A stretch of DNA of 64,000 bases from Ferrovum sp. PN-J185 (GTDB lineage: Bacteria > Pseudomonadota > Gammaproteobacteria > Burkholderiales > Ferrovaceae). The stretch's first letter is position 1, and every line of letters begins with the position of its first letter. The translations under genes were made by a program, and so were the position numbers. Under the pieces are notes generated by a model that was not told the DNA's origin, made no database searches, and saw nothing but the letters and a program-made list of their open reading frames with translations. The DNA lies in the NCBI RefSeq assembly GCF_001581925.1, contig NZ_LQZA01000002.1:62001-126000 (forward strand), written 5' to 3'. Shown here piece by piece: positions 1-64,000 of the stretch.

Positions 1-313
1 CTAATTCTTTGAGTTGTCCTTCATTCACTGTGTTGGCTTTAGATAGTAAATCCTGTTCGGTAACCGTTAACAGCGCTTGGTTTTCACGATCGAGTTGTTC
101 CATAGCAAGAGCAAAATGCCCTTTAGTGACAAGCGCCTTGAGCCACTCCTGTCTTAAGGCATGGCCTGCAGCATTGTCATGTACCTCTCCCAACAAAATA
201 TAATCAGCATTAGACCAATTTTGAATGGTATTTAGATCAGGTGATGCTGGGCTTTGTGCATACACCAACACGCTCACAACAAGCATACCCACTGCAGCTA
301 CAATCTGTTTCAT
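1..313 (-). CDS. ChaN-like haem-binding family protein (5' part, runs off window)
   Basis: Only the N-terminal 104 codons are present; the gene continues past the left edge. It starts at the ATG whose complement is 311-313. Residues 1-20 form a signal peptide (MKQIVAAVGMLVVSVLVYAQ, cleavage likely after YA), so the protein is exported. No Cys follows the signal, so it is not an obvious lipoprotein, unlike Campylobacter ChaN. The segment YILLGEVHDN at about residues 35-44 is the hallmark of the ChaN/iron-regulated protein family (haem-binding, erythromycin-esterase-like fold). The following 'ALAMEQLDRENQ' region also fits the family. The role in haem or iron handling is inferred from the family only. 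An AAGG ribosome-binding site lies about 10 bases upstream of the start. Confidence 0.75.
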   Translation of the reverse strand, partial: MKQIVAAVGMLVVSVLVYAQSPASPDLNTIQNWSNADYILLGEVHDNAAGHALRQEWLKALVTKGHFALAMEQLDRENQALLTVTEQDLLSKANTVNEGQLKEL

Positions 314-515
314 AACCAGAATACCTTATATTATATTTATCCTATTATTGCATCTTATTGATCTACCAGTAATAACTGTTACGTAGACTTTAATAAGAGA
401 TGTACTTCTTGTTTTAATTCCTAATAACTACCAAGAGTTTGTTCAGATTTTTGATTCAATCATTTTATGAGATATAAAAAGACACTTAGAGTTGTTGTTT
501 TCGTGATTTATAAAT

Positions 516-592
516 AACCTATAGGTTCTGTTTGCATTTACTTTTAAAAACCTATAGGTTAACATATAACCATTAAAACGTTACCTTAAGGT
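516..592 (+). promoter_or_regulatory. Triple palindromic operator of the mmpAB cassette
   Basis: Two identical perfect 12-bp palindromes AACCTATAGGTT lie at 516-527 and 549-560. A third, related 10-bp palindrome ACCTTAAGGT lies at 583-592. Their centres are 521.5, 554.5 and 587.5, exactly 33 bp apart, so all three sites lie near the same face of the DNA at about three helical turns per step. A weak promoter (TTTAAA 543-548, TATAAC 565-570, 16-bp spacer) would have the second palindrome in its spacer. The third covers the ribosome-binding site of the HTH gene that starts at 597. Autoregulation by that HTH protein is inferred. Confidence 0.7.
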
Positions 593-596
593 TTCT

Positions 597-1055
597 ATGA
601 TAAAGCAATTTCGTGATCTTCAGCTACAACAAATGGACGCACTTCTTAAGACCTGGAAAGCGACACAATTGAGCGTTCGCCCCAAGTCTGGATGGGTGCG
701 TGCCATACGAGAGTCTTTGGGTATGTCTGCTGCAGCCTTTGCAAGGCGCCTAGGTATGACACCAGCTGGTGTTCGCAAACTGGAAAGTGCAGAGGCGTCT
801 GACGCCATCACTTTAGCCAGTCTACGCAAGCTGGCTCAGGCCCTGGATTGCGAGTTGCAATATGCATTGGTGCCTCGCACCAGCCTGGTGCAGCAGGTGA
901 AAAACCGAGCTGAAACAGTCGCTCGTGAGCGTTTACGCCCGATTGCACATTCTATGGCGCTGGAGGACCAAGCAGTCCAAGAGCCACAGAATAAGCTTCA
1001 GCTTGAGCTGGCCATCAAGGATCTGATTGAAGGTTCGCGTCGCGAGCTGTGGTGA
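597..1055 (+). CDS. Mobile mystery protein A (HTH, antitoxin-like)
   Basis: A 152-residue cytoplasmic protein that matches the 'mobile mystery protein A' family (TIGR02612 as remembered). Residues about 30-80 form a Cro/C1-type helix-turn-helix: 'IRESLGMSAAAFARRLGMTPAGVRKLESAEA' (in parts), then 'ITLASLRKLAQALDCELQYALVP'. The C-terminal third is charged and helical. It is followed after 10 bp by the Fic-domain partner, and the two are normally found together on mobile DNA. By analogy with HTH/Fic toxin-antitoxin pairs it is probably the DNA-binding antitoxin and autorepressor; the three upstream palindromes fit this. Base composition is clearly more G+C-rich than the flanks, a sign of transfer. 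The start has the ribosome-binding site AAGG 5 bases upstream, buried in the third palindrome. Confidence 0.8.
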   Translation: MIKQFRDLQLQQMDALLKTWKATQLSVRPKSGWVRAIRESLGMSAAAFARRLGMTPAGVRKLESAEASDAITLASLRKLAQALDCELQYALVPRTSLVQQVKNRAETVARERLRPIAHSMALEDQAVQEPQNKLQLELAIKDLIEGSRRELW

Positions 1056-1065
1056 GATTTTACAC

Positions 1066-1653
1066 ATGGAATTTCATTACGCGCCTGGGGCAACCCCAAT
1101 CGATCCAGACGAAGCCGCAGGTCTGGTGCCGACGCATATTACAACACAAAGCGATCTAAATGCATGGGAGCAGGTCAACATTGCTCAGGGAGCTCGCTGG
1201 GCTGCACGACAGAAAAAACGAGACCTACTGGAGGAGGGGTTTATTCGCGAATTGCATCGCAAGATGTTTGATAAGACTTGGGCTTGGGCGGGAAGATTTC
1301 GCCACAGCAATAAAAATATTGGAGTGGACTGGACGCAGGTTGCAGTGAGGTTACGCAACTTGCTGGACAATTCAAAATATCAAATTGAGAACCATGTTTA
1401 CGATACCGATGAGATGGCGGTACGGTTTCACCACCAACTGGTGTGGATTCACGCCTTCCCTAATGGCAACGGACGCCATGCCCGTTTGATGGCAGATTTG
1501 TTGGTCATGCGACTTGGTCGTCCACGGCTGACGTGGGGCGAAGGTGAGGCCACCATCACCACAATGGGAGTACTTCGCGATCAATACCTGACAGCCTTGC
1601 GAGCAGCCGATCACGGACAATTTAACGATTTGATTACATTTGCCCGCAGTTGA
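1066..1653 (+). CDS. Mobile mystery protein B (Fic-domain, putative toxin)
   Basis: A Fic-family protein of 195 residues, matching mobile mystery protein B (TIGR02613 as remembered). The Fic core motif HAFPNGNGRHAR is encoded at 1450-1485. The catalytic His, the GNGR anion-binding turn and the distal Arg are present. The position that normally carries the Mg-binding Asp/Glu (HxFx[D/E]GNGRxxR) is Asn. Canonical Fic enzymes AMPylate or otherwise nucleotidylate target proteins; activity here is unproven. I chose the ATG at 1066 because GGTGAG at about 1051-1056 gives a ribosome-binding site and the product then starts MEFHYAPGATPI, as in the family; an upstream GTG at 1027 is unlikely. It follows the HTH partner by 10 bp, in one operon. 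No (S/T)xxxE(G/N) inhibitory motif is visible in either protein. Confidence 0.8.
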   Translation: MEFHYAPGATPIDPDEAAGLVPTHITTQSDLNAWEQVNIAQGARWAARQKKRDLLEEGFIRELHRKMFDKTWAWAGRFRHSNKNIGVDWTQVAVRLRNLLDNSKYQIENHVYDTDEMAVRFHHQLVWIHAFPNGNGRHARLMADLLVMRLGRPRLTWGEGEATITTMGVLRDQYLTALRAADHGQFNDLITFARS

Positions 1654-1784
1654 CTACAGGGATCTTCAATAAAGTTGGATGGTGGTGAGTAGGACATTGA
1701 GGTCGGGAAAGTAAATCCTGATTTTGATCAGAAACAGTAAACCTTATGAGTTTTCCTAATTGATTGAGCTTATCCCATTTGGTT

Positions 1785-3251
1785 CTAATGAGTTTTAAGT
1801 GCCTGCTCTCGGGTGTTCAATACTAAATAAAAGGACATGACAGTGGGGAGAGCTAATAAAAGATATACCCATCTAAATGCCTGTTGTGAGGCGAACTCAA
1901 AAATGAGTCGATCGTGTCCACTACCTGCGGGTTGCATCATTAACTCTTTAATCATATCTATACCCATCTTTTGATCAAGGGGTAAATAATATTGCAGTAA
2001 AGCAAGCAAAATACTGGATAACACAGATACGCCAATGGTGGCACCCATGGAGCGAAACAGCGCTGTAGTGGCTGTGGCAATACCAATGGTCTGTTTTGGC
2101 ACAGCATTTTGAATAGCAACCAAGGTGGTAGGAAATTGCCCACCAATGCCCACACCGGAAATAAATAACATCACACAAAACCAGAAAGTATTACCAGAAG
2201 GAGTGAATGCCACCACAGCTACTCCTAGTAATACCATGGCCTGACTGATTAGTTGATAGCGCTTATAAAAGCCTGTGCGCGTCATGAGCTGTCCACAAAT
2301 AAACGCACCACAGGGCACTGATAGCGACAAGGGCAATAAACGCCAAGCTGTATCACTGGCTGTCATGTTATTTACCATACGTAGCTCTAAGGGCACCAAG
2401 ATGGTCAAAGTTAAAATTTGCATAAAGGCCACGAATAACACCCGGATCCCCACTGAAAACTCTCTCACATCTAGAAGACTTAAGGGAATCACGGGCTCTT
2501 TAGCGCGTTTTTCTACATAAATAAATAAAATACCGCCTAAGAGCGAAAGCATGATTAACACCACCATGCTCTCTGTGACACGACCATATTGTCCTAGCAA
2601 GGTAAATGCCGTTAACAGTAATAGTAAGGTAATAGTGAGAGTAAAAATACCTGCCCAGTCGAGCTCCTTTCTAATGTTAGGTACCGGCAGAACTCTAAGA
2701 GCGCGCCGCGAGATGATCAAGGCCACCAAGCCAATAGGTAAATTAATCCAAAAAATATAGCGCCATGATAGTGAATGGGTTAATACCCCACCAAATAAGG
2801 GACCAATAACACTGGCTATAGCATACATCCCACTAATATAGCCCTGATATCGTCCACGCTCGCGCGGCGGGATCACATCTGCCACAGTGGCTTGCGCCAG
2901 AGAAATCAGCCCTCCCCCACCCACACCTTGCACCAAACGCCAGATCACCAGCATGAACATACTGTGTGACAAAGCGCAACCAATTGATGCCACTAAAAAA
3001 ATACCAATTGATGAACTTAATAATAAGCGCCGACCATAAAGATCTGAGAGCTTGCCATAAATGGGCGTTGCCAGGGTTGAGGTGAGCAAATAACCTGATA
3101 TCACCCATGACAACCACTTCACATCAGCAAATTCATGAGAAATATTAGGGAGAGCAATACTCACAATGGTTTGATCCAAGGCCCCTAAGAAAATAGATAG
3201 GATTAGACCTGTGATAATGGAGCGTATCTGTTGTTCAGTATAGTGTTGCAA
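1785..3251 (-). CDS. MFS multidrug efflux transporter, DHA2/EmrB type
   Basis: A 488-residue inner-membrane protein with about 14 hydrophobic segments, the layout of the DHA2 (14-TMS, EmrB/QacA) branch of the major facilitator superfamily. Visible family motifs are 'LDQTIVSIALPNI' in TM1 (motif D1), the cytoplasmic motif A 'GKLSDLYGRR' near residue 66, and motif C 'GPLFGGVLTHSLSWRYIFWINLPIG' (in parts) at the end of TM5, which marks drug:H+ antiporters. It should export toxic hydrophobic compounds using the proton gradient; the substrate cannot be predicted. No membrane-fusion (EmrA) partner or regulator lies beside it, so it either works alone or pairs with a partner elsewhere. It has its own transcription unit, with about 100 bp to the next upstream gene. 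Confidence 0.85.
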   Translation of the reverse strand: MQHYTEQQIRSIITGLILSIFLGALDQTIVSIALPNISHEFADVKWLSWVISGYLLTSTLATPIYGKLSDLYGRRLLLSSSIGIFLVASIGCALSHSMFMLVIWRLVQGVGGGGLISLAQATVADVIPPRERGRYQGYISGMYAIASVIGPLFGGVLTHSLSWRYIFWINLPIGLVALIISRRALRVLPVPNIRKELDWAGIFTLTITLLLLLTAFTLLGQYGRVTESMVVLIMLSLLGGILFIYVEKRAKEPVIPLSLLDVREFSVGIRVLFVAFMQILTLTILVPLELRMVNNMTASDTAWRLLPLSLSVPCGAFICGQLMTRTGFYKRYQLISQAMVLLGVAVVAFTPSGNTFWFCVMLFISGVGIGGQFPTTLVAIQNAVPKQTIGIATATTALFRSMGATIGVSVLSSILLALLQYYLPLDQKMGIDMIKELMMQPAGSGHDRLIFEFASQQAFRWVYLLLALPTVMSFYLVLNTREQALKTH

Positions 3252-3348
3252 GATAAGTTAACTTTTTAAAATTGATGTCTTTTTGAGCGCCATAATACTC
3301 TTAATTTTAAGGCTCTTCATTACGAACCATGTATCCTACCCTAACAAC

Positions 3349-4665
3349 TTAATCATGTGGTTGACAGGTAAAATCGCGTGTACTTATGTGAATCTGACAA
3401 GTCATGCGATTATGACCCTCGGTATCCTTCACATTCAGCATAGATTGCCCTGATACTTCGCTGTAAACTAAAAAACCAAAGTGCTGATCATTGACCTCTT
3501 TACTAATGTGAGCGGTATTTTGTACAGCATACCCCGTAAGATTTTTTGCAGGAAAGCGATCTTCAAGGCTAGTGCCGCCCATCCCTGAAACAATATTCAA
3601 AGGTAGTCCTGACTCTCTATAATTACTTATGGCAAAGGTATGAATGTGCCCTTGTATAAAGAGATCAAATTGGTCCATGAGTTTAGGCTTTGCCTGTAAC
3701 AGTGCATTATATATTTCTGTGGTGCCACCGTTCCATCCCAATATGTGGCTATAGGCGTAACCTAAGGATGGATGATGCAGTAGCAACCAATGATGATACT
3801 GTGGTTGTAATAATTCCCCCACCCTATTCATACTACGAACAAAATCTTCAAAATGCGCTGTAGGATGTAACTCTTGTATTTCTGCAGAATCAAACACGAT
3901 CCATTGTAAAGAGGGATTAACAATAATGGAGTAGGGCTGATCCATATCAACAGCATTGGGTTTCACGCAAGCATGTTGTGGATTATAAGGATAAGGATCG
4001 AGAAAGCGAAACCATCCCTGCCCCGCCCGATGACAGGATTCATGGTTGCCTCTCACAAAGACCATGGGAGTGGTTAACATCATCTCTCTCATAGGCTTAA
4101 AGACATCCTCCTGCCAACTCTCCCATCCGTACCCATGCACACTACCCTGACAACCCTGGGTGATACAACGACTTTCGCGATAAAGATAATCACCCACATG
4201 AATCAATACATCAGGCTTTTCTGAGGCGATTGATCTTGCCACAGTCTGTAGTGGCCATGCTTGAGGGTCATTACACCCTTGATAAGAAAAAGGAGCTTTA
4301 ATACGACAGCCCGTATCGCCAATAACGGCGATTTTGTTAATGTGTGCTGGTAATAATGGTAATGGTTGATTATCTAGTGTTAATTCTGTGATATTGATGG
4401 GTTTTACTAACTCACACACCGCCACAGGAAAATAAGACGGATTGTCATGATTGGCGTCACTTGCCACACGCAAAGTCATGCCATACGCCTTATCTTTTGA
4501 ATAGAGTGTTGGACAGTGATTGTCATCAACAATGACTCGTATGATTTGTGTGTTATCAGGCCCCACCACCACATAACTATATAAATTCTTAGCCTGTGCC
4601 GAGGAAAGGGTGAGCGCAACGCACAACACCATCAAAATAAAGGTAACGATTTGTCTATTCACCAT
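3349..4665 (-). CDS. Secreted metallophosphoesterase (purple acid phosphatase-like)
   Basis: A 438-residue protein with an N-terminal signal peptide (residues 1-25, ending SSAQA). The calcineurin-type metallophosphatase motifs occur in order: GDTG at about 116-119, HVGDY at about 156-160, RGNHES at about 205-210, and a C-terminal GHIHTF. These supply the Asp, Asn and His ligands of a two-metal centre. The protein should hydrolyse phosphomonoesters or diesters in the periplasm. Several Cys residues in the mature part may form disulfides, consistent with export. No phosphate regulon box was recognised upstream. It appears to be a single-gene unit. The exact substrate is unknown. Confidence 0.8.
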   Translation of the reverse strand: MVNRQIVTFILMVLCVALTLSSAQAKNLYSYVVVGPDNTQIIRVIVDDNHCPTLYSKDKAYGMTLRVASDANHDNPSYFPVAVCELVKPINITELTLDNQPLPLLPAHINKIAVIGDTGCRIKAPFSYQGCNDPQAWPLQTVARSIASEKPDVLIHVGDYLYRESRCITQGCQGSVHGYGWESWQEDVFKPMREMMLTTPMVFVRGNHESCHRAGQGWFRFLDPYPYNPQHACVKPNAVDMDQPYSIIVNPSLQWIVFDSAEIQELHPTAHFEDFVRSMNRVGELLQPQYHHWLLLHHPSLGYAYSHILGWNGGTTEIYNALLQAKPKLMDQFDLFIQGHIHTFAISNYRESGLPLNIVSGMGGTSLEDRFPAKNLTGYAVQNTAHISKEVNDQHFGFLVYSEVSGQSMLNVKDTEGHNRMTCQIHISTRDFTCQPHD

Positions 4666-5067
4666 ATGTGATTCTTTTTAAATTAGATAAAATCCATCAA
4701 GTAAGATAGTGTCAATATGTTTACTGATTACTACCTTGATAAAACCAGTGGTAGTTTATAGGTAATTGCACTCTCCATAAAACCTCTTATTTTTGCAATA
4801 GTATAGAAACGACTAAAAAACCACTAAAAGATGAACCTATCACTAACTCGTACAATCATAATTCACTGAAATCAAGTTACTTGTTAAGTTATAGCTGTGG
4901 CTTAGTCATGGTTAAATTGACTAAAAATCTCCTATAAGCGAAAGTCTACAAGTCTCAGTTATAAGTTTTAATTAACATAACCTGTTAATTTATGATGAAG
5001 ATATATTGTTAACCCCAATCAATTAGAGTTAATCTAGTTAGTTTCCAAACAAAGTAAAGTTGCGATT
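4666..5067. other. AT-rich intergenic region, 402 bp
   Basis: This gap lies between the divergent metallophosphatase and aldehyde dehydrogenase genes and must hold both promoters. It is very AT-rich and contains no ORF of protein character, tRNA or clear terminator. I could not identify a convincing -35/-10 pair or a strong inverted repeat. Confidence 0.5.
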
Positions 5068-6441
5068 ATGCCATTTGTTAGTCTTAACCCCACCACTGAA
5101 GAGTTAATCAACGAATACCGTTCCATCAGCTCGGAAGAGGTTCATGCTCAATTGAGTATGACCCATCAAGTCCAACAGCACTGGAAAACCACCAGTTTTG
5201 CGCATCGTAGCCAGTGTTTTAGACAATTGAATGACGTTTTGATGGCAGAGCGCGATGAATTAGCTCACATCATGACCACTGAGATGGGTAAGCCCATCAA
5301 AGAATCGCGCTCCGAAGTGGAAAAATGTGCTCAACTGTGTTTGTACTACGCGGATCAAGGGGAAAAATTCCTGCAAGCGGAAACCTTGATTAACGAAGAC
5401 AATGTGGTTGCTGAGATTAATTATTTTCCGCTTGGCTTGGTGTTTGGCGTGATGCCGTGGAATTTCCCGTTATGGCAAGTACTACGCTTTAGTGTTCCAG
5501 CGATTATGGCAGGCAATGGTGTCGTCTTCAAACATGCTCCTAACGTACCGCAAAATGCTATTAAAATCGTCGAATTATTTGTAAAAGCTGGTTTTCCCGA
5601 ACATTTAATTAGCCACTTGATGATTGAAGACGAACTAGTCAAAGAAGTCATTAATAGCCCCCATGTTCACGCTATCACCGTAACCGGATCCGATCGTGCA
5701 GGGCGAGCTGTGGCATCTCTCGCGGGAGCAGCGCTTAAAAAATGTATTCTGGAGCTTGGTGGCTCTGATCCCTTCGTGGTTCTTGAGGATGCTGATATTG
5801 CCTGGACTCTTAATCAGGCCATGACTTCACGCTTCACCAACTGTGGACAAGCCTGTATCTCTGCAAAACGCTTTATTGTAGTAAAAGAACTCTACGATGC
5901 CTTCAAATCACAGCTTGTTGCCCTCACCAAAGAACTCACTGTAGGTAACCCAATAGATGAATCCGTTAAAATCGGCCCACTTGCAAGACGCGATTTACGT
6001 GACCAATTGGCTAAACAAGTGGCTTTAGCCATTGATAATGGTGCCGTAGCCTTAACTGGCGGGACAATCCCTGCTATGCCTGGCTGGTACTACGAACCTA
6101 CAGTGTTAGAGAACGTGACGCCTTCATCTCCTGTTTGGAACCAAGAATTGTTTGGTCCCGTTGCTATTCTCATTAAGGCTGATAATGAACAACAGGCTCT
6201 TGAGCTTGCCAATGACACGCCCTATGGTTTGGGTTCTAGTGTCTGGTCAAAAAATATTGATCGAGCACGCACTATTGCCGACCAAATTGAAGCAGGGGCT
6301 ACTTTTATTAATTCGTTAGTGCGTTCAGATCCACGCGTACCCTTTGGTGGCACCAAACAATCAGGGTTTGGTCGTGAACTCTCCTCCCATGGCATCAGAG
6401 AATTCACGAATATCAAAACCCTGTGGGTTAGGTCACTTTAG
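5068..6441 (+). CDS. NAD(P)-dependent aldehyde dehydrogenase, succinate-semialdehyde type
   Basis: A cytoplasmic aldehyde dehydrogenase of 457 residues, the normal length for the Sad/GabD-like class. Visible are the active-site segment 'VMPWNFPLWQ', the catalytic general base in 'LELGGSDPFVV', the nucleophile Cys in 'NCGQACISAKR', and 'ELFGPVA' and 'PFGGTKQSGFGRE' near the C-terminus. It most resembles YneI/Sad-type succinate-semialdehyde dehydrogenases, which oxidise succinate semialdehyde to succinate, but substrate choice cannot be fixed from sequence. No aminotransferase (GabT) partner is next to it. The start lacks a strong ribosome-binding site (AAAGT only). Its 3' end overlaps that of convergent ilvA by 14 bp. 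Confidence 0.85.
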   Translation: MPFVSLNPTTEELINEYRSISSEEVHAQLSMTHQVQQHWKTTSFAHRSQCFRQLNDVLMAERDELAHIMTTEMGKPIKESRSEVEKCAQLCLYYADQGEKFLQAETLINEDNVVAEINYFPLGLVFGVMPWNFPLWQVLRFSVPAIMAGNGVVFKHAPNVPQNAIKIVELFVKAGFPEHLISHLMIEDELVKEVINSPHVHAITVTGSDRAGRAVASLAGAALKKCILELGGSDPFVVLEDADIAWTLNQAMTSRFTNCGQACISAKRFIVVKELYDAFKSQLVALTKELTVGNPIDESVKIGPLARRDLRDQLAKQVALAIDNGAVALTGGTIPAMPGWYYEPTVLENVTPSSPVWNQELFGPVAILIKADNEQQALELANDTPYGLGSSVWSKNIDRARTIADQIEAGATFINSLVRSDPRVPFGGTKQSGFGRELSSHGIREFTNIKTLWVRSL

Positions 6442-7954
6442 TGCCTAAAAAAAGCTGGTAGGCAGGATTGTTAGTCTCTTCCACATAAGGGTAGCCAAGG
6501 CCCACTAAAAATTGTTGAAAGGCTTTGTTTTCTGATGGCGGGACTTCTAAGGCCACCAATACCCGACCATAATCTGCGCCATGGTTACGATAGTGAAAGA
6601 GACTAATATTCCAGTTCTCACTCATGTTATTAAGAAAGCGCGTTAATGCACCGGGTCTCTCAGGAAACTCAAAACGGTATAGGCGTTCGTTTTTAACCCG
6701 TGGCGCATGCCCCCCCACCATATGGCGCACATGAAGTTTGGCCATTTCATTGTCCGTTAAATCCACGCAATCAATACCGTGCTGTTTGAGCTTTTTAAAT
6801 AATTGCTGTTTTTCTGGTTGGTGAGCAATACTTACCCCCACAAAAACCTGTGCTTGAGCACTATCTGCATAACGATAATTAAACTCAGTGACAGAACGAT
6901 CGCCCAATAAGTCACAAAAAGCCTTAAAGCTACCTGGCTCCTCTGGGATCGTAGCAGCAAATACAGCCTCTCTCTGCTCGCCAAGCTCTGCTCGCTCAGC
7001 AATGAAACGTAATCGATCAAAGTTTATATTGGCGCCACAGGCAATCGCCACCAAATTCTGATTTTTAAGTTTATCTCGCTTTACCACATATTTCATTCCA
7101 GCAACCGCTAACGCTCCCGCAGGTTCCAACACTGCTCTTGTATCATCAAAGACATCTTTAATGGCCGCACAAATCTCATCCGTTGAAACCGTGACAATTT
7201 CATCCACCCACTCTTTACATAACTTAAATGTTTCAACTCCCACCTGACGTACTGCCACTCCATCAGCGAAAAGCCCCACTTGATCCAGTTTCACCCGACG
7301 ATTAGCAATGAGGGACTGGCGCATGGCATCAGAGTCAACGGGTTGCACACCCACAATACGCACATCAGGACGCAGTCTTTTGACGTAAGCCGCCACCCCT
7401 GAAATAAGTCCACCCCCACCAATGGCCACGTAAATAGAATGAATGGGTTTGGAGTATTGGCGCAATATCTCCATGGCAATGGTTCCCTGCCCTGCAATCA
7501 CTTCTGGATCATCATAGGGATGCACAAAGGTATATCCCTTTTGTGCGGCAAGCTTTAAGGCATACTCGTAGGCTTCAGAGTAAGAGACGCCATTTAATAC
7601 CACTTCAGCGCCGCGCGCTTTTACTGCGTCGATTTTAATAGAAGGGGTGGTGATAGGCATAACAATCACAGCACGCATGCCAAGACGCTGTGCTGACAAG
7701 GCAACACCTTGAGCGTGGTTGCCGGCACTGGCTGCAATCACTCCTTTTTTAGCTTCTTTAGGAGTGAGAGACACCATCTTGTTATAGGCCCCTCTTAATT
7801 TAAAAGAAAAGACAGGTTGCATGTCTTCTCGTTTAAGTAATACTGTATTGTGTAATCGCTCAGTTAAATTAGGAGCAATTTGTAGTGGTGTTTCTATAGC
7901 CACGTCATAGACGCGCGTGGCATTGAGAATTTTTTCTAAATAATCGATTTTCAT
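6428..7954 (-). CDS. ilvA: Threonine ammonia-lyase, biosynthetic
   Basis: This enzyme deaminates L-threonine to 2-oxobutanoate, the first committed step of isoleucine synthesis. The 508-residue length is that of the biosynthetic form. Residues 1-320 are the PLP-dependent catalytic domain, with the PLP lysine in 'SFKLRGAYNK' (Lys52), 'SAGNHAQG' and the phosphate-binding glycines 'GGGGLISG'. Residues about 325-508 carry two ACT-like regulatory domains, so feedback inhibition by isoleucine is expected. It stands alone, without other ilv genes. Its stop codon lies inside the convergent aldehyde dehydrogenase gene (14-bp overlap), so no separate terminator exists between them. Confidence 0.95.
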   Translation of the reverse strand: MKIDYLEKILNATRVYDVAIETPLQIAPNLTERLHNTVLLKREDMQPVFSFKLRGAYNKMVSLTPKEAKKGVIAASAGNHAQGVALSAQRLGMRAVIVMPITTPSIKIDAVKARGAEVVLNGVSYSEAYEYALKLAAQKGYTFVHPYDDPEVIAGQGTIAMEILRQYSKPIHSIYVAIGGGGLISGVAAYVKRLRPDVRIVGVQPVDSDAMRQSLIANRRVKLDQVGLFADGVAVRQVGVETFKLCKEWVDEIVTVSTDEICAAIKDVFDDTRAVLEPAGALAVAGMKYVVKRDKLKNQNLVAIACGANINFDRLRFIAERAELGEQREAVFAATIPEEPGSFKAFCDLLGDRSVTEFNYRYADSAQAQVFVGVSIAHQPEKQQLFKKLKQHGIDCVDLTDNEMAKLHVRHMVGGHAPRVKNERLYRFEFPERPGALTRFLNNMSENWNISLFHYRNHGADYGRVLVALEVPPSENKAFQQFLVGLGYPYVEETNNPAYQLFLGTKVT

Positions 7955-8138
7955 TTAATATTTGTTTAACTTATAACTACTAACAGTATATATTTAAGTA
8001 AGATGCAAAACAGAAACTATCTTTTATTATCAACGAACAGTCTTCTCTTCAGCAAGCTCACCCTGAGGACAGGCTTAAAAAGTCGTGATTTCACCATCTT
8101 TAGCTTCTTACAAACCAAGCTTTTTAGTGATATAACTT

Positions 8139-8546
8139 TTATGCATTTGAACGAGAATAAGCTAACCAAGCTAACTTAACCATACTAGGATGCAGAATAC
8201 CTAATTTAGGATTTTGACCATACGGTGCATGAGGCGGTACAGAAAAATAATGATTGTTGTATGGCAAATTAATTATTTTGCTCAAATCAAATTTAGTATC
8301 GTAACTCAATCCAGCACTTAAATATGCAGCAGGGTTTTCATGTTTTGTTATACGAAATTCACCTTTATATAATCGATCAGTTTTTTTGCTTGTGCCATAG
8401 GCTACACTTACAATAATTTTACTTTCTTTATCCATCCCAACTAGTGTCACAAGACTTGGTCTTGGTTTGGGTTTCGGATGAATACTGTCCGGGAAATGAC
8501 ACCAGAGAATGTCACCAGCTGTAGGCTCTGGCCACCATCTCATCAA
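8139..8546 (-). CDS. PemK/MazF-like toxin
   Basis: A 135-residue protein with the features of the PemK/MazF family: an N-terminal 'AGDILWCHFPDS' strand-loop (residues about 11-22), 'KPRPSLVTLVG' and a 'VAYGTSKK' segment. MazF-type toxins are mRNA interferases that cleave RNA; activity here is inferred. It is the downstream gene of a two-gene operon: its ATG (complement of 8544-8546) overlaps the stop of the antitoxin gene by 4 bp (ATGA), implying translational coupling. The pair is inserted between ilvA and rpiA. The C-terminal half ('PKLGILHPSMVKLAWLAYS') resembles proteobacterial PemK-like proteins rather than short plasmid MazF. Confidence 0.75.
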   Translation of the reverse strand: MMRWWPEPTAGDILWCHFPDSIHPKPKPRPSLVTLVGMDKESKIIVSVAYGTSKKTDRLYKGEFRITKHENPAAYLSAGLSYDTKFDLSKIINLPYNNHYFSVPPHAPYGQNPKLGILHPSMVKLAWLAYSRSNA

Positions 8547-8824
8547 ATACTTTCCGTGTCAAAGAGATTACTACGTACAACTATATCTTTAAATTTTGGT
8601 ACTGATTTTTTAATTTGCCTAAATTGAGCTTTAGTTATTGCTCCCTCGTCTTCTTCGTATTGGGGTAATACTTTAGTGGCCAAGTCATGTAAAGCCAAAT
8701 GAATGAGTTGAGTTTCATCAACACCCAGCACTTCAGCTAAACGCTTCGCAGTGGCTCGAGTCACGCCGGTAGCACTGTCTTTTAAGCGATATCGAAATGA
8801 AATTTGCGCGCTAAGAGTAGTCAT
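8543..8824 (-). CDS. Antitoxin of the PemK-like pair
   Basis: A 93-residue protein with no close family that I can name with certainty. The N-terminal half ('SATGVTRATAKRLAEVLGVDETQLIHLALHDLA' in parts) looks like a small DNA-binding helical domain, and the acidic C-terminal tail would be the toxin-neutralising part. It precedes and overlaps the PemK-like gene by 4 bp, which is the usual antitoxin-first order. An AAAGG ribosome-binding site lies about 10 bases upstream. The promoter carries two tandem palindromes, so this protein, with or without the toxin, probably represses its own operon. Confidence 0.7.
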   Translation of the reverse strand: MTTLSAQISFRYRLKDSATGVTRATAKRLAEVLGVDETQLIHLALHDLATKVLPQYEEDEGAITKAQFRQIKKSVPKFKDIVVRSNLFDTESI

Positions 8825-8843
8825 ATTAACCTTTCATCAATAG

Positions 8844-8875
8844 ATATCTTTAAGATATAGATATCTTAAAGATAT
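8844..8875 (-). promoter_or_regulatory. Tandem operator upstream of the PemK-type operon
   Basis: Two 15-bp palindromes sit 17 bp apart: ATATCTT-T-AAGATAT at 8844-8858 and ATATCTT-A-AAGATAT at 8861-8875. The inner arms also form AAGATAT-AG-ATATCTT. Together they give four alternating half-sites starting 20 bp upstream of the antitoxin ATG. This is the expected layout for cooperative autorepression by a dimeric antitoxin. Confidence 0.75.
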
Positions 8876-8975
8876 GTCAAATCGAACAAGTACTTTGTTT
8901 AAATTATTCCAACAGAAGACTTCATATAGATTAAATTTTTTCAACATCTAATAAACAATTAGTTGATAATAAATA

Positions 8976-9004
8976 TTGAGTCATTTTAAACGACGCGTTA
9001 TCCT
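8976..9004 (+). promoter_or_regulatory. Probable rpiA promoter
   Basis: TTGAGT (8976-8981) and TATCCT (8999-9004) are separated by 17 bp and lie just upstream of the AAGGAGAG ribosome-binding site of rpiA. The match to sigma-70 is moderate. Confidence 0.5.
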
Positions 9005-9024
9005 GACAAGTAAGGAGAGAGATA

Positions 9025-9690
9025 ATGACGCAAGATGAACTTAAACAACAGGCTGCTAAAAAAGCCATCGATTACGTTCCAGATGACGCCATCATTGGTG
9101 TTGGTACTGGATCCACTGTGAATTTCTTTATTCAAGAACTCGCAAAAGTTAAACACCGTATTGAAGGTGCCGTATCAAGCTCAGAAAACTCTACTAAACT
9201 ACTTAAAGCAGCAGGAATCCCTGTTTATGATTTAAACAGCGTTGATGAATTGCCGGTCTATGTGGATGGAGCTGATGAAATTACTGAACACTTTGCCATG
9301 CTAAAAGGGGGAGGTGGTGCTCTCACTCGCGAAAAAATCATTGCTGCTGTGGCAAAACGATTTGTATGTATTGCTGATGAGAAAAAACTGGTTCCTCTTC
9401 TTGGCCAATTTCCTCTCCCCATAGAGGTTATACCTATGGCGCGTAGCTATGTGGCTCGTGAGATAATGAAGCTTGGCGGCCAACCTGTTTTACGTCAAGG
9501 TTTTGTGACTGATAACGGTAATATTATTTTAGACGTACATCATATGACGATACTTAACCCAGTGGAGCTTGAGGATAAAATCACTGCGATTACTGGAGTC
9601 GTTATGTGTGGGCTCTTTGCTAAAAGACCTGCAGACACGTTAATTTTAGCGAAAAGTGGTGGTGTGAGTGTTAAGGAACGTTTAGCATAA
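9025..9690 (+). CDS. rpiA: Ribose-5-phosphate isomerase A
   Basis: This enzyme interconverts ribose 5-phosphate and ribulose 5-phosphate in the pentose phosphate pathway (and in the Calvin cycle where present). The 221 residues match the family length. Key segments are '[11 protein letters not shown]' (phosphate loop), 'DGADEI' and '[13 protein letters not shown]', which contain the catalytic Asp, Lys and Glu. It has a strong ribosome-binding site (AAGGAGAGAG). phoU follows 62 bp downstream on the same strand; the two may be co-transcribed, but functional linkage is not expected. Confidence 0.96.
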
Positions 9691-9752
9691 TACTGAGTCT
9701 TAATTATTATAAAAATGAAACATTTAGCTTTCACTGATGAAGAGGGCAAACT

Positions 9753-10469
9753 ATGTCAACAACACTGCACACAATAAAACAGTTTGATGTGGAACTTGAG
9801 GCTGTTCGTGCCAAAGTTCTTGAGATGGGTGGTTTAGTCGAAGAACAGATTGAAAAAGCCGTTGAGGCCTTACATGAAGCTGATTTAGCTTTGGCTGATC
9901 ATGTTATTGCAGAAGACCACCATGTTAATGCCTTAGAAGTAAGCATTGATGAGAACTGTACTTTTATTATTGCTAGACGCCAGCCCGCTGCCAGTGACTT
10001 ACGGTTAATTATTGCTATCATTAAAACCATTACTGATTTAGAGCGTATGGGTGATGAAGCAGAAAAAATTGCGCGTATGGCTAAAATGATTCATACCTCA
10101 GAGCGACTCATGCATACACGTCCTGTGGATTTACGTCATGTGGCTCAGCTTGCGGTAGACATGCTTCGCCGTGCTCTGGATTCTTTTGCCAGGTTAGATA
10201 CCAATACTGCCATGCAAATTTTGCGTGATGATTTAGATGTGGATGAATCCTTTAGAGGGATTTTGCGCCAACTCATCACTTTCATGATGGAAGACCCTCG
10301 TACCATTTCTAATTCAATTGAGCTACTCTTTGCCGCCAAAGCCATTGAGCGTATTGGCGACCATGCCAAAAATATTGCTGAATACGTGATTTTCCTTGTT
10401 AAAGGAAAGGATGTGCGTCATACCTCGGTTGAGGAAATCGAAAAAGAAGTTGTCGCACCACTTTTCTAA
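9753..10469 (+). CDS. phoU: Phosphate signalling regulator PhoU
   Basis: PhoU links the PstSCAB phosphate transporter to the PhoR/PhoB two-component system and keeps the Pho regulon off when phosphate is plentiful. The 238-residue, all-helical protein has the two repeated PhoU three-helix modules, each with an acidic metal-binding 'ExxxD' type motif ('ERMGDEAEKIARM' in the first, 'ERIGDHAKNIAEYV' in the second). No pst or pho genes are adjacent here, so the phosphate system must be encoded elsewhere. Its stop is only 5 bp from the stop of convergent yggX. Confidence 0.95.
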   Translation: MSTTLHTIKQFDVELEAVRAKVLEMGGLVEEQIEKAVEALHEADLALADHVIAEDHHVNALEVSIDENCTFIIARRQPAASDLRLIIAIIKTITDLERMGDEAEKIARMAKMIHTSERLMHTRPVDLRHVAQLAVDMLRRALDSFARLDTNTAMQILRDDLDVDESFRGILRQLITFMMEDPRTISNSIELLFAAKAIERIGDHAKNIAEYVIFLVKGKDVRHTSVEEIEKEVVAPLF

Positions 10470-10474
10470 TCACA

Positions 10475-10747
10475 TTAAGCCTTGGGTGGAACGTAACCCG
10501 AGGCTTGTTCTGCTCCATCGCCAAAGAAATGCGCTTCCATTTGCTTAGCTAAATAAGCACGAGCGGAGGCATCAGCTAAATTAAGGCGGTTTTCATTGAT
10601 AAGCATAGTTTGATGGCGAATCCAGCCAGCCCAAGCTTCCTGAGAGACTTCATTATAAATACGCATACCAAGCTCTCCTGGATAGGGAGGTCTATCTAGT
10701 CCCGGAGCTTCTTTTTTTAACTTAATACAATGTACTGTTCTTGCCAT
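10475..10747 (-). CDS. yggX: Probable Fe(2+)-trafficking / oxidative damage protein YggX
   Basis: A 90-residue cytoplasmic protein typical of the YggX family, which protects Fe-S clusters from oxidants and is thought to handle Fe(II). The start '[24 protein letters not shown]' (in parts) and the '[11 protein letters not shown]' helix are diagnostic, and the single conserved Cys7 is present. It lies 17 bp downstream of argA on the same strand, an arrangement common in Betaproteobacteria, so the two are probably co-transcribed. Confidence 0.95.
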
Positions 10748-10764
10748 AATATTCTTTCAAACCT

Positions 10765-12081
10765 TTAAGCCAATTGTTTAACAAACACTTTTGAGCGACG
10801 CTGATAATTATAGAGTTCTTGTTTTTTCTTAGGTAGTTGATCAATAGTGGTCTCTAAAAATCCTCTTTCCACAAACCATTGACCTGTACGGGTACTTAGC
10901 AAAAAGAGCCGTCTAATCCCCATGCTTTTAGCTTGTAACTCAATATATTTAAGTAACTTATCACCACGTCCAATATTTCTAAAACCAGGATTGATAGCAA
11001 GGGCTGCAAGCTCTGCTGATCCTTCTTCCGTGAACGGATATAAAGCCACACAACCAATAATCTGCCCCTCATGAAGCATGACAGAAAAGCGATGAATTTC
11101 TGATTCAAGCAGAGCACGGTTACGTTTAACCAGTACCCCGTCTGCTTCTAAGGGCTCAATTAATCGGACTAAGCCTGGAATATCATCAGCAGTGGCGGCC
11201 CGTAATACATCATTCATATCACGGGTCACCATCGTACCAATACCTTCACGGGTGAAGAGCTCTTGAATCAGCGCCCCATCTACATGACGACTAATTAAGT
11301 GAGTTTTTGTGACTCCCTGTTGGCAGGCTTTCACAGCACAGGGTAAAAAGAAAGCCACATCCTCTGTTAATTGTTCAGGCTTATTAAGCAAGGCTTCAGC
11401 TTCAATAGCACTCATTTCTGATAGAGTCTCACCTAAAGCATTCAGTACACCTGGCGTGTCTGTCATGAAAATAAGTTTTTCTGCTGAAAGAGCAATAGCC
11501 GTAGCCGTAGCGACTTCTTCTACAGTTAAATTGTAAACTTCGCCTGTGAGAGAGTAACCAAGAGGGGGTAACAGCACAATCTCTTGATCATCAAGACGTC
11601 TTCTAATACCCACCGCATCCACTCGTCTGACTAATCCCGTGTGCTGAAAATCCACCCCATCTACCACACCAATTGGACGAGCCATCACAAAATTACCACT
11701 GGCAATACGTATTGATGATCCTGCCATAGGGGAATTAGCAATACCCATGGACATCTGTGCTTCAATTTCAAAACCCAGTGTTGCAGCAGCCTCTATAACA
11801 CAACCTAAGGCTTCTGAATCCGTCACCCTTACCCCTTTAACATAACGTGGTTTTAATCCTTTTTGTTTAAGACGTGCCTCAGTTTGGGGACGGGCACCAT
11901 GCACCAGCACCAAACGGACACCTAAACTTTGTAGCAAGTTAAGATCATGAGTGAGGGCAATAAATTTACCATCAGCCACCACCTCACCGCCAAAAGCGAT
12001 CACAAAAGTACGATCACGAAAGGCGTGAATATAGGGTGCTGCTGAGCGAAACCAGTTAACAAAAGAGTCTGTTTTATTCAT
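10765..12081 (-). CDS. argA: Amino-acid N-acetyltransferase (N-acetylglutamate synthase)
   Basis: This enzyme acetylates glutamate with acetyl-CoA, the first step of arginine synthesis. The 438-residue protein has an N-terminal amino-acid kinase-like domain (about 1-290, 'VIAFGGEVV', 'LVHGARPQ'), which in ArgA is regulatory and binds arginine. The C-terminal GNAT domain (about 295-435) includes 'GCVALYPF' and 'NIGRGDKLLKYIE', the acetyl-CoA loop. The start has no ribosome-binding site: a perfect TATAAT lies 7 bases upstream of the ATG, suggesting a leaderless or nearly leaderless transcript. yggX follows in the same direction. Confidence 0.95.
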   Translation of the reverse strand: MNKTDSFVNWFRSAAPYIHAFRDRTFVIAFGGEVVADGKFIALTHDLNLLQSLGVRLVLVHGARPQTEARLKQKGLKPRYVKGVRVTDSEALGCVIEAAATLGFEIEAQMSMGIANSPMAGSSIRIASGNFVMARPIGVVDGVDFQHTGLVRRVDAVGIRRRLDDQEIVLLPPLGYSLTGEVYNLTVEEVATATAIALSAEKLIFMTDTPGVLNALGETLSEMSAIEAEALLNKPEQLTEDVAFFLPCAVKACQQGVTKTHLISRHVDGALIQELFTREGIGTMVTRDMNDVLRAATADDIPGLVRLIEPLEADGVLVKRNRALLESEIHRFSVMLHEGQIIGCVALYPFTEEGSAELAALAINPGFRNIGRGDKLLKYIELQAKSMGIRRLFLLSTRTGQWFVERGFLETTIDQLPKKKQELYNYQRRSKVFVKQLA

Positions 12082-12088
12082 AGTTATG

Positions 12089-12094
12089 ATTATA
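12089..12094 (-). promoter_or_regulatory. argA -10 box placed for a leaderless mRNA
   Basis: On the minus strand TATAAT (complement of 12089-12094) is followed by 7 bases and then the argA ATG. Transcription would start at or next to the A of ATG. No good -35 was seen, and no ribosome-binding site is present. Confidence 0.45.
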
Positions 12095-12109
12095 ACGATA
12101 CGGGCTTAT

Positions 12110-12841
12110 TTAGCTAGTAAAATCTCCCCATAGTTGTTGTGCTACAGAGAGAATCGCAAGACCTGCTGTCTCTGTTCTCAACACCCTAGGACCCAATCTG
12201 ATCGAACTAAATTGGTAACGCGCCAACAGAGTCATCTCCTCAGGACTAAACCCCCCTTCAGGCCCCACAGCGAACACCACTGACTCACCCTTTTGATAAG
12301 TTAACTCCCTCATGGTCACACTGGCTTGTGGATGTAACACTACTTTTTTATCTATACTAAGATGAGATGTCCATGATTCTAATGATTGTGGCGTGTGAAT
12401 AATGGGGATATGATTTCTACCGCTTTGCTCACAAGCACTAATGGCAATATTGAGCCAGCGCTCAACTCGTGGCTTCACTTTATCTTGCGTTAATTTAACC
12501 ATTGAGCGTTCTGTCATGAGCGGCATTATTTCTTTTACACCAAGCTCCACAGCCTTTTGAATTACCCAATCCATTTTGTCGTGATTGAGTAATGCTTGAG
12601 CTAAAGAAATGGTTAAAGGCGACTCACGGTTTTCCGTAGATTGAGCAATGAGTACTACTTCAGCCGCCTGTTTGGTGACACTTACAATTTTTACATGGTA
12701 TTCCGTAGAACTCCCATCAAAAAGAGTTATCTCATCATCAATGGATAAGCGTAATACCCGAATGGCATGATGAAAAACCGCATCAGGCAGTGCCCAACGC
12801 TGTTGGTTGGGAATGGGTGTAGGACTGTAAAAACGAGACAT
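12110..12841 (-). CDS. rsmE: 16S rRNA m3U1498 methyltransferase
   Basis: RsmE methylates N3 of U1498 in 16S rRNA using S-adenosylmethionine. An N-terminal PUA-like domain (about 1-70, 'MSRFYSPTPI', 'HHAIRVLRLSIDDEI') precedes a SPOUT (trefoil knot) methyltransferase domain. The knot motifs 'VVFAVGPEGGFSPEE' and 'RLGPRVLRTETAGLAIL' near the C-terminus are diagnostic. I placed the start at the ATG complementing 12839-12841, 11 codons inside the longest ORF, because AAGG lies 8 bases upstream and the family begins MxRFY. It is divergent from the IMPase gene. Confidence 0.93.
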   Translation of the reverse strand: MSRFYSPTPIPNQQRWALPDAVFHHAIRVLRLSIDDEITLFDGSSTEYHVKIVSVTKQAAEVVLIAQSTENRESPLTISLAQALLNHDKMDWVIQKAVELGVKEIMPLMTERSMVKLTQDKVKPRVERWLNIAISACEQSGRNHIPIIHTPQSLESWTSHLSIDKKVVLHPQASVTMRELTYQKGESVVFAVGPEGGFSPEEMTLLARYQFSSIRLGPRVLRTETAGLAILSVAQQLWGDFTS

Positions 12842-12893
12842 AGCAACCTTATCCAGCAATCTATTAATAACCAACTAATGCTATCATGGCACT

Positions 12894-13682
12894 ATGCGTT
12901 TACCTTTAATTAATTTAATTAAATCCGTTGCCAAACAAGAGGTTGTACCCCGCTATCATCAGGCACTGCAACACCGTAAATTAGATGGCAGTATTTGTAC
13001 TGAAGCTGATCTCTGCACTCAGTCAGTACTCTCCACAACACTACTCAGTCTTAAACACTGCCCTATTCTGGGGGAGGAAATGAGTACTGAGGAGCAATTG
13101 GCCATATGGCAATCACATGATGACTATTTATGGTGTATTGATCCCATTGATGGCACCTCAAACTTTGCTAATGGCATTGACTACTTCGCCATCTCTGTGG
13201 CTCTTCTTTATCAAGGTATACCGGTACTAGGTGTGGTCTACAACCCCATCACCGATGAAGCTTACAGTGCTGAACAAGGTGGTGGGGCATGGTGTAATGA
13301 CACGCCACTCACCCAGAAACCTCGCTCAAAAGCTCTTCATGAAGCTATAGCTTCTGTGGATTTTAAGCGCTTACCCAAAGATCTTGCACAGCACTTAAGC
13401 ATTCAACCACCCTATGCCTCACAAAGAAATTTTGGTGCCTGTGCTCTTGAATGGTGTCATGTGGCTGCAGGTAAATTTGATGTTTATCTCCATGGTGGAC
13501 AAAAGCTATGGGATTACGCTGCTGGCTCTTTAATTTTAAAAGAGGCTGGCGGGGTATTTTTAACGCTAAACCAAGAACCTTTTTGGCATCAGCATCAACC
13601 CTGGCAACGCTCAGTGATTGCAGCGCATGACGCTCATTTATTTGATCAATGGCTTAATTGGTTTAAAAGCCATTCTTTTTAG
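12894..13682 (+). CDS. Inositol monophosphatase family protein
   Basis: A 262-residue Mg-dependent, Li-sensitive-type phosphatase. The family signatures are clear: 'GEEM' (metal-ligand Glu), 'WCIDPIDGTSNFANG' at about residues 80-94 with the two metal Asp residues, and 'LWDYAAGSLILKEAGG' near residue 210. Possible substrates are inositol phosphates, histidinol phosphate, PAP (CysQ-like) or fructose-1,6-bisphosphate; the sequence alone does not decide between them. There is no ribosome-binding site. TATCAT lies 6 bases upstream of the ATG, as in other possible leaderless genes of this window. The EVE gene follows after 10 bp and is probably co-transcribed. Confidence 0.88.
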   Translation: MRLPLINLIKSVAKQEVVPRYHQALQHRKLDGSICTEADLCTQSVLSTTLLSLKHCPILGEEMSTEEQLAIWQSHDDYLWCIDPIDGTSNFANGIDYFAISVALLYQGIPVLGVVYNPITDEAYSAEQGGGAWCNDTPLTQKPRSKALHEAIASVDFKRLPKDLAQHLSIQPPYASQRNFGACALEWCHVAAGKFDVYLHGGQKLWDYAAGSLILKEAGGVFLTLNQEPFWHQHQPWQRSVIAAHDAHLFDQWLNWFKSHSF

Positions 13683-13692
13683 GATAAATAAT

Positions 13693-14154
13693 ATGGCTCA
13701 ACAAGTTTGGTTAATGAAATCAGAACCCGAAGAAGTCAGTATTGATGATGTACTGGCCATGCCCAAAAAAACTGTGGCATGGACTGGGGTCAGAAACTAT
13801 CAAGCACGTAACTTTATGATGCGTGATATGCAAGTGGGTGATATTGTTTTGTTTTATCACTCAAGCTGTCCGCAGCCTGGCATAGTGGGTCTTGCTAGAG
13901 TAGCTAGCAAGCCTTACCCTGATGCCACACAATTTGATCCCACTTCTAAATATTTTGATATGAAAGCCACGCTGAATAAACCTCGCTGGTTTCATGTGGA
14001 TGTACAAATAACTCAAAAAACGCGCTGGATTGGCCTTAAAGAACTGAGAGATCAACCGCAACTCTCAAGTATGCGCCTGTTAGCAAAAGGTAATCGACTA
14101 TCGATTACTCCCGTGAGTGAAGAGGAGTGGCAAGTTATCCAAACATTACTCTAA
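13693..14154 (+). CDS. EVE domain protein
   Basis: A 153-residue single-domain EVE (PUA-like superfamily) protein. Such domains bind modified bases in RNA or DNA; the bacterial one-domain form is widespread but its role is unsettled. Visible are 'WLMKSEPEEVSIDDV' at the start, 'WTGVRNYQARNFM', 'GDIVLFYHSSCPQPGIVGLARV' (in parts) and 'RWFHVDVQ', all conserved in the family. I chose the ATG at 13693 with AGGA about 8 bases upstream rather than the longer ORF at 13618, which would overlap the IMPase gene by 65 bp. Confidence 0.9.
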   Translation: MAQQVWLMKSEPEEVSIDDVLAMPKKTVAWTGVRNYQARNFMMRDMQVGDIVLFYHSSCPQPGIVGLARVASKPYPDATQFDPTSKYFDMKATLNKPRWFHVDVQITQKTRWIGLKELRDQPQLSSMRLLAKGNRLSITPVSEEEWQVIQTLL

Positions 14155-14208
14155 CTTCTGACTCATCATGTTTTTTAGTCAGCGTCAGGTCTGTTGGCGG
14201 ATATCACT

Positions 14209-15087
14209 CTATTTGGTGAGATATTGCCACGCCTCAAGGTATTTATTGTGTGTCACTTGAATCACATCAGGTGGCAACAGTGGCGCTGGAGGCGCTTTAT
14301 TCCATTTAATTTTTTCTAACCAATTACGTACATATTGTTTATCAAAACTCTCAGGACTGGTGCCGACTTGATAAGAGTCTTTAGGCCAAAAGCGTGAAGA
14401 ATCGGGAGTGAGCACTTCATCCATTAAAACTAACTCACCCTGGTCATTTAAACCAAACTCAAACTTAGTGTCGGCAATAATAATACCTCTTTCTAGGGCA
14501 TAATCCGCCGCCCGTTGATAAAGCTTAATTGAGATATCTCTTACTTCAGTGGCAAGTTCTTGTCCCACAGCGCGACAAGCTTGTTCAAAAGAAATATTTT
14601 CATCATGATCGCCCACTGCCGCTTTGGTGGCTGGGGTAAAAAGAGGCTGAGGTAATTTGTCAGCGCGTTGTAGCCCATCAGGCAGCTTAATACCACACAC
14701 ACTATGACTATCTTGATATTCTTTCCAACCGGATCCTTCTAGGTATCCACGTACCACAGCCTCTAACGGCACACCCTTTAGACGCTTTACCACCACCGAG
14801 CGGTCTTTTACTTGATCCACTTCTGACGGGGCAACTACTGACTCTGGAGCGATGCCTGAAAGATGATTAGCGATAAGGGGCTCAAACATCTTGAACCAAA
14901 ACAAACTAAATTGATTGAGGATTTTGCCCTTTCCTGGAATACCATTTGGAAAGACCACATCAAAGGCCGATAAACGATCTGTGGTGATCATTAATAAATG
15001 GTCATCGCCAACGGCGTAAATATCTCTAACCTTACCTTTAGCAACCAATGGTAAAGAAGTAATGTTTGTTTCAATTAATGCGTTCAT
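14209..15087 (-). CDS. purC: Phosphoribosylaminoimidazole-succinocarboxamide synthase
   Basis: SAICAR synthase joins aspartate to CAIR with ATP in de novo purine synthesis. The 292-residue length and the motifs '[17 protein letters not shown]' (in parts), 'TTDRLSAFD', '[14 protein letters not shown]' and '[14 protein letters not shown]' are diagnostic of the longer (non-E. coli) form. Its ATG overlaps the pyk stop by 4 bp, so it is the last gene of a gap-pgk-pyk-purC operon. An inverted repeat CTGACT/AGTCAG lies beyond its stop at 14158-14182, but its T-run is in the loop, so it is not a convincing terminator. Confidence 0.96.
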
Positions 15088-16517
15088 GTTAGATGTGAGT
15101 GCTCGCCAACTCGAATAATTTTAAGAGTATTCGTTCCCCCTGGAATACCAATAGGTTCACCAATCGTGAGCAAAATGATATCACCAACGGACACAGCCCC
15201 TAAGGCTAACAGCTTTTGCTCTGCCATGGCAATAACTTCTGCAGAAGAACGGTTCTCATGTTGGAAATCCAAGGGATATACCCCTCGAAATAACGTCACA
15301 CGACGCTGCGTACTCTCATTGGGAGTGAGAGCAAAAATAGGGACATCCATGTCAGAGCGTGACACCAATAACGCGGTGGTGCCACTTTGAGTAAGTGCTG
15401 CGATGGCTTTAACTTGTAAATGTCTCGTGGTATGAATAACCGCTCGCGCAACGGCTTTTTCTACTCGGTCGATGGGATCATTATCGAGAATCGTGACCTC
15501 CGGCATGGCTTCTTTTTCTGCCTCATTACATACTCTGGCCATAGCGGCAATGGCTTCCACTGGAAACTGACCGGCAGCAGACTCAGCGGATAACATCACC
15601 GCATCCGTTCCATCCAATACGGCGTTTGCTACATCTGATACCTCAGCGCGAGTGGGGACTGGACTTGAAATCATGGATTCCATCATCTGCGTTGCTGTAA
15701 TGATGGTTCGATTCATTTGTCGTGCTAAACGAATCATGCGTTTTTGTAGGGCAGGGACCACGGCATCCCCCACTTCAACGGCCAAGTCTCCGCGCGCCAC
15801 CATGATGGAGTCGCTGGCACGAATAATATCTTCAAGCGCATCAATGGCTTCAGCGCGCTCAATTTTAGCTTGGATTTGCGCTTCCCAGCCAGCCTCCTTA
15901 AGTAGACGTCTTGCGTAATCCATATCATCGCCTGATCGTGGAAATGATACCGCGAGATAATCCACTTTTAATCGTGCTGCAAGGTGAATGTCTTGAATAT
16001 CTTTATCGGTCAAGGCAGGTGCTGTAAGCCCACCACCACGACGATTAATACCCTTGTTATTGGACAACACACCACCTTGTACCACTTTGGTGAAGACTTG
16101 GTTACCGACCACTTGAATAACGGTTAACTCGATTTTGCCGTCATCCAGAAGAAGTGCATCCCCTGCTTTTACATCCTGAGGGAGAGCTTTGTAATCCAAG
16201 CCAACACGGGTTTCATCCCCCAATTGACAATCAGCATCTAAAATAAACTCAGCATGAGGCTGTAATGTAATGCGCTGATCCTTGAATTTACCCACCCGTA
16301 TTTTAGGCCCCTGCAGATCACCTAAAATGCCGACGGTTCGCCCAAGTTTTTTGGCAATACGTCGAATCAGTTCTGCTCGTGCTAAATGATCTTCATCCGT
16401 ACCATGAGAAAAATTAAGGCGGGCCACATCCATACCCGCCAAAATCATTTTCTCGAGCACTTCAGGAGTGCTTGAAGCAGGCCCAATGGTGGCAACAATT
16501 TTGGTGCGTCTTGGCAT
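15084..16517 (-). CDS. pyk: Pyruvate kinase
   Basis: Pyruvate kinase converts phosphoenolpyruvate and ADP to pyruvate and ATP. The 477-residue protein starts '[16 protein letters not shown]' and contains 'ARLNFSHG', the catalytic Lys/Glu segment '[17 protein letters not shown]', '[12 protein letters not shown]' and '[10 protein letters not shown]'. The C-terminal domain (about 350-477) is the allosteric lobe. It sits between pgk and purC in the operon and overlaps purC by 4 bp. The 57-bp gap to pgk contains half of an unusual 22-bp tandem duplication. Confidence 0.97.
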
Positions 16518-16540
16518 ACTCTCCTCTCTCCCTATTCTAT

Positions 16541-16584
16541 TTTATTGGTGCCTTAACCTTGATTTATTGGTGCCTTAACCTTGA
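16541..16584. repeat. 22-bp perfect tandem duplication at the pgk 3' end
   Basis: Positions 16541-16562 and 16563-16584 are identical 22-mers beginning TTTATTGGTGCC. The second copy covers the last three codons and the stop of pgk (16575-16577). The first lies in the pgk-pyk gap and repeats the stop region. The duplication leaves both reading frames intact. Confidence 0.95.
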
Positions 16585-17756
16585 GCTCTGTCTTCTAGTA
16601 CTTTTACAGCTGGTAGTTCTCTTCCTTCTAAAAACTCTAAAAATGCGCCGCCACCTGTTGAGATGTAGGAAACTTGATCGGCTATTTTATACTTTGCTAC
16701 TGCCGCTAACGTGTCCCCTCCTCCTGCAATAGAGAAGCCTTGTGATCTGGCAATGGCCATGGCTAAGGTTTTGGTACCCTCGCCAAACTGATCAAACTCA
16801 AATACTCCCACAGGACCATTCCAGACGATGGTACCCGCTGTTTCAAGAATACCAGCAAGTTGCTTGGCTGTCTGAGGACCAATATCAAAAATCATGTCAT
16901 CATCAGCGACCTCATCAACACTCTTGATAACAGCCGGTTCTTTTTCTGAAAAGGCTTTACCTACAACCACATCTACAGGAATAGGTACATCTCCACCACG
17001 TTGACGAGCTGCCTCAATAATTTTTTGCGCTTCAGGCACCAAATCAGGTTCAGCCAGTGACTTACCTATTTTTTTACCGGCAGCCAGCAAAAACGTGTTA
17101 GCAATACCCCCGCCAACAATTAACTGATCGACTTTTGCAGATAAGGTAGAAAGCACAGTGAGTTTGGTTGAGACTTTAGAACCCGCCACAATCGCCACCA
17201 GAGGGCGTTTAGGCTCTTTTAATGCCTTCCCTAGTGCGTCAAGCTCTGCTGCAAGAAGAGGTCCAGCACAGGCTTTGGGTGCGAATTTAGCCACACCATG
17301 GGTTGAGGCTTCAGCACGATGAGCCGTACCAAAGGCATCCATGACAAATACGTCGCACAAAGCGGCCATTTTCTTGGACAATTCTTCGTTGTCTTTCTTT
17401 TCACCTGGATTAAAACGGACATTTTCAAACATCACCACCTGTCCTGGTACAACATCGGGCGTGCTCTGTAACCAGTTTTGAATGAGTTTTACTTCACGGC
17501 CCAGAAGTTTACTTAAATGTTGAGCCACAGGCTTTAATGAAAACTCCTCTTCATAGACGCCCTCAGTGGGGCGTCCAAGATGCGACATGAGCATAACAGC
17601 AGCATTGTGTTTTAATGCCAACTCAATGGTTGGCAAGCTTGCTCGAATGCGCGTGTCATCTGTTATGGCACCGTCTTTTAAAGGCACATTAAAGTCCACA
17701 CGAATTAAACAGCGCTGTTGTGCCAAATCTAAATCTTGCATACGTAATATAGACAT
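16575..17756 (-). CDS. pgk: Phosphoglycerate kinase
   Basis: Phosphoglycerate kinase transfers phosphate between 1,3-bisphosphoglycerate and ADP in glycolysis, gluconeogenesis or the Calvin cycle. The 393-residue protein shows '[11 protein letters not shown]', 'LMSHLGRP', '[16 protein letters not shown]' and the hinge/nucleotide segments '[13 protein letters not shown]' and 'WNGPVGVFE', with the glycine loop '[11 protein letters not shown]' near the C-terminus. It lies 21 bp downstream of gap. The 3' end sits inside a 22-bp tandem duplication, but the protein is complete. Confidence 0.97.
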
Positions 17757-17777
17757 GATGAATAGCTCTCCAAAAAG

Positions 17778-18788
17778 TTATTTTGCAGCCATCCAAGCAG
17801 CGGTCACATCTAACATACGGTTACTAAAGCCCCACTCATTGTCATACCATGACAATACTTTGACTAAATTACCACCTGATACTTTTGTCAAACCAGCATC
17901 AAAGGTGCTTGATGCCGGATCATGATTAAAGTCCACTGACACGAGAGGCGCTGTGTTGTAATTTAAAATCCCTTTTAATGGTCCCTCTGAGGCGGCTTTC
18001 ATAATGGCGTTTACTTCATCCACAGTAGTAGCGCGCGCTGCTTCAAAAGTTAAATCAACTAAAGACACATTAATGGTGGGGACACGTACTGCAAAGCCAT
18101 CTAATTTACCATTTAATTCAGGTAATACGAGACCAACAGCCGCAGCGGCACCAGTTTTAGTAGGGATCATTGACATGGTGGCAGAACGAGCACGGTGTAA
18201 ATCACTGTGATAGACGTCTGTTAATACCTGATCGTTAGTGTAAGAGTGAACGGTGGTCATCAATCCTTTGACCACACCAATCGCTTCATGTAATGGTTTC
18301 ACTAAAGGCGCTAAACAGTTAGTAGTACATGAGGCATTAGAAATCACTGTCATTGATGAGTTAAGAACACTATGGTTAACACCATAAACAACTGTGGCAT
18401 CCACATCTTTTCCGCCAGGTGCTGAGATAATCACTTTCTTGGCACCACCTGTTAAGTGAGCTGAGGCTTTTTCTTTGGTGGTGAATAAACCTGTACATTC
18501 AAGTACCACATCCGCCCCCACACTGCCCCATGGAATTTCGGCAGGATTTCGTTGTGAAAACACTTTAATTTTATCGCCATTAACGATAATTGAATCACCC
18601 TCAACGCGTACTTCCCCAGAAAATTTTCCATGGGCTGTGTCATAACGGGTTAAGTGAGCATTCGTTTCTGAGTTGCCCAAGTCGTTAATCGCTACCACTT
18701 GAATATCTTTACGTCCAGACTCATACAATGCACGAAGAACATTGCGTCCAATACGGCCATAACCATTAATACCAATACGAATTGTCAT
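17778..18788 (-). CDS. gap: Glyceraldehyde-3-phosphate dehydrogenase
   Basis: GAPDH interconverts glyceraldehyde 3-phosphate and 1,3-bisphosphoglycerate. The 336-residue protein has the Rossmann motif 'INGYGRIGR', an Asp at position 36 ('VVAINDLG') that usually favours NAD, and the catalytic Cys154 in '[12 protein letters not shown]'. It is the first gene of gap-pgk-pyk-purC and diverges from a CbbR-like LysR regulator. The promoter (-10 TATGAT, -35 TTGTAT) overlaps a palindromic site that the regulator probably binds. In autotrophs such a gene serves the reductive Calvin cycle as well as glycolysis. Confidence 0.97.
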
Positions 18789-18876
18789 TATTTCTCCCCC
18801 TAGTGAGATTTTTTAAAAAACTGTCACCACTTAAGCTCATTTTTGTTAGATACTTAGTAAGTGTTACATAACTGTC

Positions 18877-18906
18877 ATCATAAAATGGTATACGAGCTGT
18901 ATACAA
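18877..18906 (-). promoter_or_regulatory. gap promoter with operator in the spacer
   Basis: On the minus strand TTGTAT (complement of 18901-18906) and TATGAT (complement of 18877-18882) are 18 bp apart. The palindromic element GTATAC-GAGCT-GTATAC at 18888-18904 lies within the spacer and the -35 box, so a protein bound there would contact RNA polymerase or block it. Confidence 0.6.
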
Positions 18907-18928
18907 ATAGTATAAGATATTCTTATAC
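18888..18928. promoter_or_regulatory. Two LysR-type binding palindromes between gap and lysR
   Basis: GTATAC-N5-GTATAC lies at 18888-18904, and GTATAAGA-TAT-TCTTATAC (8-bp perfect arms) at 18910-18928. The first contains the T-N11-A signature of LysR-type regulators. The second sits 16 bp before the lysR ATG at 18944, suited to autoregulation. Centre-to-centre distance is 23 bp, about two helical turns. Confidence 0.7.
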
Positions 18929-18943
18929 ATAAGAGGTCGCTTC

Positions 18944-19870
18944 ATGCATTTCACTTTCCGTCAGCTACAAATTTTCGAATCCGTTGCCCGACATCTTAAT
19001 TTTTCAAGGGCTAGCGAAGAATTACACCTCACGCAACCCGCTGTATCCATGCAAATTAAACAATTAGAAGATTTAGCAGGTTTACCTTTATTTGAGCATA
19101 TGGGTAAACGCATTTTTCTAACCCATGCAGGTAAAGAGCTCTTTGAACACACTAGAATTATAGCCAAACAAATGAAAGAAGCGCGAGAAGCGCTAGAGAG
19201 TTTACGTGAAGGAGTTAGTGGTCGATTAGATATCGCCATTATTAGTACGGCCAAATATTTTGCGCCTAATTTGTTGGCTCGTTTTTGCGAACAGTATCCT
19301 GCTGTTCAACTCAAATTATCAGTCAATAACCGTGCTGGTATTGTTGAAGAATTAATGAACAATGAAGTGGATTTTGCCATCATGGGGCAACCCCCAGAGG
19401 GCATGGATCTTATTAATCAGCCCTTTGCAAGAAATGCACATTTAATTGTGGCGCCCCCCAGCCATCCACTCACTGAAGCAAAACGTCTCACACTTGAACG
19501 TGTGGCTGCGGAACCTTTTCTGTTACGCGAAAAGGGTTCAGGAACACGTGAACTCTTTGAACGCTTTCTTGCTCAACATGGGCTCGTAGTAAAACCTAGA
19601 ATGGAAATGAGTAGTAACGAAACCATTAAACAAGCGGCCATTGCTGGAATGGGTATCGCATTTTTATCTGAACATACCATAACACTTGAACTAGAAACAC
19701 ACCGCTTAGTCACTCTCCCTGTGCCAGGTTTCCCCATTGTGAGGGATTGGCATTTAGTGCATCACAGAGATAAGCGCCACTCTCCTGTGGCAAGAGCATT
19801 CAAACAGTTTCTCTTTGAAGTGGCGCCAGCTATGCTTAACCCTCCTACTACAGCAGGCGTACAAGAATAA
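18944..19870 (+). CDS. LysR-family transcriptional regulator, CbbR-like
   Basis: A 308-residue LysR-type regulator. An N-terminal winged HTH (residues 1-60, 'FTFRQLQIFESVARHLNFSRASEELHLTQPAVSMQIKQLE' in parts) precedes the effector-binding domain. The sequence 'EALESLREGVSGRLDIAIISTAKYFAPNLLARF' (in parts) is characteristic of the CbbR/RbcR branch, which controls Calvin-cycle genes in response to metabolites. Its divergent placement against gap-pgk-pyk-purC, with two palindromes between, makes that operon its likely target. No cbb (RuBisCO, phosphoribulokinase) genes lie in the window, so assignment to CbbR rather than another carbon-metabolism LysR is tentative. Confidence 0.85.
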   Translation: MHFTFRQLQIFESVARHLNFSRASEELHLTQPAVSMQIKQLEDLAGLPLFEHMGKRIFLTHAGKELFEHTRIIAKQMKEAREALESLREGVSGRLDIAIISTAKYFAPNLLARFCEQYPAVQLKLSVNNRAGIVEELMNNEVDFAIMGQPPEGMDLINQPFARNAHLIVAPPSHPLTEAKRLTLERVAAEPFLLREKGSGTRELFERFLAQHGLVVKPRMEMSSNETIKQAAIAGMGIAFLSEHTITLELETHRLVTLPVPGFPIVRDWHLVHHRDKRHSPVARAFKQFLFEVAPAMLNPPTTAGVQE

Positions 19871-19880
19871 GATATATTAA

Positions 19881-20040
19881 CTGGAGAAATATAAATAATA
19901 TGCAGCGGGAGTGAAGTCCCCCATCGAGCCGTCCGGTTAGCATCTTGAACCCAGGCTCTTCAAGAGTGGTGACCTGCCGAAATCATCAGGCACGTCCCAT
20001 GGGATGCGCACAACAGATTTCTTTTAGCAAATCTCCGGGT
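19881..20040 (+). ncRNA. ssrS: 6S RNA candidate
   Basis: This G+C-rich, structured block lies between lysR and zapA. In most proteobacteria the regulatory 6S RNA gene (which sequesters sigma-70 RNA polymerase) is beside zapA. Read on the + strand, AGCGGG, AGTCCCC and GAGCCG occur in the same order and close to the same spacing as in E. coli 6S. The ends can pair (CTGGAGA 19881-19887 with TCTCCGG 20032-20038), inner paired blocks follow, and a TCTTGAA/TTCAAGA hairpin sits at 19943-19965. The boundaries are approximate. Orientation opposite to zapA is unusual, so the strand is less certain than the locus. Confidence 0.55.
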
Positions 20041-20096
20041 AAGATGATTATCGGTTCAAAGAATATATAACCGTAACAAACTCCACAGGGGACATA

Positions 20097-20417
20097 CTAG
20101 AATAAATTATCTTGCTCGTAAAAACAACGCTCAAGTTGAGTTTCTAATGACTTTATTTTCTGTTTTACCTCAGTCACATCCCAAGAACTGACCGCTTGTT
20201 GTTCTAATAACTCAAACATACAATTTATTCCAGCCATAACTGCAGCGCTCTCAGGCCCCATTCCTGAATGAGATTCTTTGATTTCTTGAACTCGACGAAT
20301 AAACTCAGTGGCTGCTTGTTCAAGGAGAAGTTTTTGATCAGCTTCACAAGCTAACCGATAGGAGCGATCAAAAAGAGTGAATTCAACTACGGAGGCACGT
20401 TGTCGATTAGCACTCAT
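20097..20417 (-). CDS. zapA: Cell division protein ZapA
   Basis: ZapA bundles FtsZ filaments at the division site. The 106-residue protein has the ZapA globular head in the first ~60 residues ('VEFTLFDRSYRLACEADQKLLLEQAA' in parts) and a C-terminal coiled-coil helix ('VKQKIKSLETQLERCFYEQ'). Its ATG overlaps the stop of the upstream coiled-coil gene by 4 bp, so the two are translationally coupled. A 6S RNA candidate lies just downstream on the other strand. Confidence 0.9.
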   Translation of the reverse strand: MSANRQRASVVEFTLFDRSYRLACEADQKLLLEQAATEFIRRVQEIKESHSGMGPESAAVMAGINCMFELLEQQAVSSWDVTEVKQKIKSLETQLERCFYEQDNLF

Positions 20418-20614
20418 TCACTGTCCTCCGTTACCTTATTCATGAGTTGATGTAAACGGTGTTTGGCTTCCTCAACTTTGTCGCTGAGGTATCTCATTTC
20501 ATCAATTTTTTGGAGTAACTCTTGCCTTAATTTAAGGTTTTCAGAGCGAAGCGCATCACACTGCGCCACAACACGCTCGATTTTTTTCTCTAAATTGACG
20601 AAATGTTTATCCAT
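20414..20614 (-). CDS. ZapB-like coiled-coil protein (TIGR02449 type)
   Basis: A 66-residue, almost wholly coiled-coil protein with heptad hydrophobics ('LEKKIERVVAQCDALRSENLKLRQELLQK' in parts). It matches the short family (TIGR02449, as remembered) that precedes zapA in many Beta- and Gammaproteobacteria and is thought to act with ZapA at the Z-ring, like ZapB. The reading frame overlaps zapA by 4 bp (ATGA). Function is inferred from context and structure. Confidence 0.8.
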   Translation of the reverse strand: MDKHFVNLEKKIERVVAQCDALRSENLKLRQELLQKIDEMRYLSDKVEEAKHRLHQLMNKVTEDSE

Positions 20615-20622
20615 ACACCTCG

Positions 20623-21204
20623 CTAACGTTGCATAAGATCTTGATGGGATCCGCCTTTAATAAACACTGCGGCTACTTTCACTACATAATAGATTGTCAT
20701 TATAGGTAGCGCCCAAAACAAGAAAGACTCCACAGATTGATAGGCCCAGGTTGTGTAGTACTGAATAAGTCCCGATACACTGTGTGGGTTAGGCGTTTTT
20801 AACAAATAAAAACTGCCACTGGCAATCATTTCAGCTAGAGCAATACTAAAAAAACTAATTAGCGTCATGACACCACTTTTCATGACACCGTGATTGGATT
20901 GCTGATTAGCCCAAAGACCAGCAAACCACAATAGTGCATAGGCTGGAAACATAAATAGATAAGACCAGCTAAAGTAAGCTCCTGCAGCAGCACCTAGACT
21001 AATAGTGAGGCTATCTATGAATGCAACAACACAAGATAGATAAACAAACCAACTCAAACGTTTCAGAAAAAATCCGCCCAAATACATAACAGCAAAGGCT
21101 GCAGGGGGAAAATGATAGAGCGTCATAAAATGATGACTCTGGGTCAACACAACCATTATGGTTAAGACCAAAGCCGTTAATAATCGATGTGATACGGTAT
21201 TCAT
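20623..21204 (-). CDS. Membrane protein, possible BtuM-like ECF S-component
   Basis: A 193-residue inner-membrane protein with about six hydrophobic helices. The pattern 'FAVMYLGGFFLKR', 'FMFPAYALLWFAGLW', 'AEMIASGSFYLL' resembles the BtuM family of solitary ECF-type S-components that import cobalamin in some Betaproteobacteria (Thiobacillus denitrificans BtuM). I recall that family from memory, so the assignment is tentative. The single Cys (Cys58) in 'YLSCVVAFID' could correspond to the cobalt-binding Cys of BtuM. No cobalamin riboswitch or ATPase gene is adjacent. It is divergent from msbA and has an AGGTTG ribosome-binding site. Confidence 0.45.
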   Translation of the reverse strand: MNTVSHRLLTALVLTIMVVLTQSHHFMTLYHFPPAAFAVMYLGGFFLKRLSWFVYLSCVVAFIDSLTISLGAAAGAYFSWSYLFMFPAYALLWFAGLWANQQSNHGVMKSGVMTLISFFSIALAEMIASGSFYLLKTPNPHSVSGLIQYYTTWAYQSVESFLFWALPIMTIYYVVKVAAVFIKGGSHQDLMQR

Positions 21205-21307
21205 AGCAACCTACATTGTTTTCACTTGCTCACTATCTTATCAGATTCGCACATCGTCGGTGGTAAGTTATACTGTAGGTCATATTGTTAATATAAAAAC
21301 CATTACT

Positions 21308-23065
21308 GTGAGTAAATTTGTTCTTTCACTATTAAGCACTGGCCTCTACCGTAGATTATTGGGTTACGTATATCCCTATCGCGCTCAATTTCTTTTGGCG
21401 ATTGTTGGTATGGTGATTACTGCAGCAACCGAACCTTCCTTACCGGCACTGTTAAAACCACTCCTTGATAAAAGCTTTGTCCATAAAGACCCCCTGTGGA
21501 TGCACTGGGTACCTGTTATGTTACTTGGTTTATTTGTCATTCGTGGGGTAGCTAACTTTATCTCAAAATTTGCTATGAATTGGGTGGGTAATAAAGTGGT
21601 CATGGACTTGCGCACAAAAATGTTTGAGCGTTTATTACACGTTCCCGTCGCCTATTATGATGAGCATCCCGCAGGCACGCTCATCTCAAAATTAATTTAT
21701 GACGTCAGCCAAGTGATGACAGCCGCCACTTCAGTGATCACCAACTTGGTCACTGACACTTTCGTGGTGATTGGTCTTCTGGGTTGGTTACTCATACTTA
21801 ACTGGAAACTCACCAGCATTACTTTGCTGGCAGCCCCGCCCATTGCCTTTCTTGTCAAAAGAGTAAATGGCCGTTTAAGACAAGTAAATCGTGCCACACA
21901 AGATGCCATGGGTGGTATTAGCACCGTGGTGGATGAAACCATTAATTGTCAAAAAGTGATTAAAGTATTCGGCGGAGCTGAATTAGAGTCTGAGCGCTTT
22001 CATCAAGCAAGTAACCTCGTCAGACGCCTTAATACCAAACAAGCCGCTACCTCTGCTGCTAATGTTCCTTTAGTGCAATTTTTTGCTGCCATTGCTATAT
22101 CCATCATCGTCTGGATGGCAACCATTCAGGCAGGAGCCGATGAAACTACAGTGGGTGGATTTGTCTCTTTCATCACAGCGATGATTATGTTGCTTGCTCC
22201 ATTAAAGCGCTTATCAGATATCAGTGAATCCTTGCAACGCGGATTGGCTGCGGCCGAAAGTGTATTTTTATTGATTGATGAGCCCATTGAGATGAATGAT
22301 GGTAATCATGCTATTCATGATGTTCGTGGTGAAATCCGTTTTGATGAAGTCACTTTTCAATATAATAATCAAAGTAAACCAGCCTTAGATCGCATTCAAC
22401 TGACCATTCATGCAGGCGAGACAGTGGCATTGGTTGGCCAATCAGGAAGTGGTAAAACCACTCTTGCCAATCTTATTCCTCGCTTTTATCAACCACAAAG
22501 TGGCACTATTTTTCTTGATGGTCACCCCTTAAGCGCTTTAACACTAGAAAGCTTACGTGCCCACATTGCTGTGGTAAGCCAAGATGTGGTGTTATTTAAC
22601 GATACCATTGCCAATAACATTGCTTATGGACCACTACGTGGCACGTCACTTGATAATATTAAACAAGCTGCAAAAGCGGCTCACGCTCTTGAGTTTATTG
22701 AAAACTTACCCAATGGTTTTGATACACTCGTTGGAGAAAATGGTGCGCGCTTGTCTGGTGGACAAAGACAACGTATGGCTATTGCCAGAGCACTGCTTAA
22801 AAACGCACCCATTCTTATTCTCGATGAGGCTACCTCAGCCTTAGATACAGAATCCGAACGCCTTGTTCAAGCAGCATTAGAAACCCTCATGCAAGGACGT
22901 ACCACTGTTGTAATTGCTCACCGCCTCTCCACCATTGAAGCCGCTGATCGTATTGTGGTACTCAATCAAGGAAAAATTGTTGAAGTAGGTAAACACCAGG
23001 AGCTATTAACCCAAGATGGTTATTACACCAAACTGTGGCGCATGCAGTCTTTAGCTAGCGCTTAA
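21308..23065 (+). CDS. msbA: Lipid A export ATP-binding/permease MsbA
   Basis: MsbA flips lipid A-core across the inner membrane. This half-transporter has a six-helix transmembrane domain (about 1-320) and a nucleotide-binding domain with Walker A 'GQSGSGKTT', signature 'LSGGQRQRMAIARALL' and Walker B 'ILILDEATSALD'. I chose GTG 21308 (585 residues), giving a normal N-terminus. The ORF is open back to 21158, but that stretch overlaps the divergent gene and looks non-coding. No clear ribosome-binding site precedes GTG, so the start is uncertain. It is surrounded by LPS genes, which supports MsbA over a generic exporter. The last 11 bp overlap the convergent glycosyltransferase. Confidence 0.9.
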   Translation: MSKFVLSLLSTGLYRRLLGYVYPYRAQFLLAIVGMVITAATEPSLPALLKPLLDKSFVHKDPLWMHWVPVMLLGLFVIRGVANFISKFAMNWVGNKVVMDLRTKMFERLLHVPVAYYDEHPAGTLISKLIYDVSQVMTAATSVITNLVTDTFVVIGLLGWLLILNWKLTSITLLAAPPIAFLVKRVNGRLRQVNRATQDAMGGISTVVDETINCQKVIKVFGGAELESERFHQASNLVRRLNTKQAATSAANVPLVQFFAAIAISIIVWMATIQAGADETTVGGFVSFITAMIMLLAPLKRLSDISESLQRGLAAAESVFLLIDEPIEMNDGNHAIHDVRGEIRFDEVTFQYNNQSKPALDRIQLTIHAGETVALVGQSGSGKTTLANLIPRFYQPQSGTIFLDGHPLSALTLESLRAHIAVVSQDVVLFNDTIANNIAYGPLRGTSLDNIKQAAKAAHALEFIENLPNGFDTLVGENGARLSGGQRQRMAIARALLKNAPILILDEATSALDTESERLVQAALETLMQGRTTVVIAHRLSTIEAADRIVVLNQGKIVEVGKHQELLTQDGYYTKLWRMQSLASA

Positions 23066-23792
23066 GCCACAGTTTGGCGTAGCGATAAAAAGTGGTTTGG
23101 GCGTTACTAACTGCCAGTAAAAATCCATAACCTCCATCTAAAAACCCGGCCCGTAAAATATAGGTACGCAAAAATGCCCACAACGCTTTAAGACTTGCCA
23201 CGCCAAGCCCTCCTCGACGACCCTTATCAAAAAGCATCTCCGCACCTAGAGTTGAATAGTGATTGGTTTTATCAATCACTTCCTCAAGGGTTTCATATGT
23301 CAAATGAATGAGAGGATGGCGCAGTGTGCCAATTGGTTTATCGGTTTCTATACGCTCATGCACCCTATCAGCGCTAAATTCTGCCACACCACGTTTGAAT
23401 AAGCGCACCACATAATCAGGCCACCAACCGCCATGGCGCATAAAATGGCCACAGTAACTTGATGAGCGCGGCAAGCGATAGACATCAAATTGATGCTCTG
23501 CCATGGCACGTTGTATTGCGTTTTTTAATTCAGGCGTGACCCGTTCATCTGCATCAATTGATAATACCCAGTTTTTCGTGGCGTGATGAAGTGCTAAGTT
23601 TTTCTGAAAACCGAAACCTTGCCAATGACTATTCACATGCACTGTAGCCCCCAATGCTTTGGCTTTTTCTACCGTGTCATCTGTGCTACCACCATCAATT
23701 AGAATGATTTCATCAGCAAAAGACACTGACTCAAGACAATCTTCTATAGCATGAGATTCATTTTTAGCAATGATAATGACAGATAAACTCAT
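23055..23792 (-). CDS. Family 2 glycosyltransferase, LPS core (WaaE/KdtX-like)
   Basis: A 245-residue GT2 (GT-A fold) enzyme. 'LSVIIIAKNESHAIEDCLESV' (in parts) is the nucleotide-sugar-binding start, 'LIDGGSTDDT' follows, and the metal-binding DxD lies in 'LSIDADERV' near residue 80. It resembles the WaaE/KdtX group that adds a beta-1,4-glucose or similar sugar to the inner core heptose, fitting its position among msbA, waaC and waaA. Acceptor and donor are not proven. It shares one base with the upstream epimerase gene and overlaps the msbA 3' end. Confidence 0.8.
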   Translation of the reverse strand: MSLSVIIIAKNESHAIEDCLESVSFADEIILIDGGSTDDTVEKAKALGATVHVNSHWQGFGFQKNLALHHATKNWVLSIDADERVTPELKNAIQRAMAEHQFDVYRLPRSSSYCGHFMRHGGWWPDYVVRLFKRGVAEFSADRVHERIETDKPIGTLRHPLIHLTYETLEEVIDKTNHYSTLGAEMLFDKGRRGGLGVASLKALWAFLRTYILRAGFLDGGYGFLLAVSNAQTTFYRYAKLWLKR

Positions 23793-24796
23793 TAATGTCT
23801 CCAGTCAACATACCATTTCACAAAACGCTCCAACCCCTCCTGTAGATCAGTATGCGGGAGCGGGCCAATTAATTCCCGTAAACGTGCATTACTGGCATAA
23901 GTTGAAAGTACATCCCCTTTCTGAAAAGGCTGCCAGTTAATAACAGCCTTTTTATTCAATAAGGATTCGAGTGTATTAATCATATCCATTAATAACACCG
24001 GTTGTTCATGGCCAATATTAAGAATACGCCAAGGAGCCTCACTTTTAGCGGGATCCGTATTCAGTAGAGCCGCACCTGGTGAGGCGTGCGGAGGGTAATT
24101 CAGTAAAGCCACTAGTCCATGGACAATATCATCGACATAGGTAAAATCACGGTACATTTGCCCTTCATTAAATACCGTAATAGGTTGCCCCTGGCGAATA
24201 CCCTCAACAAATTTAAAGTAGGCCATATCAGGTCGCCCCCATGGGCCATACACCGTAAAAAAACGTAATCCCGTGGTAGGGATACCAAACAAATGACTGT
24301 AAGAGTGAGCCATGGCCTCGTTAGCCCGTTTGGTGGCGGCATAAAGACTTAACGGATGATCCACTCCTTGCCCCTCATGCCAGGGCATAGACTGATTTGA
24401 ACCATAAACACTGGAGGAGCTCGCGAAGAGTAAATGTTTAACAGAATAAAAACGACACATCTCAAGAATAGTGAGAAAGCCTGTGACATTACTATCCACA
24501 TAGGTATAGGGCGCTTCTAATGAATAGCGCACGCCCGCTTGAGCGGCCAAATGGATTACTTGGTCAATGCTGTATTGTTTAAAAAGAGCTTCTACTGCCT
24601 CACGGTTTTCAACGCTTAACTCATAAAAATGAAAATGATCAATAGCCTGTAATCGACTTAAACGATCACGCTTTAATTGAACGGAGTAATAGCAGTTTAG
24701 ATTATCAACACCAATAACAGTGTGGCCTTGTTCCAACAACCTCTGTGCCACATGCATGCCAATAAACCCTGCTGCCCCTGTAAGTAAAATTTTCAT
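23792..24796 (-). CDS. NAD-dependent epimerase, UDP-glucuronate 4-epimerase-like
   Basis: A short-chain dehydrogenase/reductase-type epimerase of 334 residues. It has the Rossmann motif 'GAAGFIGMHVAQRL', 'VIGVDNLNCYY', and catalytic Tyr/Lys in 'LYAATKRANE' near residue 155. The N-terminus and 'RFFTVYGPWGRPDMAYFKF' (in parts) are typical of UDP-glucuronate 4-epimerases, which make UDP-galacturonate for LPS or capsule. It is coupled to the LPS-type glycosyltransferase downstream (1-bp overlap), so the two probably supply and add a core or surface sugar. Confidence 0.82.
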   Translation of the reverse strand: MKILLTGAAGFIGMHVAQRLLEQGHTVIGVDNLNCYYSVQLKRDRLSRLQAIDHFHFYELSVENREAVEALFKQYSIDQVIHLAAQAGVRYSLEAPYTYVDSNVTGFLTILEMCRFYSVKHLLFASSSSVYGSNQSMPWHEGQGVDHPLSLYAATKRANEAMAHSYSHLFGIPTTGLRFFTVYGPWGRPDMAYFKFVEGIRQGQPITVFNEGQMYRDFTYVDDIVHGLVALLNYPPHASPGAALLNTDPAKSEAPWRILNIGHEQPVLLMDMINTLESLLNKKAVINWQPFQKGDVLSTYASNARLRELIGPLPHTDLQEGLERFVKWYVDWRH

Positions 24797-24899
24797 GAAA
24801 GCATTCTAACATGACAAAAAAAGCCAATTAATGGCAAACCATGAATTCTTGTAACAGGAAAAAGTAGCTTGTTTGAGGCGAGCGTCCTACAATGCTCAC

Positions 24900-25844
24900 A
24901 TGTCGACATTGTTACTCATTAAAACGTCATCGCTTGGAGATGTGATTCACGCCTTGCCCGCTGTAACGGACTTGGCTCATTATCGTCCAGAGATTGAGAT
25001 TGATTGGTTGGTGGAAGAGTCGTTTAAAGAAATTCCAGCTTTGCACAATCAAGTTAAACAGGTTAAAACCATTGCCTTAAGACGTTGGCGCCATCATTGG
25101 TTACAAGTTGCCACCTGGCGCGAGTTATTTCATCGCTTACAAGATATTCGTCATACATCCTATGATCTATCAATTGATTGTCAGGGGCTAATAAAAAGCG
25201 CGGTTATTGCAAGACTATTACCAGGTAGGCGTCACGGCTATGATAAGCATAGTATTCGTGAACCCTTGGCAAGCTATTGTTATCAACATACCCACCACGT
25301 ATCCTGGCAACTGCATGCCGTAGAACGTAACCGACAGCTATTAGCCCAGGTATTTGGCTACACTCCACCTAAAGAGGTAGCTTATGGTATTGCAGCGCCA
25401 CCTTTATTACATTCCGAGCGTCCTCTTTCACCTTATGTGGTTTTTTTGCATGCCACAAGTCGTGCAAGTAAAGAGTGGCCCATTGAGCATTGGGTCGATT
25501 TAGGACAACAACTAGCCATGCAAGGGTTAGCAATTTTACTGCCCTCAGGTAATGCTAAAGAACATCACAGAGCGCAGTTGATTGCCAAAGAGATTAACGG
25601 TGCTTTTGCTCTGCCTAAATCCTCTTTAACAAAGCTTGCCAGTCTATTACAAGAGGCAGAGTTTGTTGTGGGCGTGGATACGGGACTCACTCATTTGGCT
25701 GTGGCACTGAAACAAAAAGTAATCGCCATTTATACTGACACCGATCCTCAAGCAACCGGGGTGTATGGTAGTGAACGCGCCGTTAATGTGGGGGGCATTG
25801 GCATGATGCCTGAGGTAAGCTCTATAATGACATTGTGCTTATGA
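24900..25844 (+). CDS. waaC: Lipopolysaccharide heptosyltransferase I
   Basis: WaaC adds the first L-glycero-D-manno-heptose to Kdo2-lipid A. It is a GT9/GT-B enzyme of 314 residues: 'LLLIKTSSLGDVIHALPAVTDL' (in parts) at the N-terminus contains the catalytic Asp, and 'HATSRASKEWP' and 'VGVDTGLTHLAVAL' are the donor-binding motifs. I set the start at ATG 24900, nine codons inside the open frame, because the family begins just before 'LLIKTSSLGD'. TACAAT is 6 bases upstream and no ribosome-binding site is present, suggesting a leaderless mRNA. Its stop overlaps waaA by 4 bp. Confidence 0.92.
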   Translation: MSTLLLIKTSSLGDVIHALPAVTDLAHYRPEIEIDWLVEESFKEIPALHNQVKQVKTIALRRWRHHWLQVATWRELFHRLQDIRHTSYDLSIDCQGLIKSAVIARLLPGRRHGYDKHSIREPLASYCYQHTHHVSWQLHAVERNRQLLAQVFGYTPPKEVAYGIAAPPLLHSERPLSPYVVFLHATSRASKEWPIEHWVDLGQQLAMQGLAILLPSGNAKEHHRAQLIAKEINGAFALPKSSLTKLASLLQEAEFVVGVDTGLTHLAVALKQKVIAIYTDTDPQATGVYGSERAVNVGGIGMMPEVSSIMTLCL

Positions 25845-27094
25845 TTCGCTATCGTTTTCTCATTCATTGTCTTTTACCGCTGGCTTTTTTAAGGCTATGG
25901 TGGAAAGGCCGTCTTGATCCTCGCTACCGTCAACATTGGCTCGAGCGTTTAGGTTTTGTGCCCTTCAAAAAACAAGGTCCCGTGATTTGGTTACATGCCG
26001 TATCCGTTGGTGAAACGCGAGCAGCGCTCACTCTTGTTAAACGCCTCAAAGAGCGCTACCCAGAACACAGTATTGTACTCACTCACATGACGCCCACCGG
26101 ACGAGCAACCGATGAGAATCATTTTAATCAACTCGCCTTTCGTTGCTATCTGCCCTATGACACCAAGGGTGCAGTACAACGTTTCTTAAAACGTATTCAG
26201 CCTGACATGGGTATTTTGTTAGAAACAGAAATTTGGCCTGAGCTCATTGTGCAATGTCGGGAGCAGAAAATTCCATTACTTCTTGTTAATGCACGGCTGT
26301 CACAGCGCTCTTTTGAGAAATACTTGCGTTATCAACCACTCACTAAAGAGATACTCAATCAATTAAGTGTGATTGCGACGCAATCTGCACAGGATGCTGA
26401 ACGCTTTAAGTTATTAGGCGCACACGAAGTGGTAGTTGTAGGAAACATTAAATTTGATGCAGCTAAAACAGTTCAGGATACATCCACAGAAAACCTGCGT
26501 CACCTCTGGTCTAATGATCGACCCGTGTGGCTTGCAGCAAGCACTAGAGCTGGAGAAGAGGAACTCATCATAGCCATATTTAAACGCTTAACCATTGACA
26601 AGCAACTCCTCATCATCGTCCCACGTCATCCACAACGCTTTAATGAGGTGGCATCCCTTCTTGCCAGAAAAAATATTGCTTTTATAAAACGCAGTCAACA
26701 TGAAGCGGTTCCTGATGAGGTGAGTGTATTGTTAGGTGACAGCATGGGAGAAATGGGTAACTATTATCAAGCAGCGGACATGGCCATTATGGGTGGCAGT
26801 ATCCTGCCCTTTGGTGGACAAAATCTAATCGAAGCCACCGCTATGGGCTGCCCTGTGGTTGTTGGTCCGCATACTTATAATTTTCAAGAAGCAGCGCGTT
26901 TTGCGCTGGACGCAGGAGCTGCTATGCGTTTTAACAAAGTGGAGGAGTTACTCACACTCATCCCCGAACTCCTGCAAGACGCCACCAAACGGGCACAAAT
27001 GGGAGAGGCTGGTAAACATTTCACCTTAACCCATCAAGGTGCAACTGATGCGATTTTGACCTTGATTCAACGTTATATGACTCACACAATATGA
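25841..27094 (+). CDS. waaA: 3-deoxy-D-manno-octulosonic acid transferase (Kdo transferase)
   Basis: WaaA (KdtA) attaches Kdo residues to lipid IVA, an essential LPS step. The 417-residue protein has an N-terminal membrane anchor (residues about 1-20), 'IWLHAVSVGETRAAL', 'TPTGRATDENHF', 'LLETEIWPELI' and the C-terminal donor site 'GGSILPFGGQNLIEATAMGCPVVVGPH' (in parts). The ATG at 25841 overlaps the waaC stop (ATGA), giving translational coupling; a GTG two codons earlier is possible but less likely. Confidence 0.94.
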   Translation: MIRYRFLIHCLLPLAFLRLWWKGRLDPRYRQHWLERLGFVPFKKQGPVIWLHAVSVGETRAALTLVKRLKERYPEHSIVLTHMTPTGRATDENHFNQLAFRCYLPYDTKGAVQRFLKRIQPDMGILLETEIWPELIVQCREQKIPLLLVNARLSQRSFEKYLRYQPLTKEILNQLSVIATQSAQDAERFKLLGAHEVVVVGNIKFDAAKTVQDTSTENLRHLWSNDRPVWLAASTRAGEEELIIAIFKRLTIDKQLLIIVPRHPQRFNEVASLLARKNIAFIKRSQHEAVPDEVSVLLGDSMGEMGNYYQAADMAIMGGSILPFGGQNLIEATAMGCPVVVGPHTYNFQEAARFALDAGAAMRFNKVEELLTLIPELLQDATKRAQMGEAGKHFTLTHQGATDAILTLIQRYMTHTI

Positions 27095-27134
27095 CTATTT
27101 ATCCGCACATTCTCCTTCTTAGGCGGGGACAACA

Positions 27135-27151
27135 CCTAGCGTTTCGCTAGG
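27135..27151. repeat. Short perfect inverted repeat at the truncated xre gene end
   Basis: CCTAGCG-TTT-CGCTAGG is a 7-bp stem with a 3-base loop and overlaps the stop codon of the truncated HTH gene. There is no T-run, so it is not a standard terminator. It marks the edge of the G+C-rich patch and could be a recombination or deletion scar. Confidence 0.6.
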
Positions 27152-27404
27152 CAGCCGCAAGGAAGATGGAATCCAGCGATCGGAACACGCGTAAGAAAAG
27201 CAAGGCGAACTCCCATTCCTTGCGGCGCTCATCGAGCTTGTAGTCGCCGTTGTAGAGGCGGGTCACCGTGGGCGGGCTGACGCCCAGGATCTTGACGAGC
27301 AAGGCGCGCGAGATATCCAACCGCTCAGCGGCGCGTGCCACAGCTTTGGTCAGCACCGAAGATGAGTCTAGCTTGGTAGCTAGGTTGCGGGCAGATGCAT
27401 TCAT
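27147..27404 (-). pseudogene. Truncated Xre/MbcA/ParS-type antitoxin
   Basis: An 85-residue remnant of the antitoxin family with an Xre-like HTH followed by a C-terminal DUF2384 toxin-binding domain. The HTH region ('ERLDISRALLVKILGVSPPTVTRLYNGDY' in parts) and the linker 'LDERRKEWEFALLFLRVFRSLDSI' (in parts) are intact. The protein ends right where the 'GGDxxxARAWL' domain should start. The partner RES-type toxin gene is absent; waaA occupies the downstream side. The segment is much more G+C-rich than its neighbours, pointing to acquisition followed by deletion. The HTH part could still bind DNA: it has an AAAGGA ribosome-binding site and an upstream palindrome. Confidence 0.7.
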
Positions 27405-27425
27405 GATCAGTATCCTTTCTATGGA

Positions 27426-27445
27426 AATAATATTAGACTATTATT
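27426..27445 (-). promoter_or_regulatory. Palindrome upstream of the truncated xre gene
   Basis: AATAATA-N6-TATTATT (7-bp perfect arms) lies 22 bp upstream of the ATG, where an Xre-type antitoxin would autoregulate. Binding is inferred. Confidence 0.5.
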
Positions 27446-27746
27446 CTTTCAGAAATCAATGCCTACGATCTGATTCGTGGATCGCTTTACACTGGATGTA
27501 TTGGTTATAGAATAGCCGTCTTGTTCATTGGACGCTATTTACCCTATCGTGCATCTTGACTGTATTGTGATTGAGATCAGGGACAATATGCAGGTTATGA
27601 ATAAATCAGTTTAGTTGGCTCTTAGTATCAATATGGCGGAGAGGAAAGTTCTATTAGAGTTATGGTGTGGGAATAATAATGTATAACCCCCCTTGATCAT
27701 ACCTGTAAGAATAGCTATATTTTCAGCTATTACTTTAAGGGAAAAT

Positions 27747-27821
27747 TATGGATACCATCTACGCGGACTGTTCTGTCAGTACGTCGCAGTTCAAAAAGAG
27801 AAGAAACAGCGCAGGATCATA
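27747..27821 (+). pseudogene. StbD/Phd-type antitoxin fragment
   Basis: A ribosome-binding site (AAGGG) and ATG start a reading frame MDTIYADCSVSTSQFKK, which matches the first 17 residues of StbD/Phd-family antitoxins. The frame then departs (RRNSAGS) and stops after 24 codons. The rest of the antitoxin and any StbE toxin are missing. An intact pair of the same general type lies at 37055-37583, but its antitoxin start differs, so this is a separate, broken copy. Confidence 0.6.
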
Positions 27822-27982
27822 AGCATCAAGATAGGGTTGGAAGTCTCTCGAAGCGCTTGCAAAGAATCTCACTATACGGTTGGTGAGATCGCGGTAAGTA
27901 GTAACAAGGATCGCAATACTTCTGCGCTTTGGTCATTAACCCAAAAAGACACATCCGCCACAAGATATCCAGGGTTTTAGCA

Positions 27983-28546
27983 ATGAAAGAGTTTATTAAA
28001 GATTTTGTCAAAGAACCCGATCATGACGATGATGAGGAATTAAATCCCTCAACGCTTCCTACTAAGGGTCCCAATTACATTACACCAGAGGGTTTTGAGC
28101 GCTTAAAAAACGAAATGGAATGGTTGATTCGTGAGGAACGCCCTAAAGTAGTTGAAACCGTTGCCTGGGCAGCGTCCAATGGTGACCGCTCAGAAAACGG
28201 AGACTATATTTACGGTAAACGCCGTCTGCGGGAAATTGATCGTAGATTGCGTTTCATTACTAAACGCCTAGAAATCGCTCAGGTGGTCGATCCCCAATTG
28301 CAATTGGGTAATGATCAGATTTTCTTTGGCGCCTATGTGCTCATTGCCGATGAACAAGGCATTGAGCAACGCTTTCAAATTGTGGGCATTGATGAAACCA
28401 ATCCCTCTCAAGGCAAAATTAGTTGGATTTCTCCTATCGCCAAGGCGCTCCTTAAAGCGCGCGAAGGGGATCGGGTTAGCTTTATGAGCCCCTCTGGCAG
28501 ACGCGAGATTGATATTCTTGAGGTCAGTTACGTCAAACCTGATTAA
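27983..28546 (+). CDS. greB: Transcription elongation factor GreB
   Basis: GreB enters the secondary channel of RNA polymerase and stimulates cleavage of backtracked RNA. The 187-residue protein has an N-terminal coiled coil with the tip acidic residues in 'AASNGDRSENGDYIYGKRRLREIDRR' (in parts) and a C-terminal FKBP-like domain. It carries an N-terminal extension of about 30 acidic residues ('FVKEPDHDDDEELN'), seen in some betaproteobacterial GreB. I chose ATG 27983 over the longer frame from 27929. Its stop shares TTAA with the convergent pcm-like gene. Confidence 0.92.
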   Translation: MKEFIKDFVKEPDHDDDEELNPSTLPTKGPNYITPEGFERLKNEMEWLIREERPKVVETVAWAASNGDRSENGDYIYGKRRLREIDRRLRFITKRLEIAQVVDPQLQLGNDQIFFGAYVLIADEQGIEQRFQIVGIDETNPSQGKISWISPIAKALLKAREGDRVSFMSPSGRREIDILEVSYVKPD

Positions 28547-29196
28547 AACTCAAAACGTGAGGTTTTTTCCACATGATGTAAGGCGGGAATGACCGTCTCA
28601 AAGAGTACTTCAGTATGGTAGTCTCTTTCGCTCACACGTTTTACCCGCGTCACTGACATGGCAGGGGCAAATCCTACTACCGCCACCAGTACGCCACCCA
28701 CCGCAAGTTGATCTAACAAACTTTGAGGTAATTGTGGGACTGAACCACTTAAAACAATGGCATCCCAGTTAAGAGCCTGACCGTAACCTTGAGCACCATC
28801 ACCAATAATGACTGATACATTATTAAATCCACTGCGGCTTAGTTTAGCTTGAGCTTGTTGGGCAAGATCATGGTGAATTTCAAGGGTGGTTACTGACTTT
28901 GCGAGGCGACTCATGAGTGCTGCCATGTAACCACTACCTGTACCAATTTCTAATACGTTGTGATGTGGTTTCAATTCTAAGGATTGCAGTAACCGTGCCT
29001 CTAATTTAGGTGACAGCATCGACTCACCATTAGCCAAGGGAATTTCTGTGTCCATGAAAGCCATCTGGCGATAGGGTGCCGGAACAAATTCTTCTCTTTT
29101 AACTTCGTACAAAAGATCAAGAACAGTGAAGTCAAGCACATCCCAAGGACGAATCTGCTGCTCAACCATATTAAAGCGGGCTTGTTCGGTATTCAC
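28543..29196 (-). CDS. Protein-L-isoaspartate O-methyltransferase family protein
   Basis: A 217-residue SAM-dependent methyltransferase of the Pcm family, which tags isoaspartyl residues for repair. 'EQQIRPWDVLD' and 'REEFVPAPYRQMAFMD' near the start, SAM motif I 'VLEIGTGSGYMAALMS' and 'VIIGDGAQGYG' are clear. This shorter beta form lacks some residues of classical Pcm, so substrate may differ. It convergently overlaps greB by 4 bp. Confidence 0.88.
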   Translation of the reverse strand: MNTEQARFNMVEQQIRPWDVLDFTVLDLLYEVKREEFVPAPYRQMAFMDTEIPLANGESMLSPKLEARLLQSLELKPHHNVLEIGTGSGYMAALMSRLAKSVTTLEIHHDLAQQAQAKLSRSGFNNVSVIIGDGAQGYGQALNWDAIVLSGSVPQLPQSLLDQLAVGGVLVAVVGFAPAMSVTRVKRVSERDYHTEVLFETVIPALHHVEKTSRFEF

Positions 29197-29272
29197 GGAC
29201 GACTCCCAGAAAGCTAAAAACCCTATTCTACCAAAAACATGGAAAACAAAAAGAAACTCTCGAGTTAAAGGA

Positions 29273-29288
29273 CGAAAACCTGTTTTCG
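29273..29288. promoter_or_regulatory. Palindrome upstream of thiC
   Basis: CGAAAAC-CT-GTTTTCG has 7-bp perfect arms and lies 50 bp upstream of the thiC ATG. It could be an operator or a leader hairpin. No TPP riboswitch consensus (CTGAGA, GGATAATG) is visible in the 141 bp before thiC. Confidence 0.45.
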
Positions 29289-29316
29289 AGGTAAACTCAT
29301 AGTCTAATTAATTTGA

Positions 29317-31242
<1,926 letters not shown>

Positions 31243-31251
31243 GGGTTCGGT

Positions 31252-32076
31252 GTGAGTGAGTTATTACTTGTCAAAGCGGCGATATTAGGAACAGTTGAAG
31301 GCTTAACTGAATTTTTACCTGTCTCATCAACGGGACACTTAATATTAGCAGGAAGCCTGCTTAATTTTAATGATGAAAAAGGCAAAGTCTTTGAAATCGT
31401 TATTCAGTTGGCAGCGATTCTTGCCGTGTGCTGGGAGTATCGCCGTAAAATCGGCCAAGTATTAGTAGGTCTGCCCCAGGATAAATCAGCGCAACGTTTT
31501 ACCTTTAATTTGTTGTTGGCTTTTATGCCAGCTGCAATATTGGGTTTATTATTCGCTAAAAAAATCAAAGCCACTTTGTTTGCACCCTTACCCGTGGCGC
31601 TGGCTTTCATCATTGGCGCTGTTTTTATTCTGTGGATTGAAGCCAGAAAAGAAAAGCCTGTGATTCATTCAGTGGATGATATGAATTGGCAAACAGCACT
31701 CAAGATTGGTTTTTGTCAGTCACTAGCATTGATTCCAGGAACTTCACGCTCGGGAGCCACCATCATGGGGGCATTGTTTTTTGGTTTGTCTCGAGAAGCT
31801 GCCACAGAATTTTCTTTCTTTTTGGCGATCCCAACCTTATTTGCAGCAACCGTGTATGAAGTGGTGAAGTACCATCACTTATTTCATCGTGAGGATATTG
31901 CTTTATTTGCTGTAGGCAGTGTGTTTTCTTTTATTTTTGCCTTTATTACGGTGCGGGCATTATTGCGTTTTGTGAGCCAGCACCGTTTTACCTCATTTGC
32001 TTACTATCGGATTATATTTGGCCTATTAATTCTTGTTAGTGCCTATCAAGGATGGGTTGATTGGGCTAATGGTTAG
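31252..32076 (+). CDS. uppP: Undecaprenyl-diphosphatase
   Basis: UppP (BacA) dephosphorylates undecaprenyl diphosphate to recycle the lipid carrier for peptidoglycan and O-antigen. The 274-residue polytopic membrane protein carries both signature motifs: '[15 protein letters not shown]' near residue 17 and '[14 protein letters not shown]' near residue 160. It starts with GTG 31252, with AAGGG about 7 bases upstream. Its stop overlaps the convergent rubredoxin gene by 4 bp. Confidence 0.96.
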
Positions 32077-32255
32077 ATTTCAATCATCTCAAAATCTTCT
32101 TTTCTAGCGCCACATTCAGGACATACCCAGTTAACTGGTACGTCTTCCCAACGTGTTCCAGGGGCGAGCCCTTCCTCTGGATCACCCTGCTCTTCATCGT
32201 AGATGTAGCCACAAATTAAACATAAATAGGTCTTAAAAGGTGCTTCTGTATTCAT
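32073..32255 (-). CDS. Rubredoxin
   Basis: A 60-residue electron carrier with the four Cys iron ligands in '[19 protein letters not shown]' (CxxCG) and '[15 protein letters not shown]' (CPxCG). It has the conserved aromatic/acidic residues of rubredoxins. In many Betaproteobacteria it is the divergent neighbour of thiD, as here. The redox partner is unknown. It has an AGGAAAAG ribosome-binding site. Confidence 0.95.
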
Positions 32256-32297
32256 ACTTTTCCTAAAATTTGAGTTAAAATGAATTTTACTGAAAGT

Positions 32298-32327
32298 GTA
32301 TTAATCCGCTTTACTTAGGATTAATAC
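32298..32327. promoter_or_regulatory. Strong inverted repeat between rubredoxin and thiD
   Basis: GTATTAATCC (32298-32307) and GGATTAATAC (32318-32327) are perfect 10-bp arms around a 10-base centre; one wobble and one further pair extend the RNA stem to 12. It lies in the divergent promoter region, 47 bp before the thiD ATG, so it may be an operator for both genes or a leader hairpin of thiD. Confidence 0.65.
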
Positions 32328-32374
32328 GCAAAACGAACATCATAAAACCGGACGCCTTTTAGAGCAACTGTATC

Positions 32375-33205
32375 ATGACCACTCCACCACCAGCCGTACT
32401 TGTTTTTGCAGCCACCGACCCGAGCGGAGGAGCAGGACTACAAGCTGATATCATGACGCTATCGAGTATGGGCTGTCATCCCTTGTCTGTGGTAACGGCA
32501 GTCACCATTCAAGATACCACGGGTGTGGAAGATATTTTTCCACTCGATGCAGAATGGGTGGCCGATCAAGCCCGTTGTATTCTAGAGGATGTTCCTGTTT
32601 CCGTATTCAAACTAGGCGTATTAGGGAGTATTGAGAATATCGCAGCTATTGCTGAAATCGTCTCAGATTACCCAGAAATTCCATTGGTATTGGATCCTGT
32701 ATTAGCCAGTGGCCGTGGAGATGAGTTGGCCTCTGAAGACATGATTGCAGCTCTCAAAGATTTAATTATCCCTCAATCTACGATCATCACGCCCAACACA
32801 CTTGAAATACTGCGACTCACCTCCGATGACAATCAAGAGGAAGACAATCAAGATTTAACGCTGGCTGCCGAAGAGATTCTTGCTACAGGCTGTGAATATG
32901 TGTTGATTACGGGTACCCATCACCACACCACACAAGTGATTAATACGCTCTACGGCCGTGAAGGGGTTATTCGTGCTGATGGTTGGGAGCGCTTGTCAGG
33001 AAGTTATCATGGCTCAGGCTGTACATTGAGTTCTGCTATTGCAGCAGGACTTGCTCAAGGGTTAGATATTGCCGAGGCAGTGGCTGAGGCACAGGAGTAC
33101 ACCTGGCAAACACTCAAAGATGCTTTTCGCTTAGGGATGGGGCAACCCATTCCTGATCGACTGTTCTGGGCTAGAGAGGATCGACACGCGGGTGACACAC
33201 ATTAA
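32375..33205 (+). CDS. thiD: Hydroxymethylpyrimidine/phosphomethylpyrimidine kinase
   Basis: ThiD phosphorylates HMP and HMP-P for thiamine synthesis. The ribokinase-like protein of 276 residues shows 'ATDPSGGAGLQADI' near the N-terminus, 'KLGVLGS', 'LDPVLASGRGDEL' and the anion-hole/catalytic 'YHGSGCTLSSAIAAGLA' with Cys and the general-base region. No good ribosome-binding site is seen. It overlaps thiE by 14 bp. It receives product from ThiC. Confidence 0.95.
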   Translation: MTTPPPAVLVFAATDPSGGAGLQADIMTLSSMGCHPLSVVTAVTIQDTTGVEDIFPLDAEWVADQARCILEDVPVSVFKLGVLGSIENIAAIAEIVSDYPEIPLVLDPVLASGRGDELASEDMIAALKDLIIPQSTIITPNTLEILRLTSDDNQEEDNQDLTLAAEEILATGCEYVLITGTHHHTTQVINTLYGREGVIRADGWERLSGSYHGSGCTLSSAIAAGLAQGLDIAEAVAEAQEYTWQTLKDAFRLGMGQPIPDRLFWAREDRHAGDTH

Positions 33206-33851
33206 GCACGCCACACCCTCTGGCCTTTATGCCATCACACCAGAGTCCTTTGGCTTCAATCAATTAATTGAATGGGCTGAATGTTTACTGGCACACCGTG
33301 TGCAATGGTTTCAGTATCGACGTAAACAACTATCCAAGCAACAGATGCTTGATGAAGCCCAGATTCTTAATCAACTGATTACTCACCATGATGGCCATTT
33401 AATCATTAATGACCATGTGGACTTAGCTACTGAAATCAATGCTCATGGTGTTCATTTAGGAGCGAGTGATCTCACTTTGACAGAATTACAAGAGCGCTTC
33501 CCCTCTCACAGATTGATGGTGGGCGCCTCATGCTACAACAGTCTTGAGTTAGCTGTTGAGGCTCAACACAAGGGTGCCGATTACGTGGCCTTTGGCAGTG
33601 TCTTTGCTTCACAAACTAAGCCCCAGGCCGTATTGGCACCACTTCATTTATTTAGTGAATCTCAAACTCTATTAACTATACCAACGGTTGCGATTGGTGG
33701 TATTAATCTTGACAATGCTAGTGTGATATTAAACACAGGAGTAACAGCCATTGCCGTGGTGCAGGCATTGAGCAACTTAACCACCTTAGAGAGCACAGTA
33801 CAACAATTCCAACAACTTATTGAAGCAAGGAAGCAGCATGAACACGCCTAA
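33192..33851 (+). CDS. thiE: Thiamine-phosphate synthase
   Basis: ThiE joins HMP-PP and the thiazole phosphate to make thiamine phosphate. The 219-residue TIM barrel has '[11 protein letters not shown]', '[21 protein letters not shown]' (in parts) with the pyrophosphate-binding Asp, 'GASCYN', and 'AFGSVFAS'. It starts with GTG 33192 inside thiD. Its end overlaps hemL by 14 bp, so thiD-thiE-hemL are translationally linked. Confidence 0.93.
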
Positions 33852-35124
33852 CGAACAACTTTTTAATCGTGCACAACTCGTCATTCCCGGTGGCGTTAAC
33901 TCTCCTGTTCGCGCTTTTCGTAGCGTAGGAGGAACACCACGTTTTTTTAAAAAAGGAAAAGGGCCGCGCTTTTGGGACGCTGAGGGCCGTGAATATATTG
34001 ATTTTGTTTGTTCCTGGGGTCCCCTATTACACGGCCATGCCCACCCAGATATTGTTAATGCAGTCTGCCGTGTGGCTCAAGATGGGATGAGTTTTGGCGC
34101 ACCCACTGAGCTTGAGATAGATCTTGCCGAAAGAATTATTGGTCTTGTCCCCTCCATTGAAATGGTGCGCCTCACCAGTTCAGGAACTGAGGCTACCATG
34201 AGTGCCATACGTCTAGCGCGTGGCTTTACCGGACGCACTAACATCATCAAGTTTGATGGTTGTTACCATGGTCACGGTGATGCCTTATTAGTGAAAGCGG
34301 GTTCAGGAGCGCTGACCTTAGGGCAACCTGATTCAAAGGGTATTCCTGCTGATCTCGCCTCACATACCTTAGTGTTACCCTACAACGATGCCCATGCTTT
34401 AAAAGAATGTTTTCAGCGCTATGGCGAAGAGATCGCTGCAATTATCGTCGAACCCATAGCAGGCAATATGAACATGGTTCTGCCACAACGTGAGTTTTTA
34501 CAGGCCTGTCGAGAATTAACCCAAGAATACGGGGCAGTATTAATTTTTGATGAAGTGATGACAGGCTTTCGGGTGGCACTAGGTGGCGCTCAATCCATTT
34601 ATGGTATACAACCTGACCTCACCACCTTAGGCAAGGTAATTGGTGGCGGTATGCCTCTAGCAGCTTTCGGTGGTCGCCGCGATATTATGGAGCATCTGGC
34701 ACCTCTGGGTCCGGTCTACCAAGCAGGTACTCTCTCTGGTAACCCGGTTGCCGTGACGGCAGGTTTAATTAATTTGGAGTTAGCGAGCGAGCCCGGTCTT
34801 TTTGAGCGCTTAGGTGATATGACACGGGCTGTGATGGATGGCATCACGGAAATTGGCACACGCTACGGCTTTGCACTCTCTTCCTGCTCTGTGGGTGGCA
34901 TGTTTGGTCTACACTTTCAAAAAGAGTGTCCCGGTAACTTGGAACAGGTAATGAAAGCGGATATTGCCTTATTCAAACGCTTTTTCCATGGCATGTTAAA
35001 AGAAGGTATATACATGGCACCATCTGCCTATGAAGCAGGCTTTGTCTCCTCTGTGCATGGCACACAAGAACTCCATGAAACACTCGAAGCCGCTGAAAAA
35101 GTGTTTTGTGAGTTGGCAGGTTAA
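33838..35124 (+). CDS. hemL: Glutamate-1-semialdehyde 2,1-aminomutase
   Basis: HemL converts glutamate 1-semialdehyde to 5-aminolevulinate in the C5 haem pathway. It is a PLP enzyme of 428 residues with '[12 protein letters not shown]' at the start, '[17 protein letters not shown]', 'YHGHGDALL', and the PLP lysine in '[12 protein letters not shown]'. I chose ATG 33838 (AAGGAAGC ribosome-binding site) rather than the longer frame. hemB and hemE lie in the same window, so three haem steps are here. Confidence 0.97.
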
Positions 35125-35135
35125 GGATAAGAAGC

Positions 35136-35753
35136 GTGAATTTTCAGCAAGCTAAATTTTTTATTACCGTTAACGAGTGGAAAGGCTTACCTCAAGACAA
35201 CATCATCGAGGTAGCCTTTGCTGGTCGTTCCAACGCCGGGAAATCCAGTGCCATTAATTGTTTAACACAACAACGAAAACTAGCCTTTACCAGTAAAACT
35301 CCTGGAAGAACACAGCATATTAACTACTTTTCGCTGGGAGATGAGTGCTTTTTAGTGGATTTACCAGGATATGGTTATGCTGAGGTACCACTTTCAGTTA
35401 AATTACATTGGCAAAAGTTGTTATCCGATTATCTAACCTATCGTGAATCCTTACAGGCTTTAGTGGTTTTAATGGATATCCGTCATCCGTTGACTAATCT
35501 TGATCGACAATTATTAGAATGGTTTGAGCCTACCGGTAAACCCTTGCTCATTTTATTAACTAAAGCAGATAAATTGGGTCGAGGAGGACAAACCAAAGTC
35601 TTACATGAAGTGAAAAATGAATTAAAGTCATTAAAACTACCTTATCAAGTGGTACCTTTTTCTAGTCATACTAGGCAAGGTTTTGATGAGGTGACTGAAA
35701 TACTTCATTCTTTCTTTAAAAAAGATAATCAAATTAAAGAGTTAGATGAGTAG
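35136..35753 (+). CDS. engB: Ribosome biogenesis GTPase EngB/YsxC
   Basis: EngB (YihA/YsxC) is a GTPase needed for large-subunit assembly. The 205-residue protein has G1 'GRSNAGKSS', G2-region Thr in 'TSKTPGRTQ', G3 'DLPGYG' and G4 'TKADK'. It starts at GTG 35136. It stands 11 bp after hemL on the same strand and before a G+C-rich hairpin region that leads to hemB. Confidence 0.95.
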   Translation: MNFQQAKFFITVNEWKGLPQDNIIEVAFAGRSNAGKSSAINCLTQQRKLAFTSKTPGRTQHINYFSLGDECFLVDLPGYGYAEVPLSVKLHWQKLLSDYLTYRESLQALVVLMDIRHPLTNLDRQLLEWFEPTGKPLLILLTKADKLGRGGQTKVLHEVKNELKSLKLPYQVVPFSSHTRQGFDEVTEILHSFFKKDNQIKELDE

Positions 35754-35764
35754 TAGCAAAAAAA

Positions 35765-35793
35765 ACCCCCCACAATTGGGAAGGGTGGGGGGT
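35765..35793 (-). terminator. G+C-rich hairpin, terminator-like on the minus strand
   Basis: ACCCCCCAC (35765-35773) and GTGGGGGGT (35785-35793) form a perfect 9-bp stem. The A-run lies on its left, so on the minus strand the stem is followed by a T-run. On the + strand, after engB, no U-run follows. It could stop antisense transcription or act as a processing barrier after engB. Confidence 0.55.
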
Positions 35794-35797
35794 AAAG

Positions 35798-35909
35798 GCC
35801 TATATTAAAAAATAAGGCACCTGCATAGGGAGAGAGCAGGCGTTGGTAATTAACAGTAATTGACCAACCGATTGGTAGAGTCAAGAATGAATGATAAAGT
35901 TCAATCATT
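35798..35909 (+). promoter_or_regulatory. Hairpin-rich leader upstream of hemB
   Basis: Several small inverted repeats follow one another: GCCTATATT/AATAAGGC at 35798-35818 (one bulge), CCTGC/GCAGG at 35820-35840, ACCAA-CCGA-TTGGT at 35865-35878, and AATGAT/ATCATT at 35890-35909 followed by T residues. The first TTGGT (35843-35847) could alternatively pair with ACCAA at 35865-35869. The string ends just before the hemB ribosome-binding site. No known riboswitch was recognised. Confidence 0.4.
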
Positions 35910-35914
35910 TTTAA

Positions 35915-36934
<1,020 letters not shown>

Positions 36935-37054
36935 ATATGATTATAACGTTGACGGCGCGCAGCAAAAACCAATCGGTAGTATGCCGCTCATTAATTGTAG
37001 AAAACCACTTACATAATTATTTGAGTCAGTAAACTCAGTTACTTACTGATTGTG

Positions 37055-37345
37055 TCAAAAAAGAAAACGTTGGCCAGCCTTCGAATAAACGTCATTTTTG
37101 TCACGCTTGCCAACTGCAACCACCAGTACGGTAACAATGTGATCCTGAACTTCGTAAACAAGTCGATAACCAGAGCCTCTTAGCTTGATATTATAATGAT
37201 CTTTACTGTCTCTAAGTTTAGATGCTGGCACTCTTGGTGACTCAAGGCGTTCTGCAAGTTTCTGTTTTAATTGAACTTGAATAGATTGATCAAGCTTTCT
37301 CCATTCCTTTAACGCTTGTTCATAAAAGTCTAATTTATAAGTCAT
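37055..37345 (-). CDS. RelE/StbE-type toxin
   Basis: A 96-residue RelE/ParE-superfamily protein: 'MTYKLDFYEQALKEWRKLDQSIQVQLKQKLAERLESP' (in parts) and 'YNIKLRGSGYRLVYEVQDHIVTVLVVAVGKRDKNDVY' (in parts) are typical of StbE/RelE mRNA interferases. The basic and aromatic residues of the RelE active face (Arg in 'GYRLVYEV', 'GKRDKNDVY') are present. I chose the ATG complementing 37343-37345; it overlaps the antitoxin gene by 11 bp, as usual. Intact, so probably functional. Confidence 0.85.
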   Translation of the reverse strand: MTYKLDFYEQALKEWRKLDQSIQVQLKQKLAERLESPRVPASKLRDSKDHYNIKLRGSGYRLVYEVQDHIVTVLVVAVGKRDKNDVYSKAGQRFLF

Positions 37346-37583
37346 CCATATTGACTCGTATTGTTTTTTGACCACGGCGAGCGTTAGCAATTGCATTCAG
37401 CTCGAGGTCTTCAAGATGTTCCATTAACTCTTCATAAGCCTTGGCAGGAATACAGTAAAAGACGGGCTCATTACGATTTAAGATAGCTACAGGAAACCCT
37501 TCACCAGCAGCAACTGTATCCATTGGGTTTTTCTTAAGCTCGGTAACACTAGCAGAAATAGTAGACAAAATGGTGTGTGCCAT
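37335..37583 (-). CDS. Phd/YefM/StbD-type antitoxin
   Basis: An 82-residue antitoxin: the N-terminal Phd/YefM DNA-binding fold ('ISASVTELKKNPMDTVAAGEGFPVAILNRNEPVFYCIPAKAYEEL' in parts) is followed by a flexible acidic/basic tail that binds the toxin. It precedes the RelE-type gene with an 11-bp overlap. A palindrome exactly between its -35 and -10 boxes indicates autorepression. Confidence 0.85.
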   Translation of the reverse strand: MAHTILSTISASVTELKKNPMDTVAAGEGFPVAILNRNEPVFYCIPAKAYEELMEHLEDLELNAIANARRGQKTIRVNMDDL

Positions 37584-37618
37584 ATTACCTCTTTCATATC
37601 ACATTTTATAAAGATCTT

Positions 37619-37647
37619 TTAATAGTGCTTTTAAAAACACTCTACAA
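37619..37647 (-). promoter_or_regulatory. Promoter and operator of the StbDE-type operon
   Basis: On the minus strand TTGTAG (complement of 37642-37647) and TATTAA (complement of 37619-37624) are 17 bp apart. The 18-bp near-palindrome at 37624-37641 (AGTGCTTTTAAAAACACT, 16 of 18 symmetric) fills the spacer. A second palindrome, AAAGATCTTT at 37610-37619, lies just downstream. Binding of the antitoxin would block polymerase. Confidence 0.7.
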
Positions 37648-37674
37648 TATACTAAATAAGGTTTATTAAGCCTT

Positions 37675-38268
37675 TTATTTATCAATAAGCTCTTTTAATT
37701 GATTAATACGCGCTCGCTCAAGAGCGCGTTTATCTGGGGCTTTTGGGCTAATGCGCTCGGCGTTCTCGGGTAGTAATAACAAGTTAATCACTACCCCTTC
37801 TTGATAAAAAGAATACTGCTCTGCCAAGAAGGTTCTATCTCCTAATTTCACCGACTTGGTTTCACTGGTGAAATCAATACCGAGATTAAGCAACACCATT
37901 TCAAATTCTTTTTGCTGATCTGAAAAAATATGAATATTAATATCAGAATGGGGCCCTGGATAACCATTTAATACGGAACCCACTAAGTAAGGATTAAACG
38001 CTAAAAAATCTTGCATCACAGCTAAGGCAATACGTCTTAAATATAAACGCCGTAGCGGCAACTCATCTTGCTGATAAAGACTCTGCCAACTTCTTAGCGC
38101 TTCCTCAATCTCACGATTATCAGGCAAATACTGTGGGTTGGTGATGCCTGCTTGACGCGCTGCTTTACGTTTAGCTTGAGCAAAATCAATGGATCCATCT
38201 TCGGCCAGAAGGCGTGCCGCAAGATAGGCTAGGTGCTCGCGCTGCTGACGCTTTCCTTGAGCCATCAA
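37675..38268 (-). CDS. Nucleotidyltransferase-like protein of unknown role
   Basis: A 197-residue protein seen beside mrcA in many Betaproteobacteria and sometimes mislabelled as UDP-N-acetylmuramate-alanine ligase. The N-terminal ~90 residues are helical and charged. The segment 'VGSVLNGYPGPHSDINIHIFSD' (in parts, about 111-132) recalls the nucleotidyltransferase GS...DxD motif, but the second Asp is Asn, so catalysis is doubtful. Its ATG directly follows the mrcA stop (no gap), so it is expressed with mrcA. I do not know its function. Confidence 0.65.
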   Translation of the reverse strand: MMAQGKRQQREHLAYLAARLLAEDGSIDFAQAKRKAARQAGITNPQYLPDNREIEEALRSWQSLYQQDELPLRRLYLRRIALAVMQDFLAFNPYLVGSVLNGYPGPHSDINIHIFSDQQKEFEMVLLNLGIDFTSETKSVKLGDRTFLAEQYSFYQEGVVINLLLLPENAERISPKAPDKRALERARINQLKELIDK

Positions 38269-40515
38269 TTACCTGTTATCTGTGTAAACATAATCCTTTA
38301 CGGTACCCGCTGGATCTGGTTTACCTGTACTAGGATTAATCGGCACATAGGCGACTCCTGGAGGAATATTCTCTTCTGCTTCAGGAATATGATTGAGTGC
38401 AACGGCCATGTAGTCGATCCAAATAGGTAGTGCTGCATGCGCCCCAGTCTCTCCTGAACCTAAGGTTACTGGTTTATCAAAACCCACCCATGCCACCGCC
38501 ACCAGAGATGGCTGAAAACCAGTGAACCATGCATCCACTAGATCATTGGTGGTCCCTGTTTTACCAGCAATGTCAGAGCGTCCTAATACTTGCGCTTTCA
38601 CTGCCGTACCTTGACGGATCACCTCTTTCAACATACTTCTCATGATAAAGGCATTGCGTTCATCAATCACCTGTTCTGCCCCCTCCCCTGCCACCTGTGG
38701 GATGGTCTGACTGATGATTTTGCCTTGAGCATCCACAATATGATCGATATAAAATGGTTTTACTCTAAAACCACCGTTAGCAAATACAGCGTAAGCCGTT
38801 GCCATTTGTATGGGAGTAGCAAGCCCTGAACCCAAAGCCATACTTAAATAAGGGGGGTGACGATCAGGATCAAAACCAAAGCGGGTAATATACTGATGAG
38901 CATAACTCGGTGTAATTGCCTGTAATAATCGAATGGCCACCATATTTTTTGATTTAGCTAAGGCTAAACGTAATGGCATGGGTCCCAGATACTCATTCTC
39001 ATAATTATGTGGCTGCCATGGTTGCCCACCATTTAAATTCGGATCATTAATAGATATTGGTAAATCATCCATGAGGGTTGCCGGCATGTAGCCTTTTTCT
39101 AAAGCCGCTGAATAAATAAAAGGCTTAAAACTTGACCCAGGTTGGCGATAGGCTTGTAGGGCATGATTGTATTTACTGTTATCAAAATCAAAACCACCTA
39201 TTAAGGCACGAATAGCTCCGGTATGACTATCCAACGATACCAATGCCGCCTCTACTTTAGGATACTGCGAAATAACCCACGTGCCGTTATCCTCTTGCTC
39301 AAGGCGAATAATTGAACCACGTTTAATGCGAATATTTGGTTTGGCTTTATCACCTAATGCTGCTTGGACAAATTTAAGTTGTTCACCGCGCAATATCATG
39401 ACACCGGCAGTTTTCACGTAGGCTCGCACCTCTTGTGCTGACGCATCGACTACCACCGCCGGATACAAGGCATTACTAATATCATAATCAGAGAGTGCAT
39501 CCTCAAGATCGGCATCCGTGACAGCATGATCAGGAAGGTCAACACTGTCTTCGGGTCCACGGTAGCCATGGCGATGATCATAAGCCATTACCCCACGACG
39601 TACAGCAGCATACGCTGCATTTTGGTTAGATTTATAGAGTGTAGTAATGACTTTATAACCAAGACCATATACTCTCTCACCATAGGCTTTCACCATATAT
39701 TGACGAACCATCTCAGCCACATAATCTGCTTTAACAGAATAAATGGAATGACTGTCAGCCACATGCCCAGGATGCTCCAGTGCATAATTGTATTCAGCCA
39801 CATTAATATAATTTAATTCGCGCATACGTCTTAATACATATTGTTGCCTTAAGGCGGCGCGTTTTGGGTTAATCATCGGGTTATAACGGGATGGCGCCTT
39901 AGGTAGTCCTGCCAGCATGGCCATCTCAGCAACGGTCAACTGATCAAGAGGCTTCCCATAATAAGTAAAAGCTGCTGCCCCAAAGCCATAGGCACGTTGG
40001 CCTAAATAAATTTGATTAATATAGAGCTCTAAAATTTGATCTTTAGATAAATTACTTTCAATTTTGTAGGCCAATAGAATTTCAGATACTTTACGGGTGA
40101 GCGTACGCTCATTACTTAAAAAGAAATTTCTAGCCACTTGCATGGTAATGGTACTGGCTCCTTCTTTGGCACTGCCAGAGAAAATATCAGCCATAAAAGC
40201 TCTTAACACACCTTGATAATCTACCGCTCCATGTTGATAAAAACGATCATCTTCTGCAGCTAAAATAGCTTGGCGCATTCTTAAAGGAACCGTACGCAAT
40301 TTCATGACGACGCGCTTTTCTTCACCAAATTCACCAATTAATTGATTGTCTGCAGTAAATACGCGTAAGGGAACCTTAGGTCGATAATCAGTCATGGCCT
40401 CAAGGGATGGCAGGCTTGGATAAATTAAAGCCATAGCAAGTACCACAAGAGCAGCGCCGGTGAGCCCTAATGCCACAAGAACGCCAAATGGCAAGAGCAA
40501 TCTTTTGAAGATCAT
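38269..40515 (-). CDS. mrcA: Penicillin-binding protein 1A
   Basis: A bifunctional peptidoglycan synthase of 748 residues. After a single N-terminal membrane helix (about 8-32), the GT51 transglycosylase domain shows 'ILAAEDDRFYQHGAVD' (catalytic Glu), 'GASTITMQVARNFFLS' and 'KILEL'-type motifs. The transpeptidase domain has 'PGSSFKPFIY' (SxxK nucleophile), 'SKN' and 'KTGTT'. It also carries the OB-like insert of PBP1A. It is divergent from aroK with a gap of only 61 bp. Confidence 0.96.
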   Translation of the reverse strand: MIFKRLLLPFGVLVALGLTGAALVVLAMALIYPSLPSLEAMTDYRPKVPLRVFTADNQLIGEFGEEKRVVMKLRTVPLRMRQAILAAEDDRFYQHGAVDYQGVLRAFMADIFSGSAKEGASTITMQVARNFFLSNERTLTRKVSEILLAYKIESNLSKDQILELYINQIYLGQRAYGFGAAAFTYYGKPLDQLTVAEMAMLAGLPKAPSRYNPMINPKRAALRQQYVLRRMRELNYINVAEYNYALEHPGHVADSHSIYSVKADYVAEMVRQYMVKAYGERVYGLGYKVITTLYKSNQNAAYAAVRRGVMAYDHRHGYRGPEDSVDLPDHAVTDADLEDALSDYDISNALYPAVVVDASAQEVRAYVKTAGVMILRGEQLKFVQAALGDKAKPNIRIKRGSIIRLEQEDNGTWVISQYPKVEAALVSLDSHTGAIRALIGGFDFDNSKYNHALQAYRQPGSSFKPFIYSAALEKGYMPATLMDDLPISINDPNLNGGQPWQPHNYENEYLGPMPLRLALAKSKNMVAIRLLQAITPSYAHQYITRFGFDPDRHPPYLSMALGSGLATPIQMATAYAVFANGGFRVKPFYIDHIVDAQGKIISQTIPQVAGEGAEQVIDERNAFIMRSMLKEVIRQGTAVKAQVLGRSDIAGKTGTTNDLVDAWFTGFQPSLVAVAWVGFDKPVTLGSGETGAHAALPIWIDYMAVALNHIPEAEENIPPGVAYVPINPSTGKPDPAGTVKDYVYTDNR

Positions 40516-40564
40516 AATTCATCATCTCGTAAACGGTTACTCGCCATTATATGCGGTGCACGGG

Positions 40565-40570
40565 TACAAT
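40565..40570 (+). promoter_or_regulatory. aroK -10 box placed for a leaderless mRNA
   Basis: TACAAT is followed by 6 bases and the aroK ATG at 40577. A weak -35 (TCGCCA, 40541-40546) lies 18 bp upstream. No ribosome-binding site is present. Confidence 0.4.
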
Positions 40571-40576
40571 AACAGT

Positions 40577-41122
40577 ATGAATACATTTCCAAATATTTTT
40601 TTAATTGGTTTGATGGGAGCAGGAAAAACAACCGTTGGTCGACAACTGGCTAAAAAACTGCACTTAGAATTTATTGATGCTGATCATGAATTAGAAGCTC
40701 GTACTGGGGTCTCCATTGCCACTATTTTTGAATTAGAGGGGGAGGCGGGTTTTCGTCTGCGCGAAGCGGAGCTCATCAAAGAACTGGTGGACAAGCCTGG
40801 TATCGTGCTAGCCACAGGAGGGGGTGCAGTATTAAATGCCGAGACTCGTCAACTACTTCATAATAAAGGCGTGACTCTATATTTACGAGCGCGCGTTGAG
40901 GATTTGTGGAAAAGAACCAAAAAAGATCGTCAGCGTCCCCTATTACAAAATACCGATCCTTTAAAAAAACTCCAACAGCTCTTTGGCGAACGTGATCCGT
41001 TATATCAAGAAACAGCTCATATTGAAGTGGATACTGTTAACCACAGTATTGATAAACTGATCACTTTTATTGAAACAACTATTACCAATTACTTAGCCCA
41101 TCATGAAAACACTCAGCGTTGA
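40577..41122 (+). CDS. aroK: Shikimate kinase
   Basis: AroK phosphorylates shikimate in aromatic amino-acid synthesis. The 181-residue protein has the P-loop '[16 protein letters not shown]', the shikimate-binding '[15 protein letters not shown]', 'REAE' and 'LATGGGAVL'. I chose the ATG at 40577 because the P-loop then sits at the usual distance; the open frame extends further back into the divergent mrcA gene. It overlaps aroB by 20 bp. In related genomes pilMNOPQ usually stand upstream; they are absent. Confidence 0.94.
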
Positions 41123-42221
41123 TTTATTTGGTCGAGCCTATCCTATTCATATTGGCTCAGGGTTACTATCAAATAGTTCTCTGATTACCCCACACATCAC
41201 TGGCAAACAAGTGATGATTGTCACCAACGACACTGTGGCGCCTCTCTATCTTGCGACACTTCGCAATACGCTTAACGAGTCAGGTCTGACCGTAAAACAA
41301 GTGATTCTTCCTGATGGAGAAAGTTATAAGAACTTTGAGTCTTATCGCATAATATTAGACGCTCTTGTTGAAGCACGTTTTGAGCGACGTTCAACGTTGA
41401 TTGCTCTGGGCGGTGGAGTCATCGGTGATTTAACAGGATTTGCTGCTGCCACTTTTTTGCGTGGTATTAACTTTATTCAAATACCCACCACCTTACTTGC
41501 TCAAGTTGACTCTTCTGTGGGTGGCAAAACTGGCATTAATCACCCCTTAGGTAAAAATTTAATCGGTGCTTTTCACCAACCGAGGGCAGTATTGGCAGAC
41601 ACAGATACCCTATCTACATTACCAGACAGAGAATACCGCGCAGGACTCTCTGAAGTGATTAAATATGGTTTTATTCGTGACATTGAGTTTATTACTTGGC
41701 TAGAAGAGCACAGCACATTCCTTAACGAGCGAGACCAAGCAACGCTCACAGAAGCCATTTATCGCTCTTGCCATAATAAAGCGGTAATTGTGGCAGAGGA
41801 TGAATACGAAACAACAGGTCTCAGAGCGCTACTTAATTTTGGTCATACTTTCGGTCATGCGATTGAAACGGGAATGGGCTATGGGGCTTGGCTACACGGT
41901 GAAGCGGTGGCTGTGGGAATGTTAATTGCAAGTGAACTCTCACAACGTTTAGGCTTGATACCAAAAGACGATCTACAACGTATTATCAATTTATCGCGAG
42001 CATTACATTTACCTTACCAAGCGCCAGACCTTGGTGTTACTCGTTACTTAGACATCATGGCAGGAGATAAAAAAGTAGAAGCTGGAAAAATTCGTTATGT
42101 TCTTCTTGAAAAACTGGGTAAAGCAATGCTCTCGCAAGACGTTAATGAAAGTTTAATTAAAGAGGTATTATCACCAAACAGTGGACAGTTTATAGGCTCA
42201 GCCACTGAACAACCTATTTAG
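41103..42221 (+). CDS. aroB: 3-dehydroquinate synthase
   Basis: AroB cyclises DAHP to 3-dehydroquinate, using NAD and a divalent metal. The 372-residue protein shows '[11 protein letters not shown]', the NAD-binding '[17 protein letters not shown]' and the metal-ligand '[11 protein letters not shown]' with His and Glu. It overlaps aroK, so the two are coupled. The C-terminal ~10 residues after 'LSPNS' are non-conserved. Confidence 0.96.
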
Positions 42222-42495
42222 TTGAAAAGTACGACTTCATCATTAAATAATACAAAGTTTGTTTTGTTTAATCCAAATCCATTCATTACTCATTACCTCA
42301 GCTAAGGCAGCTGTGCTGCTTATAAAAATAAAATATTACCGCCTAAACATCATCATCAACTATTGATTGTTAAGGTAAGCTCAGAAGGGCGATCTTCTTG
42401 TACCGGTTTAGGTTGTCAGTTAGAGGAAATTATTTATGCGCCACAAAACTAAACCCTATTGTTCGTTGCTAACGGATATCTAGACTAGAAATGGG

Positions 42496-42524
42496 TTGCC
42501 CTAAAGCTGTTATGGCTGTATCAT
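42496..42524 (+). promoter_or_regulatory. Probable gltB promoter
   Basis: TTGCCC (42496-42501) and TATCAT (42519-42524) are 17 bp apart. Transcription would start near 42531, leaving a leader of about 143 bases with two hairpins. Confidence 0.5.
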
Positions 42525-42543
42525 CCTATGCCCGGTATAAAAA

Positions 42544-42593
42544 CTTAGTTAAATGCTAAGCTCCTGAAACTTTGTCCCGCAAGCTGGGACAAA
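42544..42593 (+). promoter_or_regulatory. Two hairpins in the gltB leader
   Basis: CTTAG-N7-CTAAG (42544-42560) is followed by the stronger TTTGTCCC-N7-GGGACAAA (42571-42593, perfect 8-bp arms). No long U-run follows directly (the next T-run is at 42613-42617), so it is a leader structure or operator rather than a clear terminator. Confidence 0.5.
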
Positions 42594-42673
42594 CAAGATG
42601 TCTGGGTAAAAATTTTTGCCTTTTTGGCCGTTTACAACAATTAGTACTTTATTGATTGGTAGAGGTTATTCGA

Positions 42674-45600
42674 GTGAACCATCCTTACATTCCATCTGAA
42701 CAAGGTCTCTATGATCCGGTTAACGAGCACGATGCTTGTGGTGTGGGTTTTGTTGCCCATATTAAAGGGGTCAAGAGTCACAGTATTGTTCAACAGGGCT
42801 TACAAATTCTTGAACATTTAACGCACCGCGGCGCAACAGGTGCAGACCCGTTAGCTGGGGATGGTGCAGGGATTCTCATTCAATTACCGGATGCTTTTTT
42901 ACGTAAAGTAACAACTCCATTAAATATTACCCTGCCTGAAGTGGGCCACTATGCCGTAGGCATGGTATTTCTCCCGCAAGATACAACAAAGCGCGAGCAG
43001 TGTGAAAATATCTTAGCTGAATGCTTGAAAGAAGCAGGGCAACGCGTACTTGGCTGGCGTAGCGTACCAACTGACAATAACGGTTTAGGCGAGAGCGTCA
43101 AAGTTGTTGAGCCTGTCATAAAACAAATTTTTATTGCACAGGGTGATAACTGCGCAGATCAAAATGCGTTTGAACGTAAATTGTTCGTTGCAAGAAAGCG
43201 CAGTGAACATAAAGTCATTGCCTTAGGCATAGATCGTAAAGAGTTTTATGTTCCCTCATTGTCATCACGTACCATGATTTATAAAGGGATGTTATTAGCT
43301 GACCAAGTAGGTACTTACTATCTTGATTTAAAAGACCCAGAAATGGTGTCTGCTTTAGCGCTAGTTCATCAACGGTTCTCAACCAATACCTTCCCAACCT
43401 GGGATTTAGCTCATCCATTCAGAATGATTGCGCACAATGGTGAGATCAATACCTTAAGAGGTAACGTCAACTGGATGGCTGCGCGCCGTGCAGCGATGGA
43501 GTCGGTGTTATTAGGAGAAGATCTTAAAAGTATCTGGCCTCTCATTGATGAGGGTCAATCTGACTCAGCGAGCTTTGACAATGCCCTCGAATTGTTAGTG
43601 GCAGGTGGTTACCCACTTACCCAAGCCATGACTTTATTGATTCCAGAAGCCTGGGCCGGTAACCCGTTAATGGATGAAGAGCGTCGTGCCTATTACGAAT
43701 ATCATGCAGCGCTGATGGAGCCATGGGATGGCCCTGCCGCTGTAGCCTTTACTGACGGTCGCCAAATTGGTGCCACCCTAGATCGTAATGGTCTACGTCC
43801 TGCCCGTTATTTGCAAACCAGTGATGATTTGGTGTTAATGGCATCAGAGATGGGGGTATTACCCATAGCGCAAGAAAAAATCATCAAAAAGTGGCGCCTT
43901 CAACCTGGCAAAATGCTTCTTATCGATATGGAGCAGGGTCGTATCATTAGTGATGCTGAGCTCAAAAAAGAGTTGGCTAGTGCCCACCCTTATCGTGAAT
44001 GGCTATTAAAAACCCAGACTCGTCTGGAAGAACTTCCTGCACCCAAGGAAGTAGTAACGGAAGACACCGCCACCTTACTTGATCGTCAGCAAGCCTTTGG
44101 CATGACGCAAGAGGAATTAAAGTTCTTGATGGTACCGATGGCCACCACCGGTCAAGAGGCTGTGGGGTCAATGGGTGATGACACACCTTTGGCTGTACTA
44201 TCAAATCGCCCCAAATCCTTATACCAGTACTTTAGACAATTATTTGCTCAGGTAACCAACCCACCAATTGATCCAATTCGTGAAGAATTAGTCATGTCAT
44301 TGGTGTCTTTTATTGGCCCTAGACCAAACTTATTAGGTCTGCATAGTAACGAGCCTCAACCAAGATTAGAGGTATCACAACCTATTTTATCTGTCGAGGA
44401 TATCAATAAGTTAAGACATATTGATCAGTACACCAACAATCAATTTAAGGCGCATGTTCTGTCCATTAACTTCCCTGTTGCCAATGGTACCAAAGGCATG
44501 GAAGGGGCCGTCAACCAATTGTGTATGGATGCCGAAGAGGCCGTTAAACAAGGGTTTAATGTATTAATCCTGTCTGATCGTGGAGTTGATAAAAACCATA
44601 TTGCTATTCCAGGTTTATTGGCAACCGCAGCGGTTCACCATCATTTGGTTAAACAAGGATTAAGAACCAATACTGGACTAGTGATCGAAACAGGATCAGC
44701 CCGTGAAGTTCATCATTTTGCCTTATTAGCCGGTTATGGCGCAGAAGCCATTCACCCCTATTTGGCATTTGAAACCATCAGTAATATGGGTGATTTATTA
44801 CCCCAAGATGTAGATGCTAAAGAAGCGCACAAGCGTTTCATTAAAGCTGTGTCAAAAGGCTTATTAAAAGTGACTTCAAAAATGGGTATTTCCACCTATC
44901 AATCTTATATGGGTGCGCAAATTTTTGAAGCAGTTGGATTAAATAGTGGTTTTGTGGAACGTTATTTCTCTGGTACGGCTACTAAAATTCAAGGTATTGG
45001 CCTAGAGGAAGTGGCTGAGGAAGTATTTAAACTACATCAGCAAGCTTATTCCAATTCACCTTTATATGCTAACGCCCTTGATACCGGCGGTGAGTATGCT
45101 TATCGCATCCGTGGTGAAGCTCATATGTGGACACCGGAGAGTATTTCCAAACTACAACTTGCAACTAAAACTGGTAGTTACAATACTTATCGTGAGTATG
45201 CCAAAGCCATCAATGATCAATCTGAGAAATTGATGACACTGCGTGGACTCTTTGAAATCAAATCCACAGCACAACCGATCCCTCTCTCTGAAGTGGAGAG
45301 TGCGCAATCCATCGTTAAGCGTTTTGCAACGGGTGCTATGTCGTTAGGTTCCATTTCTCATGAAGCACACAGCACACTGGCTATTGCCATGAACCGTATT
45401 GGTGGAAAATCTAACACCGGTGAAGGTGGTGAAGATCCTGTGCGCTTTAAGCCTATGGCTAATGGTGATTCAATGCGTTCAGCCATTAAACAAGTGGCTT
45501 CAGGTCGTTTTGGTGTGACTGCAGAGTACTTGGTTAATGCAGATGATATTCAAATTAAAATGGCTCAAGGTGCTAAACCGGGTGAAGGCGGTCAATTACC

Positions 45601-47299
45601 AGGACACAAAGTCAGTAAATACATTGGTAAACTGCGCCATTCGGTGCCTGGTGTTGGACTGATTTCTCCTCCACCACACCATGATATTTACTCCATTGAG
45701 GATTTGGCTCAATTAATTCACGACTTAAAGAACGTTAATCCGCAAGCTCGGATCAGTGTAAAACTGGTCTCCGAAGTGGGTGTAGGAACTGTGGCCGCTG
45801 GTGTATCAAAAGCCCACGCAGATCACGTGACCATTTCAGGTCATGATGGTGGGACTGGTGCATCGCCCTTGTCTTCAATTAAATATGCAGGCTCTCCTTG
45901 GGAGTTAGGTCTTGCTGAAACACAACAAACGCTGGTACTTAACAAATTACGCGGACGTATTTGTGTGCAGGCAGACGGCCAAATGAAAACAGGTCGTGAT
46001 GTGGTGGTCGCAGCACTGTTGGGCGCTGACGAATTTGGTTTTGCTACCGCACCTCTCGTGGTAGAGGGTTGTATCATGATGAGAAAATGTCATTTGAATA
46101 CCTGCCCAGTCGGTGTGGCAACACAGGATCCTGAATTAATTAAGAAATTTACAGGTCAACCTGAGCATGTGATTAATTACTTCTTCTTTGTCGCCGAAGA
46201 AGTACGTGAATACATGGCCCAAATGGGATTCAAAACTTTCAATGAAATGGTAGGGCGTGTTGATATGCTCGACATGAAAAAAGGCATTGAACATTGGAAA
46301 GCCAAAGGACTCGATTTCTCAAGAATCTTCCATCAGCCTGATATGCCTAAAGAAGTGGCTCGTTCATGGAAAGAAAGACAAGATCATGGTCTTGAACAAG
46401 CACTTGACCATCAACTGATTGTTGAAGCACAACCAGCTCTTGAGCAACAACAACCCGTCACTATCAATACTGAAGTACGTAATTTAAATCGTACAGTGGG
46501 TGCTATGCTCTCAGGTGAAGTGGCTAAACGCTATGGTCATCAAGGTTTAGCTGATGATACTATTGTTGTCAAAGCGCATGGTACTGCAGGACAAAGTTTT
46601 GGTGCCTTCTTGGCCAAAGGGGTAACCTTTGAGCTGGTTGGTGAGGCCAATGACTATGTCGGTAAAGGACTATGTGGTGGTCGTATTGTGATTTATCCTG
46701 ATCCTGTTTGTCCGATTAAACCCGAAGAAAATATTATTGTCGGTAACACCGTACTCTATGGTGCCATTTCTGGAGAATGTTACTTCCGCGGTGTGGCGGG
46801 AGAGCGTTTTGCTGTGAGAAATTCTGGTGCTACCGCTGTGGTTGAGGGAGTGGGCGATCATGGTTGCGAATACATGACAGGTGGTACTGTGGTGGTGTTA
46901 GGTGAGGCAGGTCGCAACTTCGCAGCCGGTATGAGCGGAGGGGTGGCCTACGTTCTCGATGAGGCAGGAGATTTTGAGAAACGCTGTAATCTCGCCATGG
47001 TTGAACTGGAGCCTATTCCTGAAGAAGACAATGCTTTGGAAGAAAGCCGTGGGAACTTAGATAGCCATGGTCGCGTAAAAGTTAACCATCTTGGTAAATC
47101 TGATAGCGAGTTACTGAAGAGTCTTATTGAAAAACATGCTCACTATACTAACAGTGAACGTGCCAAGACAATTCTTGCTAACTGGAATCACTATTTGCCA
47201 CGTTTTGTTAAAGTTATGCCAATGGAATATCGTCGTGCATTAATTGAATTGGCACGTGAACAACATCAAGAAGATAATAAGGTGATACAACATGGGTAA
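42674..47299 (+). CDS. gltB: Glutamate synthase large subunit
   Basis: GltB, with GltD, makes two glutamates from glutamine and 2-oxoglutarate using NADPH. The 1541-residue protein has the N-terminal glutaminase domain with nucleophile Cys22 in '[11 protein letters not shown]' (exposed after propeptide removal), the central and FMN domains ('[16 protein letters not shown]'), the [3Fe-4S] cluster cysteines in '[15 protein letters not shown]', and the C-terminal beta-helix ('[21 protein letters not shown]' in parts). I chose GTG 42674 with AGAGG 8 bases upstream instead of TTG 42656. It overlaps gltD by 8 bp. Confidence 0.97.
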
Positions 47300-48728
47300 G
47301 ATTACTGGCTTTATGGAGGTTGCAAGACAAGATCTCACCTCCCTTCCCCCTGAAGAGCGCGTTAAAACCTATTCAGAGTTTACTATTCCGCTTTCTCTTG
47401 AGTCTGTGAGTACACAGGGCTCACGTTGCATGGATTGCGGTATTCCTTTCTGTCAAACAGGTTGTCCTGTTAACAATATTATTCCAGATTGGAATGATTT
47501 GGTTTATAAAGGGCAATGGCAAAGTGCACTGGAAACGCTGCACTCAACCAATAACTTTCCTGAATTCACCGGCCGTATTTGTCCTGCCCCCTGTGAGGCT
47601 GCCTGTGTATTAAATATCAATAGTGATGCTGTAACCATTAAAAATATTGAACACACTATTATTGATCATGGTTGGGAACAAGGCTGGGTTAAACCACAAA
47701 TTGCCGCACAAAAAACTGGTAAAAAAGTGGCCGTTGTAGGCTCAGGTCCTTCAGGACTTGCTGCGGCTCAACAGCTTGCGCGCGCTGGGCATGAGGTGAC
47801 TGTATTTGAAAAGAATGACCGTATCGGTGGTTTACTTCGCTATGGTATCCCTGATTTTAAAATGGAAAAACATCTCATTGATCGCCGTATGGAACAAATG
47901 AGAGCAGAAGGAGTAAGCTTTAAAACCAACGTTCATGTTGGTGTTAACTTAAGCACTGATGAATTGTTAAAGGATTTTGATGCTGTGCTACTTACCGGTG
48001 GCTCTGAACATCCTCGAGATCTTCCTGTACCGGGACGTGACTTGGAGGGTGTTCACTTTGCCATGTCTTTTTTACCACAGCAAAACAAACGCAATGCCGG
48101 TGATAGCGTTAACAACAATATCCTTGCCACAGGTAAACATGTGGTGGTGATCGGTGGTGGTGATACAGGTTCTGACTGTGTGGGTACATCCATTCGTCAA
48201 GGAGCTGCCTCAGTTACGCAATTTGAATTGATGCCACGACCACCTGAAAAAGAAAACAAACCACTGGTATGGCCTAACTATCCCATGAAAATGAGAACCT
48301 CCAGTTCACAAGAGGAAGGTTGTCAACGTGATTGGAGTGTGGCTACTAAAGCATTTCTAGGTAGTAATGGTAAAGTTGAAAAACTTCTCGCCGTGCGTCT
48401 TGATTGGCAAAAGAACGATCAAGGACAAATGGTCATGAAAGAAGTGCCTGGTTCAGAATTTGAGGTTAAAGCTGATCTGGTGTTACTTGCTATGGGTTAC
48501 CTGCACCCGGTGCACGAGGGGATGCTTAAAGATCTGAATATTGGTCTTGATAACCGTGGCAATATTGCTGCCAATACCGACAACTATAAAACCAGTTTGG
48601 ACAAGGTCTTTGCTGCGGGAGATATGCGTCGTGGACAATCTTTGGTAGTATGGGCTATCCGTGAGGGTCGTCAGGCAGCGCGCGCCATTGATGAATATCT
48701 AATGGGCTCATCGACTCTGCCACGCTAA
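47292..48728 (+). CDS. gltD: Glutamate synthase small subunit
   Basis: GltD is the FAD, Fe-S and NADPH-binding electron-input subunit of glutamate synthase. In the 478 residues, the N-terminal Cys clusters '[17 protein letters not shown]' and '[11 protein letters not shown]' bind two [4Fe-4S] centres, '[21 protein letters not shown]' (in parts) binds FAD and '[17 protein letters not shown]' NADPH. The coupling to gltB (8-bp overlap) supports co-assembly. hemE follows after 8 bp. Confidence 0.97.
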
Positions 48729-48736
48729 GGGACACC

Positions 48737-49801
48737 ATGCTACAAAATGATACTTTTTTAAGAGCTCTTCTGCGTCAACCGACGGATTACACGCCCTTAT
48801 GGATCATGCGTCAGGCTGGACGTTATTTGCCTGAATACAACGCCACACGAGCACGAGCAGGAAGCTTTCTTGATTTATGTAAGAACCCTGATCTTGCCAC
48901 TGAGGTGACCCTTCAGCCCTTAGCGCGCTTTCCCCTTGATGCGGCTATATTATTTTCAGATATCTTAACAATCCCTGATGCCATGGGATTGGGTTTATAT
49001 TTTGCTGAAGGTGAAGGACCAAAACTAGAAAGACCGCTACGTGATGAGTGGGAAATTAGAAACCTCAGCGCTCCTGATCCTGACACCCATTTAAATTATG
49101 TGATGAGTGCGGTAAGTCAAATTCGTCGCTCTCTAGCAGGAACTGTTCCTTTGATTGGTTTCTCCGGTAGCCCTTTTACCCTTGCCTGCTACATGGTGGA
49201 AGGCGGCGGCTCAGAAGACTTCCGGCATATTAAAGGTATGCTCTATCGTCGCCCTGATCTACTCCATCAAATTCTTGAAGTGACCACACAATCTGTGATC
49301 CTTTATTTGAATGCACAAATCGCAGCAGGCGCGCAAGCGGTAATGGTATTTGATACGTGGGGTGGTACACTTTCTACTCCTGCTTATGAAGAGTTTTCTT
49401 TACACTACCTTCGTCGTATTGCAGCGGAATTAACGAAACATGCCGATGGCCGACGCGTACCTAGTATTGTCTTCACCAAAGGTGGTGGATTATGGCTTGA
49501 GCGCATCGCTCAAGCAGGGTTTGATGCGGTGGGATTGGATTGGACGATTGAACTGTCTGAAGCCAAAAGACGCATTGGTGATCAAGTGGCACTACAAGGC
49601 AATATGGATCCTTCAGTATTGTTTGGCTCACCTCAAGCAATTGAAAATGAAGTGGATAGAATCCTCACCTCTTTTGGTGCAAGTCCTGGTCATGTGTTCA
49701 ATTTAGGGCATGGGATTTCTCGATTTACCCCTCCTGAACATGTGGCGATATTGGTTGATGCGGTTCATAACGTAAGTAGACGCCTACGTACAAACAATTA
49801 G
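48737..49801 (+). CDS. hemE: Uroporphyrinogen decarboxylase
   Basis: HemE removes four carboxyls from uroporphyrinogen III to form coproporphyrinogen III. The 354-residue TIM barrel begins with '[24 protein letters not shown]' (in parts), whose Arg residues bind substrate, and includes '[14 protein letters not shown]' with the catalytic Asp and '[13 protein letters not shown]'. It has the ribosome-binding site AAGGGA. It is the last gene of gltB-gltD-hemE. The following 228-bp gap contains DnaA boxes. Confidence 0.97.
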
Positions 49802-49823
49802 GAATTTAACTTTTTTGTTTGTG

Positions 49824-50006
49824 TTATGCACAATAAGATAGCAGTGTTAATATTTCTTTAAAAATCAAAAAGCTATCCAAGAAGAAAATATAACCAATTG
49901 ATTTTTAAAACTATTTTTTTATTTAAAAAAGCCTTGACGAATTAAAAAAGTACAAAACTTTAGATCTAGCAAGGCTTTTATTAAGATATTCACAAAGTTA
50001 TCCACA
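49824..50006 (+). promoter_or_regulatory. DnaA-box cluster in the hemE-priA gap
   Basis: Perfect DnaA boxes TTATGCACA (49824-49832) and TTATCCACA (49998-50006) match TTATNCACA. A one-mismatch box, ATATTCACA (49986-49994), starts 12 bp before the last one on the same strand. The DNA between 49833 and 49985 is extremely AT-rich, with runs of T and A. A role in DnaA control of priA, DnaA titration or replication initiation is inferred. Confidence 0.6.
49927..49979. terminator. Large inverted repeat before priA
   Basis: AAAAGCCTTG (49927-49936) and CAAGGCTTTT (49970-49979) are perfect 10-bp arms around a 33-base AT-rich loop. On the + strand TTTTATT follows, so it may terminate the hemE transcript; by symmetry it could also work on the other strand. 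Confidence 0.55.
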
Positions 50007-50029
50007 GGCAGCCAATATTCTCTTAAGCC

Positions 50030-52012
50030 ATGATTTTCATTGAAGTTGCCCTTGATCTACCCCTCAATACACTGTTTGATTATCAGTGTGATGAGGCAAC
50101 GCCTGATGATATTGGCCGACGCGTTAAAGTCCCTTTTGGTCGCGATGAAAAAGTAGGGGTGATCCTTAATGTTAAAGATCACAGTACGCTTCCCTTAGAT
50201 AAAATTAAAAAAGCCACAACACTCTGGCGTGATGTTCCTCCTCTGTCAGAGGAGATACTGCGTTTGCTACATTTTACCAGTCACTACTATCAGCATCCCC
50301 TGGGGCCTGTTGTATTACACGCCCTACCCCCTGCTTTAAAAAAAACCAACGACTGGCAAGCGCCCAAAAAAAGAAGTAAAGCCATTAACGTTGCAGTAAC
50401 TAGTGCGCCACAACTGAATCTAGAGCAGCGTCATGCTTGTGATGAAATTAATCAGCATGATGATGAGTTTCGTATCTGGTTATTGCAAGGGATTACTGGT
50501 AGCGGTAAAACTGAAGTGTATTTAGAGCTGGTTAAGCAAACCCTAGGACGAGGAAAACAAGTTCTGATACTGGTTCCTGAAATTAATCTGACGCCATTAA
50601 TTGAACAGCGTTTTCAAGCACGTTTTCCTGCAACGGGAATGGTCAGTTTACATAGTGGCGTTGGCGAAAAAGAACGTGCTCAACGCTGGATTGATGTGGC
50701 CTCAGGAAAAATTCAAATTGTGTTAGGTACACGCCTTGCTATTTTTGCACCACTTGACCATCTTGGCCTCATCATTATTGATGAAGAACATGACAGCTCC
50801 TATAAACAAGCTGAAGGGATGCGCTATCATGCTAGAGACTTGGCCATTATGCGCGGACAATACAATGCTATTCCTGTGGTGTTGGGGTCTGCTACTCCTT
50901 CATTAGAGAGTTGGTGGAATGCCAAACAAGGTCGATACCAACTTATTAAACTGACTGAACGCGCTCACCAGGGTGCCACACTCCCTGACATTCAGTTAAT
51001 AAAAGCCAATCTCAAACATGACTCACCCACACTCAGTCTTGAGATCATTCATGCTATTGAAGAACGACTGACAAAAGGACAGCAATCTTTAATATTTATT
51101 AATCGACGTGGCTTTGCTCCAGTATTAATGTGTAATCAGTGCCAGTGGCTTGCCACCTGCCCTGATTGTCAAACACGACTCGTGGTCCATCGCCGACAAC
51201 AGCGACTGCGCTGCCACCATTGTAATTACCAACGCCCCATTGATCACCACTGTCGTCAATGTCATAGCGAAGACCTGACGACTTTAGGTGAGGGCACACA
51301 AAAAATAGAAGAAAGCCTTCAAGAATTGTGGCCCAAGGCACGAATTTTACGTATTGACAGCGATAGCCTGCAGAGCAAAAGTTGGGCTACACAAATCCAA
51401 GATATTCACGCCGGTGAGGTAGATATTTTAGTTGGCACACAAATTCTAATTAAGGGCCACGACTTTCCAAAGCTCACTCTAGTTGCTGCTATTAATGTGG
51501 ATAGCGCTTTATACAGCAGTGATTTTAGAGCAAGTGAGCGCTTATTTACACAACTATTGCAAGCAGCCGGAAGAGCAGGTCGAGGTAGTGACAAAGGGCA
51601 AGTATTAATTGAAACAGCTTTCCCCCAACATCCTTTATTCGAGGCGTTGATTGACCATGATTATCAGCGTTTTGCCGATAACGAGCTTGAAGAAAGACGC
51701 TTATTTGGTTTTCCGCCCTTTTGCTATCAAGCGCTATTAAGAGGTTCGGCAACGGAATTGTCACCCCTACAACAGTTTATGCGCGAGGCCAGAGAGGCGC
51801 TAAAGAGACTATCTTATGAAGATATCACCCTCTTTGATGTGGTGGCCCCTACTCTCCACAAAATTGGTAATAAATACCGCTTACAATTACTGCTTCAATG
51901 TCATTCACGACCACTCTTACAACAGGCCTTATCTCAATGGAGTGATTATTTGTTTAGCTATGCCCCTCATTCTATCAATTGGGTTATTGACGTCGATCCG
52001 ATTGATTGTTGA
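50030..52012 (+). CDS. priA: Primosomal protein N' (replication restart helicase)
   Basis: PriA reloads the replisome at stalled forks with a 3'-5' helicase. The 660-residue protein has an N-terminal fork-binding domain (1-105), Walker A 'GITGSGKTE' at about 154-162, the DEAH-type box 'DEEHDSSYK', and a zinc module with eight Cys ('CNQCQWLATCPDC', 'CHHCNYQRP', 'CRQC'). Motif VI lies in 'QAAGRAGRG'. It is somewhat shorter than E. coli PriA (732). The ribosome-binding site is weak. DnaA boxes lie just upstream. Confidence 0.95.
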   Translation: MIFIEVALDLPLNTLFDYQCDEATPDDIGRRVKVPFGRDEKVGVILNVKDHSTLPLDKIKKATTLWRDVPPLSEEILRLLHFTSHYYQHPLGPVVLHALPPALKKTNDWQAPKKRSKAINVAVTSAPQLNLEQRHACDEINQHDDEFRIWLLQGITGSGKTEVYLELVKQTLGRGKQVLILVPEINLTPLIEQRFQARFPATGMVSLHSGVGEKERAQRWIDVASGKIQIVLGTRLAIFAPLDHLGLIIIDEEHDSSYKQAEGMRYHARDLAIMRGQYNAIPVVLGSATPSLESWWNAKQGRYQLIKLTERAHQGATLPDIQLIKANLKHDSPTLSLEIIHAIEERLTKGQQSLIFINRRGFAPVLMCNQCQWLATCPDCQTRLVVHRRQQRLRCHHCNYQRPIDHHCRQCHSEDLTTLGEGTQKIEESLQELWPKARILRIDSDSLQSKSWATQIQDIHAGEVDILVGTQILIKGHDFPKLTLVAAINVDSALYSSDFRASERLFTQLLQAAGRAGRGSDKGQVLIETAFPQHPLFEALIDHDYQRFADNELEERRLFGFPPFCYQALLRGSATELSPLQQFMREAREALKRLSYEDITLFDVVAPTLHKIGNKYRLQLLLQCHSRPLLQQALSQWSDYLFSYAPHSINWVIDVDPIDC

Positions 52013-52035
52013 GGCTTTCGATTACCCTTTATAAT
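52006..52035 (+). promoter_or_regulatory. argS promoter
   Basis: TTGTTG (52006-52011) and a perfect TATAAT (52030-52035) are separated by 18 bp, across the priA stop codon. The argS ATG is at 52064. Confidence 0.65.
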
Positions 52036-52063
52036 GTACTATTCACTCACAGTTTTCTAAGTT

Positions 52064-53818
52064 ATGAACAACGCACATCTATCACTGTTAACGGAACTCA
52101 ATCAATTATTTCATCAGGCCATTGGTCGTATTGCTGATGTAGATGCCACCTCGATGTCTCTTGAAAGACCAAAACAAAGCAATCACGGAGACTACGCCCA
52201 TAATGGTGCCTTACAGCTGGCTAAGCTAGTTAAGTTACCTCCACGCGAGGTGGCGCAAAAGCTGATTGACGCACTTCCTGATAACGCGCTTATTGAACGC
52301 TGTGATATCGCAGGCCCTGGCTTTATTAATGTTTTTGTTAAAGCAAGCGCCAAACAACGCGTTGTTCATCAAGTACACCACAAGGGATCAGCGTGGGGGA
52401 ACACGAATTTTGGACATCAACGCTCGTTATTGATTGAATTTGTGTCAAGTAACCCAACAGGGCCACTCCATGTAGGTCATGGACGCGGTGCCTCCTATGG
52501 TGACTCGGTAGCCAATATCCTTAACAAAGCAGGCTTTAAGGTTAGTAAAGAATACTACGTCAATGACGCCGGTCGCCAGATGGATATTTTAACCGTATCT
52601 ACGTGGCTGCGTTATCTTGCTTTGTTCGGTTCCACCATCGCTTTTCCAAGCAATGGTTATCAGGGTGAATATGTGACGGATATGGCAAAATTGATACAAT
52701 CACAGTGGTCAAACCAGCTCTATCACGCCGATGAGTTTGTTCTTCTTAACCTGAATCCACCTACTCATACAGAGGATGATGAAGCCATTGAGCGCTATAT
52801 GGATACGCTCATTGCGCGTGCAAAATTCTTATTAAAAGACCACTATCATCAACTACATGAGCAAGTCTTATCGTTACAGTTATCTGACTGTAAAGAGGAT
52901 TTAAATGAGTTTGGTGTTAGCTTTGATATGTGGTTTTCTGAACAGTCTTTATATACCTCTGGGGCAGTGAAAAAAGTCGTTGATCAACTTAATGCTCAAG
53001 GCTATCTCTATCAGCAAGATGGTGCGCTGTGGTTTAAATCCACACAATTTGGCGATGAAAAAGACCGCGTAGTGCAACGAGAAAACGGTATCTATACTTA
53101 CTTTGCTTCTGATATTGCCTATCATGCCAATAAATTTGAACGTGGCTTTGACTTACTCGTGGATGTCTGGGGTGCTGATCACCATGGTTATATCCCACGG
53201 GTTAAAGCAGCACTCAAAGCACTGGGATTTAATACTGAGCGCTTAATTATTCCTCTCGTTCAATTTGTTAGTCTTTATCGTGGTGGAGAAAAAGTACAGA
53301 TGTCCACCAGAAAAGCTCAATTTGTTACCTTGCGAGAATTACGAGAGGAAGTGGGCAATGACCCTGCCCGCTTGTTTTATGTGTTACGTAAATCAGACCA
53401 ACATCTGGATTTTGATTTGGATTTGGCTAAATCCCATAGTAACGACAACCCTGTGTACTATATTCAATATGCCCACGCAAGAATTCATAGCGTGTTACAC
53501 AAATGGGGGCAAGATCTAAATACTCTAGTTGACTGCGATTTAACTCCTCTTACGCTGGAGCATGAATTTAAGCTCATGCAACTATTAGAGGATTATCCAG
53601 ATACCATTAATGCCGCAGCCCGTGATTATGCACCCCATACTCTAGCCTTTTATCTAAAAGAAGTGGCTGCTGAATTACATAGTTACTACAATTCACAACA
53701 ATTTTTAGTGGATGATGTTACTCTTTGTCGTGCACGTTTATCACTCATATTAGCTGTCGCCACAGTCTTAAATGATGGGCTACAATTATTAGGAGTAAGT
53801 GCTCCTTTAACTATGTAG
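52064..53818 (+). CDS. argS: Arginine-tRNA ligase
   Basis: ArgS charges tRNA-Arg. The 584-residue class I synthetase has an N-terminal Add-1 domain (1-110), the HIGH-type motif in 'NPTGPLHVGHGRGASYGD', and 'VDVWGADHHGYIPR'. The KMSKS site is degenerate ('QMSTRKA'), as is normal for many ArgRS enzymes. The C-terminal DALR anticodon-binding domain ends 'LNDGLQLLGVSAPLTM'. A strong promoter lies upstream. The SPOR gene follows after 12 bp. Confidence 0.97.
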   Translation: MNNAHLSLLTELNQLFHQAIGRIADVDATSMSLERPKQSNHGDYAHNGALQLAKLVKLPPREVAQKLIDALPDNALIERCDIAGPGFINVFVKASAKQRVVHQVHHKGSAWGNTNFGHQRSLLIEFVSSNPTGPLHVGHGRGASYGDSVANILNKAGFKVSKEYYVNDAGRQMDILTVSTWLRYLALFGSTIAFPSNGYQGEYVTDMAKLIQSQWSNQLYHADEFVLLNLNPPTHTEDDEAIERYMDTLIARAKFLLKDHYHQLHEQVLSLQLSDCKEDLNEFGVSFDMWFSEQSLYTSGAVKKVVDQLNAQGYLYQQDGALWFKSTQFGDEKDRVVQRENGIYTYFASDIAYHANKFERGFDLLVDVWGADHHGYIPRVKAALKALGFNTERLIIPLVQFVSLYRGGEKVQMSTRKAQFVTLRELREEVGNDPARLFYVLRKSDQHLDFDLDLAKSHSNDNPVYYIQYAHARIHSVLHKWGQDLNTLVDCDLTPLTLEHEFKLMQLLEDYPDTINAAARDYAPHTLAFYLKEVAAELHSYYNSQQFLVDDVTLCRARLSLILAVATVLNDGLQLLGVSAPLTM

Positions 53819-53830
53819 GATGACTGTTGA

Positions 53831-54556
53831 ATGAACAGACCGGATATGAGATCACGCACACCCCCACGCAGTCACACGCCTGAGAGTGGTGGGATGAAGC
53901 TTTTTAAAGGTGTCTTAATTGGCCTTGTGTTGGGGGTGGCACTTTCTGCTGGTACCGCCGTTTACGTCACTCATATGCCTAATCCCTTTGTTAAAAAAGT
54001 GGACTCAGTGGATAGCAGTTCTGACAAACCCATTAATGAAATGCCTGATGTATCAAAGCATGGCATTATGAATCCCACCACGGTTGAGGGTAGTAACGGA
54101 ACAGTGGGGGCACTCATCACGCCCAGTATGCCGCAACCTGTCGTTAACACGCCTCAACCTGTCAGCCCACCAGCTGTTACTAACAATGATGCAGCCAATA
54201 ATCAGGTTGTGGTGCCAGGTGGCGTAACTACCCCGCAAGCCACAGTTGATAACAATCAAAGTGCTCCTCAAACGGCCACAGAGAATTCTGCCAAAAGCAG
54301 TCAACCTGCCAGCAAAACCTCTTTATTTGTACAAACGGGAGCATTTAAACAAGCCCGTGAAGCTGAAGATCAACGTGCTAACCTAGCGCTCATTGGCGTT
54401 GACGCTAATGTCATTGCACCCAATGGTGGCCAAGAGAAACTATATCGTGTGCGGATTGGTCCACTATCCAATATGGATGAAGCACATACTCTAATCAGTA
54501 CCCTTAAGAGTAATGGTTTTAGCCATACTGCAGTTGTAAAAGAAAAACACGACTAA
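53831..54556 (+). CDS. SPOR domain protein (FtsN-like)
   Basis: A 241-residue inner-membrane protein of the bitopic FtsN type. A short cytoplasmic tail (1-22) precedes one transmembrane helix (about 24-46), then a long Pro/Thr/Asn/Gln-rich periplasmic linker (about 50-160). The C-terminal SPOR domain (about 164-238, 'SLFVQTGAFKQAREAEDQRANLALIG' in parts) binds denuded glycan strands at the division septum. This gene between argS and dsbA is conserved in Betaproteobacteria. Whether it is the true FtsN is not proven. Confidence 0.88.
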   Translation: MNRPDMRSRTPPRSHTPESGGMKLFKGVLIGLVLGVALSAGTAVYVTHMPNPFVKKVDSVDSSSDKPINEMPDVSKHGIMNPTTVEGSNGTVGALITPSMPQPVVNTPQPVSPPAVTNNDAANNQVVVPGGVTTPQATVDNNQSAPQTATENSAKSSQPASKTSLFVQTGAFKQAREAEDQRANLALIGVDANVIAPNGGQEKLYRVRIGPLSNMDEAHTLISTLKSNGFSHTAVVKEKHD

Positions 54557-54576
54557 TTATTAATGAGGTGATGGTC

Positions 54577-55218
54577 TTGAAAACACTCCTAAACTCTATT
54601 GTTGTAGCCTTTGGTGTTATGGCTATTGTTACCACAGCCAATGCTGGTGCCCCCGTTAATGGTAAAGATTATGTGGTGATTGACTCACCAATACCTAAGG
54701 ACAATAGCCAAGTGGTAGAGGTAGATGAAGTATTCTCCTACGCCTGTCCCCACTGCGCTCATTTTGCTCCGACCATTGAAGCATGGGCTAAAAAACTACC
54801 TAAAAATGTGGTATTTAAACGTATCCCTGTGAGTTTTGGGCGTAGCCAATGGGCAGTCACTGCAAAAACGTATTATGCAATCAATGCACTGCATCTTGTG
54901 CCCCAGTTACATGAAAAAATCTTTCATGCAATTCATGAAGAAAATGTCAATTTATTCTCTGAAGACGTATTATTTGATTGGATTGAGAAGCAAGGTGTCA
55001 ATCGCCAGCAATTTATTAATGCTTATCGCTCATTTAGTGTACAAAGTGAACTTCAACGAGGTGATCAATTAGCGATGGCTTATGGTGTTGATGCTGTTCC
55101 CACACTGATCATTGATAACAAATATCGTACTTCTCCTAGTATGGCAGGGGGATATACACAACTTATTCCAGTACTCAACGCTCTAGTTGAAAGCAGTTTA
55201 AAGAATAACCACCACTAA
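54577..55218 (+). CDS. dsbA: Thiol:disulfide interchange protein DsbA
   Basis: A periplasmic oxidase that introduces disulfide bonds. The signal peptide (1-23, ending TTANA) precedes a thioredoxin-like domain with the active site CPHC (Cys57-Cys60) in 'FSYACPHCAHF' and the cis-Pro loop 'VDAVPTLIIDNKY'. I favour TTG 54577 as start because GAGGTG (54565-54570) then lies 6 bases upstream and the signal begins MKTLL; GTG 54568 and ATG 54571 would sit on top of that site. The 3' end overlaps glmU by 4 bp. Confidence 0.92.
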   Translation: MKTLLNSIVVAFGVMAIVTTANAGAPVNGKDYVVIDSPIPKDNSQVVEVDEVFSYACPHCAHFAPTIEAWAKKLPKNVVFKRIPVSFGRSQWAVTAKTYYAINALHLVPQLHEKIFHAIHEENVNLFSEDVLFDWIEKQGVNRQQFINAYRSFSVQSELQRGDQLAMAYGVDAVPTLIIDNKYRTSPSMAGGYTQLIPVLNALVESSLKNNHH

Positions 55219-56621
55219 TTTTTTTTGGGGTTTGGACGACGCCAACGGGGGATAGAAACTTGCTTGGAGCGTGATAGAGTCAGCTCTCCCGGCGGCGTTG
55301 AAGTGACAATAGTGGATCCCGCACCTATGGTACTGCCTTGAGCAATGGTGACAGGCGCCACAAGCTGGGAATCTGAACCAATAAATACATCATCTTCTAT
55401 TACTGTTTGATGCTTATTCACCCCATCATAGTTACAAGTGATAGTACCTGCACCAATATTCACTCTGGCCCCCACTGTACTGTCACCAAGATAAGCTAAA
55501 TGATTGGCTTTTGATGAATGACCCAAGGTGGTTTTTTTTGTTTCTACAAAGTTACCAATGTGTACACACTCTTCAGTGTGTGTACCTGGCCTTAATCGTG
55601 CATAGGGACCAATGCGGTTATTGGCACCAATTGCTGCACCATCAATATGGCTAAAGGCAAGTACTTGTGAGTTTTTAGCTATGCTACAGTCTTTTAACAC
55701 GCAATAAGGACCGACTCGCACTCCATCTTGAAGGATTACTGTTCCTTCAAAAATACAGCCCACATCGATATAAACATCACGCCCGCACTGTAGGCTGCCG
55801 CGCACATCAAAACGATGAGGGTCACTAATTGCCACCCCCTCTTTTTGTAGAGTGAGAGCCACATGCGCTTGATAATGTCTTTCAAGCTCAGCCAATTGCT
55901 GTTGACTATTTACCCCAAGCGCTTCCCAAGCGTACTCAGGGTGACAGGTTTGAATTGTATAGCCGCTTTGCTGAGCGAGTTCCACCACGTCGGTTAAATA
56001 ATATTCACCTTGAGCATTATTGGTGGTTAAGGCTGTCAGCCAACCTTCGAGTTGTGAACGAGGTAGCGCCATAATACCTGTGTTGATTTCTTTAATTGTT
56101 AACTCACTGGCTGAGGCATCCTTATGTTCACGAATACCTATCACTCGATTGTTGGCATCTCTTAAAATTCTGCCATAGCCCTGAGGATCATCAACGATTT
56201 GCGTTAATAATGAGAGGTGTTGACCATCACATAAATTAACTAAGGTTTGTAAGGTATTTAATTGTAGTAAAGGTACATCACCATATACCACGAGTACAGT
56301 ATGGCACTCATGAGGAATATGTTTAAGCGCTAGGGTTAATGCATGCCCTGTTCCAAGCTGGGGCTGCTGCAGCACTGTTTCCACTTGATCGTGTTGTAAA
56401 TGAGATTGTAGTAACTCAGCTTGATGACCAATGACCACTAAACGCTGCATGGCATGTAGCTCATCTGCCCGATCGAGGACATGATTTAACAACGGTTTAC
56501 CGGCTAAAGGATGAAGTACTTTAGGAAGTTGGCTCTTCATTCTGGTACCAAGACCTGCTGCCAGAATAACCACACTTAAAGATTGTGGGGAATGTGGTGG
56601 GATCGGTTTTTCGAGACTCAC
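55215..56621 (-). CDS. glmU: Bifunctional UDP-N-acetylglucosamine pyrophosphorylase / glucosamine-1-phosphate N-acetyltransferase
   Basis: GlmU performs the last two steps to UDP-GlcNAc, the precursor of peptidoglycan and LPS. The N-terminal uridyltransferase domain has 'LAAGLGTRMKSQLPKVLHPLAGKP' (in parts) and 'VVYGDVPLL'. The C-terminal left-handed beta-helix with hexapeptide repeats ('IGPYARLRPG', 'NHLAYLGDSTVGARVNIGAGTITCNYDG' in parts) is the acetyltransferase. The 468 residues are complete. It starts at GTG with GGAG upstream, 12 bp after atpC, so it is likely read with the ATP synthase operon. Confidence 0.96.
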   Translation of the reverse strand: MSLEKPIPPHSPQSLSVVILAAGLGTRMKSQLPKVLHPLAGKPLLNHVLDRADELHAMQRLVVIGHQAELLQSHLQHDQVETVLQQPQLGTGHALTLALKHIPHECHTVLVVYGDVPLLQLNTLQTLVNLCDGQHLSLLTQIVDDPQGYGRILRDANNRVIGIREHKDASASELTIKEINTGIMALPRSQLEGWLTALTTNNAQGEYYLTDVVELAQQSGYTIQTCHPEYAWEALGVNSQQQLAELERHYQAHVALTLQKEGVAISDPHRFDVRGSLQCGRDVYIDVGCIFEGTVILQDGVRVGPYCVLKDCSIAKNSQVLAFSHIDGAAIGANNRIGPYARLRPGTHTEECVHIGNFVETKKTTLGHSSKANHLAYLGDSTVGARVNIGAGTITCNYDGVNKHQTVIEDDVFIGSDSQLVAPVTIAQGSTIGAGSTIVTSTPPGELTLSRSKQVSIPRWRRPNPKKN

Positions 56622-56633
56622 CCACCACTCCGA

Positions 56634-57059
56634 TTAACGAAGAGTTTTACGTAGTTTTTGAATGGCTGCTAATTGTGCAACAGCAGTAGCTAATTCAGCA
56701 GAAGCTTTGGCATAGTCAAGTGAAGCAGATTTTTCAACTAACGACTCTTCAGCAAGACGCTTGGCTTCTAAAGCTTTGGCTTCATCAAGATCGTGACCAC
56801 GAATGGCCGTATCAGCTAACACAGTCACCACATCAGGTTGGACTTCTAAAATACCACCTGACACAAAAACCAACTCTTCATCATCCCGTCCAGCCACACG
56901 GATACGCACCGACCCTGGTCGGATACGGGTAATCAGAGGAGTATGGCGTGGATAAATACCAAGCTCCCCCATTTCTCCTGGAAGTACAATAAACTCAGCT
57001 TCCCCCGAGAAGATAAGCTCCTCGGCACTGACCACATCCACGTGGATTAATTGGGTCAT
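56634..57059 (-). CDS. atpC: ATP synthase epsilon subunit
   Basis: The epsilon subunit belongs to the central rotor stalk and restrains ATP hydrolysis. It has 141 residues: an N-terminal beta-sandwich (1-85; '[39 protein letters not shown]' in parts) and a C-terminal helical hairpin rich in Ala, Glu and Lys. It is the last gene of atpIBEFHAGDC, 12 bp after atpD. Confidence 0.96.
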
Positions 57060-57071
57060 GCTGTTACTCCC

Positions 57072-58463
<1,392 letters not shown>

Positions 58464-58482
58464 TTAAATATTAATCAGAATG

Positions 58483-59361
58483 TTAAACTGCTGCTGCACC
58501 ACCGACAATTTCAGATAACTCTTTAGTAATTGCCGCTTGTCTTGATTTGTTATAAATCAATTGCAACTCACCAATCACATTACCTGCATTGTCAGATGCT
58601 GCTTTCATGGCTACCATACGAGCACTTTGTTCAGAAGCAATATTTTCTGTTACTGCTTGATAAACAAGCGCCTCAACATAGCGCACCATTAATTCATCAA
58701 TCACTGCTTTAGGATCAGGTTCATAAATATAATCCCACGCAGCACTATTTACTTGATTCTCGTTTTCTTTTAACTCACCTTTAGCAAGCGGCAATAACGG
58801 CTCAATGGTAGGTTCTTGTTTCATGGTATTAATGAAACGGTTGTATGCAATATAAACCGCATCAATTTCCCCATTGGTATAACGATCCAACATTACCTTT
58901 ACTGGACCAATTAGTTTTTCCAAATGAGGGGTATCACCTAACTGAGTGACTTGAGCTATTACATTACCACCCATGCGCTGCATAAAACTTAAGCCCTTAT
59001 TACCAATAGTAACGAGCTCAATGCTAGCACCTTGGTTTTCCCACTTTTTCATTGCTTGGGTAAGTTGTCTTAATACGTTAGTATTTAAACCACCGCACAA
59101 GCCTTTATCAGAGCTAACTAAAATAAAACCTACTGACTTAACTTTTTCACGTTGTACCAAATAAGGATGTTGGTACTCAGGATGTGCTGTCGATAAATGG
59201 GCTGCCACTTGACGAATTTTTTCGCCATAAGGACGTGTTGCTCGCATGCGATCTTGAGCTTTACGCATTTTACTGGCAGCCACCATTTCCATGGCTTTAG
59301 TGATCTTACGCGTATTTTGTACGCTTTTGATCTTCATCCTAATTTCTTTAGAACCTGCCAT
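58483..59361 (-). CDS. atpG: ATP synthase gamma subunit
   Basis: The rotor shaft of F1. The 292-residue protein starts '[17 protein letters not shown]' and ends with the long C-terminal helix '[26 protein letters not shown]' (in parts); '[10 protein letters not shown]' in the middle is conserved. It lies 51 bp after atpA in the operon. Confidence 0.97.
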
Positions 59362-59412
59362 CTCAACTCCAATAGAGTACTGTATTCATTTAATACTTAT
59401 TAAACGAATGAA

Positions 59413-60954
59413 TTAATACACACCATTCTTTTTAAAGTCCTGAATAGCTGCTTCCAATTCTTTTTCAGCATCCTTATCCATGTCTTTAGTGGTTTCAATC
59501 TTGTTCATCAAACCTGCGTACTTGTCTTTCAAGTAGGCTTTTAAGCCAGCTTCAAATGCCAATGCACGTTTAACTTCCACATCGTCGTAATGACCGCTAT
59601 TTACTGCATACAGTGTTACCGCCATCTCTGAAACAGATAAAGTTGCGTACTGAACCTGTTTCATAAGCTCTGTTACCATACGACCACGCTCAAGTTGTTT
59701 ACGTGTGGTGTCATCTAAATCAGAAGCAAACTGTGCAAATGCAGCCAACTCACGGTACTGGGCAAGCGCTAGACGAATACCACCCCCCAACTTCTTAATA
59801 ACCTTGGTTTGTGCTGCACCACCCACACGTGATACCGAAATACCAGCGTTAATGGCAGGGCGAATACCAGCATTAAATAAATCTGTTTCCAAGAAAATCT
59901 GACCATCCGTAATAGAAATTACGTTGGTTGGAACGAAAGCGGTAACATCACCTGCTTGCGTTTCAATGATAGGTAAAGCAGTGAGTGAACCTGTCTTACC
60001 CTTTACTTCACCATTGGTGAATTTCTCAACGTATTCTTCACTAACACGAGCAGCACGTTCTAGTAAACGGGAATGTAAATAGAATACGTCACCAGGATAA
60101 GCTTCACGACCAGGTGGACGACGTAATAGTAGAGAAATTTGACGATAAGCCCAAGCTTGTTTGGTTAAGTCATCATAAATAATTAACGCATCTTGTCCGC
60201 GATCACGGAAGTATTCACCCATCGCACAACCTGCATAAGGTGCAATAAATTGCATAGCAGCTGAGTCAGAGGCTGTTGCAGCAACCACAATGGTGTAGTC
60301 CATCGCACCATGCTCTTCTAATTTTCTTACCACATTAACAATTGATGAAGCTTTTTGACCAATGGCGACATAGATACAAATCATGTCTTGGCCTTTTTGG
60401 TTAATGATGGTGTCAATTGCTACGGCTGTTTTCCCTGTTTGACGGTCGCCAATAATCAATTCACGTTGTCCACGGCCAATTGGTACCATTGAGTCAATTG
60501 ATTTCAGCCCTGTCTGTACAGGCTGAGTAACTGATTTTCTCCAAATAACGCCTGGTGCAATTTTTTCAACTGGAGAAGTATTTTTGGCGTTAATTGGGCC
60601 TTTGCCGTCAATGGGTTTACCCAAAGCATCAACGACACGACCAATTAATTCAGGGCCAACAGGTACTTCTAAAATTCTACCAGTACAGGTAACTTGATCG
60701 CCTTCACTGATATGTTCATACTCACCTAATATAACCGCACCAACTGAGTCACGCTCAAGGTTGAGAGCTAGCCCAAATGTATTTTTGGGAAACTCAAGCA
60801 TTTCACCCTGCATAACGTCTGTTAACCCGTGAACTCTAACGATACCGTCAGTCACGGATACAACTGTACCTTGTGTTCTTGCTTCTGCTGATACAGGCAA
60901 ATCTTTTATTTTTGCTTTAATCAGTTCACTAATTTCAGATGGGTTTAACTGCAT
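59413..60954 (-). CDS. atpA: ATP synthase alpha subunit
   Basis: The non-catalytic nucleotide-binding F1 subunit, 513 residues. It begins '[16 protein letters not shown]' and carries the P-loop '[15 protein letters not shown]' at about residue 169 and the arginine finger region '[12 protein letters not shown]'. It is complete and typical. atpH is upstream by 37 bp. Confidence 0.98.
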
Positions 60955-60991
60955 TCTATTCTCCTAACCTATGAGGTATCAGCTCATCGAC

Positions 60992-61525
60992 TTAATGTTT
61001 TAATGCGGCGGTCATTTTCTCAATTTGGGCCTTAACCGATCCATCGATAACCACATCACCGACAATGATTTTTACGCCACCAATTAATTCTTCGCGCACC
61101 GTTACTTCAGCACGTATTTTGCGACCAAATTTCTTTTCTAATTCTTTTAGTAATACTTCTTTTTCAGCATCACTAATTGGGAATGCACTTTCAATCACAG
61201 CATCCAATATGCCTTCTTGCTCATGACGCAAATGTTCAAATTGAACTGATATTGCCGTAGCAGCAGATAAACGGTGATTATCAACCAATACATTTACAAG
61301 GTGATTAATATCATTATCTGAATTAGCTAATAATGAATTAACTAATTTTTTTATGGCACCGCGATCAAGTCGAGGATCACCTACAGCGTTTGCAAACTGC
61401 TCATCTTTAACAATAACGGCCAGCTTAGATAATGCATCTGACCATTTATCATATTGCCCCTGTTCGTGGGCAATTTCAAAAATTGCTTGAGCGTAAGGTC
61501 TTGCGATGGTCGATAACTCTGCCAT
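60992..61525 (-). CDS. atpH: ATP synthase delta subunit
   Basis: The peripheral-stalk subunit that ties F1 to the b dimer. The 177-residue protein has the OSCP/delta fold: N-terminal helical bundle ('STIARPYAQAIFEIA') and C-terminal 'EEKFG'-like 'ELEKKFGRKIRAEVTVREELIGGVKIIVGDVVIDGSV' (in parts). It lies 9 bp after atpF. Confidence 0.96.
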   Translation of the reverse strand: MAELSTIARPYAQAIFEIAHEQGQYDKWSDALSKLAVIVKDEQFANAVGDPRLDRGAIKKLVNSLLANSDNDINHLVNVLVDNHRLSAATAISVQFEHLRHEQEGILDAVIESAFPISDAEKEVLLKELEKKFGRKIRAEVTVREELIGGVKIIVGDVVIDGSVKAQIEKMTAALKH

Positions 61526-61534
61526 ATCTGTTCC

Positions 61535-62005
61535 TTATAATTCCGCTCTTATGGATGACAACAATTCTGCATGTGCAGCAGGATTAATCTCACGACGTAA
61601 AATCTTTTCAGCACCGGCCATAGCAAGATCTGCAACTTGGCTGCGTAACGCTTCTTTAGCTTTGTTGATTTCTTGATCTACTTCAGCTTTTGCTTGCGCT
61701 AATACACGTTCAGCTTCTGTGCGAGCCTCATGTTTGGCTTCCTCAATAATTTCAATACGTCTTTTTTCAGACAAAGAAATAATTTCAGCAGCTTTTGTTT
61801 TAGCTTCTTTCAGCGCTTCCTGTGATTTAACTTCTGCGTTAGCTAAATCCGATTTGGCACGTTCTGCCGCAGCAAGACCGTCAGCTATTTTTTTAGCTCG
61901 CTCTTCTAATGCAGCAGTGATAGGCGGCCAAATAAACTTCATTGTTACCCAGATCAAAATCGCAAATGTAATTGCCTGACCTAGCAGTGTGGCATTAATA
62001 TTCAT
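61535..62005 (-). CDS. atpF: ATP synthase subunit b
   Basis: The stator stalk subunit. The 156-residue protein has a single N-terminal membrane helix (about 5-27, 'LLGQAITFAILIWVTMKFIWPP' in parts) followed by a long charged, Ala/Glu/Lys-rich coiled coil to the C-terminus, which dimerises. It has the normal length for a proteobacterial b subunit. Confidence 0.96.
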   Translation of the reverse strand: MNINATLLGQAITFAILIWVTMKFIWPPITAALEERAKKIADGLAAAERAKSDLANAEVKSQEALKEAKTKAAEIISLSEKRRIEIIEEAKHEARTEAERVLAQAKAEVDQEINKAKEALRSQVADLAMAGAEKILRREINPAAHAELLSSIRAEL

Positions 62006-62034
62006 GCCTTTAACTCCGTTTATCTATTAACGAA

Positions 62035-62310
<276 letters not shown>

Positions 62311-62352
62311 TTAAAAAACGTACTAATTAAAAAAAATTGATCCCTTACCTGA

Positions 62353-63129
<777 letters not shown>

Positions 63130-63137
63130 CTATTCTT

Positions 63138-63491
63138 CTAAGCCCTTAACAGCGCTAGCCAGTAAATGGCTAACACTACCAAAAAAGTTGTAAAAAACCC
63201 AACAAGCTGCAACTGCGTATCATATTTAAAAATCAACGCAAATAAGCTTATGGTTACAAAAAATTTTATTCTCTCCCCCGCATATTGGGCTGTTAACCAG
63301 TCTTGCGGATTTTTTCCTTTTACTACTGCACTTCTCAAGGCGTAGGCTACTCCGGGTAAAAACACCACAGAGCCACCTAGTAGCGAAGATACAGCAGTAT
63401 TTACTCCCTTAACCCCCAAAAAAACCAAGGAAATCAAAAAGGTAAGTAAAATTTGCAGCAAGATTATCTGGATAATTTTTTTGTGTATCAC
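63138..63491 (-). CDS. atpI: ATP synthase subunit I
   Basis: A 117-residue, four-helix membrane protein at the head of the atp operon. AtpI aids c-ring assembly and possibly Mg uptake but is not part of the mature enzyme. 'LLGGSVVFLPGVAYALRS' is typical of the proteobacterial family. It lies 14 bp upstream of atpB and behind the operon promoter. Confidence 0.9.
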   Translation of the reverse strand: MIHKKIIQIILLQILLTFLISLVFLGVKGVNTAVSSLLGGSVVFLPGVAYALRSAVVKGKNPQDWLTAQYAGERIKFFVTISLFALIFKYDTQLQLVGFFTTFLVVLAIYWLALLRA

Positions 63492-63514
63492 AAATAAAGT
63501 AGCAAATCGGTTAG

Positions 63515-63544
63515 ATTATAAACGTTTCAGAGTGTTACGGTCAA
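63515..63544 (-). promoter_or_regulatory. atp operon promoter
   Basis: On the minus strand TTGACC (complement of 63539-63544) and a perfect TATAAT (complement of 63515-63520) are 18 bp apart, 24 bp upstream of atpI. It lies between parB and atpI, so the ATP synthase genes need not depend on parB transcription. Confidence 0.75.
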
Positions 63545-63557
63545 TGAAATACTTTTA

Positions 63558-64000
63558 CTAATGCGTGTTTTTAAAGAAAGCCAAAATGCCATCTAACTGA
63601 TCAAGGCTTTCATACCGTATGGTCATTGATCCTGCTCCTTTTTTCGTTCCACTCTTAAAAGTCACTATTGCACCCAACGTATCAGATAACTCATTTTGCA
63701 AACGCATCACATCTGGATCTGTTTTATCAGCCTTTCTAATAGACGATCCGCTTAACTCACGCCTTACTTGATTTTCAGTTTCACGTACTGACCAGTGATG
63801 CTCGACAATTTGACTTGCTAAATGACGTTGTTTAATTGACGGTAAACTCAATAACGCCCGAGCATGACCCATTTCGATTTGGCCAAGATTAATTAACGAC
63901 TGGACGTAATCATCCAAATCCAATAAACGTAGCAAGTTAGTCACAGCACTTCTTGATCGCCCAATGGCTTGAGCCACTTGATCGTGTGTTAATTTAAACT
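63558..64000 (-). CDS. parB: Chromosome partitioning protein ParB (C-terminal part)
   Basis: Only the C-terminal 146 residues are present; the gene continues beyond the right edge, and the frame is open to base 64000. The helix-turn-helix 'KLTHDQVAQAIGRSRSAVTNLLRLL' (in parts) that recognises parS is at the left of the fragment. 'QIEMGHARALLSL' follows, and the C-terminal dimerisation domain ends 'YESLDQLDGILAFFKN'. ParB spreads around parS and loads SMC. Its position next to the atp operon indicates that the chromosome origin lies a few genes beyond the right edge. Confidence 0.93.
   Translation of the reverse strand, partial: FKLTHDQVAQAIGRSRSAVTNLLRLLDLDDYVQSLINLGQIEMGHARALLSLPSIKQRHLASQIVEHHWSVRETENQVRRELSGSSIRKADKTDPDVMRLQNELSDTLGAIVTFKSGTKKGAGSMTIRYESLDQLDGILAFFKNTH

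Follow-up and report, generated by a model that had tools for sequence, protein, structure and literature searches.

The hemE–priA gap and its predicted binding sites

The locus described here is the intergenic gap between hemE and priA in a 64,000-nucleotide stretch of the Ferrovum sp. PN-J185 genome (hereafter, the window). On one strand and in this order, the gap carries TTATGCACA (box A), 58 bp, TAACCAATTGATT (predicted IHF site), 82 bp, and ATATTCACA-aag-TTATCCACA (boxes C1 and C2), for a total span of 183 bp (Table 1). A first-pass annotation had already noticed two perfect DnaA boxes here, along with a one-mismatch box 12 bp from the last and on the same strand, and all three were confirmed. 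The central site, a perfect match to the IHF consensus TAAnnnnTTGATW as quoted in PMC10950094, had been overlooked.

Table 1 Features of the hemE–priA locus, in window coordinates
Feature	Position	Strand	Description
hemE, uroporphyrinogen decarboxylase	48737..49801	+	Upstream neighbor; TIGR01464, 427 bits vs cut-off 303
hemE–priA intergenic gap	49802..50029	.	228 bp, carries the element; from ORF list and sequence
DnaA box A, TTATGCACA	49824..49832	+	Mean column identity 0.97 (24 family loci); stands to the IHF site as box 2 does in datA
Predicted IHF site, TAACCAATTGATT	49891..49903	+	Consensus TAAnnnnTTGATW; mean column identity 0.80
Inverted repeat (hairpin) within the IHF–C1 arm	49922..49984	+	Possible hemE terminator
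DnaA box C1, ATATTCACA	49986..49994	+	One mismatch; mean column identity 0.92; place of datA box 3 and DARS box III
DnaA box C2, TTATCCACA	49998..50006	+	Mean column identity 1.00; same strand, 12 bp after C1; place of DARS box II
Place of an inverted third box (DARS box I)	50012..50020	.	Absent in the window (6 mismatches); occupied in about a third of 159 scored elements
priA, replication restart helicase	50030..52012	+	Downstream neighbor; TIGR00595, 587 bits vs cut-off 230

The inverted repeat reported in the same first pass is likewise real, with arms (49922–49936 and 49970–49984) that are 87% complementary around a 33-nt loop and a folding energy of −14.7 kcal/mol (z −2.8). By eye, the hairpin can also be seen in three other aligned members of the genus. 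In the portion of PMC10950094 available, E. coli datA is placed where tRNA read-through transcription takes place, and by this parallel the hairpin is possibly a hemE terminator.

Conservation, breadth, and spacing of the element

Over the whole window, the total number of DnaA boxes is not above chance (8 TTWTNCACA observed vs 9.9 expected), and boxes with ≤1 mismatch to TTATNCACA number 66 against 81 expected. Perfect TTATNCACA boxes occur 10 times in 204 kb of the contig, and two lie within 228 bp of each other at two places only, namely the hemE–priA gap and the DNA just downstream of dnaA. Such a pair is also rare by chance: among 200,000 Markov gaps of equal composition, 7 had two perfect boxes and none had the full element pattern. 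Conservation is nonetheless stronger evidence for the boxes than this clustering.

All 41 genomes searched for HemE had a match; 30 loci were taken, and a genome with a partial HemE (G012) was left out. After orientation, priA lay downstream of hemE in 28 of the 30 loci (not in L041 and L045), and one hemE–priA gap (L044) measured 25 bp and held no boxes. For the window's family, perfect TTWTNCACA boxes stood at both gap ends in 23 of 24 loci, the second box of the remaining locus (L040) having one mismatch. The common family layout is box A (mostly TTATGCACA), 57–59 bp, the IHF site, 82–85 bp, and two boxes 12 bp apart; in one locus (L025), the A–IHF gap is longer by about ten bp, i.e., one helical turn. 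Under a single scoring rule, box A, the IHF site, and C1–C2 are kept in 23 of the 24 family hemE–priA loci, which confirms their conservation upstream of priA, and the locus that fails (L029) does so through a weak IHF site. Columns that are ≥90% identical in an alignment of the 24 family gaps make up 29 of the 40 site columns vs 2 of the 188 others. Gap GC ranges from 0.26 to 0.55 across the family, so the AT-richness pointed out in the first pass holds for the window's own gap (26% GC) but is not conserved with the element.

Outside the family, the region behind hemE was examined in 16 further genomes of the order, each from a different family. Nine of the 16 had box A, the IHF site, and C1–C2, with hemE 4 kb away in G033; a tenth genome (L042) had a degenerate version, and in the other six no element was found behind hemE within the 1.5–2 kb read. 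In one hemE–priA gap (L249, G031:C1:5093000-5096500), two complete composite elements stand in tandem, and another locus (L119) has two elements 2.6 kb apart.

A search with an exact pattern, admitting an A–IHF gap of 52–72 bp, matched 61 of the 399 genomes examined in the order, from 26 of 159 genera; the reversed pattern, run as a control, was absent among the matches listed. A looser pattern run over the class, which admitted A–IHF gaps of 48–66 bp only and hence the short spacing class, matched eight genomes (the window's among them) in a draw of 369, and its reversed control matched one; apart from the window's own, the nine places it found lie outside the source loci of the 160 elements described below. 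A scan of named genomes (gaps of 50–74 bp admitted) returned at least 119 stretches with the pattern, and the 80 matches listed include Pseudomonas, Rhodoferax, Polynucleobacter, Variovorax, Burkholderia, Methylomonas, and Methylotenera, as well as Ectothiorhodospiraceae MAGs and one Neisseriaceae MAG.

Across 160 distinct elements, the A–IHF gap is 56–62 bp in 83, 68–72 bp in 76, and 78 bp in one, the last being a second reading of one locus. No element of the 160 has a gap of 63–67 bp, even though every search behind the set admitted these values (52–72 or wider), and the IHF–C1 gap is 82–88 bp in 159 of 160. The A–IHF classes are thus steps of one helical turn, which is what a looped DnaA–IHF–DnaA complex would demand.

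Genomic neighbors of the element

The first-pass annotation had put forward DnaA control of priA as one possible role of the boxes. As the main reading this finds no support in the wider sample, since the element also stands where neither priA nor hemE was found nearby. At 110 loci (L047–L156), the window's PriA was matched in 69 and its HemE in 61; of the 41 loci with no PriA match, some stop short at a contig end, and the search could have missed a divergent PriA. Other nearest genes were bcsQ-like, cofC-like, mtnA, glnS, rimO, thrB, hemW, recD, folP, and a uvrD-like helicase. These names come from 20 flanking proteins at 12 loci, with some matches below the curated cut-off and some proteins matchless, and one of the 12 loci (L186) does have priA. 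In E. coli, the priA–rpmE gap showed no IHF match and, as to DnaA boxes, a one-mismatch box only.

Comparison with E. coli datA

The datA locus of E. coli MG1655 reads TTGTAAACA-gag-TTATCCACA, 56 bp, TAACCTATTGATA, 84 bp, TTATTCACA-agc-TGTGGATGA, where the assignment of these stretches to numbered boxes is inferred from review text. Its succession of box 2, 56 bp, IHF site, 84 bp, and box 3 resembles A, 58 bp, IHF site, 82 bp, and C1 of the window in order, strand, and IHF direction, and in both loci a further box follows 12 bp after box 3 or C1. As in datA, the IHF site of the window is flanked by two same-direction boxes at fixed spacing; with regard to the high affinity of the datA boxes, C1 has one mismatch and its partner C2 none. 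According to the parts of the sources available, datA needs boxes 2, 3, and 7 plus the IHF site, with a minimal size of 183 bp, also given as 262 and 187 bp (PMC5742627, PMC10380432), and the direction and spacing of its sites are called optimised in PMC5742627 and important in PMC10380432.

The two loci also differ. E. coli datA, the DDAH locus, lies downstream of glyVXY, unlike the window element in its hemE–priA gap, and has an inverted box 4 where the window element has C2. Its essential low-affinity box 7 stands 12 bp before box 2, whereas the tandem partner in the window is on the other arm; a counterpart 12 bp before A is absent in the window (5 mismatches), and a box with ≤2 mismatches at this place was seen in 7 of 160 elements (0–3 at other offsets) and is therefore not general. 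We also built a sequence-only profile (R1) from 52 elements, with family relatives included and the window excluded. It scored the window element at 57 bits, E. coli datA at 18.7 and 10.2 bits (two halves), and DARS2 at 18.6 and 18.0 bits, and by this measure datA appears to have no advantage over DARS2. A plain assignment to datA was weakened accordingly, as E. coli datA was recovered in halves only and DARS2 equaled it, and this led to a comparison with the DARS core. Profile matches at E 0.01 occurred in 249 of 250 genomes and were set aside as a measure of prevalence, because four partial matches of ~16 bits in the window's genome alone reach that level.

Comparison with DARS and the locus upstream of xseA

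The core of E. coli DARS1 and DARS2 corresponds to C1, 3 bp, C2, 5 bp, and an inverted box. C1 and C2 share the direction and the 12-bp interval of DARS boxes III and II, and make up two thirds of a DARS core on sequence grounds, with box I, head-to-head with box II after 5 bp, being the part that the window lacks. DARS2, in the rppH–mutH gap, further resembles the window element in having an IHF-like site (one mismatch to the consensus) upstream of these same-strand boxes, but at 74 bp from the core rather than 82, with a head-to-head third box, and with no box A found. DARS1, in the bioD–uvrB gap, shares the C1–C2 pair but has neither IHF site nor box A at the places scanned. The available text of PMC10380432 calls the head-to-head box functionally essential for DARS, and DARS-like sequences conserved in many proteobacteria. 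PMC5742627 states that E. coli-proximal beta- or gamma-proteobacteria have kept the DARS2 spacing, and the DARS2 paper (PMC4245941) refers to gammaproteobacterial relatives of E. coli.

The head-to-head third box was absent in all 23 family hemE–priA elements scored (4–8 mismatches; the weak-site locus L029 was left out). Among 159 elements overall, an inverted box at exactly +5 was found with ≤1 mismatch in 37 and with two mismatches in 16 more (53/159), compared with zero or one element at each of nine other offsets. It was present (≤2 mismatches) in 15 of 90 elements beside hemE or priA vs 38 of 69 elsewhere, and its absence at hemE–priA is not confined to the window's family. In the less biased sample of 16 genomes from 16 other families, six of the nine genomes with an element behind hemE had the third box.

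The second-best R1 match in the window's genome lies upstream of xseA (contig C3:260117-260238; L239, L268) and reads CTGTTCACA-aac-TTATCCACA-gaatt-TGTGGACAA, i.e., a DARS three-box core. The flanking xseA and exbB-like genes were named by eye from translations; exbB stands on the far side of this gap in the window's genome and in 8 of 9 xseA-bearing loci elsewhere. The three-box core was found in all 23 family genomes whose upstream gap was reached (26 searched, 24 matched; G020 gave a C-terminal fragment only, fragments L284 and L291 were negative, and second fragments L293–L295 were not counted). An IHF site at 80–90 bp accompanied five of these cores and box A one, whose IHF match was off-register at 99 bp. 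The gap upstream of xseA is likely the DARS1 counterpart in the window's genome. When both loci were read in seven genomes of other families (G037, G091, G172, G208, G224, G237, and G267), all 14 loci had the third box (≤2 mismatches) and an IHF site, and 13 had box A; several of these sites have one mismatch, and the third-box rate is biased as the genomes came from top R1 matches.

Position relative to the replication origin

Two expectations of the first-pass annotation, that the main origin lies to the right and that the gap is a regulatory DnaA locus rather than this origin, agree with the data. The gene dnaA is at contig C2:133738-135060, about 22 kb right of the hemE–priA gap, and the cumulative GC-skew minimum, computed over contig C2:2001-206000 (204 of 1889 kb), falls beside it in bin 130001–134000. 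DnaA boxes were found on both sides of dnaA, with two one-mismatch boxes in the gap upstream, and two perfect boxes plus one one-mismatch box in the gap that follows dnaA, up to the next ORF (presumably dnaN). The DNA beside dnaA is likely the true origin of this genome. In the two stretches flanking dnaA (L010:9061-9272 and L010:7405-7737), DnaA boxes occur together with AT-rich DNA. Across window positions of about 24000–52000 (contig C2:86–114 kb), GC skew is mostly positive although this DNA lies left of the skew minimum; the stretch partly overlaps the + strand genes gltBD-hemE-priA and may reflect gene direction or an old inversion.

In Caulobacter, the origin lies beside hemE, a parallel drawn in the first pass that appears coincidental here. 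The oriC of gammaproteobacteria combines DnaA boxes with an IHF site, a likeness that extends to the window element, which differs in having no conserved AT-rich region, few boxes, and a place off the skew minimum. This composition of gammaproteobacterial oriC is also given in the available parts of PMC5742627 and PMC10380432. Nearness to the origin, expected of a datA locus, varies. Eight genomes have an element next to priA and carry dnaA on that contig as well; element and dnaA are 22–92 kb apart in five (the window's genome, G001, G055, G237, and, if circular, G031) and >1 Mb apart in three (G028, G267, and G224). A Pseudomonas "second origin" was reportedly described by Yee and Smith. It was considered as a precedent and dropped; one review, in the part available, mentions two P. 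aeruginosa autonomously replicating elements, with no position given there.

Proposed function and alternative explanations

We propose that the gap is a cis-acting, datA-like, IHF-looped control locus that would inactivate DnaA, a reading to which we assign a probability of about 0.52 from its sequence features. Because counterparts of datA box 7 and DARS box I were looked for and are missing, the element is neither datA nor DARS in the strict sense; it would work most like datA. For the window element, we propose the following course of binding, looping, and ATP hydrolysis. IHF would bind the central site, and the resulting bend would let DnaA bound at box A meet DnaA bound at the C1–C2 pair; the looped ATP-DnaA assembly would then promote ATP hydrolysis and also hold DnaA. 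Once the origin 22 kb away, beside dnaA, has fired, ATP-DnaA would thereby be lowered and further initiation restrained. The window's genome encodes DnaA, IHF alpha (ihfA), IHF beta (ihfB), and Hda, along with an HU-like protein scoring below the HU cut-off, and its DnaA contains SRFGWGL and VRELEGAL, which by eye are the motifs of Arg285/Leu290 and Arg334. The R1 scores, the missing box 7, the varying distance to dnaA, the few matches in the class (short spacing only), and the six other families with no element found behind hemE count against this reading.

Several other explanations would account for part of these observations. Chance boxes within an AT-rich gap would fit the whole-window box count, which is at chance level, but the sites and their spacing are kept across genera and 61 of the 399 genomes searched carry the pattern, with its reverse absent among the matches listed, which makes chance vanishingly improbable. 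A secondary or relocated replication origin, which the first pass had also considered, would explain the coincidence of DnaA boxes, IHF site, and AT-rich stretch in the window's genus; with the skew minimum beside dnaA, DnaA boxes flanking dnaA on both sides, few boxes in the gap, and an AT-richness that is not conserved, a main or secondary origin at hemE–priA was rejected as highly improbable. An operator through which DnaA with IHF would control priA transcription agrees with the retention of hemE–priA synteny in many genomes and with the short distance from the end of C2 to the priA start (23 bp here, 17–115 bp in the 24 family loci). That distance is nevertheless variable while the internal spacing is fixed, other genera have the same layout next to unrelated genes, it also occurs upstream of xseA, and no sigma-70-like promoter was found within the gap itself, so that we regard an operator as unlikely.

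Two alternatives remain. In a DARS2-type locus, IHF would help a DnaA assembly on C1–C2 to release ADP and regenerate ATP-DnaA. In favor of this role, C1 and C2 at 3 bp, followed by a head-to-head third box at exactly +5, reproduce the order seen in E. coli DARS1 and DARS2; this box is present (≤2 mismatches) in 53 of 159 elements and in six of nine other-family genomes with an element behind hemE, and DARS2 has an IHF-like site 74 bp before its core. The head-to-head box, essential according to the available text of PMC10380432, is however missing from the window and from all 23 scored family loci, and the window element keeps box A, which E. coli DARS2 was not seen to have; we thus consider this role rather unlikely. 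Titration, raised in the first pass, came close in that datA was first described as a DnaA-titrating locus and does titrate DnaA too (PMC5835720, in the part available), and the boxes are high-affinity. A passive sink in which IHF just organises the DNA would not need the IHF site and the helical phasing, however, and is quite unlikely as a complete explanation.

Under the preferred datA-like reading, the history of the element can also be considered. It may descend from a composite of box A, IHF site, and DARS-type three-box core, which related families have at two places, hemE–priA and upstream of xseA. Within the window's family, the hemE–priA copy has no head-to-head third box and keeps the IHF-loop sites; upstream of xseA, the three-box core is retained, mostly without these sites. 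By sequence comparison, this looks like a composite split in two, with the IHF loop kept at hemE–priA and the head-to-head core upstream of xseA; the direction of change, from composite to split, is read from the pattern of the two loci in this family vs the others. datA and DARS act on DnaA in opposite directions. Tentatively, and at well under even odds, datA and DARS sites could descend from one composite element that the ancestor of a large betaproteobacterial order carried at two places, the family copies having specialised by opposite losses into inactivating (datA-like) and reactivating (DARS1-like) loci.

Implications for replication control

In E. coli, the control of DnaA by noncoding IHF/DnaA loci has been worked out in detail. 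We found no literature report of a datA-like locus at hemE–priA or upstream of xseA, in searches of open-access papers that were blunted by "datA" also matching "data". If such elements recur at set places in Burkholderiales-type and other proteobacteria, DDAH/DARS control would become testable far beyond enterics. If true, spacing rules would be readable from many natural variants, one-turn steps included, and the rise of two opposite switches from a single element would be a testable evolutionary question. For its hosts, the element may help to stop chromosome copying from starting too often.
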